From a virus: 38,127 bases of DNA. Of this stretch, positions 1-38,127 are shown one piece after another. The stretch lies in IMG/VR virus record IMGVR_UViG_3300011113_000088, positions 1 through 38,127 of that record, one strand, 5' to 3'. Within the stretch, counting starts at the first letter, position 1; each line of letters begins with the position of its first letter. The translations under genes were made by a program, and so were the position numbers. The notes beneath the pieces were generated by a model, which was given only the letters and a program-made list of their open reading frames with translations, did not search any database and was not told the DNA's origin.

Positions 1-127
1 ACGAATAATCAATCCCTAGATCAATTGGAGTTTGTACTGGAGTTGCTGCAGGAGCAGTCACAACCATTTCAGGAATTTCAGCCTCAATTGGAACAGCAGG
101 TTGAGTAACATTTGTTGAAAGTAGCGC
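1..127. repeat. Terminal direct repeat, left copy (contig closure overlap)
   Basis: These 127 bases are identical to positions 38001-38127. The repeat lies inside a protein-coding frame that continues uninterrupted when the two ends are merged. An exact 127-base overlap is what a de Bruijn assembler with k=127 leaves on a circular or terminally redundant molecule, so I read it as an assembly overlap rather than a biological terminal repeat. The true genome unit is 38,000 bp, circular as assembled, which implies circular permutation or unresolved terminal redundancy in the virion. Confidence 0.93.
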
Positions 128-1159
128 ATCACTAACAGGACTTGTAAAAACACCGCTACCACCTGTTAACGCAGTGTTCGTAACTGTTGGAGCACCTGTC
201 GCTAGTGCAGCCTCTAACTCAGCAGCACCAAAAAAACCACCTGCGCCACCTAAAGACATATCTAATTGAGCAAGGTCATTAGCACTAACAGGGATAGAAT
301 TAGCTGTTGGTGTGGCTGTAACATCACCAGTAGCAGGATTTAGATAGCCAGATAGAGCACCGCCAGCACCACCTATCAAAGCACCTTTGAGAATGTCTTG
401 ACCAGTTAGTGCAGAAGCACCACCACCAAGCAAAGCACCTCCCAATGCGCCAGCAGCCACTTGATTAGCACCTGCTCCTAACAAAGCATTGCCTAACAAA
501 CCACCTGCACCAGTAGCCGCCAAAGCCAACTGGACAATAGGCATAACCTTGCCAATATCAGAACTTGATGCGCCTGTAGCGTAGAAAACTGGCTTGCCGT
601 CAGGAGTGAAATCTACTCGGTAGCCTGTGTTGCCTTTACCCTCAAAAGTACCACCCCAAGCATTACCCTTTTGACGTTCACTATATGTGTTTGGAACAGC
701 TTGACCAGTTAGTTTGTTACCAAAGGTTTCCTCAGTTCTGGTCTGATACATTGGTGTGCCAGTATCATCAGTACCTACGTATTCTTCAACTTGACGAGTA
801 ACCTTACCAAATTGGTTAATATCTGTAATTCCAGTGTCAGCAAGAATACGAGCCATGTCCTTAGCTGCAGCATCGGCAGCATAACCACCAGTCCACTTAT
901 CGGTAGTTCCTTGGGCTTTAATTTGCTGTGTAAGAGAATCAATAATATCTTGTTTACTAGGACCTTGAGCTGCTACTGAAGGTGTTGCTACGGGCGCTGG
1001 CGCTGGAGCTGCTACTGGAGCTGGCGCTGGCATTAAATTAGGTAAAGGAGCCGCATAGTTTTCAAAGTCTTGAAGATTATCGGAGCTGTTAGTAAACAAG
1101 CCACCATAACCACCCATGTCTTCAAAGTTAGGAGAATAAAAGTCTTGTCTAATAGCCAT
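1..1159 (-). CDS. Large Gly/Ala-rich virion protein, N-terminal part (gene continues at 38000)
   Basis: This is the first 386 codons of a 614-residue protein whose 3' part lies at 37315-38000. The two segments total 1,845 nt, an exact multiple of three. Visible features are a Pro/Ala-rich linker at about residues 44-65, a possible globular part at 66-200, and a long glycine-zipper stretch at about 205-272 (repeated GG/GAGG/GGAL) that could be membrane-active. The frame has no recognisable enzyme motif. It lies between small virion proteins and the fibre genes, so it is probably a structural or DNA-ejection protein. The start ATG at 1157-1159 is preceded by a purine-rich AAAGGTGAAT. Confidence 0.8.
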   Translation of the reverse strand, partial: MAIRQDFYSPNFEDMGGYGGLFTNSSDNLQDFENYAAPLPNLMPAPAPVAAPAPAPVATPSVAAQGPSKQDIIDSLTQQIKAQGTTDKWTGGYAADAAAKDMARILADTGITDINQFGKVTRQVEEYVGTDDTGTPMYQTRTEETFGNKLTGQAVPNTYSERQKGNAWGGTFEGKGNTGYRVDFTPDGKPVFYATGASSSDIGKVMPIVQLALAATGAGGLLGNALLGAGANQVAAGALGGALLGGGASALTGQDILKGALIGGAGGALSGYLNPATGDVTATPTANSIPVSANDLAQLDMSLGGAGGFFGAAELEAALATGAPTVTNTALTGGSGVFTSPVSDALLSTNVTQPAVPIEAEIPEMVVTAPAATPVQTPIDLGIDYS

Positions 1160-1164
1160 GATTC

Positions 1165-1497
1165 TTATTCACCTTTTCTATATAACTCAAACGTATTAAC
1201 AGTATTCATTGTTGAGCCAGCTTCAGACTCCATACGTACTTGATCGCCCTCTTCAAGTACAATATAAGCACCACCATCAAACTTAATAAACTGTGTAGGG
1301 CTTAGAACGTAAGCATCTAATATGTGTATTTCAGTTGTAGTGCTGGAATCATACCAGATAGCATCAATAGACTTGTTATTACCTGAGTGGTTAACAACAT
1401 AGCAAAGATTCCACTTAGCATAATAACCAGTAGGTACAGTATATACAGTCGTCTTAGTTGCCGCTGTTAGTATGTTCCCTGTTGATACTGATCTCAT
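1165..1497 (-). CDS. Small virion-type protein, beta-rich
   Basis: This is a 110-residue protein rich in Thr, Tyr and Ser with alternating hydrophobic residues (TVYTVPTGYYAKW) and no membrane segment or signal peptide. It follows the major capsid gene and one other small gene. Small beta-sandwich proteins in this position are usually minor virion or decoration proteins, but I cannot assign it to a named family. It overlaps the upstream gene by 44 nt. The start could be at the second ATG-like codon, but the first keeps the conserved-looking N-terminus. Confidence 0.65.
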   Translation of the reverse strand: MRSVSTGNILTAATKTTVYTVPTGYYAKWNLCYVVNHSGNNKSIDAIWYDSSTTTEIHILDAYVLSPTQFIKFDGGAYIVLEEGDQVRMESEAGSTMNTVNTFELYRKGE

Positions 1498-1681
1498 CTT
1501 GTGTTACCTTAGCTTTCTTAGATGTCTTGACAGGTTTAGTTGTTTCTTGAGCTGATTCATTATCAGGAACTGATTCATCATTAGGAACCACCTCATAGTC
1601 AGGATGTTTTTGCATTGAAAGAATATCTACTTCAAATTCAAAATTGTAGATAAGTCCTGTAGCTTTACATTTAAATTGCAT
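1454..1681 (-). CDS. Small hypothetical phage protein
   Basis: This is a 75-residue protein. Its N-terminal half (MQFKCKATG, then HPDYEVV) resembles short proteins often seen next to phage capsid genes, and its C-terminal half is a charged Lys/Glu/Ser tail that is probably disordered. It is the first gene after the capsid terminator at 1726-1752, so it may be translated from read-through transcripts. Function is unknown. An in-frame overlap of 44 nt with the next gene is unusual, and the tail may extend into non-essential sequence. Confidence 0.6.
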   Translation of the reverse strand: MQFKCKATGLIYNFEFEVDILSMQKHPDYEVVPNDESVPDNESAQETTKPVKTSKKAKVTQDEISINREHTNSGN

Positions 1682-1725
1682 GATCTTGTATACCTTTCTT
1701 ATAAGCTATCAGTTAATAGCGTATG

Positions 1726-1752
1726 AAAAAGGCTCCCTCCGAAGAGGGAACC
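1726..1752 (-). terminator. Rho-independent terminator after the major capsid gene
   Basis: Read on the minus strand, a 9-bp GC-rich stem (GGTTCCCTC / GAGGGAGCC, one wobble pair) is closed by a TTCG tetraloop and followed by TTTTT. This is a textbook intrinsic terminator 53 nt past the capsid stop codon. A second small hairpin (CTCGC / GCGAG, 1753-1768) lies just upstream of it. Because the late genes continue in the same direction, it probably attenuates rather than stops transcription, giving more capsid message than fibre message. Confidence 0.85.
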
Positions 1753-1804
1753 CTCGCAGCGAAGCGAGAATACAAAGATCCTCACTACGTTGCGGTTATG
1801 CTAC

Positions 1805-2728
1805 TTAGGCTGGAACTGCCAAAGCAACAGCTGCGTTGTCACGCAACTCTTTTACGCCATACAAAGTATCAGCAGTGAACAATGTACCGAGGTACTCTTG
1901 TTTGTACTGAGTCTGTGCACGAACGCCTTGCTGCTCAACGAAGACTGCGAAGTCTTTGTGGCCCATCAAAGCGATACGGCAAGCTGTAGTACCAGAGGTA
2001 GTATCAGCGTTAGAGGTCACGAATACGGGAGTACCGTACAAGTTACCAATTTCACCGTTACGGATGGTGTTGCTACCACCGGACTCACCAACGAAGGCTT
2101 GTTCAGTGTAACGAGCCAAGCCCATCAAAGTGTTACGGCTTGAAGGAGGAATGATCAAGAAGCGACCGTCCATAGGAATGTCGTTGTCATCCAAACGCTG
2201 AATAGAGCGGCGAATAGCTGCATCAGTCAGAGCACCCAAACCAGTGTTAGCACCAGCAACATAAGCTGTAGTACCATCAGCGCCTGAGAAAGCACCTGAG
2301 TAAGCAGCTGTAGCGCCACCACCTTGAACGCCACGGCCCAGTTGAACCAAAGAGGTGTCAACTTGACGAGCCAAAGCATAACCTGCATCTTCAGTGTAGA
2401 AGTTACGCAGTGAAGACAAAGCCTGAGCTTCGACAATATCTTCGATCAAACGGCTATATTCATAGTGTTGATCAATGGAAACAACCACTTCAGATTCAGT
2501 AGCTGCAATCAAGGTCACTTGAGTGGAAGCTGCCTTAGCAGAAGCGTTACCTCGTGTAGGGGCTGGAATGTGAACGGTGTCACCTTTCTTACCCTTGAAG
2601 TTCATCTTCTTAACCAAGTTAGCCAACACCAAGTTTTTCTTGTATGTTGCTACAATCTCATCACTCCAAATTTCTGGAATGAACGTTGCTGCGGTTGTAG
2701 TTGTTACGTGAGCTGTACCTAAAGGCAT
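1805..2728 (-). CDS. Major capsid protein (HK97-fold type)
   Basis: This 307-residue protein would form the icosahedral shell. The sequence has the pattern typical of podophage capsid proteins: an N-terminal region with FIPEIWSDEI and LANLVKKMNF, a basic GKKGDTVHIP segment, a long helix (SRLIEDIVEAQA) like the HK97 spine helix, and a C-terminal part with PVFVTSN and GHKDFAVFVEQ. There is no protease gene or obvious delta domain, so processing is not expected. It has a strong ribosome site (AGGAG) and lies directly after the scaffold gene. Family assignment rests on pattern and position. Confidence 0.88.
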   Translation of the reverse strand: MPLGTAHVTTTTAATFIPEIWSDEIVATYKKNLVLANLVKKMNFKGKKGDTVHIPAPTRGNASAKAASTQVTLIAATESEVVVSIDQHYEYSRLIEDIVEAQALSSLRNFYTEDAGYALARQVDTSLVQLGRGVQGGGATAAYSGAFSGADGTTAYVAGANTGLGALTDAAIRRSIQRLDDNDIPMDGRFLIIPPSSRNTLMGLARYTEQAFVGESGGSNTIRNGEIGNLYGTPVFVTSNADTTSGTTACRIALMGHKDFAVFVEQQGVRAQTQYKQEYLGTLFTADTLYGVKELRDNAAVALAVPA

Positions 2729-2761
2729 TTATAATTCTCCTAAAATGTTTAAAAATTTAAT

Positions 2762-3550
2762 TTATCTAACCCGCCCCTCTGCATAGGCTGCTCGAATTTC
2801 AGGTTCAAGTGCTTCATAGCGGTTGGGATCTGTCATACGTAGCCGGATAAGGTCGGCACGACGATAAACTTTCTTGGATGATTCCCCAGTTCCACCTACA
2901 TCAACTGCCGCTGCTGTCAAGTTTTGCTTGCGTACAGCGTTACCTGCATCTGTCGTTTGTTGTGTTTTAGATGTTCGGATCTGTTTGAATGTAGAAACCA
3001 ATTCATCAGCTGCGTTAAAATCATAATTAGCATCAGCCATTGCGTAGATATTAAGCCTCATGGGAGAGGCTCTAACCCAGTCTTGAAACTCAGGATCGCT
3101 TACAATGGTTGCAAAATCAGGATGCTTCTTATTGAGCATTGCTTGTGTCTGAATTTGCCTTAGTTGTGAGGAAGCTTGTTTCGCTGCCAATACATCAGGA
3201 TGATTTGCTACCGCTTTTTGAATCGCTAACTTAGGATCTTCAAAGAAGTCTATCTCATTTTCTACTGCTGGAGGCTGTGTCGCTTGTTTCTGTGAGAGTT
3301 GTTGTTTCAAAAGCTCATCAGCTAGTCTTCGAACTTCACCTACTTCCTGAGCTTGCCTTCCAATTAGCTTCTCAGCCTCTTGGTGCATTGTCACGATATC
3401 TTCTAAGCTTTTACCCCGATACTTTTCGGGAACTTTAGAAGAAGTATCTTCTTGAGTCTGTGCAGGAGCTTCTGTCTGTCGAGCTGCCTGTTGTTCTTCT
3501 ACCGCATCAAATTCGCTTTGTCCCAGTTCTTCATGATCAATGAGAGCCAT
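2762..3550 (-). CDS. Capsid scaffolding protein
   Basis: This is a 262-residue acidic, Gln/Glu-rich and largely helical protein. It has an N-terminal disordered acidic part, a central coiled-coil region and a basic C-terminal helix pair (KKVYRRADLIRLR... then EIRAAYAEGRVR). Scaffold proteins of podophages commonly use such a basic helix-turn-helix end to bind the capsid protein inside the procapsid. It lies immediately before the major capsid gene, the canonical scaffold position. No catalytic motif is visible. Confidence 0.82.
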   Translation of the reverse strand: MALIDHEELGQSEFDAVEEQQAARQTEAPAQTQEDTSSKVPEKYRGKSLEDIVTMHQEAEKLIGRQAQEVGEVRRLADELLKQQLSQKQATQPPAVENEIDFFEDPKLAIQKAVANHPDVLAAKQASSQLRQIQTQAMLNKKHPDFATIVSDPEFQDWVRASPMRLNIYAMADANYDFNAADELVSTFKQIRTSKTQQTTDAGNAVRKQNLTAAAVDVGGTGESSKKVYRRADLIRLRMTDPNRYEALEPEIRAAYAEGRVR

Positions 3551-3607
3551 ACCTACCTTTCGTCCTGCCCATAAAGGGTTTTAGGAGTGTTATAAATGAA
3601 TTCAGAG

Positions 3608-3856
3608 TTAGTCACCTACATGAGATGCGTTCTGTTTCTTTTCTTGTTTGAGCTTTTCAGCCCGTACTTGTACCCACCTGTCGGAAGCTGAAGGGAAATC
3701 GCCTGAGCAACCATCCAGCTTTATCCTTGGGGAGGATACAACCCTGATAGCGTCCTTACTACATACTTTGCATTTAGCAGTCGTATGATCACTATCAACC
3801 AGCGATTCGGTTATGTGGTTGTTGATACACAAAAAGTCATACAGTCTGTTAGCCAT
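3608..3856 (-). CDS. Small zinc-ribbon-like protein
   Basis: This 82-residue protein has a C-x3-H ... C-x2-C arrangement (CINNH, CKVC) near the N-terminus, which could bind zinc. A basic C-terminal helix (VRAEKLKQEKKQ) follows. I chose the ATG at 3854-3856 because GAGGA lies eight bases upstream; a longer frame begins at 3883 but runs further into the upstream gene. Small zinc-ribbon proteins are common between portal and scaffold genes, and their role is unknown. Confidence 0.65.
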   Translation of the reverse strand: MANRLYDFLCINNHITESLVDSDHTTAKCKVCSKDAIRVVSSPRIKLDGCSGDFPSASDRWVQVRAEKLKQEKKQNASHVGD

Positions 3857-4082
3857 TCTGTAGATCCTCGTATACCTTCTCACACACAGCCTTACGCCCT
3901 AAAACTAATTCAAGAATATCTAACTGTCCCTTACGGAAATAAAGTGATTGTGTGTCCGTGACAGTTGATAAGTCGTTTAAACTAGCCTTAATCTCTTCAA
4001 AGTCTTCAATTAAGAAGTCCCAACCCTTAGTACTCATGGTATTAAAGGTTTCTTCGTAATATTTCTGTAAATCAGGGGCCAT
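3849..4082 (-). CDS. Conserved small phage protein of head module
   Basis: This 77-residue, acidic, mostly helical protein includes YYEETF, WDFLIEDFEEI and SLYFRKGQLDIL. Proteins of this pattern recur between portal and scaffold genes of T7-like marine and freshwater podophages, but no function is known to me. It is the first gene downstream of the promoter at 4121-4149. It overlaps the next gene by eight bases. Confidence 0.7.
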   Translation of the reverse strand: MAPDLQKYYEETFNTMSTKGWDFLIEDFEEIKASLNDLSTVTDTQSLYFRKGQLDILELVLGRKAVCEKVYEDLQNG

Positions 4083-4120
4083 TTGGCTTATCCTTCGGTT
4101 AAAGTCTTAACAATAGTATT

Positions 4121-4149
4121 ATTGTAGCATAAAAACAACACTTTGTCAA
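4121..4149 (-). promoter_or_regulatory. Strong sigma-70 promoter for the capsid genes (extended -10)
   Basis: On the minus strand the sequence reads TTGACA (4144-4149), a 17-nt spacer, then TACAAT (4121-4126), with TG one base upstream of the -10 (TGCTACAAT). This matches the bacterial consensus at 11 of 12 positions with ideal spacing. It lies in the 84-bp gap between portal and the next gene, with predicted transcription start near 4114. It would add transcripts for scaffold and capsid on top of the terminase-portal message. Confidence 0.88.
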
Positions 4150-4166
4150 GCATTTTGTTAACTATT

Positions 4167-6179
4167 TCATTGTTTCATTGCTTTATTAACCATTTGAAGG
4201 CTTGCAATACGCTCATTGGAGGCAATATCTGCAGCTTTCAGGTTAACACTCTTCTCTTTTAGCATGATGTCAGCCAGTTTCAAACGTTTATCGAAGTCAC
4301 TGCTCTGATCAATGTTCGTTGCGGCAGCTTGAATGACCTTAACTCGATGCTCTTCAGGGATCATCTGAGCTTCAACCATAGTTTTCTGAGCTTCAGCGGT
4401 CTGTTTTTGAGCCTTAGACTGAAGATCTGCCACCTGAGCCTGTGCCAACTGCATTGCAGCCTCTTGCTGGGCTTGCTGAGCCTGTTGAGCTTGTGGATTA
4501 GGCTGGGACATTTGATCCAAAGCTTGCATCAACTCACCACGGTTAGACAAGGAACTGTTCTGCAGGATTCCTTTCAAGATCAAAGGCAATACTGGAGTGT
4601 CAGGACCTAGTGTCTGCAAGAGTCCAATCATCTGTTGCTGCTCAAACTCTCGTGCCAAGATACCCAAGGTAGCTGTAGGTACGAAGTTCATGTCAGTTGA
4701 TGGATAACGCTCACTGTCAAACTGCATATAACGGAAGGCAGCTTTGTTAATGAACGGGATCATGAAGTCTTCTTGGAAGTTACTCAAGGTACGCTTGTAC
4801 TTCTTGATGATACCTGCCATAGCCATAGACATTCCACCAGCGCCAGCATCACGAGGAACGTTCGAAGGCATACCTGCGCTGTCAACTGTACCTGTAGCTT
4901 GCAATAGCATACGCTCAAAGTTCTGCGCTGCAGCTGCTGAGTTACCATCAGTCTGACCGAACTTGAACGGATACAAGATCTCCGAAGGTGCTCCATTGGT
5001 GAGAATGGCCTTACCGGGCTTAATCTCAAACTTAGCACCACGAGGAAGACGGGTAGCATCCATTGCAATCATAGGTGCTGTTGTCAAGGCTAAGGAGTCC
5101 ATGTGAGCACGTAGCTGACCGTCAATAGCCTTCTGCATATTGTAGGCCTTCTCCATCGTACCACGACCCCAGAAGCGTCCCGGTACTGTATCGTCTTGGT
5201 AGGCTATAACTGGACGGTCCTTCATCATGTAAGGATTAGCTTCAGCTTTAAGCAGTACACTATCGTTAGCGATAACGACAATAGCCTCTACCAAGTCTGA
5301 GTGTTCATCAGCTACAGAATCTTCCGGGAATAGGTCCTCAACCTCATTATCACCCTCTTCCATGTCTTCCAAGTACTCACGAGGAACTAAACCGTAATAG
5401 GTTAACAGTTTAACCTTGTCATCCTCAAAGTTACGTACTTCTTGAGTTGGTTCAAGCTTAGAGTCATCAAACTGAGGTGTAATGTCTACTTTCTTGTAGA
5501 TACCGCTTTCAATACCTGCAACAATCTTGTGGATGGATACATACTTCTCAATGGCAATACCTAAGGCATCATCAATAGAGTCAGCGTTAGGGTCAATCAG
5601 GAAGTTCTTAGGGTTAACAGGTTTAAGTTTAACTGCGATGCGATCCTTCTCCTGCACTCCAATGGCAGCTGCACCAGCTACACCGGGAATGACTTGAGTA
5701 GCTGGAATGTATTCCTTCTCAGTCTTAACAATGATCTCACCAATACCTGTACCGTAGATCTCAGCCATCAACTCAATCTGGTCAATAGCTTTCTTAATCT
5801 TGTCTTTCTTGAAATCCTCGTGCAGTTGATTCTTGATCATTTCAATATCAAGAGGATTACCGTCTACATCTTTAATGTCATCGGAGATATCGAAGAACTC
5901 TCCCTGACCGAAGATAGCTTCCATGATCTCAGCGTGACGAGTCTCCACAGCTTGCTGAGAAGCTGGAGAGATAATACGACTACGCTCAGACTCACGAGTT
6001 TTATCATCAGCAGCCCACTGACCACGGAAGATACGCTCGTACTCCTCCCAAGCATCTATATAGTTAGCATCACGGTGATCACGCCAACGCTCAGTATGAT
6101 CTACAATCCAAGAGGTAAGTTCCTTCTCGGATTCTGTAGGTTCCTCGAAAGGACTATCCTTGCCAATATCTTCTGCCAT
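4167..6179 (-). CDS. Portal protein
   Basis: This 670-residue protein would form the dodecameric ring through which DNA is packaged. It resembles large podophage portals: an N-terminal helical part (WRDHRDANYIDAWEEYERI), a central domain with RSRIISPASQQAVETRHAEI and GTGIGEIIVK, then RPVIAYQDDTVPGRFWGRGT and a membrane-free core. The last roughly 110 residues are a Gln/Ala-rich coiled coil (QAQQAQQAQQEAAMQ) expected to form the barrel inside the head. I chose ATG at 6177-6179, nine bases after AAAGGA; a GTG two codons upstream is possible. It sits between terminase and scaffold genes as expected. Confidence 0.9.
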   Translation of the reverse strand: MAEDIGKDSPFEEPTESEKELTSWIVDHTERWRDHRDANYIDAWEEYERIFRGQWAADDKTRESERSRIISPASQQAVETRHAEIMEAIFGQGEFFDISDDIKDVDGNPLDIEMIKNQLHEDFKKDKIKKAIDQIELMAEIYGTGIGEIIVKTEKEYIPATQVIPGVAGAAAIGVQEKDRIAVKLKPVNPKNFLIDPNADSIDDALGIAIEKYVSIHKIVAGIESGIYKKVDITPQFDDSKLEPTQEVRNFEDDKVKLLTYYGLVPREYLEDMEEGDNEVEDLFPEDSVADEHSDLVEAIVVIANDSVLLKAEANPYMMKDRPVIAYQDDTVPGRFWGRGTMEKAYNMQKAIDGQLRAHMDSLALTTAPMIAMDATRLPRGAKFEIKPGKAILTNGAPSEILYPFKFGQTDGNSAAAAQNFERMLLQATGTVDSAGMPSNVPRDAGAGGMSMAMAGIIKKYKRTLSNFQEDFMIPFINKAAFRYMQFDSERYPSTDMNFVPTATLGILAREFEQQQMIGLLQTLGPDTPVLPLILKGILQNSSLSNRGELMQALDQMSQPNPQAQQAQQAQQEAAMQLAQAQVADLQSKAQKQTAEAQKTMVEAQMIPEEHRVKVIQAAATNIDQSSDFDKRLKLADIMLKEKSVNLKAADIASNERIASLQMVNKAMKQ

Positions 6180-6181
6180 AT

Positions 6182-6601
6182 TCACATATCCTTTGTTGAA
6201 TCATCTAAAGCATTGTCATCAATTTCGACTTTGCTAGATGTAATTGGGCCGCCTACTAACCAAGCACTGCATGTCCTATCAGCTGCACACTTGAAGTCAA
6301 ATAACTCACAGAAACCTAACTTAGCTGTATCTACGACATCCTGAGCGAAACTATCCTCTTCCATGTCAATACCTGAACGGATACACTCCATCATCTCAGG
6401 TGTCTGGATAAAGGCTGCACAGTTACCACAGCGCATTGACTTAGCTTGTGAGAGACTTGTCTGCCACTCATTAGCCTTATCATTCCAGAAAGCTCCGTTA
6501 GAAAGCTCAGGATTAGCTGGTCCGTAACCTACATTCTTAAAAGCCCAGTCACGCCTTTTAAGGTTCTCTTTAATGTCTTGTGTTTCAATAGGGCATTGCA
6601 T
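6182..6601 (-). CDS. Cysteine-rich conserved phage protein beside portal
   Basis: This 139-residue protein has a defined cysteine pattern: RCGNC, then MECIRSG, then GFCELFDFKCAADRTCSAW. Six or more cysteines spaced like a metal-binding or iron-sulphur site suggest a small metalloprotein, with a conserved aromatic WL after the last cysteine. Similar Cys-rich proteins lie beside portal genes in many podophages. No function is established to my knowledge. It ends against the portal start. Confidence 0.7.
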   Translation of the reverse strand: MQCPIETQDIKENLKRRDWAFKNVGYGPANPELSNGAFWNDKANEWQTSLSQAKSMRCGNCAAFIQTPEMMECIRSGIDMEEDSFAQDVVDTAKLGFCELFDFKCAADRTCSAWLVGGPITSSKVEIDDNALDDSTKDM

Positions 6602-6607
6602 ATTAGT

Positions 6608-6865
6608 TCACCACTTCACCTTATTTGACCAGTAGGCCGCTGACATCTTACCTTTGGCAATATTCTTAGCATGACGAGCTTTGAAGGAATCGTTACGAGC
6701 TGAGCCTTCAGGAGAACCTTGAACACCTTGCTGTCCAAACCTGATAGTCTTAACTTGATCACCCTCTTTAGCCACTACGACATGGCTCTTAGTTGGGTGA
6801 TTAGGTGTCCGCTTAGGCTTGTTAAAGCCACTGACACCAGCTCTTTCAAGTCTAGAATCTTTCAT
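6608..6865 (-). CDS. Small basic conserved protein, DUF5872-like
   Basis: This is an 85-residue strongly basic protein (KDSRLERAGV, FNKPKRTPNHPTKSH, then SFKARHAKNIAKGKMSAAYW). The wording is very close to a family I recognise as DUF5872, found in phages and aquatic bacteria, with no assigned function. The high charge and location next to terminase and portal suggest a nucleic-acid-binding packaging or virion protein; this is inference. It is separated by six bases from the next gene. Confidence 0.75.
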   Translation of the reverse strand: MKDSRLERAGVSGFNKPKRTPNHPTKSHVVVAKEGDQVKTIRFGQQGVQGSPEGSARNDSFKARHAKNIAKGKMSAAYWSNKVKW

Positions 6866-6869
6866 AGTG

Positions 6870-7034
6870 TTACTTACCTTTTGTAGGTTTCTTTTTAGCT
6901 GTCTTAGCTGAGTTAATGAAGTCCATCTTAGACGGAGCAGCTTTAGAGCCGGGCTTGTTCATCTTCTCACCTGAGCCAGCAGCTATACGCTTACGTTTAG
7001 CTTGGATGTTCGCATAGAGTCCTGTTTTAGCCAT
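6870..7034 (-). CDS. Small basic phage protein (54 aa)
   Basis: This 54-residue Lys/Arg-rich protein starts MAKTGLYANIQAKRKRIAAG, then GSGEKMNKPGSKAAPS. This pattern (LYANI.AKR.RI..GSGEKM.KPGSKGAP) recurs in many phages between terminase and portal. It has no membrane segment and is likely nucleic-acid binding. The start ATG at 7032-7034 follows AAAGGAAT. The function is unknown, but the family resemblance makes this a real gene despite its length. Confidence 0.8.
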   Translation of the reverse strand: MAKTGLYANIQAKRKRIAAGSGEKMNKPGSKAAPSKMDFINSAKTAKKKPTKGK

Positions 7035-7049
7035 GATGTTATTCCTTTA

Positions 7050-8309
7050 TCAGAATCCTGCCGTAATATCAAGCGGTTCCCACTCATCTTCTTCGTAGTC
7101 AGCGTTGTAGTTAGCGATAGCCAGTTGATCAATGTAACTTAAAGCATCTACCAAGTCATCGTGTACGCCAGCTGTGGGAAACATGATTAACTGATCTCTG
7201 AACTCACTCCAGTCCTCTTGGTCATTGAAGGTAACTCTTCCATGCTCCATCCGACCTTGTAAGCTCCAGACAACCCTGTCAATCTTCTTCTTGTTACCGT
7301 GAGTTAAATCCTGAATGTGAGCGTAGATGTTATTCTTTCTCATCAGGTCATTCAGATATGGCAGTACTGCATTCTTCAGTGCACCTCTCTCAATACCTAC
7401 AGCTGTTGGTTGATAGTCTCTAACGACTTTCAAGATGTTAACAGCTGTCTCTCTGATATCCCACCTACCATGCTGGATCTTATCTACCCACCAGTTACCG
7501 TTATCCTCTAACTTAACAACTGCAATAGCTGTCTCATCTAGTCTCTTCTTAGAGGCACTGGCATTCTTACCAACTTCCTCAAAACCTGCTAAGTCAATCG
7601 CTACAATGTAACTACCGTACTGAGGCTCCTCAGCTAACTTAAACCATTCCTCTTTGAAGACATCAGCACCTGAGGTATCAAAGCTAGACAAATATTCCTG
7701 CTTGAAGGCAAAGGAGCTTAGTGTACGCTTTGCAGCCTCAATCTCCTTAGGATCTATCGTCTCATTGTCCTGAGTTGTGAAGTGCCATGACTTCCACTCT
7801 TCATCCTGTTCATCCTGTCCTAAGTTGAAGGTATCGTAGAACCAATTACGACCACTAGGTGTACTGATGAATAAAGCTCTACCCTTCTTATCTGACAGAG
7901 AAGCTCGGATGATCTTCTGCCATACATCCTCTTTAACGAAGGCACACTCATCTAAAACTACGTAAATTAAGGAAACACCCCGCAGAGAATCGGGATTGTC
8001 AGCTCCTCTAACTAAGATCTTCTTACCATTGATAAGGGTTATCTCTAGGTTATTCACATGGCTAGACTTGATTACAGGTCTACCTAGCTCATGCAGTAAG
8101 TCCCACATAATCGTTCTAGCTTGTCCTAATGTAGGCGCTATGTACATCACAGCTGAACCATCTGGACAATTCAATGCTTCAATCAGTAGCGATACAGCTG
8201 AGAGTCTGGACTTACCACACCTTCGACCTGCTGCTACTACTTTAAACCTTGTAGTATCTTTAAAGACACTTTGCTGCCACTTAAGCAGTTGGAAATTCAG
8301 TTGTGTCAT
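7050..8309 (-). CDS. terL: Terminase large subunit (packaging ATPase and nuclease)
   Basis: This 419-residue motor protein pumps DNA into the procapsid and cuts it. The N-terminal ATPase has Walker A AAGRRCGKS (about residues 26-34) and Walker B YVVLDECA (Asp120, Glu121), followed by a coupling motif FISTPSG (about 148). The C-terminal RNase H-fold nuclease has VAIDLAGF (Asp239), GIERGA (Glu307) and VHDDLVDAL (Asp384/Asp388), all expected acidic residues. The length is in the short range for the family. It overlaps the small subunit gene by ATGA. Confidence 0.95.
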   Translation of the reverse strand: MTQLNFQLLKWQQSVFKDTTRFKVVAAGRRCGKSRLSAVSLLIEALNCPDGSAVMYIAPTLGQARTIMWDLLHELGRPVIKSSHVNNLEITLINGKKILVRGADNPDSLRGVSLIYVVLDECAFVKEDVWQKIIRASLSDKKGRALFISTPSGRNWFYDTFNLGQDEQDEEWKSWHFTTQDNETIDPKEIEAAKRTLSSFAFKQEYLSSFDTSGADVFKEEWFKLAEEPQYGSYIVAIDLAGFEEVGKNASASKKRLDETAIAVVKLEDNGNWWVDKIQHGRWDIRETAVNILKVVRDYQPTAVGIERGALKNAVLPYLNDLMRKNNIYAHIQDLTHGNKKKIDRVVWSLQGRMEHGRVTFNDQEDWSEFRDQLIMFPTAGVHDDLVDALSYIDQLAIANYNADYEEDEWEPLDITAGF

Positions 8310-8680
8310 ACGTCAGTAGTCTCTACGTCAATTACATCATCATCAGATGTACTCACTGTTGGAGTGTTAAGCCCAGATATGTTAATACTAATCTGAGGCA
8401 TACTGTTTCCTGACTTCTGAGCTTCAAAGACACTGACAGGTACAATCCTATCGACAATTAACTTCCATGCTGCAGCTTGATTCTTATGCTCATCGTTAAG
8501 GGCTGCATCATAAATAGCTTCTAGAACCTTAGCACTCTTAGGTGAGTTAAGCATCCTAAGTTTATATTCATTGATAATGGCTGCATCACCCTTAGGTCTT
8601 CCGACACTACGGTTCTCAGTTATGGCCTTAAGTTCCTTCTTTGAGGTACGACCTACTTTATTACCTGTTGGTTTTGTCAT
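8306..8680 (-). CDS. terS: Terminase small subunit
   Basis: This 124-residue protein lies immediately upstream of the large subunit. It has a basic N-terminus (GNKVGRTSKKEL), a helical segment that starts RSVGRPKGD and continues through KSAKVLEAIYDAAL, and an acidic disordered tail (SDDDVIDVETTDV). Small terminase subunits recognise the packaging site and bind the large subunit. Identification rests on position, size and architecture rather than a catalytic motif. The ribosome site is weak, and the transcript has a leader of about 270 nt. Confidence 0.8.
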   Translation of the reverse strand: MTKPTGNKVGRTSKKELKAITENRSVGRPKGDAAIINEYKLRMLNSPKSAKVLEAIYDAALNDEHKNQAAAWKLIVDRIVPVSVFEAQKSGNSMPQISINISGLNTPTVSTSDDDVIDVETTDV

Positions 8681-8719
8681 GTGCTCGTCTTTGTCCTATA
8701 TAAGGAGACTTTAAAGTGG

Positions 8720-8735
8720 AGTACTATATAGTACT
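8720..8735. promoter_or_regulatory. 16-bp perfect palindrome in AT-rich tract
   Basis: AGTACTATATAGTACT is a perfect inverted repeat. It lies 12 bp from a second palindrome, ACTTTAAAGT (8708-8717), and 38 bp from TATAAGTACTTATA (8774-8787). All lie in the late leader between the promoter and the terminase start. They look like operator half-sites or DNA-unwinding elements. No protein partner can be named. Confidence 0.5.
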
Positions 8736-8838
8736 AAGACATATTAACATAAATGTTACATAGACATAAATATTATAAGTACTTATATAAGTAATCTATT
8801 AATAGTTAACTTATAAAGTAATATATTATAAGTAACTG

Positions 8839-8863
8839 TTAATAGTGTATTTAACTTCTATGT
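8839..8863 (-). repeat. 25-bp element shared with 13265-13289 (inverted copy)
   Basis: This 25-base sequence is the exact reverse complement of 13265-13289. In both places it points toward a downstream gene: terminase on the minus strand here, the gene at 13381 on the plus strand there. Both neighbourhoods also share ACTTTAAAGT, ACTTATAAAGT and GTTACATAGA. Exact conservation in non-coding DNA suggests a functional cis element. Confidence 0.8.
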
Positions 8864-8902
8864 TCCCCTACTAGGGTGTACGGAATAGCCTTAGAAGTCA
8901 AC

Positions 8903-8928
8903 CTAAGAAGTGGGGTCAGGCTTCTTAG
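8903..8928 (-). promoter_or_regulatory. Hairpin in late mRNA leader
   Basis: CTAAGAAG (8903-8910) and CTTCTTAG (8921-8928) form a perfect 8-bp stem with a 10-nt loop. It would begin about 20 nt after the predicted start of the late transcript. There is no T-tract, so it is probably a stability or regulatory structure or an operator rather than a terminator. Confidence 0.55.
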
Positions 8929-8955
8929 TAAACACAATTATTTCCTATGAAGAAT

Positions 8956-8984
8956 ATTATACACTATGTTTGTCTATTTGTCAA
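8956..8984 (-). promoter_or_regulatory. Perfect consensus sigma-70 promoter for late leftward genes
   Basis: On the minus strand the sequence is TTGACA (8979-8984), a spacer of exactly 17 nt, then TATAAT (8956-8961). All 12 consensus bases match. Transcription would start near 8949 and run into terminase after a leader of about 270 nt. A full consensus on a late operon is unexpected unless it is repressed early, and the palindromes in the leader are candidate operators. Confidence 0.92.
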
Positions 8985-9169
8985 GTCTTTTCTACGTTTT
9001 ACTGTTATTTATTTTTACTTTTACTTCACTTTAGAGTCTACACTCTAATTTATTAGGTACTTTAAAGTCACTTTGTAGTTCCCCGTTCCTAGGTTGTCCG
9101 TCTGACCCTTATTTGCATAACTTTATTATGTTAATCAAATACTTACCTCTAATGTCTGTCAAGGTCTAT

Positions 9170-9197
9170 TTTACCTTTTTTGTAAGCTTTGTATACT
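9170..9197 (+). promoter_or_regulatory. Candidate plus-strand promoter
   Basis: TTTACC (9170-9175), 16 nt, then TATACT (9192-9197) match the sigma-70 consensus at nine of 12 positions. It would direct transcription through the iteron and DnaA-box region toward the first early gene. Transcription across an origin could serve in priming or melting. The evidence is only sequence similarity. Confidence 0.35.
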
Positions 9198-9280
9198 CTT
9201 TTTTGTGTACTTTGTAGGCTCCCACAAAAGTAATCACTAAGCAGTCACCCCTCCCCCCTATGAAGTCAGCGTTAGCGTTA

Positions 9281-9349
9281 GCACTCACTTACATTGTAGT
9301 CACTCTGAAGTCTAAGTTAGTAAGCACTCACTTCGCAGTCACTCTGAAG
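9281..9349 (+). repeat. Iteron-like direct repeats
   Basis: A composite unit occurs twice: GCACTCACTT (9281-9290 and 9324-9333), each followed by AGTCACTCTGAAG (9298-9310 and 9337-9349). A third partial copy, TACTCTGAAG, is at 9382-9391. Spacing between units is 39-43 bp, about four helical turns. Such repeats next to DnaA boxes resemble initiator-binding iterons of plasmid and phage origins. Confidence 0.6.
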
Positions 9350-9360
9350 CTAAACGCTAA

Positions 9361-9375
9361 TGAGAATCATTCTCA
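9361..9375. promoter_or_regulatory. Fur-box-like 7-1-7 dyad
   Basis: TGAGAATCATTCTCA is a perfect inverted repeat around a central C. It differs from the 7-1-7 Fur consensus TGATAATNATTATCA by one base in each half. It lies between the iterons and the 21-bp repeats. It could be bound by host Fur or by an unrelated dimeric repressor. Confidence 0.5.
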
Positions 9376-9392
9376 ATTAGGTACTCTGAAGG

Positions 9393-9436
9393 TACACTGT
9401 CGGAAACTTGACAGTTACACTGTCGGAAAGTTGACA
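9393..9436 (+). repeat. Tandem 21-bp direct repeats ending in TTGACA
   Basis: Positions 9393-9413 and 9416-9436 are two copies of a 21-bp sequence (TACACTGTCGGAAA, C or G, then TTGACA) with one mismatch and a 23-bp period. Both end in a perfect -35 hexamer, but neither has a good -10 at 16-18 bp; TATAAA at 9458-9463 is 21 bp from the second. They are better explained as tandem binding sites covering a promoter or origin. Confidence 0.65.
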
Positions 9437-9513
9437 TGTGAGGGACGTTGCGGGACCTATAAAGGCATACTAGGGTTAACCCTTAGAGATACTGGGCAGG
9501 GTATCTGATAAAG

Positions 9514-9633
9514 TTATTCACAAGTTATCCACAGGGTGTGGATAAAGTACTCCTAGGGGTATACAGTTATACACAGGTTAAGTCTTATATAAGAGTTACA
9601 TTTGTGGATAAGTATAACTACTGGTGTGGATAA
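9514..9633. other. Cluster of six DnaA boxes: probable replication origin
   Basis: Six 9-mers match the DnaA consensus TTATNCACA. The plus-oriented ones are TTATTCACA (9514-9522), TTATCCACA (9525-9533) and TTATACACA (9567-9575). The minus-oriented ones, read TGTGGATAA, are at 9537-9545, 9603-9611 and 9625-9633. Four of the six are the strong TTATCCACA form. They span only 120 bp, with a CTTATATAAG palindrome (9584-9593) between them. This density is typical of bacterial oriC or plasmid origins and implies recruitment of host DnaA. Confidence 0.82.
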
Positions 9634-9738
9634 CATTTTCTAAGGGGTAGATAAGCAAAACTGAAATAATCGCTCCTAGGGCTTCTAATCGCTTCGACAC
9701 CTAAAAAGCATTAGGGTTTATACGTAAGGGTTTAAACT

Positions 9739-9766
9739 TTGAAAATAATTGTCTAAACCATATGTT
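9739..9766 (+). promoter_or_regulatory. Candidate early promoter
   Basis: TTGAAA (9739-9744), 16 nt, then TATGTT (9761-9766) lies about 80 bp upstream of the first early gene on the plus strand. The match to sigma-70 consensus is nine of 12. Two AGGGTTTA repeats (9712-9719, 9727-9734) lie just upstream. It is the best-placed early promoter candidate, but the strength is uncertain. Confidence 0.4.
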
Positions 9767-9850
9767 TGTAAGTTTCGTGTAAGGAAAGCTTGAGATACTA
9801 CACACATGGAAGGCAAGGAGCTGACCAGTTAACTAATAGGAGATCACAGT

Positions 9851-10036
9851 ATGACAACAGCAAAATGGATAGTACCAGTCCCTAGCGGATGGACATTGCA
9901 GGAACTCAGAGACTGCCTAGAGAAAATAACAGAGGCTATGTCAGAGACTAATAACAGATCACACAACTGGTATTTACTAGCACAACAGCAGTGTAACCTA
10001 GAGCATCTTATCAACCTAATTGAAACAGCGGAGTAA
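9851..10036 (+). CDS. First early gene, unknown function
   Basis: This 61-residue protein is the first reading frame after the origin region. It has a good ribosome site (TAGGAGA eight bases before ATG) and is helical and soluble (LQELRDCLEKITEAM). There is no recognisable domain. As the promoter-proximal early gene it may act on the host, which is inference from position only. Confidence 0.6.
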   Translation: MTTAKWIVPVPSGWTLQELRDCLEKITEAMSETNNRSHNWYLLAQQQCNLEHLINLIETAE

Positions 10037-10040
10037 TATC

Positions 10041-10265
10041 ATGAAATATCAATCAATCTTTGACATCTGGGCAGTTCCTACTGACCTGCTCAAGCACGTT
10101 CAAGCGGGACAAATGGTCTACGCAGGTGACAAGTCAAACAAGGGCCGATTCTTAGGTGTTAAGAAGTCAGGCACTGTAGTAGTGGCTTGGCAAGGTAACA
10201 TTCAAGCCCAGTCTGATAAGCTCGGATATATTAAATCTTTACGTAACTATGCCAAAGGGGTCTAA
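10041..10265 (+). CDS. Small early protein, unknown
   Basis: This 74-residue protein starts MKYQSIFDIW. I chose this ATG over one 21 bases upstream because GGAG lies eight bases before it and the upstream start overlaps the previous gene. It is basic in its C-terminal half, with a possible beta-barrel-like core (FLGVKKSGTVVVAW). Function is unknown. Confidence 0.6.
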   Translation: MKYQSIFDIWAVPTDLLKHVQAGQMVYAGDKSNKGRFLGVKKSGTVVVAWQGNIQAQSDKLGYIKSLRNYAKGV

Positions 10266-10266
10266 A

Positions 10267-10362
10267 ATGATGGATAAAATTATAGATGTATGCTTTGCAG
10301 TAGCCATCGGCCTAATGTTGGCCATCGGTGCTCTAGCGTACTTTGATGTCTTAATTAAGTAA
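10267..10362 (+). CDS. 31-aa single-pass membrane peptide
   Basis: This short frame encodes a peptide starting MMDKII with a central hydrophobic stretch of about 20 residues (VCFAVAIGLMLAIGALAYF) and a short charged C-terminus, which fits one transmembrane helix. It begins one base after the stop of the preceding gene. The upstream GGGG in the preceding gene's end can act as ribosome site. It may be an early membrane-targeting toxin or exclusion peptide, but function is unknown. Confidence 0.5.
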   Translation: MMDKIIDVCFAVAIGLMLAIGALAYFDVLIK

Positions 10363-10380
10363 CTTTAAAGGGAAATTATC

Positions 10381-10578
10381 ATGCTCAACATTGAAAAATC
10401 AGCATTCCGTCACGGTCAGTATGTGGGTTATGGTGGCGGGAAAGTTTGGAGAATCTCAAAATCTAACAGTAGTTTTGGAAATTGGTTTGCACATAATCAA
10501 GACAATTTTAACGAGAAACTTTATGCTATGAAACTTAAGGAGTTGTCTGAAAAACTTGCTGAATTGTCTCCTAAGTGA
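10381..10578 (+). CDS. Small early protein, unknown
   Basis: This 65-residue protein has a Gly-rich start (GQYVGYGGGKVWRI) and a helical C-terminal half (EKLYAMKLKELSEKLAEL). AAAGGGAAA lies upstream of its ATG, and a near copy of the ACTTTAAAGT palindrome (10362-10371) lies in the short gap before it. No domain is recognised. Confidence 0.55.
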   Translation: MLNIEKSAFRHGQYVGYGGGKVWRISKSNSSFGNWFAHNQDNFNEKLYAMKLKELSEKLAELSPK

Positions 10579-10587
10579 CAGCCTATT

Positions 10588-10629
10588 GTGTAGCAGTGTG
10601 ACAGACTGCTATGCACTGCACTGTTGCAG
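10588..10629 (+). other. Pair of hairpins in an early intergenic gap
   Basis: TAGCAG (10591-10596) pairs with CTGCTA (10606-10611), extended by wobble pairs, and CTGCA (10616-10620) pairs with TGCAG (10625-10629). There is no T-run, so this is not a standard terminator. It may be an mRNA-processing or stability structure between two early genes. Evidence is complementarity only. Confidence 0.35.
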
Positions 10630-10668
10630 TAATTTAAACGCTACGGCGTAACTTTGAAAGGTTAAACC

Positions 10669-10923
10669 ATGATTGCAATTCACACTAAGTATTTGTCGCC
10701 TACTAACTCACGGGGTGCACGTATCAAAGCCTATTCAGGTGACGGTAGAAGCGTTACTATTGCTTACCCTTATGCACTCTCAGGGGTTGATGTACATCAC
10801 TTGGCGGCTGTAAAGTTCATTCAGAAGCATTTAACCTTTGTTGACTCAGGGTCTAAGCTTTGCTATGGCGACTCAGCAGACAATAAAGGTTTTACATTCT
10901 GTTTTGAAGCTTCAAAGGTTTAA
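10669..10923 (+). CDS. Conserved small phage protein
   Basis: This 84-residue protein includes TKYLSPTNSRGARIKAYSGDGR and an alternating later part. The pattern of a YL.PTN.RGARI.A segment followed by a Lys/His-rich helix is one I recognise from many phages of aquatic and soil bacteria, where it remains uncharacterised. The ribosome site GAAAGG precedes its ATG. Confidence 0.65.
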   Translation: MIAIHTKYLSPTNSRGARIKAYSGDGRSVTIAYPYALSGVDVHHLAAVKFIQKHLTFVDSGSKLCYGDSADNKGFTFCFEASKV

Positions 10924-10927
10924 TATC

Positions 10928-11365
10928 ATGATCGAATTTGTACACAATGACATTAAAGTTAAATGCAAACCTGAGAATGCTTTGAAATATAAGCAGTTGA
11001 TGGATAAGCCTCCAAAGCCTAGGCAAGTGCCTGAGCGTAGGTCTTACCCTCAGTGGAATCCTACAATGACCACTGAGGACTATCTGAGGGCTTATATTCG
11101 CCTGAATGAGAATAAGCGCATGATTGAATGCAAACATGAGGTGATGTCTTCGGCCTTTAAAGTGCCTACAATGTATGACCTTTCAATCCCTGAGGTCTTG
11201 GAAGAGATAGACCCTGATTATGTCGAAGCACCTGCAAAGGTTAAGCCTAAGGCAGTCACCAATGCACAATTAAAAGCAGCTTTGAAGGCTCTCATTGAAG
11301 CGGTAGAACATGGGGATGCTCAAGCAATAGCAGACGAAGCAATCAGAGCGAAGGGGTTATTATAA
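10928..11365 (+). CDS. Early protein with C-terminal AIRAKG motif, unknown
   Basis: This is a 145-residue protein. I take the ATG at 10928 rather than an earlier in-frame ATG at 10838, because the earlier one lies inside the previous gene. It is charged and helical, with a Pro/Arg-rich linker (PPKPRQVPERRSYP) near residue 30 and a C-terminal helix ending EAIRAKG. That ending resembles the endings of the genes at 15491 and 16127. Function is unknown. Confidence 0.6.
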   Translation: MIEFVHNDIKVKCKPENALKYKQLMDKPPKPRQVPERRSYPQWNPTMTTEDYLRAYIRLNENKRMIECKHEVMSSAFKVPTMYDLSIPEVLEEIDPDYVEAPAKVKPKAVTNAQLKAALKALIEAVEHGDAQAIADEAIRAKGLL

Positions 11366-11781
11366 TGATTAAACATTTTAACGTTGAAGTATATAAACAC
11401 AAACTAGAACTGATTGTCGATCTAGATCGCAGTCATTGGTACGTACTTTTCCCTAAGTATGGGCAATATGCTAGTGGAGATATTGGACACGGTAGCTTTG
11501 AGAGAAATCACAATCCTTTGGTGATCGGTAAGCGTAGGTATTCAATAGTCTTCGATTGTGATGATAACCGTAGGCATTGGGAGGGGTGGTCATTCTTTGA
11601 CGAGGAAAAGCAAGATTATTTGCCAGATACAGGGCGATTGGACGGTGAACCAGTGTGGAAGGTCTACAATGACAAGGGAAAACTGATTCACACGCTATTT
11701 TCAGAGGAACAGGCAGAATTTCAGGTCCTATTTGAGAAACAACAAGGTAAAACTGTAACATTCAAAAAGGTTAAACAATGA
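11365..11781 (+). CDS. Early protein, unknown
   Basis: This is a 138-residue protein, probably alternating beta strands and turns (HWYVLFPKYGQYASGDIG, then VFDCDDNRRHWEGWSFFD). It has no Cys pair or catalytic motif that I can identify. It begins at the last base of the previous gene's stop and ends in ATGA overlap with the next, indicating a coupled operon. Function is unknown. Confidence 0.55.
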   Translation: MIKHFNVEVYKHKLELIVDLDRSHWYVLFPKYGQYASGDIGHGSFERNHNPLVIGKRRYSIVFDCDDNRRHWEGWSFFDEEKQDYLPDTGRLDGEPVWKVYNDKGKLIHTLFSEEQAEFQVLFEKQQGKTVTFKKVKQ

Positions 11782-11942
11782 ATACTAAACTATTAAAACA
11801 CACAAGAGAACTATTCAAGTCTTACGATGTCCCTGAGCACGTCAGGCGCTCATATAGGCGTAAGTGGATACGCTCAGTTAGGTTATTAGGTGACAAATGG
11901 TTATTGGCTAAGCACATACAAAGGAAAACTGATCATGTATAA
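11778..11942 (+). CDS. Small basic protein (54 aa)
   Basis: This short frame overlaps the preceding stop by ATGA. It encodes a strongly basic helical peptide (LLKHTRELFKSYDVPEHVRR, then SYRRKWIRSVRLLGDKWLLA). Such charge suggests binding to nucleic acid. The conserved-looking YRRKWIRSV core recurs in small phage proteins that I have seen, with no known role. It overlaps the next gene by eight bases. Confidence 0.6.
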   Translation: MNTKLLKHTRELFKSYDVPEHVRRSYRRKWIRSVRLLGDKWLLAKHIQRKTDHV

Positions 11943-12087
11943 AATAGTCTCAGTATCATCGGGGATTGTAGTAGCAACCTTTAACAAGTTATCATTTGCT
12001 CAGGAGTGGCTTGAGGATAATAACAACCTTGACGGTGAACCCGCAAACCTTTATAAACTTGTCATAACACGGAAGGCAACATCATGA
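11935..12087 (+). CDS. Small protein (50 aa), unknown
   Basis: This 50-residue protein starts MYKIVSVSSGIVVATF. I chose the internal ATG at 11935 because AAGGA lies nine to ten bases upstream; the longer version from 11890 overlaps the previous gene heavily. The fold looks like two strands and a helix (FAQEWLEDNN). It is a coupled member of the early operon with function unknown. Confidence 0.55.
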   Translation: MYKIVSVSSGIVVATFNKLSFAQEWLEDNNNLDGEPANLYKLVITRKATS

Positions 12088-12368
12088 AAACTTATAAATT
12101 TGATACTCTATTGGCTGATAGCAAGGCCTTGGTGACTGTCATTTGTGAAATTGACTTAGAAGACGATTATGTTGAATTCTCTCATGTACTTTATGAGGGC
12201 TTTAACGTACACGATGTACTGTCTGACAATCAGTGGACGGAGCTAGAATGGGATGCTTTAAAGTCCTACAAAGCTGAGCTAGTGGAACAACAGACCATTG
12301 ATCACGATCTTGAAAGCCCTTTAAAGGCCATTTATGGCCTCTATAAGCCTTCATTTAACATTAGGTAA
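12084..12368 (+). CDS. Acidic early protein, unknown
   Basis: This 94-residue, Asp/Glu-rich protein (VICEIDLEDDYVEFSHVLYE) overlaps the previous stop by ATGA. Small acidic early proteins in T7-like phages are often inhibitors or DNA mimics, but nothing specific links this protein to that role. No recognisable motif is present. Confidence 0.5.
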   Translation: MKTYKFDTLLADSKALVTVICEIDLEDDYVEFSHVLYEGFNVHDVLSDNQWTELEWDALKSYKAELVEQQTIDHDLESPLKAIYGLYKPSFNIR

Positions 12369-12381
12369 GGGGGAGGGTGCT

Positions 12382-12564
12382 ATGTATTACACAAAAGGCT
12401 CAATTCAAGGTTTCTCAAATGACACTGAAGTTTTAAAGTTTGAGTTTAAAACATTGATGGCTGACACTGATATTGATAAGATACTTTATCAATTGAGAGA
12501 TTCTTTTAATGAAATGGGAGAACCTTTAAACTTTAAAATGACCTTAGAAAGTGAGGATATTTAG
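12382..12564 (+). CDS. Small early protein (60 aa), unknown
   Basis: This 60-residue protein starts MYYTKGSIQGFS. I chose ATG at 12382 because a strong GGGGGAGGG lies just upstream; a longer frame from 12334 overlaps the previous gene. The fold appears mixed alpha/beta (LMADTDIDKILYQL). Function is unknown. Confidence 0.55.
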   Translation: MYYTKGSIQGFSNDTEVLKFEFKTLMADTDIDKILYQLRDSFNEMGEPLNFKMTLESEDI

Positions 12565-12566
12565 AA

Positions 12567-12779
12567 ATGTTATCAGAAATTGACATAAAAGACTGGATTG
12601 AACAACCTTCAAAGCCCCTGTACGATGTCCCTAGGGAGACACCTATAAAGACTCACATAGGGATGTTATGGTTCAAGCACATTGACGGGATGTACAGTCT
12701 CTGCTACGATGACTTAGGGAAGGCTGTGCACTTAGCTGCATGGTCAACAGTTAACCCTTTTAAGAAACGGAGTAAGTAG
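12567..12779 (+). CDS. Small early protein (70 aa), unknown
   Basis: This is a 70-residue protein starting MLSEIDIKDWIEQPSKP, with Pro-rich segments and a basic end (NPFKKRSK). There is no recognised domain. It starts two bases after the previous gene stops, and its stop overlaps the next possible start. Function is unknown. Confidence 0.5.
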   Translation: MLSEIDIKDWIEQPSKPLYDVPRETPIKTHIGMLWFKHIDGMYSLCYDDLGKAVHLAAWSTVNPFKKRSK

Positions 12780-12812
12780 ATGGTTAAAGCTAAGATGTAT
12801 GGAGGTATCATT

Positions 12813-12959
12813 ATGAATGAATACTGTTATCAGGTAAGCCCTACAAAGACAGTATGGGTGTATGCCTCAAATGAGGAAGAGGCTGAATCTAAGGTCTATG
12901 AAGAGCTAGGTTATGACCCTGATGACATGAATTTAATTGAAGTACTGGAGGATGTCTAA
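12813..12959 (+). CDS. Small acidic protein (48 aa)
   Basis: This short frame encodes an acidic protein starting MNEYCYQVSPTKTVWVYASN with a helix (EEEAESKVYEEL) and a tail YDPDDMNLIEVLEDV. The start is set by GGAGG eight bases before ATG at 12813; a longer version from 12780 lacks a good ribosome site. It overlaps the next gene by one base (TAATG). Function is unknown. Confidence 0.55.
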   Translation: MNEYCYQVSPTKTVWVYASNEEEAESKVYEELGYDPDDMNLIEVLEDV

Positions 12960-13192
12960 TGAAGTGCCTATGCTGTGACAAGATCCTGACAGACTTTGAG
13001 AGCACCCGTAAACACGCTGTGACGGGGATGTTTATAGACCTTTGTCAGCAGTGCTTCAAAACTGTACAGAGTGACTCTCACCTACCTACAAAGGACAGAC
13101 AAGACCTTATATCAGCGGATGATATGGATGATACTTTGGAGGATGAGGAGGATAGTCACATTGGTGACAGTGCACCTGAGAGGGACTATTGA
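12959..13192 (+). CDS. Zinc-finger-like small protein
   Basis: This is a 77-residue protein with two Cys pairs (CLCCDK near the start, LCQQC about 28 residues later), consistent with one zinc site, and a strongly acidic C-terminus (DDMDDTLEDEED). It is the last gene before the second regulatory gap. The TTGACA of a promoter overlaps its stop codon. It may bind nucleic acid or a host protein, which is inference. Confidence 0.65.
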   Translation: MKCLCCDKILTDFESTRKHAVTGMFIDLCQQCFKTVQSDSHLPTKDRQDLISADDMDDTLEDEEDSHIGDSAPERDY

Positions 13193-13217
13193 CAATCTAT
13201 TGAAAGTATGCTAACCT
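13189..13217 (+). promoter_or_regulatory. Middle-gene promoter candidate
   Basis: TTGACA (13189-13194), a 17-nt spacer, then TAACCT (13212-13217) with TG one base upstream (TGCTAACCT, extended -10). The -35 is perfect while the -10 matches three of six positions. It lies upstream of the ACTTTAAAGT palindromes and the 25-bp element, so those could act as operators or activator sites. It would transcribe the replication genes. Confidence 0.55.
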
Positions 13218-13220
13218 AAT

Positions 13221-13328
13221 ACTTTAAAGTAACTACGAAGGAACTAAGATGTTCCATAGAAGTTACATAGAAGTTAAATACACTATTAAAGATATCTTTA
13301 TATAATACTTATAAAGTTACTTTAAAGT
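13221..13328 (+). promoter_or_regulatory. Regulatory gap with shared 25-bp element and palindromes
   Basis: This intergenic stretch has ACTTTAAAGT palindromes at 13221-13230 and 13319-13328. It has the 25-bp element at 13265-13289 (exact inverted copy of 8839-8863), a partial repeat of its first part (CATAGAAGTT at 13255-13264 and 13266-13275), TATAAT at 13301-13306, and ACTTATAAAGT at 13307-13317. The same motifs occur upstream of terminase. The next gene starts at 13381 after GAAAGGATAA. Confidence 0.75.
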
Positions 13329-13380
13329 GCCTGAAGTTTCACAATACAAAATAGACTATAACCCATTGAAAGGATAATTT

Positions 13381-13575
13381 ATGTCTATAGAACTAATGGA
13401 TGATGACATTGATATGGATGTCGTACAGTATGAGTGCTGGTATTGGTCTGTCATTGACAGCATGGCTGATCTGATAATGAACAATGGCAGGGACAGAGTG
13501 ATGGCTGATGTAGCTGAAACTGTACTTAAGCGCTTAGGTGAAGGTTATGTCTTACCCGTGGATGTTCATCCATGA
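13381..13575 (+). CDS. Small acidic protein (64 aa), first of replication operon
   Basis: This is a 64-residue acidic protein (MSIELMDDDIDMDVV) with a helical core and aromatic cluster (YECWYWSVIDSM). It is the first gene downstream of the shared regulatory module and is preceded by AAAGGATAA. No domain is recognised. Its position suggests a role in control or support of replication, but this is speculation. Confidence 0.55.
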   Translation: MSIELMDDDIDMDVVQYECWYWSVIDSMADLIMNNGRDRVMADVAETVLKRLGEGYVLPVDVHP

Positions 13576-13634
13576 TGATGATGACATTGTTTGTCGTTAT
13601 AGTAACTTTAATTAAACTGATTGTGAGCAAGTAA
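13572..13634 (+). CDS. Possible 20-aa hydrophobic peptide
   Basis: An ATGA overlap with the preceding stop opens a frame of 20 codons (starting with four consecutive ATG, then TLFVVIVTLIKLIVSK) that ends in a TAATG overlap with the next gene. Hydrophobicity fits a membrane helix. Perfect filling of the gap between two genes by coupled junctions hints at translation, but it is too short for certainty. Confidence 0.35.
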   Translation: MMMMTLFVVIVTLIKLIVSK

Positions 13635-13876
13635 TGGACATTGACCCAAACAAACCGTGGCCCTTCCCTTCTGTACCTTTGGGAGGTGATAGTAGCTTGA
13701 AAGCTTTGGCTGATACTTTATCGATGCTGGAGGATTTCACAGCTTTTCAGCTCAGAGGGGACATCTACTATGGATACCCCGATAAAAAGGCTCTAAAGAC
13801 CATTGAAGGCCTTAGAAACACCCTTGGACAGGGTAAGACTATCAACGAAGTATATGGAGGTGGTAGTGAAGCTTAA
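13634..13876 (+). CDS. Small protein upstream of primase-helicase
   Basis: This 80-residue protein starts MDIDPNKPWPFPSVPLGGDS. It is mostly helical with a Pro-rich start, and no domain is recognised. It overlaps the primase-helicase start by about 11 bases, with the ribosome site for that gene inside its 3' end. Function is unknown. Confidence 0.6.
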   Translation: MDIDPNKPWPFPSVPLGGDSSLKALADTLSMLEDFTAFQLRGDIYYGYPDKKALKTIEGLRNTLGQGKTINEVYGGGSEA

Positions 13877-15494
13877 CCTAGTACCTAAGCCTAAGACACC
13901 TTCAAAGTTCATCCGTCATGTTCCATGTGAGCACTGCGGTAGTTCAGATGCAGGTGCTGAATATGACGATGGACACTTCTACTGTTTCAATTGTCATCAC
14001 ACTGAGCATGAGACAGATGCTTGTAACTTATCGGTCATGCAACAGGCTGTAGCGCCTAGGAAAACACCTATGTTAGAAGTTAAAGGACAGATTAAAGCGA
14101 TACCTGACAGGGGTATCAGTCAACAAACATGTGAGAAATACGGAGTTACTCAAGACAATGGACAACACTTTTATCCTTACACTGACGATGCCGGAGGGGT
14201 TGTCGCAGCAAAAGTTAGACGAGTGGCAGACAAAACTTTTAGCATTCATGGTTCATTCACGAATGCTAGGTTGTTCGGTCAACAGCTCTTTCACGCAGGG
14301 GGCAAGTACATCACGATCTATGAAGGTGAACTTGATGCCTTGGCAGGATACCAACTCACAGGGTCTCAGTGGCCCTCAGTGTCGATTAGGAATGGTGCTC
14401 AAGCCGCTTTAAAGGACTGCAAAGCTCAGTATGAGTGGCTGAACACCTTTGAGAACATTGTGATCTGCTTCGATGGGGATGAGCCGGGTAAGAAGGCCTC
14501 TAAAGAGGTAGCTGAGCTATTCGGGCAGAAGGCTAAGATCGTTAAGCATTTGAGTGGCTACAAAGATGCTTGTGACTATCTCATTGCTGGCGCTACCAAA
14601 GAGTTCGTCAATGAGTGGTGGAGAGCTGAGGTGTACATACCTGACGGGATCATCAATGCAGCATCTCTGTGGGAGGAAGTGATTAAACCTGAGGCTAAGG
14701 CTGAGGCTATGTACCCTTGGAAGGGCTTAAATAAGCTGTTGTACGGATTGAGACCTTCGGAGTTGATCACAGTCACAGCTGGTTCAGGCCTTGGTAAGAG
14801 TCAGTTCTTGAGAGAGATATTGTTCAACATTCTGAACACTACGAAGTGGAACATTGGAGGGTTATTCCTCGAAGAATCCACTAGAAAGACAGCTAGAAGT
14901 ATCATGTCTTTACACGCTAACAAGCTGTTGCATTTGCCTGACACACCAACAACTGAAGAGGAACTTAAAGATGCATTTGATAACACTCTTGGATCTAATC
15001 GCATTTACCTTTTCGATCATTTCGGTAGCTCTGATGTGGATAATATTACTAACAGAATACGGTACATGGCAAAAGCGTGTGACTGTCGTGTGGTTTTTCT
15101 CGACCATATCTCTATCGTGGTTAGTGGGCAGGATCTTGGAGATGAGCGTAAGGCTATTGATAACATGATGACGAAGCTTCGTACACTGGTTCAAGAGTTG
15201 GAGATTACTCTGATCTGTGTAAGTCACCTTCGTAGGCCTACAGGCAATGCTGGGCACGAGGATGGACAAGCTGTATCGTTGTCTCAGCTCAGAGGATCAG
15301 GTGCTATTGCTCAGCTCAGTGACGCTGTGATCACATTGGAGCGTAACAGCATGGCTCAGGATGACAACGAGAGACACCAGACTAAGGTATCAGTGGCTAA
15401 AAATCGTTACAATGGCTATACAGGTCCAGCATGTACTTTGAAGTACGACATGGAAACTGGACGTATGATGGAGATGCAGGAGGAAGTATTATGA
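13866..15494 (+). CDS. DNA primase-helicase (T7 gp4-like)
   Basis: This bifunctional protein synthesises RNA primers and unwinds DNA at the phage fork. In about 542 residues it has an N-terminal zinc-binding domain (Cys21, Cys24, Cys40, Cys43), a TOPRIM primase core (YEGELDAL at Glu153/Asp157, FDGDEPG at Asp203/Asp205), and a RecA-like helicase with Walker A AGSGLGKS (Lys311) and Walker B VVFLDH (Asp413). LRGSG at about 475 is the nucleotide-sensing segment. I favour GTG at 13866 because GGAGG lies five bases upstream; ATG at 13854 adds four residues. It would form a hexamer and work with the family A polymerase downstream. Confidence 0.95.
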   Translation: MKLNLVPKPKTPSKFIRHVPCEHCGSSDAGAEYDDGHFYCFNCHHTEHETDACNLSVMQQAVAPRKTPMLEVKGQIKAIPDRGISQQTCEKYGVTQDNGQHFYPYTDDAGGVVAAKVRRVADKTFSIHGSFTNARLFGQQLFHAGGKYITIYEGELDALAGYQLTGSQWPSVSIRNGAQAALKDCKAQYEWLNTFENIVICFDGDEPGKKASKEVAELFGQKAKIVKHLSGYKDACDYLIAGATKEFVNEWWRAEVYIPDGIINAASLWEEVIKPEAKAEAMYPWKGLNKLLYGLRPSELITVTAGSGLGKSQFLREILFNILNTTKWNIGGLFLEESTRKTARSIMSLHANKLLHLPDTPTTEEELKDAFDNTLGSNRIYLFDHFGSSDVDNITNRIRYMAKACDCRVVFLDHISIVVSGQDLGDERKAIDNMMTKLRTLVQELEITLICVSHLRRPTGNAGHEDGQAVSLSQLRGSGAIAQLSDAVITLERNSMAQDDNERHQTKVSVAKNRYNGYTGPACTLKYDMETGRMMEMQEEVL

Positions 15495-15817
15495 CAAGAG
15501 CAGATACGGAGTATCGTAAAGACATTATTCGCATGGCACGAGAAGCGGGGTTCAATGTTGAGCAAGGATATTTGTTGCGGATAACAGGTATTGATGAAGA
15601 CCTTGAACGCTTTGCCGCCCTTGTCGCTTCTGCCGAGCGTGAGCGATTAACTTATGCGGCAATGAAAGCCGCTGAAAAAGCGGTAAATGTGGCTATTGCG
15701 CTAGAGCGTGAGGCGTGTGCAAAGGAATGTGAAGGTATTAATAGTGCTGAAGATTATTACGGAGAGCGCCCTGAGTTAGTTTGCGCTGAAGCCATCCGAG
15801 CAAGGGGACAAGCATGA
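15491..15817 (+). CDS. Accessory phage protein ending AIRARG
   Basis: This is a 108-residue helical protein with a possible DNA-binding start (DTEYRKDIIRMAREAG) and a mid part containing EREACAKECE. The end (VCAEAIRARGQA) is a pattern I recognise from many phages and prophages of Burkholderiales, where such proteins are uncharacterised. ATG at 15491 follows AGGAGGAAG. It overlaps the helicase stop and begins the accessory cassette inserted before the polymerase. Confidence 0.65.
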   Translation: MTRADTEYRKDIIRMAREAGFNVEQGYLLRITGIDEDLERFAALVASAERERLTYAAMKAAEKAVNVAIALEREACAKECEGINSAEDYYGERPELVCAEAIRARGQA

Positions 15818-15984
15818 CTAAATCAGACGGTGGTAAAGGCTCAAGCCCACGGCCTTACAGCGTGACTCAGCAGGAATATGACTCACGATGGGATGCAATA
15901 TTTGGACGAGACAAAGGTGATAAAGAACATGATGTAGCCTTTGACAAACAGATGGATAACATTGAAGAGGAGCAGAACAAATGA
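15814..15984 (+). CDS. Small phage protein (56 aa)
   Basis: This short frame starts MTKSDGGKGSSPRPYSVTQQ and contains YDSRWDAIFGRD, a pattern I recognise from small conserved phage proteins of unknown function. It overlaps both neighbours by ATGA. The sequence is polar and partly disordered, with an acidic tail (NIEEEQNK). Confidence 0.7.
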   Translation: MTKSDGGKGSSPRPYSVTQQEYDSRWDAIFGRDKGDKEHDVAFDKQMDNIEEEQNK

Positions 15985-16130
15985 GTGCATGGTTAATCGC
16001 TATCGTAGGAGTTGTCTATGCTGTAGTGGCTGCTGACTTACTCTTCAAAGGGAATACTGGCTTAGGGATAGCCTTTGTAGGTTACGCTCTAGGGAATGTG
16101 GGTCTTTACTTGGAGGCTGCAAAACCATGA
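15981..16130 (+). CDS. Two-helix membrane peptide (49 aa)
   Basis: This 49-residue protein has two hydrophobic segments (WLIAIVGVVYAVVAADLLF and then TGLGIAFVGYALGNVGLYL) separated by a short KGN turn, consistent with a helical hairpin in the inner membrane. It overlaps both neighbouring genes by ATGA. It could be an accessory membrane protein; a holin role is possible, but it sits in the early unit away from the lysozyme. Confidence 0.6.
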   Translation: MSAWLIAIVGVVYAVVAADLLFKGNTGLGIAFVGYALGNVGLYLEAAKP

Positions 16131-16345
16131 ACAGAGAAGACATCATTCGTAAAGCTGAAGAAGATGAGTGGATTGAAATAACTCAATTTATAAAGCTGGC
16201 TATGTTAGAAGAGAGAGAGAAGTGTGCAGGACTTCGTAAAGAAGTGGCACTACTAGGTAAACATTCAACAGACTATGAAGAAGGATTTTGGGATGCTTTG
16301 CAGAAGTATGAAGACTTAATAAGAGCAAGGGGAAAACATGACTAA
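16127..16345 (+). CDS. Small accessory protein ending IRARG
   Basis: This is a 72-residue helical protein (NREDIIRKAEEDEWIEI, then LEEREKCAGLRKE) with C-terminal YEDLIRARGKHD. The start and end resemble the 15491 gene product, as if shortened from a common ancestor. It overlaps both neighbours. Function is unknown. Confidence 0.6.
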   Translation: MNREDIIRKAEEDEWIEITQFIKLAMLEEREKCAGLRKEVALLGKHSTDYEEGFWDALQKYEDLIRARGKHD

Positions 16346-16700
16346 AGAAGCATTAAAGCAAAGACTAGGAATGACACAGCCAAACAGAGGCTCTGTTGGT
16401 TTTCAAGAAGCCTTGGCACAGCCAGAGCAGGAGCCTGATTGGAAAGGTTTGGTTCTAAGCCATAACGAAGACTGCGAATCACGATGCGATATGGATAAAT
16501 GTGGATACAAACCATATTACGAATACAACGGCAGACGTTGCCCTGATTGTCCTATTCACGAAAAGATTTGGGTTGAATACACCCCACCACAGCGCACATG
16601 GGTTGGGTTGACAGAAGATGAAGCGTTTGCCTGTCAAGGGCGTGACTACTTTGAAACCTACAAAGCCATTGAAGCCAAGCTCAAAGAAAGGAACACATAA
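16338..16700 (+). CDS. Cys-rich accessory protein, modular
   Basis: This 120-residue protein has an N-terminal helix (MTKEALKQRLGM) and a QPEQEPDW linker. A Cys/His cluster follows (NEDCESRCDMDKCGY, then RRCPDCPIH), and the C-terminal module is WVGLTEDEA... IEAKLKERNT. The linker and C-terminal module are common endings in small proteins of freshwater and Burkholderiales phages as I recall. The cluster may bind zinc. The C-terminal module is shared with the next gene. Confidence 0.65.
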   Translation: MTKEALKQRLGMTQPNRGSVGFQEALAQPEQEPDWKGLVLSHNEDCESRCDMDKCGYKPYYEYNGRRCPDCPIHEKIWVEYTPPQRTWVGLTEDEAFACQGRDYFETYKAIEAKLKERNT

Positions 16701-16912
16701 TGTTTTACGGACAATGTTGGAAATGTGGTGAGCGTTGGGGACTGGGCACAGCATCAACTTGCAAATGCCCTGATGAAGCCTCTAAGCGTGAGTGGGTTGG
16801 GTTGACTCTTGATGAACGAATAGAGCTTGCTCAAGATGTTGATTGGGCTATTGGCGCTTACTGTGAGTATGCTGAAAAGATTGAAGCCAAGTTAAAGGAG
16901 AAGAACACATGA
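16700..16912 (+). CDS. Zinc-ribbon accessory protein, paralogous C-terminus
   Basis: This 70-residue protein has an N-terminal C-x2-C ... C-x-C arrangement (CWKCGERWGL, TCKCPDEAS), then WVGLTLDERIELAQ and an end of IEAKLKEKNT. The last half matches the previous gene's C-terminus at protein level and in DNA segments (TGGGTTGGGTTGAC, ATTGAAGCCAAG). It overlaps the preceding gene's stop (TAATG). Confidence 0.65.
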   Translation: MFYGQCWKCGERWGLGTASTCKCPDEASKREWVGLTLDERIELAQDVDWAIGAYCEYAEKIEAKLKEKNT

Positions 16913-17193
16913 GTACATGGGTTAAAAATATTAAGAATCAAGATGAAGTTAATGCCATCCTCCAAGCTAGGCTTGAGCAGAAACGATTAAAGGAACGGGA
17001 GTGGCACAAGGCCAACCGTGGCAAGGCTAATGCCTATAAACGTAAGGCAAGGCAGAACAAAAGTAAAACTAAGAAGGCAGTGCTGGTAAACACAGAAGTC
17101 TTCAAGGTTGTTAAGTGTACATACAGAGCTAACTGGAAAGAAGCTCCCGTGTACTATTGCCCTGAACTAACTTATAGGGGACAGACAACATGA
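16909..17193 (+). CDS. Basic accessory protein, possible DNA binding
   Basis: This is a 94-residue protein with a highly basic centre (KRLKEREWHKANRGKANAYK, then RKARQNKSKTKK), similar in feel to homing-endonuclease or HNH-associated basic tails, but with no catalytic residues. The end has CTYRANWKEAPVYYCPEL with two cysteines. Probably nucleic-acid binding; function unknown. It overlaps the next gene by ATGA. Confidence 0.55.
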   Translation: MSTWVKNIKNQDEVNAILQARLEQKRLKEREWHKANRGKANAYKRKARQNKSKTKKAVLVNTEVFKVVKCTYRANWKEAPVYYCPELTYRGQTT

Positions 17194-17372
17194 TTGACAT
17201 GGACAAGATAGCTGGTAGAATGCTTGACTTGGAGAGTAAGTACTATGAGTTGCAAGACAAGTATCAATTACTTATCCATCACTATGAAGACTTGAAAGCT
17301 GAATATGAAGCGTATCGTTCTAGACATAGAGACAACATTAGATCACAACACGATCTGGATGGTGGTCACTAA
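17190..17372 (+). CDS. Small coiled-coil protein overlapping the polymerase start
   Basis: This is a 60-residue protein with clear heptad spacing (MLDLESKYYELQDKYQLLIH, then HYEDLKAEYEAY). It begins in ATGA overlap with the preceding gene. Its last 68 bases are read in a different frame as the first codons of DNA polymerase, an unusually long overlap. It could be a polymerase-associated factor or a translational-coupling leader. Function is unknown. Confidence 0.6.
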   Translation: MIDMDKIAGRMLDLESKYYELQDKYQLLIHHYEDLKAEYEAYRSRHRDNIRSQHDLDGGH

Positions 17373-19005
17373 GGACATCGACACTGGAGAAGTTAAGGTA
17401 TGGAGAGCAGCAGACAACCTCGTGGGGTATTTAAAGGACGTTACGTTGATAGTAGCCCACAACGGGATAGGCTTCGATTTTCCGATACTCAATCGGCTCT
17501 GGACTACGAAGATTCGCTTGAGCCAAGTGTACGATACGTTGATAGCGTCAAGACTGCTAGATCCCTCAATAGAGAACGGACACAGCTTAGACGCTTGGGG
17601 AGAGAGACTCAAGAGGAGTAAGATTAACTATACAGGGGTGTGGACATGGTTGATGAACAGACGAGAGGAATACAAAGGTGAGTGCTTTAATGTTCCTCAC
17701 ATGGCTCTTCTTGAGCATTACTGCATTAGGGACGTTGAGGTTACTTGTGATCTTTACAAGCACCTTACTGCTGAATTCACTAAGAAGGACTTTTCACAAG
17801 AAAGTCTTACTTTGGAACACAAGGTGGCTGCGATTATTGCCGAACAAGAAAGGTCAGGATTCAAACTTGATTTACCCTTCACAACTTGCTTACTTGCTGA
17901 CATCAAAGGAAAGATGGCAGGAATATATGAATCGATGCAACAGAGATGGCCTCCAGTCATCACTCCAAGATTCCACAAAACCAGTGGAAAGCCTATCAAA
18001 GATTCCGTTGATACTTTCAATCCCGGAAGTAGACAACAAATTGGACAGAAGCTGATGGAGCTTGGCTGGAAGCCTAAGGAGTTCACTGAGAAGGGTCAGG
18101 CTATTGTCGATGAATCTGTACTGTCTAAGGTTACTAACATTCCTGAGGCTCAGATGATCGCTGAATACTTGATGCTACAGAAGCGTGTAGCTCAGATTGA
18201 AAGCTGGTTAGAGGCTGTAGGTAAGGACGGTAGAGTTCACGGGAAGGTTATCACGAATGGAGCTGTGTCTGGTAGAGCTACGCATAGCTCACCTAATATG
18301 GCTCAGATTCCAGCTACAAGGTCAACGTATGGTAAAGAATGTAGAAGTTGTTGGACTGTTGAAGAAGGGCACGTGCTTGTTGGTACGGACTTGTCTGGTA
18401 TTGAGCTGCGTTGCTTTGCTCACTATCTTAATGATACTGAATATTCAAATGAGGTTGTAAATGGAGATGTCCACACGAGAAATCAGAAAGCATTTGGAGT
18501 CGATACGAGAGATCTTGCCAAGACTGTGCTGTATGCCACACTCTACGGTGCTTCACCGGGTAAAGTCGGTACAATTATTGGTGGTTCAGAAAAGCAGGGG
18601 AGAAAGATTATTGATAATTTTCAACGGAACGTCCCAGCATACGCAGCGCTTAAAAAGAAAGTATCTAAGTTCGCTGCTAAAGGGTGGATACCGGGTCTTG
18701 ATGGACGTAGACTTCAGATTAGATCTGAGCATAGCGCACTTAATACACTCCTTCAGTCGGCAGGAGCGATTATTGCTAAGCAGTGGATTGTGTGCTTTCA
18801 CGAGGAACTCCGTAAGAAAAAAGTACCATTTAAGCTAGTTGCGTGGGTTCACGATGAGGTACAAATTGAAGTTCCTGAAAAGTATGGTACAATAGTAGGT
18901 GAGATTGTTGTAAAAGCAGCCGCTGATGCAGGAGAGATCTTAAAGTTTAGATGTCCTGTTGGTGCTGAATTCAAGATAGGGAAGAATTGGTATGACTGTC
19001 ACTAA
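17305..19005 (+). CDS. Family A DNA polymerase (T7-like) with 3'-5' exonuclease
   Basis: This 566-residue replicative polymerase is shorter than T7 gp5 (704). The exonuclease has LDIETT (Asp7, Glu9), HNGIGFD (Asp58) and YCIRDVE (Asp143), all four acidic residues intact, so proofreading is expected. The polymerase has motif A GTDLSGIELR (Asp362), motif B TRDLAKTVLYATLYGAS (Arg402, Lys406, Tyr410) and motif C VHDE (His516, Asp517). Tyr410 aligns with T7 Tyr526 (E. coli Phe762), the form associated with fast lytic phages. The T7 thioredoxin-binding loop seems shortened or absent. The start lies inside the preceding gene. Confidence 0.96.
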   Translation: MKRIVLDIETTLDHNTIWMVVTKDIDTGEVKVWRAADNLVGYLKDVTLIVAHNGIGFDFPILNRLWTTKIRLSQVYDTLIASRLLDPSIENGHSLDAWGERLKRSKINYTGVWTWLMNRREEYKGECFNVPHMALLEHYCIRDVEVTCDLYKHLTAEFTKKDFSQESLTLEHKVAAIIAEQERSGFKLDLPFTTCLLADIKGKMAGIYESMQQRWPPVITPRFHKTSGKPIKDSVDTFNPGSRQQIGQKLMELGWKPKEFTEKGQAIVDESVLSKVTNIPEAQMIAEYLMLQKRVAQIESWLEAVGKDGRVHGKVITNGAVSGRATHSSPNMAQIPATRSTYGKECRSCWTVEEGHVLVGTDLSGIELRCFAHYLNDTEYSNEVVNGDVHTRNQKAFGVDTRDLAKTVLYATLYGASPGKVGTIIGGSEKQGRKIIDNFQRNVPAYAALKKKVSKFAAKGWIPGLDGRRLQIRSEHSALNTLLQSAGAIIAKQWIVCFHEELRKKKVPFKLVAWVHDEVQIEVPEKYGTIVGEIVVKAAADAGEILKFRCPVGAEFKIGKNWYDCH

Positions 19006-19177
19006 GATAGGCAAACAACAGATTATCTTCGATGTTGAGGGTGAACACTTCAAAGTCAAGATAGTTGGCGATATGGATCTTGAAGAGATATACACAGTCT
19101 TAGTATCGGCTGTGCTACACTTGGAAGAGATGGCATTGGGTAACGTAGCTCACCCAGAATCTAAAGAGCTACATTGA
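18992..19177 (+). CDS. Small protein after polymerase, unknown
   Basis: This is a 61-residue alpha/beta protein (TKIGKQQIIFDVEGEHFKVK, then DLEEIYTVLVSAVLHLEEMA). It overlaps the polymerase stop by 14 bases, showing a coupled gene pair. There is no recognised domain. Confidence 0.55.
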   Translation: MTVTKIGKQQIIFDVEGEHFKVKIVGDMDLEEIYTVLVSAVLHLEEMALGNVAHPESKELH

Positions 19178-19214
19178 CGTTTACTTTGTAAACATAAACT
19201 GAGAGGAAACTTAA

Positions 19215-19370
19215 ATGGTATTTAATGTAGAACCTAATGAAGCTGCCTTCATTGTTCGAGTGATTGGTCAGTTGCCTACGGAGTCAGGTGCATTCCCGTT
19301 GCATCAGAAGTTGGTAGAGCAGTTCCAGTCTCAAGACAAACAAGAAGCAGCAACCGTTGCAGCTGAGTAA
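19215..19370 (+). CDS. Conserved small phage protein (51 aa)
   Basis: This short frame begins MVFNVEPNEAAFIVRVIGQL and continues PTESGAFPLHQKLVEQF, with an Ala/Glu tail. I recognise this PNEA.FI..VLGQLPTESGA.PL pattern from small proteins in many phages, with no known function. The ATG follows GAGAGGAAAC, a good ribosome site, and a 6-3-6 dyad (19179-19193) lies in the gap before it. Confidence 0.72.
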   Translation: MVFNVEPNEAAFIVRVIGQLPTESGAFPLHQKLVEQFQSQDKQEAATVAAE

Positions 19371-19398
19371 ACTTAAACATAAACTAAAGGAAAATGAA

Positions 19399-19833
19399 AT
19401 GAGTATTGATAGCATCAAACCCGTAAAAGTCGCTGGTGAACTGTATTGGTCTAACTGGATGAAAGAGCACAATAAGAAGTTCAACGAGGCTAACGATAAG
19501 TATGAATGCACACTTGGTCAGTTGAGTGAAGCTGCATGTGCTAAGCTTGAAGAGCTGGGCATTAAGCTCAAAGATAAAGACACAATGGGTAAGTACATTG
19601 TTGGTAAGTCTAAGTTCTTGTTTGAACCTGTCGATGAAGAGGGCAATCCTGTAGACATCAGCAAGATTGGTAATGGTACTAAGTGTTATGCACTGGTGTC
19701 CTCATACCGTCACAAGATGTCAGCTAAGTTCGGTGCTGCACCATCAATTAAGAAGTTGGTGATTACTGAGCTTAAAGTTTACTCTCCAGATGGTGCTGAA
19801 GCCACTGAAGAAGAGACTGATGATATCCTCTAA
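19399..19833 (+). CDS. Single-stranded DNA-binding protein (T7 gp2.5-like)
   Basis: This 144-residue protein lies directly between polymerase and exonuclease genes, the standard SSB position. It has features of a phage OB-fold SSB: alternating strands with aromatic residues (YWSNWMKEH, then TKCYALVSSYRHKM, KKLVITELKVYS) and an acidic C-terminal tail (EATEEETDDIL) that would recruit the polymerase and helicase. T7 gp2.5 ends in a C-terminal aromatic residue, while this protein ends in Ile-Leu. The start follows AAAGGAAA. Assignment is by architecture and context. Confidence 0.75.
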   Translation: MSIDSIKPVKVAGELYWSNWMKEHNKKFNEANDKYECTLGQLSEAACAKLEELGIKLKDKDTMGKYIVGKSKFLFEPVDEEGNPVDISKIGNGTKCYALVSSYRHKMSAKFGAAPSIKKLVITELKVYSPDGAEATEEETDDIL

Positions 19834-20515
19834 GGATAGACCTACAGAGGCCCTAATCGATTCTGACTTTTTAGTCTATCGTGTGGGCTTCTCTAATGAG
19901 GACGAAGAGGAACGGTGGGCACTAAATCGACTCACAGAGTGGTTTACCGACATCATCTATATGCGCTTGAAGTGTGATGACTACAAGGCTTGGATTACAG
20001 GTAAGACTAACTTTAGATTCGAGATAGCTACCACTGTTCCTTACAAGGGAAACCGTAAAGATGCTCCCAAGCCTAAACACTACGATGCTCTTCGCAAACA
20101 CCTCATGAAGCTAGGCGCTACCATGTCTGAAGGTGAAGAAGCTGATGATGCTGTAGGCATAGCGTCCACTCAAGGTAATTACTGGATCGTCCATGTTGAC
20201 AAGGATCTAGATCAGTTACCGGGATGGCACTATAATCCTGTTAAGGATGAGGAGTACTATGTTACTGAGTTCGAAGGCTTGTACAGTTTCTATAAACAGA
20301 TACTGACAGGAGATAGGGTTGATAACATCGAGGGCTTACGAGGTATCGGTCCTGTAAAGGCTGACAAGATACTTAAAGACTGTACAACTGAAAAGGAATT
20401 ATATGAAGCTTGTCTCAAAGCTTATGACGGCAATACTGACAGGGTACTGGAGAACGGGAAACTTTTATGGCTAAGAAGGGAAACAAACCAGATGTGGCAA
20501 CCTCCTTCGACTTAG
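19820..20515 (+). CDS. 5'-3' exonuclease (FEN/T7 gp6-like)
   Basis: This 231-residue nuclease would remove RNA primers and degrade host DNA. It has the FEN-type acidic motifs: LIDSDFLVYR near the start, GEEADDAVGIAS around residue 110-120, VDKDLDQLPGWHYNP around 135-145, and TGDRVDNIEGLRGIGPVKA with a helix-hairpin-helix-like segment around 165-185. The start at 19820 follows GAAGAGAC and overlaps the SSB gene by 14 bases. The C-terminal 49 bases also encode the start of the next gene. Confidence 0.88.
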   Translation: MISSKDRPTEALIDSDFLVYRVGFSNEDEEERWALNRLTEWFTDIIYMRLKCDDYKAWITGKTNFRFEIATTVPYKGNRKDAPKPKHYDALRKHLMKLGATMSEGEEADDAVGIASTQGNYWIVHVDKDLDQLPGWHYNPVKDEEYYVTEFEGLYSFYKQILTGDRVDNIEGLRGIGPVKADKILKDCTTEKELYEACLKAYDGNTDRVLENGKLLWLRRETNQMWQPPST

Positions 20516-20763
20516 CAGGATCTAAGTGGTATGTCAACTACGTAGTGCACATGGAGGACTTCGGTAAGTGTGATCCTGAGAAGCAGATTATCAGTATTCG
20601 CAAGGACATGAATAAGCAGACTACTGAGCAGACCTTCTACCATGAGTTAGTTCATGCCATTATGTTCACAATGGGTAAGCTAAACCATGATGAGGAGTTT
20701 GTAGATACCTTTGGAGCGTTCCTTCATCAGTATCAGGCTACAAAGAAGTCACATGAAATCTAA
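20467..20763 (+). CDS. Small HExxH metallopeptidase-like protein
   Basis: This 98-residue protein contains YHELVHAIMF, the HExxH zinc signature, followed after about 20 residues by DEEFVDTFGAFLHQ, where a third ligand (Glu or Asp) could lie. The N-terminal half has KQIISIRKDMN before the motif, as in ImmA/IrrE or SprT-like minimal metallopeptidases. It starts inside the exonuclease gene and ends inside the endonuclease gene. A host-protein or phage-protein processing role is possible, but the target is unknown. Confidence 0.7.
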   Translation: MAKKGNKPDVATSFDLAGSKWYVNYVVHMEDFGKCDPEKQIISIRKDMNKQTTEQTFYHELVHAIMFTMGKLNHDEEFVDTFGAFLHQYQATKKSHEI

Positions 20764-21187
20764 GAGAAAGAAGCCACTAACAGTTAGGCAGGTAGCCTTG
20801 AAGCATGGGTTTAGATCCGGCTTAGAGGATAAGATTGCTGAGAGACTGACATCCTTAAAAGTTCCATTTGAGTATGAGCAGTTAGTTATCAACTACACTC
20901 AACCTGCTAAGGCTAGAAAGTACACACCTGACTTTGTACTCTTGAAGAATGACATCATCATTGAGAGCAAGGGAAGGTTCATGACTGCGGATAGACAGAA
21001 GCATCTAATGATCAAGGAACAGTATCCTGAGTTAGATATTAGATTTGTCTTTAGTAACTCTAAAGCTAAACTGTCAAAGCTGAGTCAGACAACATACGGA
21101 GATTGGTGCACTAAGCATGGATTCCTGTATGCCGATAAAGATATTCCGGAAGCGTGGTTAAACGAATCTAGAAAAGGATACAAGTGA
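20753..21187 (+). CDS. Endonuclease I, Holliday-junction resolvase (T7 gp3-like)
   Basis: This 144-residue nuclease closely follows T7 endonuclease I: RSGLEDKIAERL (Glu25), YTPDF (Asp60), IESKGRF (Glu71, Lys73), then RQKHLMIKEQYPELDIRFVF and YGDWCTKHGFLYADK. All four catalytic residues (T7 Glu20, Asp55, Glu65, Lys67) are conserved. It resolves branched DNA before packaging and helps break down host DNA. The ATG at 20753 is favoured because the 42-bp longer form lies within the preceding gene. Confidence 0.94.
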   Translation: MKSKRKKPLTVRQVALKHGFRSGLEDKIAERLTSLKVPFEYEQLVINYTQPAKARKYTPDFVLLKNDIIIESKGRFMTADRQKHLMIKEQYPELDIRFVFSNSKAKLSKLSQTTYGDWCTKHGFLYADKDIPEAWLNESRKGYK

Positions 21188-21188
21188 T

Positions 21189-21452
21189 ATGTTAGACACA
21201 TTGATTAAAACCTTAGAAGGCTCTCAGGAGTTACGAGAAGCTTGGTATGATTTTACAGATGCTATAGTTGTGACATCTTTGAAGGAAACTTACTTGAACA
21301 CTCTTAACGGAGGATTCAGTAGCCATCCTGATGACATTGCTGAGAACTTAAAAGTCAACGCAGCTATCGGTATCTGTTTAAGTTACTTCATGTTCCGTCC
21401 TGATGCTGAGGAGTTCTTGAAGGAGGCCGAAAATGAACGTAGAGCTGATTAA
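21189..21452 (+). CDS. Hypothetical protein (87 aa)
   Basis: This is an 87-residue helical protein (MLDTLIKTLEGSQELREAWY) that starts one base after the endonuclease stop. Its middle (GFSSHPDDIAENLKVNAAIG) and C-terminus (FRPDAEEFLKEAENE) have no recognised domain. It overlaps the next gene by 20 bases. Confidence 0.6.
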   Translation: MLDTLIKTLEGSQELREAWYDFTDAIVVTSLKETYLNTLNGGFSSHPDDIAENLKVNAAIGICLSYFMFRPDAEEFLKEAENERRAD

Positions 21453-21627
21453 GGAACACGAGAATGGTGACGCTACGTACATGTTTGACTTAACTCAGGA
21501 AGAGGCTAAGGCACTTCTAAGTTATGGCATACTTGAGGCCATCAAAGCTGGTATACGTAGTGGTGAAAAGATAACTGTTGAAGGAGTCGATCTTGAAGAT
21601 ATTAGTCATCCCGGATTGTCAGATTAA
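21433..21627 (+). CDS. Small conserved phage protein (64 aa)
   Basis: This 64-residue protein includes ENGDATYMFDLTQEEAKALL, a pattern that I recall from other aquatic phages without known function. It is preceded by a strong AAGGAGG and lies partly inside the previous gene. It overlaps the metallophosphoesterase start by 35 bases. Confidence 0.62.
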   Translation: MNVELIKEHENGDATYMFDLTQEEAKALLSYGILEAIKAGIRSGEKITVEGVDLEDISHPGLSD

Positions 21628-22357
21628 AGAGGGAGTACCTTTAGAGCATTTGACATGGGCTGGTAAAGCTATTGTCGATTACAAACCTGATGTAGTTGTC
21701 AATCTAGGTGACTTTGCTGACATGCCAAGCCTTAGTAGTCACGACATCAAAGGGAGTAAGTACTTTGAAGGTCTACGCTACAAGAAAGACATTGAAGCTG
21801 CTAAGGAGGCTATGAAGTTTCTGCTAGCACCTTTGAGAGAGGCTCAGAAGGCTCAGAAAGAATCAAAGCACAAGGTCTACAAACCTCGTATGGTGATGAC
21901 TCTAGGAAACCATGAGAACCGTATTGATAGAGCTGTTAACAACAACCCTACACTGGAAGGCTTGATATCTACAAAGGATCTTGAGTATGAGAAAGACTGG
22001 GAAGTACATGGGTTTCTTCATCCTGTGTTCATTAATGGTGTTGGCTTTAACCATTATTGGCCTGTTGGCGCAATGGGACGTCCAGCAGGGGCTGCTAGCG
22101 CTATCATTAATAAGCTTCACATGTCTTGTGTTGCAGGACATCAACAAGGAAAGCAGATTGCCTATGGTAAACGTGCTGATGGCAAGCCTATTTGTGCTAT
22201 CATCGTTGGCTCTTACTATCTTCACGATGAGAGTTATATGGATCAACTAAGTAACAGACACTGGAGAGGTTTACTGATGATGAATGAAGTACAGGACGGA
22301 CACTTCGATGAAATGTTCCTTAGCATTGAATACTTGGAGAAACGATATGGTAATTAA
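21593..22357 (+). CDS. Metallophosphoesterase (calcineurin-like)
   Basis: This 254-residue enzyme has motifs IPDCQ (Asp8, Gln10), NLGDFAD (Asp40), TLGNHENR (Asn106, His107), NHYW (His154) and VAGHQQG (His183). The first motif is DxQ rather than the usual DxH, a variant I recall from phage members. The start is a TTG at 21593 with AAGGAG six bases upstream; it gives the expected N-terminus MKILVIPD. Phage members may act on nucleotides or RNA ends, but the substrate here is unknown. It overlaps both neighbouring genes. Confidence 0.85.
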   Translation: MKILVIPDCQIKEGVPLEHLTWAGKAIVDYKPDVVVNLGDFADMPSLSSHDIKGSKYFEGLRYKKDIEAAKEAMKFLLAPLREAQKAQKESKHKVYKPRMVMTLGNHENRIDRAVNNNPTLEGLISTKDLEYEKDWEVHGFLHPVFINGVGFNHYWPVGAMGRPAGAASAIINKLHMSCVAGHQQGKQIAYGKRADGKPICAIIVGSYYLHDESYMDQLSNRHWRGLLMMNEVQDGHFDEMFLSIEYLEKRYGN

Positions 22358-22736
22358 AAGTTGTGATACTTGCTTCTATAGCGAGCTAAGCCCTCAGATC
22401 CATCCTTGTAATAATTGTCAAGGTAATGATCACTGGGTTAAGCGGGATCTGTACATTCGTGATGCCTCACAGCCATTGAGTGAAGCAATCAAGGAATGGA
22501 TTGACTCAGACCAGAGTGATTGGGCTAATGATAGTATTCATAAACCTAAGCACTACACTGAACATCCATCAGGTATTGAATGTATCCAAGTTACAGAACA
22601 CATGGGCTTTAACTTAGGTAATGCAATCAAATATATCTGGCGTTGTGATCTTAAGAAGGATGCCATTGAGGACTTGAAGAAAGCTAAATGGTACATTGAC
22701 AGGGAGATCAACAAGCGTGTCAAACATAACATTTGA
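22347..22736 (+). CDS. DUF3310 protein with N-terminal zinc-binding extension
   Basis: This 129-residue protein has two parts. The N-terminus has C-x2-C (Cys6, Cys9) and C-x2-C (Cys21, Cys24), a likely zinc knuckle. The C-terminus, from IHKPKHY to AKWYIDREI, is DUF3310, the domain shared with T7 gp1.7, a nucleotide kinase. The DUF3310 part has HPSGIECIQVTEHM, NAIKYIWR and KDAIEDLKKAKWY. It lies just before ribonucleotide reductase, so a nucleotide-metabolism role fits. The ATG at 22347 follows TTGGAGA. Confidence 0.82.
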   Translation: MVIKSCDTCFYSELSPQIHPCNNCQGNDHWVKRDLYIRDASQPLSEAIKEWIDSDQSDWANDSIHKPKHYTEHPSGIECIQVTEHMGFNLGNAIKYIWRCDLKKDAIEDLKKAKWYIDREINKRVKHNI

Positions 22737-22875
22737 AGAACTGAAAGAGGCTCTCAAACGATTAGATGAGGTCACACTCTTGGAACTGCTAGGAATACAG
22801 AGTGATGATCTTGTCGATAGATTTGATGATGTAATTGAGAATAAACAAGAATATTTAACAAAGGAAATACAATAA
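22717..22875 (+). CDS. Small acidic protein before ribonucleotide reductase (52 aa)
   Basis: This frame starts with GTG at 22717 (AGGGAG about ten bases upstream). It encodes an acidic helical protein that starts with SNITFEELKEALKRL, followed by DEVTLLELLGIQSDDLVD. It overlaps the DUF3310 gene and ends one base before the reductase start. The LLELLGI.S.D.VDRF pattern recalls small proteins common in cyanophage and podophage nucleotide modules. Function is unknown. Confidence 0.6.
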   Translation: MSNITFEELKEALKRLDEVTLLELLGIQSDDLVDRFDDVIENKQEYLTKEIQ

Positions 22876-22876
22876 T

Positions 22877-24784
22877 ATGAGTACAACTAAAATGACACCT
22901 TACCAAGAGTATATCGGCAAGAGCCGCTATTCACGATACTTGGATGATAAAGGCCGTAGAGAGCATTGGCCTGAGACTGTCAATCGCTACTTTGACTTCA
23001 TGACCAAGCATTTGAAAGACAAGCATAACTACGACATCCCAGCAGATCTAAAGTCTGAGCTTACATCTGCAGTGACTAACCTTGAAGTGATGCCTTCAAT
23101 GCGTAGTATCATGACAGCTGGTGACGCTCTAGAACGACAGAATGTCGCTGGTTATAACTGTTCATACCTTCCTATTGATGATCCTAAAGCCTTTGATGAG
23201 GCCATGTATATTCTGTTATGCGGAACTGGTGTAGGCTTTAGTGTGGAGCAAAAGTATGTATCTAAGTTACCTGAGATCCCAACTGAGTTGTACAATAGTG
23301 GCACTGTCATTAATGTTAAGGACTCCAAAGAGGGATGGGCTAAAGCCTTACGACAAGTCATTGCCTTGCTATACGCTGGAGAAGTGCCTAAGTGGGATGT
23401 TTCGGGTGTACGTCCAGCAGGGACGAGGCTTAAAACCTTCGGAGGCAGGGCATCAGGACCAGAGCCGCTTGTCGACCTATTCAAGTATGTGGTTGCAAAG
23501 TTCCGTGGAGCGGCTGGACGGAAGCTCACCTCACTTGAGGCACACGATATTCTTTGTAAGGTCGGAGAGGTCGTGGTTGTCGGTGGTGTACGAAGATCGG
23601 CAATGATCTCACTGTCAGACTTGAGTGATGATCGTATGGCTCACGCTAAGGCTGGTAACTGGTGGGATGGTAACGGTCAACGAGCTTTGGCTAACAACAG
23701 TGCCATCTACGAAGTTAAGCCGGAGGTAGGTAAGTTCATGCGTGAGTGGTCCAGTATTTATGAATCACATTCAGGTGAGCGAGGTATCTTTAATCGTTAT
23801 GCAAGTGAACTTCAAGCAGCTAAGAATGGACGTAGGGAACTGGGTAAAGAGTGGGGTACAAACCCTTGCAGTGAGATTATCCTTAGACCTTATCAATTCT
23901 GCAATCTGTCTTCTGTTATTGTTCGGAGCGATGATAGTGTGGATACTCTACGGAATAAGGTGCGCTTGGCTACTATTCTGGGGACTTTTCAATCGACAAT
24001 GACTCACTTCCCGTACCTTCGTAAGGTGTGGCAGACAAACACTGAAGAGGAGCGTTTGTTGGGTGTGTCTATGACTGGTATCTTGGATAATTCTTTGTTG
24101 AATGATCCTGACAATGCTGAACTACCTGCTATCTTAGAAGGAATGAAGAATGTTGCTATTGACACTAACGCTGAGTTTGCTGACGCTATTGGTATTAATC
24201 GAAGTGCTGCCATCACTGCCATTAAGCCAGAGGGCACTGTCTCTCAGCTTACTGGTACTGCTAGCGGCATCCATCCTCAGCATAGTCAGTACTTTATTCG
24301 TCGTGTACGGTCTGATAATAAAGATCCTCTGACTGACTTCTTGAAGTCTCAAGGATTCCCTTCAGAGCCTTGTGTGATGAAGCCTGAGAGTACTACAGTG
24401 TTCAGCTTCCCAATGCGAGTTGAGAAAGGTGCTGTACTGCGTGAAGACTTGAATGCTATTAAGCACTTGCGTCTGTGGCTACTATTCCAGCGTCACTACT
24501 GTGAGCATAAGCCTTCAGTGACTATCTCAGTGAACGAGAATGAGTGGCCTGAAGTTGGAGCTTGGGTGTGGAATAACTTTGATGAGATTACAGGTGTGAG
24601 TTTCTTACCGATGGACGGAGGCACATACAGGCAAGCTCCTTATGAGTCAATGACTGAGTTTGAATATCACGACATGGTGACTAAGATGCCACTGGGTATT
24701 GATTGGGATAGCTTCATTGAACGTACTGACAATGTTGAAGGTGCTCAGCAGCTAGCTTGTGTGGCAGGTGTCTGTGAGATATGA
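22877..24784 (+). CDS. nrdJ: Ribonucleotide reductase, class II, monomeric, B12-dependent
   Basis: This 635-residue enzyme makes deoxynucleotides from ribonucleotides using adenosylcobalamin, so it needs host B12 but no oxygen. It matches the monomeric Lactobacillus leichmannii RTPR type: NPCSEI with radical Cys331 and Glu333 plus Asn329, redox Cys95 (GYNCSY) and Cys342 (QFCNLS), 11 residues after Cys331 as in the family. The C-terminal swinging pair is Cys628/Cys633 (ACVAGVCEI). It starts MSTTKMTPYQEYIGKSRYSR, and RTPR-like motifs AGTRLKTFGG and VGGVRRSA are present. It would supply dNTPs for the phage polymerase. Confidence 0.94.
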   Translation: MSTTKMTPYQEYIGKSRYSRYLDDKGRREHWPETVNRYFDFMTKHLKDKHNYDIPADLKSELTSAVTNLEVMPSMRSIMTAGDALERQNVAGYNCSYLPIDDPKAFDEAMYILLCGTGVGFSVEQKYVSKLPEIPTELYNSGTVINVKDSKEGWAKALRQVIALLYAGEVPKWDVSGVRPAGTRLKTFGGRASGPEPLVDLFKYVVAKFRGAAGRKLTSLEAHDILCKVGEVVVVGGVRRSAMISLSDLSDDRMAHAKAGNWWDGNGQRALANNSAIYEVKPEVGKFMREWSSIYESHSGERGIFNRYASELQAAKNGRRELGKEWGTNPCSEIILRPYQFCNLSSVIVRSDDSVDTLRNKVRLATILGTFQSTMTHFPYLRKVWQTNTEEERLLGVSMTGILDNSLLNDPDNAELPAILEGMKNVAIDTNAEFADAIGINRSAAITAIKPEGTVSQLTGTASGIHPQHSQYFIRRVRSDNKDPLTDFLKSQGFPSEPCVMKPESTTVFSFPMRVEKGAVLREDLNAIKHLRLWLLFQRHYCEHKPSVTISVNENEWPEVGAWVWNNFDEITGVSFLPMDGGTYRQAPYESMTEFEYHDMVTKMPLGIDWDSFIERTDNVEGAQQLACVAGVCEI

Positions 24785-24936
24785 CTTTAGAGTTTGAAAC
24801 TAAAGCTGGTCTAGTGTTCGGCTTAGAAGCTGATCAACTATTCCTCATGGATGAACAAGACAATCTAAGTGAGGAAGCTGTACCAGTCATCTATCTGCAC
24901 ATAGGATTTATCTCCTTAGCATTTATCCTTGATTAA
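24781..24936 (+). CDS. Small acidic protein (51 aa), last gene of the early unit
   Basis: This frame overlaps the reductase stop by ATGA and ends 37 bases before the convergent terminator. It encodes an acidic start (TLEFETKAGLVFGLEAD) and a hydrophobic C-terminal segment (VIYLHIGFISLAFILD) that may be a short membrane anchor. No family is recognised. Confidence 0.55.
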   Translation: MTLEFETKAGLVFGLEADQLFLMDEQDNLSEEAVPVIYLHIGFISLAFILD

Positions 24937-24973
24937 TCGTCACAGTGTGATGGATATACTAGGATAATAACTA

Positions 24974-25007
24974 AAAAGCCCCTTAGGAGTGATCCTTTGG
25001 GGCTTTT
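24974..25007. terminator. Bidirectional terminator between convergent units
   Basis: AAAAGCCCC (24974-24982) pairs with GGGGCTTTT (24999-25007), with an inner AGGA/TCCT stem and a GTGA loop. The A-run on one side and T-run on the other give a functional U-tract on both strands. It ends the rightward early/replication transcript and the leftward late transcript, which meet here. Confidence 0.93.
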
Positions 25008-25039
25008 CTGTTGTATACTTAAAACTAATTACTGTATAC

Positions 25040-25567
25040 TTATTCGTCTTCATCTTCAAAGCTACTGAGGAATAGAGCTACCTCAGCTTTCCTTCGTTTA
25101 ACTAGACCGGGGAGTTCTCTACCGCCTCCCTTAGTCCACTGCATGAATGCTTCAGCAGCCCCTTCCCAGTCACCTCTATTGATCTTCATCCGAATAGTAG
25201 AGCGCTGAAAATTGCCCAGTCCGGCATTGAAGGCAAAGCTGACACACGCATCGAAAGCCCCTTGATAATTAGATAGAGCAGGAGCAAGTCGTAGAACACC
25301 ACGTTCAAAACTGTTGACATCATCTGCGAATAGTTTCTCGATCTCCTCTTTAGACCAGACACGGTTATCCTCCTGTTTCAATGGGAAGTCCTTACGAATC
25401 ATCGTAGTAGACTGTCCCTCCTTAGCTACCATTGGTAAGCGAATCTGTTCCTGATACAGGACATGACCATAACCAATAGTCCAGATATGTGCGGGACACA
25501 GGTAAGGTTTATTCCTGCATCCCTCATACTGGTGCATCAAATTAGCGCCAGCTTTACTTAACTTCAT
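25040..25567 (-). CDS. Endolysin, GH24 lysozyme
   Basis: This 175-residue muramidase cuts peptidoglycan at lysis. The N-terminus has the GH24 triad spacing Glu15-x8-Cys24-x5-Thr30 (YEGCRNKPYLCPAHIWTIGY), with Cys in the place of the Asp of T4 lysozyme, as in several phage lysozymes. The later part has CVSFAFNAGLG and RRKAEVALF. There is no signal peptide or SAR segment, so release probably needs the holin. A Glu/Asp-rich tail ends the protein. It is the last late gene before the terminator and overlaps the holin gene by ATGA. Confidence 0.94.
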   Translation of the reverse strand: MKLSKAGANLMHQYEGCRNKPYLCPAHIWTIGYGHVLYQEQIRLPMVAKEGQSTTMIRKDFPLKQEDNRVWSKEEIEKLFADDVNSFERGVLRLAPALSNYQGAFDACVSFAFNAGLGNFQRSTIRMKINRGDWEGAAEAFMQWTKGGGRELPGLVKRRKAEVALFLSSFEDEDE

Positions 25568-26067
25568 TTCTTAGCCCAGCTACGTGAACCAAACCAGAAG
25601 CCTATGATGCCTCCCAGCATAGCCATCTCATCGCTGCTAAAGATAATGTCTGAGATTGCGATAAGGTCATCAATGCTGGTGATTAGACCGGGATGCCCAC
25701 TGACATAGTAAGCAATCCAAGCGTTAATGGCACACAACTCAAAGATAAAGATATAGGTAACGATAGGTCTTACAGTGCCTACGAAGTTAACTACCCATGT
25801 ACTAGCTCTTTCCATGATCTTCTCATCATGCTTCAATGCAGCCTCAGTCATCTGAGCATCTGTCTGCATAGCAATCTGATCTGTACGGATCTCTTCAATG
25901 CGCTGTTGAGCTGCAAAACCTGCAGCAGCCATTTGAAGTTCTCTCTCAGTCTGCACTTGAGCCAATGCTAACTCATGCTTTTGATCTGCTTTGTTCTGAA
26001 AGAAGGCTAGTAGTTTAGGTAGACCTGAGATTAATAGACCACCAAGGGTTGAGAATAGTGATAACAA
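25564..26067 (-). CDS. Holin-like 3-TM membrane protein
   Basis: This 167-residue protein has a hydrophobic N-terminal segment (LFSTLGGLLISGLPKLLAFF), a long charged coiled-coil with Gln/Glu (residues 25-87) and a hydrophobic block at about 90-122 (IVTYIFIFELCAINAWIAYY). A last segment at about 148-161 (MAMLGGIIGFWFG) follows. This layout fits the three-TM holin family of gene-transfer agents and phages. It directly precedes the lysozyme and would form the membrane lesion. Family placement is from layout only. Confidence 0.78.
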   Translation of the reverse strand: MLSLFSTLGGLLISGLPKLLAFFQNKADQKHELALAQVQTERELQMAAAGFAAQQRIEEIRTDQIAMQTDAQMTEAALKHDEKIMERASTWVVNFVGTVRPIVTYIFIFELCAINAWIAYYVSGHPGLITSIDDLIAISDIIFSSDEMAMLGGIIGFWFGSRSWAKK

Positions 26068-26093
26068 TTTAAAGTCCTATCTTTTTATAAGGT

Positions 26094-26261
26094 TTATACG
26101 TACACATCAATCTTGTGTGTTTTTAAAGGATCTATTACTTGTTTGAGTTTAAGTTCAGCTTGTCTATTTAGCCTTTCAAACTCTTTTAAGTGTTGTTGAT
26201 GAATAACTCTTTGATACTCTCGTATCATGTTAGCATTCTCTTGATATGGTGTAATTCTCAT
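26094..26261 (-). CDS. Small basic helical protein (55 aa)
   Basis: This short frame starts MRITPYQENANMIREYQRVI and has a Gln/Lys/Glu-rich helix (LKEFERLNRQAELKLKQV). It overlaps the upstream membrane peptide by ATGA. There is no membrane segment. It sits in the lysis cluster and could be a spanin-like or accessory protein, but no lipobox or TM is visible. Confidence 0.5.
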   Translation of the reverse strand: MRITPYQENANMIREYQRVIHQQHLKEFERLNRQAELKLKQVIDPLKTHKIDVYV

Positions 26262-26407
26262 AAGCCAATCTTTCCAAGTAAAAGGTTAACAATCTTATTA
26301 GAAAGATCATCAGGCAGGAACTTCAAGAATCCTAGAAACCACCAAGCAGCACACCCATAGCAGAATACTCTACAGAATAAGTTAAATTGCTTCTGATATT
26401 CATTCAT
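26258..26407 (-). CDS. Small membrane protein (49 aa)
   Basis: This frame encodes a hydrophobic protein with a segment of aromatic and Cys residues (FCRVFCYGCAAWWFLGFLKF) followed by an amphipathic end (NKIVNLLLGKIGL). It is likely a single-pass membrane protein. It overlaps the next gene by ATGA and begins about 12 bases after the coiled-coil protein gene. In this lysis cluster it may be an accessory holin or antiholin, which is inference. Confidence 0.5.
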   Translation of the reverse strand: MNEYQKQFNLFCRVFCYGCAAWWFLGFLKFLPDDLSNKIVNLLLGKIGL

Positions 26408-26419
26408 CTTGTAAAGCCC

Positions 26420-26917
26420 TCACCTACCGCATCTATGAGTAGTTTCACAGAAGTTCATCAACTCACTGACACCTATAAACACAAGAAGAAGTACAAAAGC
26501 TATACCACCTATTGCCATCACTATCTCTAGCTGCTCTTGTTCTTTAGCTTTAGCTTCTTTCTCAGCTCTCTTCAAGGCACTAATCTCTTTAGCATCCTCC
26601 AAGTCCATCTCAGCTTGTCTAGCTTTGATCTTGTTCCAGACATCAATCTTACCTGTCTGCATGAAGAGCATCTTAAGTTCTTCCTCGAAAGCTCTAGCCT
26701 GTTCAAGAGCCATTTCGATCTGAAGAGCGGCTCCCATGTTAGAGCCTTTCTTCTCACGTTTAGCTTGGAGCATAGCCTTGGTAGCTTGGCTCTTAGCATC
26801 AAACATTTTACCGATCATAGGAGCAAGACCACCGAGATCGTTGGCTACCTTGCTTGCCTTTTTGACCATCCCTATTGCTTTTTGTAGCCCGTCCAGAGCT
26901 GCTATGGGATCAATCAT
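26420..26917 (-). CDS. Coiled-coil protein with C-terminal membrane segment
   Basis: This is a 165-residue protein with an Ala/Lys-rich start and a long charged coiled coil at about 40-125 (EQARAFEEELKMLF, then LEDAKEISALKRAEKEAKAK). A C-terminal TM at about 130-150 (VMAIGGIAFVLLLVFIGV) is followed by a short Cys-containing tail. Similar proteins occur next to lysis genes of related podophages. A spanin-like or ejection-complex role is possible; neither can be shown from sequence. Confidence 0.6.
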   Translation of the reverse strand: MIDPIAALDGLQKAIGMVKKASKVANDLGGLAPMIGKMFDAKSQATKAMLQAKREKKGSNMGAALQIEMALEQARAFEEELKMLFMQTGKIDVWNKIKARQAEMDLEDAKEISALKRAEKEAKAKEQEQLEIVMAIGGIAFVLLLVFIGVSELMNFCETTHRCGR

Positions 26918-26927
26918 TTATAGTCCT

Positions 26928-29063
26928 TTATTTACCTAGTTCTTGGGATACTGCCGGAACAGTGAAGGATTGAATAAAAGCTGCTTTAGTCGGTTCATCC
27001 ATATATTTCATCATTGAGCTTGTAAGTTCTCCAATACGTCCTTTAGGTACACCGACAGTCATAAACTGAGCAAATGCTGCAGGATTTAACATCATTTCAG
27101 CCATCTTATTATTAAACTCTTTCTGATTACCTTGTTGAAGGTATCTAACTAAGCTTTTAAGAATAGTCACAGTACGTAGCATTACATCAGGTGTCTCAGC
27201 AGCTACATTAGGCAGTCCGGGTTCAAGTTTGGATACTTTAGAAGCTAGCTCATCTGCCTTAGACTTACGCATTAGATCAGCCAAAACATTATTAACAGTC
27301 CCTACTTCCTTATCAGTTAAAACTTGTGAAAGCTTCTCATAACGAGGAATACCTGTAGACTTTTTAATAGTATTAGCAGCATTCTCTACAGCTGTTGCAA
27401 ACACTCCTGCACGTTCCTTATCTAGTCCTGTTTGAAGTTTATTAACTAAGAAGTCGCCAATCTCCATGCGATTAAGTTTGTTACTATAATTTGAATAATT
27501 ATCCAAATACTTAGTCCACAATCCATCAGAAGACTTATTCAAAGCTGAATCAATAAAGCTCTTAACATTACCAGCAGCTTTCGCAGCTTGCTCAGGAATA
27601 CCCCCTGAAGCATATCTCTCAGACTGCCCTAGATAAGTGGCAATATCTTGATTTAGTGTCTTACGCACATTCTCGTACAAGTCTCGGCTGTTAATGATTC
27701 CATTTTCATCAGCTTTAGACAATATCTTATCTTTAACACCTTGTAGAACAAGTTTGCTTTGATCTGATGTTGTTCCTTTGATAGCTGAATCAATAGAAGC
27801 CGTGATGTCTGAGGCACGTAGAGGAAAGAAACCATTTTGCTCAAGACTACCCAGTTGAAACTGTTTTAACTGAGCCTCCTTACGCAGATTACTTGCAAGC
27901 CCTTTATAAGCACCTGATCGTTGAGCTGCTTCAGCTGCAATATCCCCTGCTGTCAACCATCCGGGCTTGCCAACCTTTGCTGTTGCTTGTTGAGTAGCCG
28001 CAGCCATTCCTGTCATACCCGCTGTTTGCTCAGCAGCCGCTACACTGTTAAACTTATCTGCAATATCTTTTTCAAGTTTAGTAAAGACAGGTCCAGCTAT
28101 ATTAGCCTGATCCAAAGCAGTCTCACGCATACCACCTGTTACAGTGTTACGCTCAGCTGTAATAGCAGCTCTCTCAGCCTCAGTACCTGCAATACCTTGC
28201 AAGGCACGTACACGAGCAGCTTGTTGTTCAGCTGTTCTCTCAGCAAACTTACCTGCAACTCCTGATTGTTTAGCTAATTTAGTTTGAGCAGCTACTAATT
28301 CAGCAGCTGACGGAACATTAGCTAAGGCCTCAGCAACTGTAGGACGAGATCCTGTTACAAGTTCCTTAGCGTCTTGCAAAGCTTTAATAACAGCATCTCT
28401 CTCAGGACCAGCAAGTTCATCGACATACTTGACCATAGCTGCTTGGCGGCCTGATGGAGTAAGATTCTTAACAAGACCTACTACTTTACCTAGCGCATTA
28501 ACCGTACCCTCAGCAACTGGCCCAAGGACAGCACCTGTACCAACTTGGAGAGCTTTTGTTGATGCAAAGTCTTCAGGTGTTGAAACTGGCTGCATAGCAC
28601 CCATAGTAGCACCAGTCGCTACTGATCGTACCACAGGATTAGCAATAGGTATTGGAAGTAAGTTAGCAGGATTAATAATGTTACCAGCTAAACGGCCTAA
28701 GTCAAACCCAGTCTCACCAGCTGCTTTACGTTGAGTTTCATATTGTTGCTCACGCTGAGGAACTACACGCTCAGAGAATGCCCTAGCTTCTTTAGGAAAG
28801 AAACCTATAGCTTCCATTCCTTTAGCCATTAACTGTGCAGAACCATACAAAGGGTCTGTAAGACCTTGCATGAATCCACTAGGTGCTTCAGGTTTAGGTG
28901 CTGCAGGTGCTTTATAACGTGCTGCTAATCTGGCTGTTTCATCAGCACTTGTATCTACTTTAGGTGACTTACCTAAGAAACCTTCAATTTTAGCAATGGC
29001 TTCCTCGTTAGACAAACCTGAAGGTAGATCATAATGTTTACCTTCATATTGATATACTGGCAT
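26928..29063 (-). CDS. Large internal virion/ejection protein candidate (711 aa)
   Basis: This is a 711-residue helical protein. The N-terminus (YQYEGKHYDLPSGLSNEEAI) resembles a small domain in other podophage ejection proteins. The bulk is Ala/Glu/Gln-rich with long amphipathic helices (residues 100-650), and no lytic transglycosylase motif is visible. It lies in the usual place for T7 gp15/gp16-like ejection proteins, after the nozzle and before lysis genes. An N-terminal Pro/Ala linker is at about 50-60. It would leave the head and form a conduit for DNA. Confidence 0.7.
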   Translation of the reverse strand: MPVYQYEGKHYDLPSGLSNEEAIAKIEGFLGKSPKVDTSADETARLAARYKAPAAPKPEAPSGFMQGLTDPLYGSAQLMAKGMEAIGFFPKEARAFSERVVPQREQQYETQRKAAGETGFDLGRLAGNIINPANLLPIPIANPVVRSVATGATMGAMQPVSTPEDFASTKALQVGTGAVLGPVAEGTVNALGKVVGLVKNLTPSGRQAAMVKYVDELAGPERDAVIKALQDAKELVTGSRPTVAEALANVPSAAELVAAQTKLAKQSGVAGKFAERTAEQQAARVRALQGIAGTEAERAAITAERNTVTGGMRETALDQANIAGPVFTKLEKDIADKFNSVAAAEQTAGMTGMAAATQQATAKVGKPGWLTAGDIAAEAAQRSGAYKGLASNLRKEAQLKQFQLGSLEQNGFFPLRASDITASIDSAIKGTTSDQSKLVLQGVKDKILSKADENGIINSRDLYENVRKTLNQDIATYLGQSERYASGGIPEQAAKAAGNVKSFIDSALNKSSDGLWTKYLDNYSNYSNKLNRMEIGDFLVNKLQTGLDKERAGVFATAVENAANTIKKSTGIPRYEKLSQVLTDKEVGTVNNVLADLMRKSKADELASKVSKLEPGLPNVAAETPDVMLRTVTILKSLVRYLQQGNQKEFNNKMAEMMLNPAAFAQFMTVGVPKGRIGELTSSMMKYMDEPTKAAFIQSFTVPAVSQELGK

Positions 29064-29075
29064 AGTCTTCCTTAT

Positions 29076-30293
29076 TTATTTTAAAACGATAGGATCGTCT
29101 TTAGTGCCTTTTCCTTTAGGCTTTATATTAGATATGCTAGGTTTTTGTCGCTCTTCAGCAATAAAGTCTAGATTATCTTTATCAGCTATACGTTGTGTAT
29201 CTAAAATCTCTTTAAAACCTTGTAAGGATGCTTTTACAGCTTCTGTGTCATTACGGGCTAAAGCTGACAATACTTGTTCACCCGCACGTTTAGCATCGCC
29301 CTCAGTCTGTGTACCCTTAGCTTTCAATAACAAAGCATTAACTGCATTCTTTGCCCATTGTTCAAAGGCTACTTTATTTGTTGCAGCATCTTTAGCTTTA
29401 CCTGAACCAATTAACACAGTTTCTTTAAGATTATTCAACATACCAAAATTAAGTTTACCATCATCAATTTTTGTAAGGAAATCATCAATTTTATTAATGT
29501 TGTAGTCGTAATCAGCAACACGGGATTTAGCTTCAGTGATCATCTTAATATCGCCCGTTGAGAGAGGTTTAATCTCAGCAGCTTTATTTTGCTTACTTGC
29601 GGCAACCATAGATGCTAAAAAGGACTTAAGATCTCTATCCTTTTGAGCTTCACGTTCTTTAGATTCAATCTGCTCACGTTTAGTTGCTGCTGCAAGATCT
29701 GCTTGATATTTAGCCTGAGCTTTTCTTTCCATTGTTGACAGAACTGTTTTAGGATCTCCATACTTACGAAGAATTTTAGTCATGTCTTCTTCAGTAGCAT
29801 CTTCAGGAAGTTTCTCAAATTCAGAAGCCAGCTTTCCTTCACGATCTGCTTGAAGCTTTTCTTGTTGAGCTAGAGCAGCAGTTCGTTCAGTTTGTGTCTT
29901 AAATAGTTCAGTCTGTGTTTTTTGAGCTGTAGTCTTAGCTATCTGTTCTTCCATAGCTTGAGCTTGTTGTGAAACTCTTAAGCCCAACTCAGGATCTGTA
30001 CCTTGAAGAGCTTGAGCCAGTTGTTTCAAACCTTCAGGAGTTGTAGTATCGAACTGAGAAGCCATCTGACGGAGCATGGTAGCTCTCTTGATAGCTGGAT
30101 CTTGTACATCCACACCCATAGCACCTGCTAAGCCACGACCCAGATTAGAGGTGTTCTTAAAGATGTTATAGGATGTCTGTTGTTGAGGGGACATGGTAGC
30201 AAACTGAGCAGCTCTTTGCTCAGTTAGTTGTCGTTGCATTTCCTCAGGAGTACCCATGCCTCCGAATAAACCCATTTGTGGTGCTGTTGCCAT
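29076..30293 (-). CDS. Internal virion/ejection protein candidate (405 aa)
   Basis: This 405-residue protein has a Met/Gln-rich start (MATAPQMGLFGGMGTPEEMQ) and a Gln-rich helical middle. An extended coiled coil (residues 120-230) is rich in Lys, Glu and Gln, and the C-terminus is a conserved-looking GTKDDPIVLK. I take the second of two ATG codons (30291-30293) because AAGGAG lies five bases before it; the first is only two bases from it. The protein is a candidate ejection protein by position and composition. Confidence 0.68.
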   Translation of the reverse strand: MATAPQMGLFGGMGTPEEMQRQLTEQRAAQFATMSPQQQTSYNIFKNTSNLGRGLAGAMGVDVQDPAIKRATMLRQMASQFDTTTPEGLKQLAQALQGTDPELGLRVSQQAQAMEEQIAKTTAQKTQTELFKTQTERTAALAQQEKLQADREGKLASEFEKLPEDATEEDMTKILRKYGDPKTVLSTMERKAQAKYQADLAAATKREQIESKEREAQKDRDLKSFLASMVAASKQNKAAEIKPLSTGDIKMITEAKSRVADYDYNINKIDDFLTKIDDGKLNFGMLNNLKETVLIGSGKAKDAATNKVAFEQWAKNAVNALLLKAKGTQTEGDAKRAGEQVLSALARNDTEAVKASLQGFKEILDTQRIADKDNLDFIAEERQKPSISNIKPKGKGTKDDPIVLK

Positions 30294-30302
30294 CATGTCT
30301 CC

Positions 30303-31298
30303 TTAAGGCTTATATCCGATTGATTGAAAGTATGGATTGATAGCTGTGTTAGCGTTAGAACTTCTTCCAGTTAGACCACCAATCAACTGACTAATAGGAT
30401 CTGTCAAACCACCTACGATAGCGTTGTTACGTTGAAGTTGCAACTGTGCAGCCTGTTGTGCAGCTGCATTCTGAATGTTAGCTGCATTGGTAGAACCAGC
30501 TGTAATAGATGAACCTAGAGCTGATCCTTGAGTCAAAGCATTCAAGCCTTGATTCTCAATGTTACCAGCACCTGCCATGTAGTTAGTGTAAGGATTCAAA
30601 GCTGCAGTCTGTAGACCATAGCCTGTATTCTGTAAGCCTAAGCCACCTGTCATCAAACCTTGACCGAACTGTACTTGTTGTTGTCCAGCCTGTTGAGCCT
30701 GTCCAGCCAACTGAGCATCCTGCTGAGCCATAGCGTTGTAGTACGCAGCCATCTGAGGATTAGTAGCTTGCAAGCCTTGACCGCCAGCTGTGTAACCTGC
30801 TGTAGTGCCTCCAGTAGCCAGACCAAGCCTACCTTGTTGTTGCTGTTGGTTAGTCAACTGAGCTAATTGCTGTTCACGACCCGGTGCAAGTAATTGCTGT
30901 TGTTGAGACATGAACCTTTGAGCTGCAGCCTGAGGTGTCTCAGCTACATACTGCTGACCTAAATTAAATAGGCCTTGACCAGCTTGAGTGATACCAGCTT
31001 GTTGAGCTTGAGCTTGCTGAGCTTGACTTAGACCAGTACCTGCCAAGCCCATCAAACCTTCACGCATTGCTGCAACATCAGGAGCTACTTGGTAGCCAGC
31101 ACCTGTTAGTTGACCTGTTGCAGGATCATACTGGAAGCCTGACTTACCGAACCTAGTAGTGATACCTACAGGACGGAACTGTGCAGCTTGAGCAGCCTGT
31201 GCAGCAGCGTTAGTGGTAGCATCTGCAGCCCTGTTAGAGGCGTATACGCTACCTGCAGTGCCCAACAAAGGGCCAATTAAATCTGTCCAATCAGCCAT
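30303..31298 (-). CDS. Ala/Gln/Gly-rich ejection or internal protein (331 aa)
   Basis: This is a 331-residue low-complexity protein with many Gln-rich stretches (QAQQAQAQQAG, QQQQQGRLG) and a possible amphipathic N-terminus (DLIGPLLGTAGSVYASNRAA). Composition and place match the small ejection proteins (T7 gp14-like) of podophages, which are helical and enter the host envelope. A conserved NPYTNYMAG and a C-terminus NPYFQSIGYKP are present. Function is inferred. Confidence 0.65.
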   Translation of the reverse strand: MADWTDLIGPLLGTAGSVYASNRAADATTNAAAQAAQAAQFRPVGITTRFGKSGFQYDPATGQLTGAGYQVAPDVAAMREGLMGLAGTGLSQAQQAQAQQAGITQAGQGLFNLGQQYVAETPQAAAQRFMSQQQQLLAPGREQQLAQLTNQQQQQGRLGLATGGTTAGYTAGGQGLQATNPQMAAYYNAMAQQDAQLAGQAQQAGQQQVQFGQGLMTGGLGLQNTGYGLQTAALNPYTNYMAGAGNIENQGLNALTQGSALGSSITAGSTNAANIQNAAAQQAAQLQLQRNNAIVGGLTDPISQLIGGLTGRSSNANTAINPYFQSIGYKP

Positions 31299-31299
31299 T

Positions 31300-31530
31300 T
31301 TAGTATGAACCTCCGCTAAGTATGCCTGTAAATGAACCTGTCATAGTGATGTCCACCGCTGTCAGAGTTCCCGTGAATGAGGGGTTAGCCTTATCAGCCT
31401 TTGAGTTAACTGCTGATTGAATAGCACTAAACTCACTGTCAATTTCAGTACCTTTAACGAGCTTTGAAGGGTTCCCCGTTGATAGGGAGTCCTTCACAGC
31501 AAAGTCGGTAGCCTTGGTATAATTGCTCAA
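31300..31530 (-). CDS. Small fibre-associated phage protein (76 aa)
   Basis: This 76-residue protein starts MSNYTKATDFAVKDSLSTGN, then KLVKGTEIDSEFSAIQSAVN, and ends in a beta-like Gly/Thr/Ser repeat. I recognise this YTK.T.F..KD.L..G.P.K...GTEI..EF pattern from many T7-like and other podophages as the N-terminal part of tail-fibre-like proteins. Here it is a stand-alone protein and may be a small virion component or an assembly adaptor for the fibres. Confidence 0.7.
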   Translation of the reverse strand: MSNYTKATDFAVKDSLSTGNPSKLVKGTEIDSEFSAIQSAVNSKADKANPSFTGTLTAVDITMTGSFTGILSGGSY

Positions 31531-31543
31531 GTTAATCTCCTAA

Positions 31544-33085
31544 TTAGCGTGTACGCCCTGCTTTAACGTAACAGTCAAGCTTTTGCAGGGATATTTCAAA
31601 GTTATTAATATCTGTCTCAAGTCCAAGCTGTACGACATTGCCTGAACCACTTGCGTGAATCTTCTGATTATCAAATACGATACCAGCTGTGTATTGCCCA
31701 ATGTTGTACTCAGCTACTCCATATTCAGCTACTGAAACATTACCAAGTTCAACAACCCTTGATACATAACTAGGACTGAAATCGAAGCCATACTTAACAA
31801 TTACATCAGCTCCATTACCACCCACAAATGTCATGTTAATCTTTTTAAGGATCTTTAATGCTGTAGGAGAACCAAAGTCAAAGTAATTAGTGTAATATTT
31901 TAACTTATAAGTACTGGTATTGTCAAGTGAATTCTGATATTTTCCAATATAACTTTCTTGTCCTACCAATAAATCCTTATTGCGGGTATAGAAGAAAGCT
32001 GTAGGAGTGATATTATCCCAAGTGGTAGTCTTGGCTGCACCGTTGGGAAGTTGCCCTCTCATATCAAAACAGTAGACTGTATTAGCTGTGGGCAGGGACA
32101 ACAGATAAAAGGCATCCTTATCTGAGTATACTGACCTAATATCAGCTGCAGCCTCAGAGTTTAAATCATCTACTAAGCTATCCTTGACATTCAAGCTAAT
32201 CTCTCTCATAGGAGCTGACTTCTCTTGAATGGTCCTCATTAAGGATCTAACCCCAGTATCTGACAGGAAGACAATATCACTACCAGTCTTAGCTACTGAG
32301 TCCCTAGCAAAGCAACCCACACCTGTGATTGTGTCTGATAATGTAATATTATTAGGGTCTGTAGCATTAGCGTATACCAATATCTGTCTACGACCAAAGA
32401 TAATCAAGAAGTTATTATGTGCAGCTAGTGCGATAATCTCATCTGAGCCAGCGGGCCACACTTGAGATACATCTAAAGTACCTGAAGTACCTGTATTCAA
32501 GACATGACCTGATAACAGATCTGAGAACTGTACTGTACTCTTGTTTGAACTATTATTGGCACTCCATGTACGACCGTAGGCACTGATCACACAGTTGTTA
32601 GACTGTACAGTTCCTAAGTAGCCAGTCTTCTCAGAGATACGTTTATAGGTTGTTGTACTGACCGCAGGATCGAACACTAGAGGTGTATGTCCAGCCTGAT
32701 AAAGGTATAGGCATCCATTCAACGGAGCCATCTGCCAGTTATCATCTGTGATTGTAGGAGCTGTCCCGCCACCTCCGTAGGTTAACTCAGATAGTGTCGT
32801 ACCTACAAGCTTAAATAGCTTACTGTGTCCAGCTGCTACAATGTAGGAGTTACCGCTGTTATCAATCAACTCAGCAATAGCTTTAACATTGAAACCTGTC
32901 AAAGCTGCTAAGGCTGAGTGAGCAGGACTCCATCCCTTACGAGCACCAATACGTCCGAACTTATCAATGACACAATTAGTAGCTACAGTGGCGTAACCAT
33001 TCTCAAGACTCACTGAAGAGTCCTGAAGGTTCAAACCCATGAAGCCCGGAGCTTGAATAGTTGTTGTTAGTAACTGCTCAGACAT
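31544..33085 (-). CDS. Tail nozzle/tube protein candidate (beta-propeller-like)
   Basis: This 513-residue protein is rich in beta strands. It contains GFMGLNLQDSSVSLENGYAT and RIGARKGWSPAHSALA at the N-terminus, then repeated strands (SGNSYIVAAGHSKLFKLVG, APLNGCLYLYQAGHT) consistent with a beta-propeller domain. Podophage nozzle and stabilisation proteins have this architecture, and the gene follows the tail adaptor. It would continue the DNA channel below the portal. The exact family is uncertain. Confidence 0.75.
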   Translation of the reverse strand: MSEQLLTTTIQAPGFMGLNLQDSSVSLENGYATVATNCVIDKFGRIGARKGWSPAHSALAALTGFNVKAIAELIDNSGNSYIVAAGHSKLFKLVGTTLSELTYGGGGTAPTITDDNWQMAPLNGCLYLYQAGHTPLVFDPAVSTTTYKRISEKTGYLGTVQSNNCVISAYGRTWSANNSSNKSTVQFSDLLSGHVLNTGTSGTLDVSQVWPAGSDEIIALAAHNNFLIIFGRRQILVYANATDPNNITLSDTITGVGCFARDSVAKTGSDIVFLSDTGVRSLMRTIQEKSAPMREISLNVKDSLVDDLNSEAAADIRSVYSDKDAFYLLSLPTANTVYCFDMRGQLPNGAAKTTTWDNITPTAFFYTRNKDLLVGQESYIGKYQNSLDNTSTYKLKYYTNYFDFGSPTALKILKKINMTFVGGNGADVIVKYGFDFSPSYVSRVVELGNVSVAEYGVAEYNIGQYTAGIVFDNQKIHASGSGNVVQLGLETDINNFEISLQKLDCYVKAGRTR

Positions 33086-33736
33086 TTATACAGCTTCCCA
33101 AGTCATCTCTTCATCGTAGTGATTACGCTCAATAGCCACAGCATCAGCGAGCGCCAGTCGATACATCTGGTAGGCCTCTGAGGATAGAACTCCTGAGTCT
33201 TCACCTCTCTCAGCAATAGCTTTAGAGTGAGCCAACATAGCTACAATGTGTGAAGGAACTAAGATACGGTCATTATCATTCACCAAGTCAGCCTGAGGAA
33301 TGATCAAGTTAAACCGAAGCTCATAAGCACCATCTGGAACTGGATACACATCTACTTGAGTATCACCATTAACATCCACACCGTTGAAGTTGAAGTATGT
33401 TGGTGATCCTTTTTGTTGATCAACAATAATGAATTGTCTATTCATCCATGCTGTTGTTCTGTAAAACATCTCCAACTCTTTAGTCTCGTTAAAGACATCA
33501 ATGGTACGGAAACGGGTACGAGAACCTACTAGAACATAGTTGAATACATCCGCTGTAGTGGTCGCTGTCAAAGTATCAGATAAGGCATTCCAGTCGTAGG
33601 CATCTTCTACCTCACGCTTGGCATCATTAACAAACACACCCAGCATGGCTGAGTAGTCTGTATCAGTTACCGATGAAACAGTAGGCTCACGCAAGCGTCT
33701 GAGCACATTGTTCACAACGTCTAAATACGTAGCCAT
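33086..33736 (-). CDS. Head-tail adaptor / tail tube protein (gp11-like)
   Basis: This is a 216-residue protein with the pattern of T7 gp11-like adaptors: a helical start (TYLDVVNNVLRRLREPTV), FVNDAKREVEDAYDWNAL, then a beta part (FRTIDVFNETKELEMFYRT) and a helical end (LALADAVAIERNHYDE). Adaptors connect portal and nozzle. It overlaps neither neighbour; the nozzle gene starts one base later. Identification rests on the wording and order. Confidence 0.8.
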   Translation of the reverse strand: MATYLDVVNNVLRRLREPTVSSVTDTDYSAMLGVFVNDAKREVEDAYDWNALSDTLTATTTADVFNYVLVGSRTRFRTIDVFNETKELEMFYRTTAWMNRQFIIVDQQKGSPTYFNFNGVDVNGDTQVDVYPVPDGAYELRFNLIIPQADLVNDNDRILVPSHIVAMLAHSKAIAERGEDSGVLSSEAYQMYRLALADAVAIERNHYDEEMTWEAV

Positions 33737-33747
33737 TTGTTATTCCT

Positions 33748-33936
33748 TTACTTATTCTTTTTAGATTTCTTCTTAGCTGCATCAGCCTCACTCAATGCGA
33801 TGGCGATGGCTTGCTTACGAGATTTAACTACTGGGCCACCCTTACCACTGTGTAGAGTACCTTCCTTGTACTCACCCATGACCTTCTTCATCTTGTTCTT
33901 AGCTGTACGCTGTCCTCTAAGGGGCATATTATTCAT
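33748..33936 (-). CDS. Small basic phage protein, DUF6496-like
   Basis: This 62-residue protein is very basic, with KNKMKKVMGEYKEGTLHSGK, VVKSRKQAIAIALSEADAAK and a KKKSKKNK end. The R(K)KQAIAIALSEA motif is typical of a small phage and bacterial family that I recognise as DUF6496. I chose ATG at 33936 because GGAGG lies eight bases upstream; a longer form from 33966 overlaps the upstream gene. Probably a DNA-associated or virion protein. Confidence 0.75.
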   Translation of the reverse strand: MNNMPLRGQRTAKNKMKKVMGEYKEGTLHSGKGGPVVKSRKQAIAIALSEADAAKKKSKKNK

Positions 33937-33940
33937 ATCA

Positions 33941-34174
33941 TCAACCTCCGTGTAGTTTATTATCAATAGCTAACCAAATAGCTCCGAAGAAAGCACCTAT
34001 AACGATGAGAGGCTTAACAGCTTTAGCAATCCACTCAAGTACTTGGAAGGCTCCTGAAGCTGCATTGAAAGCCTTCACAACCTCTTGAGTGTTTCTCTCT
34101 ATACTGTCTACCTTAGCCTCTACAGCCAGCAACCTCTCGTATATGTGCTCATGAGTAACTTCCTCAGTCTTCAT
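33941..34174 (-). CDS. Small membrane protein with N-terminal coiled coil
   Basis: This 77-residue protein has a charged N-terminal heptad region (EEVTHEHIYERLLAVEAKVD) and a hydrophobic C-terminal helix (PLIVIGAFFGAIWLAI). The topology is tail-anchored with one membrane segment. Such proteins occur near tail genes of podophages and are sometimes annotated as holins. A second holin is possible here, but it is away from the lysozyme. Confidence 0.6.
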   Translation of the reverse strand: MKTEEVTHEHIYERLLAVEAKVDSIERNTQEVVKAFNAASGAFQVLEWIAKAVKPLIVIGAFFGAIWLAIDNKLHGG

Positions 34175-34179
34175 AGCAC

Positions 34180-34485
34180 TTATTCAGCAGCTGACCAAGG
34201 TGTACCAGTAGCTTTTACAGGGTTCTTCAGCAAAGCAATCTGAGCCGCCAAAGAAGCCTCAGTAGCCTCTTTATCTACAGATTCCCAGACCCAATTAAGG
34301 ACTGTAGCTTCTGTAAGATTTGCATAGGGAATCGTAGGAGTACCTTCAGCCCATGAGACTGTAGCGTAGGCAGAGGCAGAGTGTTCTCCATCTACTGCTG
34401 TGCAAATCCAGTGGGCACAATCGACATAGCCTGTGGCGACTACGCTCTCAAGTGTTGGGGCTTTCCAAGTGTATGTAATAGTCAT
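34180..34485 (-). CDS. Small beta-rich fibre-associated protein (DUF7936-like)
   Basis: This 101-residue protein starts with TYTWKAPTLESVVATGYVDC, then Thr/Trp-rich strands, and has NLTEATVLNWVWESV near the end. I recall this ..LTEATV..W... pattern from a family (DUF7936) found beside tail-fibre genes. It may be a fibre chaperone or small tail component. A single Cys-x7-Cys pattern (CAHWICT) has no clear role. Function is inferred from position. Confidence 0.65.
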   Translation of the reverse strand: MTITYTWKAPTLESVVATGYVDCAHWICTAVDGEHSASAYATVSWAEGTPTIPYANLTEATVLNWVWESVDKEATEASLAAQIALLKNPVKATGTPWSAAE

Positions 34486-34502
34486 GATTTTCCTTTTGGG
34501 GG

Positions 34503-36215
34503 TTAAAGATTAGCGGCATCTAAACGAGCCTTGAGTTGATTGATGATTGCTTGTTGTTCTTGGATAGCTTTGACCAAACTGGGAATCAAGTTGGCATTGA
34601 TTGCTTTGTATGGTTCTTCACCTTCGGGTGCAGGGTCTTTCCATGTTTCAATCATGTCTGGCAATACTGTCTCAAATTCTTGAGCAATAAAGCCACGGGC
34701 ATTTTTAATATCAGCGCCCTTACCAACTTTCCAATCAAATTTGCGAGGCTTTAGAGCCATTACAGTTGCAAGACCTTCATCCAAATCACGAATGTTTTCT
34801 TTTAAACGCTGGTCTGAAATAGCTGTGATAGTTGTGCTTGTTGCATAAACAGTACCACCCCAACCAACATAGAAACGATAGTTAGCCGCACCAGTTGAAT
34901 ACATCCCGTAAGATTCTGATGTATTGGCTGAATCAGCAGATACGCAATATACTTTTCCTGCTGGTTGAATCTTAAAACCTGCTCCAGAACTCGGAGAAGA
35001 ACTCGTAGTACCCACTAGCAAATTACCAGATGAGTCTATACGGACACGTTCGGAGCCAACCGTGTTAAAGGTCAACACCTGTGCTGACTGCGGAGCGGAA
35101 ATAGTGGCAACGCCGCCGCTATCAACGCTGAATTCAAGGCGCTTATCTCCACCAGATCCAGTTTCTTGAATACGAATAAACGGTGACGTAGCTCGGACAT
35201 CTAAAGTTCTTGCTGGGGATGTAGCGCCAATCCCAAGCTGCCCACTAGCATCCAGAGTCATTGCCTGAGTAAAGGTAATGGCGTTTCCTGCTGTGCCTGA
35301 TGCGGCTGTGTAGAACTGATGCTGACCGCTTACTTGGCTATAGTTTGATGCAAAGCCTGTATTGAGATACTTCCAATCACCCGCTGAATTTACAAAACCA
35401 TTTGCTGCAATCCTTGCTCTGAAATCCGTTCCTGAATCAAAAGCCATTGCTGGCCCAATTTGCATAACCTTGTAGCCACCGCCAGTAAACCAAGCACTAG
35501 GAGTAACTCCTAATCCAAGGTTGCCAGAGGCGTCGAGGGTTGCTTGAAGCGTACTATTTGTGTATAGACGAAGGACTGCCGCGCCAGTTGTACCCAATCC
35601 CATTGGCGTTGTGCTTGTTGAATAAATTTCCGCCTGACCGCCAGCAAATGCAGTTCCTACACCAAACACTAAACCAGTTGAACCGCCTAGTCTTGCTTGA
35701 CCATTTACATCCAACTTATAAGAAGGTGAACTTGTACCAATACCTAGACCTGTAGAGGTTAGGCGCATTTGTTCGGAAGGAGACCCAATGCCGCCTGTTT
35801 CCCAAATGTGCTGTGTGCCAGCGTTCCAGCCCATCGATGTAGATCCGCCGATTCGGGCATACGATGCCGCAGTCGTGTCCAAAGATAGATTGCCGCCCGT
35901 GTAGGAAGTTTTGAATGTGCTGGAAGTTGTCAGGTTGGAGACAACCAAATTGCTCCCATCAAAAGTAAGCGCAGAGCCACTTGTAATGACTTTAGACGCA
36001 TTCAAGAATGCTAAGCCGTTTGCAGTGCCATTAGGCATTGTTAGGCTAGAGGGGTTAGTACCCAGCTCTACGACACTACCTCCAGAGGTCTTGCTAAAGA
36101 GTCTCTTATCGGTTGCGTTAACTGCAAGCTCAGCACCACCTGCATTGTTAGTTAAGTCAGCTGCAAGAGGGACAGCACTTGCTGTATCGCTCTTCTTAGT
36201 AAGGATAATAGGCAT
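34503..36215 (-). CDS. Tail fibre/spike with S74 autoprocessing chaperone
   Basis: This 570-residue receptor-binding protein has an N-terminal attachment region (PIILTKKSDTASAVPLAADL). The central part has repeated beta motifs (LDASGNLGLGVTPS, LDASGQLGIGATSPAR, SSGNLLVGTTSSS) that suggest a trimeric beta-structure. The C-terminal intramolecular chaperone of the peptidase S74 type begins at about Ser467 with SDQRLKENIRDLDEG. S74 domains cleave themselves off just before the conserved Ser after trimer folding. The chaperone includes RKFDWK and GFIAQEFE. It overlaps its neighbour's ribosome site. Confidence 0.92.
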   Translation of the reverse strand: MPIILTKKSDTASAVPLAADLTNNAGGAELAVNATDKRLFSKTSGGSVVELGTNPSSLTMPNGTANGLAFLNASKVITSGSALTFDGSNLVVSNLTTSSTFKTSYTGGNLSLDTTAASYARIGGSTSMGWNAGTQHIWETGGIGSPSEQMRLTSTGLGIGTSSPSYKLDVNGQARLGGSTGLVFGVGTAFAGGQAEIYSTSTTPMGLGTTGAAVLRLYTNSTLQATLDASGNLGLGVTPSAWFTGGGYKVMQIGPAMAFDSGTDFRARIAANGFVNSAGDWKYLNTGFASNYSQVSGQHQFYTAASGTAGNAITFTQAMTLDASGQLGIGATSPARTLDVRATSPFIRIQETGSGGDKRLEFSVDSGGVATISAPQSAQVLTFNTVGSERVRIDSSGNLLVGTTSSSPSSGAGFKIQPAGKVYCVSADSANTSESYGMYSTGAANYRFYVGWGGTVYATSTTITAISDQRLKENIRDLDEGLATVMALKPRKFDWKVGKGADIKNARGFIAQEFETVLPDMIETWKDPAPEGEEPYKAINANLIPSLVKAIQEQQAIINQLKARLDAANL

Positions 36216-36216
36216 T

Positions 36217-37311
36217 TTAGAAAGTTCCCCCGTTAATTGTATTTGTCCAAGTTGTATCGTAATTAGTTCCTGAATTCTTAATCAAGAACTGTCCTGTAGT
36301 TCCTCCGGAGGCAACCCCCGGACCTGTTGCACCCGTTGCTCCGGTATCCCCACGTGGAATGGTGAAATTAAACGTAGCAGCTGATGATGTGCCTGAATTA
36401 GACACACTGGCTGAAGTACCAGCAGCACCTGTAGTGGTTGTTCCTACAGCAATCGTGGCTGCAGCACCGTTTGTACCGTTAGTTCCCGCTGCTCCTGTAG
36501 CCCCTGTAGCTCCTGTGTCACCTTTAGGAATTGCAAAGTTAAATACAGCTGCACTTGATGTTCCAACATTGGTAACACTTACCGATGAACCAGCCGCTCC
36601 AGTTGATACAGTACCTACTGAAATAGTTGCCGCAGATCCTGTAGCTCCGGTAGCACCAGTTGCTCCGGTGGCTCCTGTAGGACCTGTTGGACCTGTAGCG
36701 CCTGTGGCTCCTGTAGCACCTGTATCACCCCTAGGAATACCAAAGGTAATTAAAGGTGTAGCTGAATTGTAACTAACTGTAGCACTAGCGCCAGCTGTTA
36801 AAGTACTAACACCTACTTGAAGAGAGTTACCAAAGTTAAGTGTAGCAGCTTGAGCAGTCTCAGCAGCTGTCTGTGCAGCTTGAGCAGCTACTTTAGCAGT
36901 GTTTGCTGAGCTAGCTGAGGAACTTGCTGAGGTAGCTGATGATGATGCCGCTGAAGCTGAAGTAGAGGCATTGGATGCACTGGTACTCGCTGCACTGGCT
37001 GATGCACTGGCATTACTGGCAGATGTGGCTGCATTAGTAGCTGAAGTAGATGCACTAGACGCTGAACTAGAAGCATTGGATGCTGATGTAGATGCACTTG
37101 ATGCTGATGTAGAAGCGCTAGAAGCTGACGATGAAGCTGCACTGGCTGAGGAGCTTGCAGCACTAGCTGACGAAGCTGAACTAGAGGCACTATTTGAAGC
37201 ATTGTTAGCAGATACTTGAGCCTCAGCAGCTTTCTGAGCTACCAGTGAAGCTTGACTACTAGCGTCATTCGTAGCATCACCAGCACCTCCGGGGCCTCGA
37301 TAAATAGACAT
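36217..37311 (-). CDS. Collagen-like fibre protein with Ser/Ala-rich stem
   Basis: This is a 364-residue protein. The N-terminal attachment (MSIYRGPGGAGDATNDASSQ) is followed by a long low-complexity Ser/Ala heptad stem (residues 37-138). Three collagen-like Gly-X-Y segments (about 195-225, 264-282, 321-332; GATGATGATG) alternate with beta modules (TIxVGT, TGAAG, SVxNxGTSSAA, FNFxIP). It ends with a short head (GQFLIKNSGTNYDTTW). It would form a trimeric fibre or a stem for the next gene's fibre. Confidence 0.85.
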   Translation of the reverse strand: MSIYRGPGGAGDATNDASSQASLVAQKAAEAQVSANNASNSASSSASSASAASSSASAASSSASSASTSASSASTSASNASSSASSASTSATNAATSASNASASASAASTSASNASTSASAASSSATSASSSASSANTAKVAAQAAQTAAETAQAATLNFGNSLQVGVSTLTAGASATVSYNSATPLITFGIPRGDTGATGATGATGPTGPTGATGATGATGATGSAATISVGTVSTGAAGSSVSVTNVGTSSAAVFNFAIPKGDTGATGATGAAGTNGTNGAAATIAVGTTTTGAAGTSASVSNSGTSSAATFNFTIPRGDTGATGATGPGVASGGTTGQFLIKNSGTNYDTTWTNTINGGTF

Positions 37312-37314
37312 TAT

Positions 37315-38127
37315 TTAAGCTCCATACTGAGAGTTGTACCAGTTAGCTAAAGGTGTAGCGACATCCTTAGGCATAGCTGGCATCAAAGTGTTATAGTTCT
37401 GCTGAATAGCGTTGAAGTAGTCTTGACTGTTAAGTGGAACACCCTGTGTAGGTAAAGCTCCAACACCCATTGAAGAGCCTCCACCGCCACCTGATAAAGC
37501 CCTACCAGCACCTGCAGCTCCAAATAAACCTACAACACCTTTTAAGATGTTAGCTAGTTGAGAAGGTGTTAAGCTGCTTAAAGGGTTAGTACTTGCTGCA
37601 GGAGGAGTAGCTGGAGGTACTTTCGTAGTAGGGGCTTCAATACCTGTGTTAATGCTAGCTAGTTCAGTTCCAAGGCCGGAACCAATATTAGTAGCTGTAT
37701 TAATACCTGTTTCACCAAGTGTTGACAGTAAACCCGCAGTTGGAATTAATGCAGACTCAGTTACCAATCCTGAAGGAGTCTGATATGTTAATCCTTGAGC
37801 ACCACCCATTTCAGGCATGTATGCAGGATTAATTCCTCCAAAGTTAGCTAAAGCTTCGGCTAAAGTTGTAGATGGAGCACCTACATTAATAGTTAATCCT
37901 TGAGCACCACCCATGTTTTCAAGATTAGCTGATGTCCCCGGCTGTATTCCCTGAGCGCCTCCCATATCAGTTAATGGCCTCATTGTAGTACCATTAGCTA
38001 ACGAATAATCAATCCCTAGATCAATTGGAGTTTGTACTGGAGTTGCTGCAGGAGCAGTCACAACCATTTCAGGAATTTCAGCCTCAATTGGAACAGCAGG
38101 TTGAGTAACATTTGTTGAAAGTAGCGC
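37315..38127 (-). CDS. Large Gly/Ala-rich virion protein, C-terminal part (gene starts at 1159 after closure)
   Basis: This is the 3' part of the 614-residue gene that begins at position 1159; the 127 bases at 38001-38127 duplicate 1-127. It includes three MGGAQGI/MGGAQGL repeats (about residues 401-470 of the full protein), a Thr/Ala/Pro linker and a Gly-rich segment (AGRALSGGGGGSSMGV). The end is SQDYFNAIQQNYNTLMP... NWYNSQYGA. A start at 38067 seen in the linear contig is an internal Met (residue 365), not the true start. The gene is most likely a tail or ejection structural protein. Confidence 0.8.
   Translation of the reverse strand, partial: ALLSTNVTQPAVPIEAEIPEMVVTAPAATPVQTPIDLGIDYSLANGTTMRPLTDMGGAQGIQPGTSANLENMGGAQGLTINVGAPSTTLAEALANFGGINPAYMPEMGGAQGLTYQTPSGLVTESALIPTAGLLSTLGETGINTATNIGSGLGTELASINTGIEAPTTKVPPATPPAASTNPLSSLTPSQLANILKGVVGLFGAAGAGRALSGGGGGSSMGVGALPTQGVPLNSQDYFNAIQQNYNTLMPAMPKDVATPLANWYNSQYGA
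38001..38127. repeat. Terminal direct repeat, right copy
   Basis: These bases equal positions 1-127 exactly. See the left copy. For a circular record, remove one copy so that the interrupted virion gene becomes continuous. Confidence 0.93.

Follow-up and report, generated by a model that had tools for sequence, protein, structure and literature searches.

The window, that is the whole stretch of DNA analysed here, comprises the complete IMG/VR record IMGVR_UViG_3300011113_000088 of 38,127 bases. Its first 127 bp recur at its end (1-127 and 38001-38127) and lie inside a gene; the window therefore most likely represents a complete, circularised assembly of roughly 38.0 kb, in which the repeat probably represents the assembly overlap of a circular map and not a physical genome end. 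According to the ORF map, the structural and terminase genes are oriented leftward and the early and replication genes rightward, both groups diverging from a gap of 1.17 kb and converging at about 25 kb. The map also confirmed the statement of the initial annotation that this gap is the only large non-coding one in the genome. The relevant features are compiled in Table 1. The window additionally encodes a ribonucleotide reductase (22877-24784) that seems to belong to the B12-dependent class (class II).

The genes for a gp4-like primase-helicase and a family A DNA polymerase, which together characterize a T7-type replisome, are both present and are complemented by genes for a 5'-3' exonuclease and endonuclease I, so that the replisome had been correctly recognized as T7-like. 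The RNA polymerase gene was rightly described as missing as well, since PF00940 was not found in the window record; the window phage accordingly does not possess the gene on which a T7-type, RNA-polymerase-primed origin depends. Among ten early proteins tested, none was recognised by PHROGs as a Rep protein. To our knowledge, the start of replication in phages that combine a T7-like replisome with the absence of an RNA polymerase is an open question.

Table 1. Features of the window in the DnaA-box region and among the replication and terminase genes
Feature	Position	Strand	Remarks
Terminase large subunit	7050..8309	-	used for the tree of relatives
Only large non-coding gap	8681..9850	.	between leftward terS/terL operon and rightward early operon; from ORF map and sequence
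Least stable 50-mer of the genome	8782..8831	.	45 kcal/mol (mean 65); in AT-rich palindromic repeats ATATTATAAGTACTTATATAAGTA (8771-8834), upstream of terS
Perfect sigma70 promoter, TTGACA-17-TATAAT	8956..8984	-	for leftward terminase operon
DnaA box 1, TTATTCACA	9514..9522	+	position 5 variable in homologues, other positions 0.90-1.00
DnaA box 2, TTATCCACA	9525..9533	+	2 bp past box 1; frequently degenerate in relatives
DnaA box 3, TTATCCACA	9537..9545	-	opposes box 2 over 3 bp; no variation where present
Core common to unrelated phages	9561..9647	+	84.7% with Limnohabitans phage DC31, 74.7% with Curvibacter phage P26059A
DnaA box 4, TTATACACA	9567..9575	+	position 5 is A or G in relatives
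AT-rich palindrome TCTTATATAAGA	9583..9594	.	invariant; between boxes 4 and 5; repeated in box-free type C2 arrays
DnaA box 5, TTATCCACA	9603..9611	-	almost no variation
DnaA box 6, TTATCCACA	9625..9633	-	22 bp past box 5; found in fewer than half of the relatives
Conserved element TTTGTAAG-N-CGTGTAAG	9765..9783	+	putative early promoter element upstream of first early gene; restricted to types A and C2
T7 gp4-like primase-helicase	13803..15494	+	phrog_239, E 5.9e-187
Family A DNA polymerase (PolA)	17305..19005	+	part of T7-type replisome

Within the gap, six TTATNCACA boxes were verified in 120 bp (9514-9633), four of them exact and two near copies of the DnaA box as originally reported. They are arranged in the order + + - + - -, with start-to-start distances of 11, 12, 30, 36 and 22. 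The whole window contains 8 matches to TTATNCACA compared with 1.9 expected from dinucleotide shuffles, none of the 100 shuffles reaching 8. Moreover, the largest cluster in any 120 bp did not exceed two boxes, either among 300 genomes simulated by an order-2 Markov model or when the AT-rich gap alone was simulated 5000 times. The array is thus a DnaA-box cluster beyond chance, as expected of an oriC-type site, and its density is as improbable at random as had been claimed. The initial annotation had proposed a hybrid initiation, in which host DnaA is recruited to this site and the gp4-like primase-helicase of the phage is then loaded. Just left of the array, a tandem 23-bp repeat CACTGTCGGAAA(C/G)TTGAC is located at 9390-9435, and relatives show similar GTGTCGGAA-TTGACA pairs.

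Relatives were gathered via the terminase (86-95% protein identity) and via gp4, and 31 distinct type-A arrays, i.e. homologues of the array in the window, were aligned. In box 1, position 5 is occupied by A, C, G and T in 7, 7, 5 and 7 arrays, respectively, with a conservation of 90-100% at the other eight positions; box 4 likewise varies mainly at position 5, and boxes 3 and 5 hardly deviate from TTATCCACA. The mean conservation was 0.96 inside the boxes (position 5 excluded) versus 0.76 outside. This substitution pattern reproduces the TTATNCACA specificity of DnaA itself and is therefore most simply explained by selection on DnaA binding. By the standard of their evolution, the boxes are clearly real DnaA sites and the array is maintained by selection, as required of an oriC-type element.

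Each relative has one of four different arrays at this location. Type A, represented by the window, consists of mixed-direction boxes around the palindrome TCTTATATAAGA, and type B comprises four boxes in a single direction, three of them 19 bp apart. The other two types are box-free: C1 is built from three palindromic iterons CGGCAATATTTGCC with a period of about 21 bp and C2 from arrays of GTCTTATATAAGAC/TAAGACATAAGAG. The terminase tree of 48 phages, the window included, contains 20 members with type A, 15 with B, nine with C2 and four with C1. The prediction that close relatives keep the cluster was therefore borne out in 35 of the 48, about three quarters, and did not apply to the remaining quarter or so with box-free arrays. 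The constant location in the 35 phages, together with the box density and the substitution pattern in the 31 arrays, counts for an origin. The box-free relatives, which have the same replisome, count against it, and their existence implies that DnaA is not obligatory for this replisome.

The array type required 21 changes on the terminase tree compared with 23.4 for shuffled labels, and on this measure it hops freely. One set of identical terminase rows, made up of the two contigs L064 and L065, contains both A and B; homology between these two contigs amounts to 94% through the terminase side and ends at a GTAGGCTCC anchor just left of the array, and in a comparison with L070 it restarts about 2 kb further right. 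The first early genes track the array type: a phrog_21585-like gene occurs in 13 of 22 type-A phages, B and C1 have one early gene in common, and one 290-aa gene is found in seven of eight C2 phages. This last gene, which adjoins the C2 array (L030, L033, L105), starts with MMQIKLFSNSAQKFKALQG and presumably resembles the GP88 family. A co-variation of the array with one initiator gene was also considered and discarded, as none of the tested early genes is a recognised initiator. The homology breakpoints and the link between early genes and array type indicate that a cassette of the array plus about 2 kb of early genes is exchanged. The contigs are metagenomic, and individual exchanges might reflect chimeric assembly, but the pattern is drawn from many of them. 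Judged from these comparisons, the array is an exchangeable module, a point that goes beyond the initial annotation. The joint exchange with early genes would also be expected if the boxes were incidental passengers of a mobile cassette without present function, which we consider very improbable, because conservation extends to eight of the nine box positions, whereas position 5 and the spacers have drifted.

The exchange of the array together with early genes also counts against an origin, since the array may travel with these genes as DNA for their control. In that case it would serve the divergent leader as an operator or enhancer, with DnaA acting as a transcription factor for the early, and perhaps the terminase, genes. 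The position just upstream of the early operon and the linkage and exchange with the first early genes are in accordance with this role. Moreover, a sigma54-like -24/-12 promoter (TGGCAC-N5-TTGC form) follows the array in 31 of 31 full-gap loci of types B and C1 (including L044, L047, L058, L071, L060, L064 and L074) and in no A or C2 locus, which places the B and C1 arrays where an upstream activator site is expected. On the other hand, boxes occur with the promoter element of A and C2 as well as with the sigma54-like element of B, and so do box-free arrays; furthermore, the core is preserved in unrelated phages in which the next gene is hundreds of bp away, and it is reversed in P26059A. The reverse orientation and the presence of boxes with either promoter element make the array separable from any one promoter and count for an origin. 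Transcriptional control by DnaA is an unlikely explanation, albeit the foremost competitor of an origin.

The same core was detected in phages that are unrelated to the window phage by overall genome. A strict core pattern matched 19 viral contigs, and the unrelated carriers of the type-A core, among them some contigs and the isolates DC31 (76 kb) and P26059A (84 kb), span 36-84 kb and are phages of Comamonadaceae and uncultured relatives. In P26059A, the core runs opposite to the neighbouring genes. A gp4-like primase-helicase is encoded in nine of nine large-enough core-bearing records (E <1e-160), two fragments being without it, whereas no DnaA gene was present in 12 core-bearing records tested and no T7-type RNA polymerase was found in any core-bearing record tested. 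This co-occurrence of core and gp4 in unrelated phages devoid of their own DnaA and T7-type RNA polymerase counts for an origin, as does the finding that the T7-like Curvibacter phage P26059B, which shares the host of P26059A and has a T7-type RNA polymerase, contains no box at all and the T7 genome a single TTATNCACA. Conversely, SIO1, HTVC115P and HTVC103P, which have gp4 and no RNA polymerase, exhibit no box cluster, which counts against it.

The DNA stability in the gap can be read in both directions. The DNA inside and to the right of the array is moderately unstable (3-5 percentile), and the genome minimum is situated 700 bp away, a distance that counts against an origin. The stretch at this minimum is nevertheless a possible unwinding element; comparable AT-rich stretches or ATATTATAAGTACTTATATAAGTA-type repeats are present in box-free relatives too. 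In several larger module-bearing phages, AT-rich repeats directly adjoin the boxes, as the unwinding element does in oriC, and this counts in favour.

Dense DnaA-box clusters seem to be common across viral contigs. A triple-box pattern yielded at least 120 loci in IMG/VR viral contigs (L269-L386) compared with nine for the reversed motif. A general gp4 link of triple-box phages was rejected, as a strong gp4 match was obtained in three of 19 large contigs and the link fails beyond type A. For 118 located loci, the neighbours of about 80 were scanned, and the nearest genes are mostly unknown, terminase or anti-restriction genes. That early and terminase genes, and not replication genes, adjoin the loci of this broad sample favours transcriptional control, although such neighbours cannot separate an origin from early control.

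The shared core, as the only indication, suggests that the host of the window phage belongs to the Comamonadaceae. The strict core pattern was absent from 84,980 bacterial and archaeal species genomes and a relaxed pattern from 301 genomes of the Limnohabitans family. A DnaA query, whose matches were the dnaA loci of named Comamonadaceae, showed that in most of these loci dnaA is preceded by one or two consensus boxes, and a same-direction box triplet was found in none of twelve Comamonadaceae genomes. A captured host oriC was rejected, since these searches provided no counterpart arrangement, and the array is accordingly not a recent copy of any host origin that could be found. The genomes of Limnohabitans and Curvibacter contain only about 15-46 TTATNCACA in all and no triplet of this kind. 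A six-box high-affinity array multiplied by phage copy number could serve as a sink that titrates DnaA, or as a switch that shifts its ADP/ATP state in the manner of datA and DARS, stopping or driving host initiation. Boxes 3, 2 and 1 read in reverse indeed have the DARS order (+ - -), with start-to-start distances of 12 and 23 instead of the 14 and 26 of E. coli DARS1 and DARS2. Since titration alone needs neither a fixed layout nor an invariant palindrome, and would leave unexplained why other arrays take this position in relatives, we regard a sink or switch as quite improbable.

The GC-skew switch expected at 9.5 kb proved uninformative. It coincides with gene direction in the window, and in DC31 and P26059A the skew follows gene direction and ignores the module; skew was therefore discarded as evidence for an origin, and its indifference to the module in the two isolates counts against one.

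On balance, the array may be a host-DnaA platform and replication origin, or the control part of an origin, a reading for which the sequence comparisons leave the chances about equal. Because the array is selected and exchanged as a unit, it probably lets the virus start its own replication via host DnaA. Host DnaA would load cooperatively on the six boxes, mainly on the strong boxes 3 and 5, assisted by weaker partner boxes at 2-3 bp spacing, and would distort AT-rich DNA in or beside the array. The single strand thereby exposed would allow assembly of the gp4-like primase-helicase of the phage, and PolA with host or phage accessory proteins would then replicate. The DnaA step would replace the RNA polymerase transcript by which T7 opens its origin. 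At least four modules alternate at this position, of which the array is one. We infer DnaA binding, melting, gp4 loading and origin function as the steps of this scheme. No loading of gp4-type helicases by DnaA is known to us, and this was counted against an origin. Hybrid initiation as initially proposed is the best single reading, evenly poised between right and wrong: selection on the boxes, the T7-like replisome, the lack of both a phage DnaA and a phage RNA polymerase and the co-occurrence with gp4 sustain it, and the box-free relatives and the GC skew weaken it.

A broader and more tentative proposal, which we consider somewhat improbable, is a plug-in initiation, in which a swapped non-coding module would recruit host DnaA (A, B) or another factor (C1, C2), with gp4 and PolA remaining constant. 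These considerations offer a specific answer for one large group of uncultured freshwater phages. The types A, B, C1 and C2 on near-identical backgrounds represent natural swap variants and ready-made controls, and the isolated phages DC31 and P26059A carry the module and are usable at the bench. DC31 infects Limnohabitans sp. DCL3 and has the module at 20.3 kb; P26059A infects Curvibacter IMCC26059 and has it at 72.4 kb.

With respect to known systems, the window phage resembles T7 in its replisome of gp4-like primase-helicase and PolA. Unlike the window phage, T7 opens its primary origin with an RNA polymerase of its own, and its genome contains a single TTATNCACA. DnaA boxes or DnaA control also occur in the replication of the phages and plasmids P1 (oriR), R1 and lambda, which encode a Rep or O protein themselves and rely on the host DnaB. 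The array shares with them the recruitment of host DnaA by a mobile replicon, as proposed here, and differs by the gp4-like helicase-primase and the absence of a PHROGs-recognised Rep among the early proteins tested. R1 is described in PMC5883639 as a plasmid origin with DnaA boxes.

Like E. coli oriC, the array is a non-coding TTATNCACA cluster that combines strong boxes with weak ones spaced by 2-3 bp and has AT-rich DNA nearby. Its outer boxes converge, whereas those of E. coli (R1, R4) diverge, and unlike bacterial oriC regions it has no dnaA neighbour; none of the searched dnaA loci and genomes of Comamonadaceae contains it. In vivo, E. coli DnaA favours paired boxes 2 or 3 bp apart (PMC11317965), a spacing shared by boxes 1-2 and 2-3, but box 3 is inverted. 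A box I opposite to boxes II and III and a closely spaced pair are features in common with E. coli DARS1, DARS2 and datA (PMC5742627); the DARS elements are chromosomal regulators, whereas the phage array is situated at an early-gene leader. The only close precedent retrieved by a PMC literature search is the AT-rich origin with DnaA boxes predicted by Ori-Finder for Pseudomonas phage vB_PseuGesM_254 (PMC11512268). In the accessible part of that source it is a single-phage prediction without a comparative box test, whereas the phage array described here was compared across relatives.
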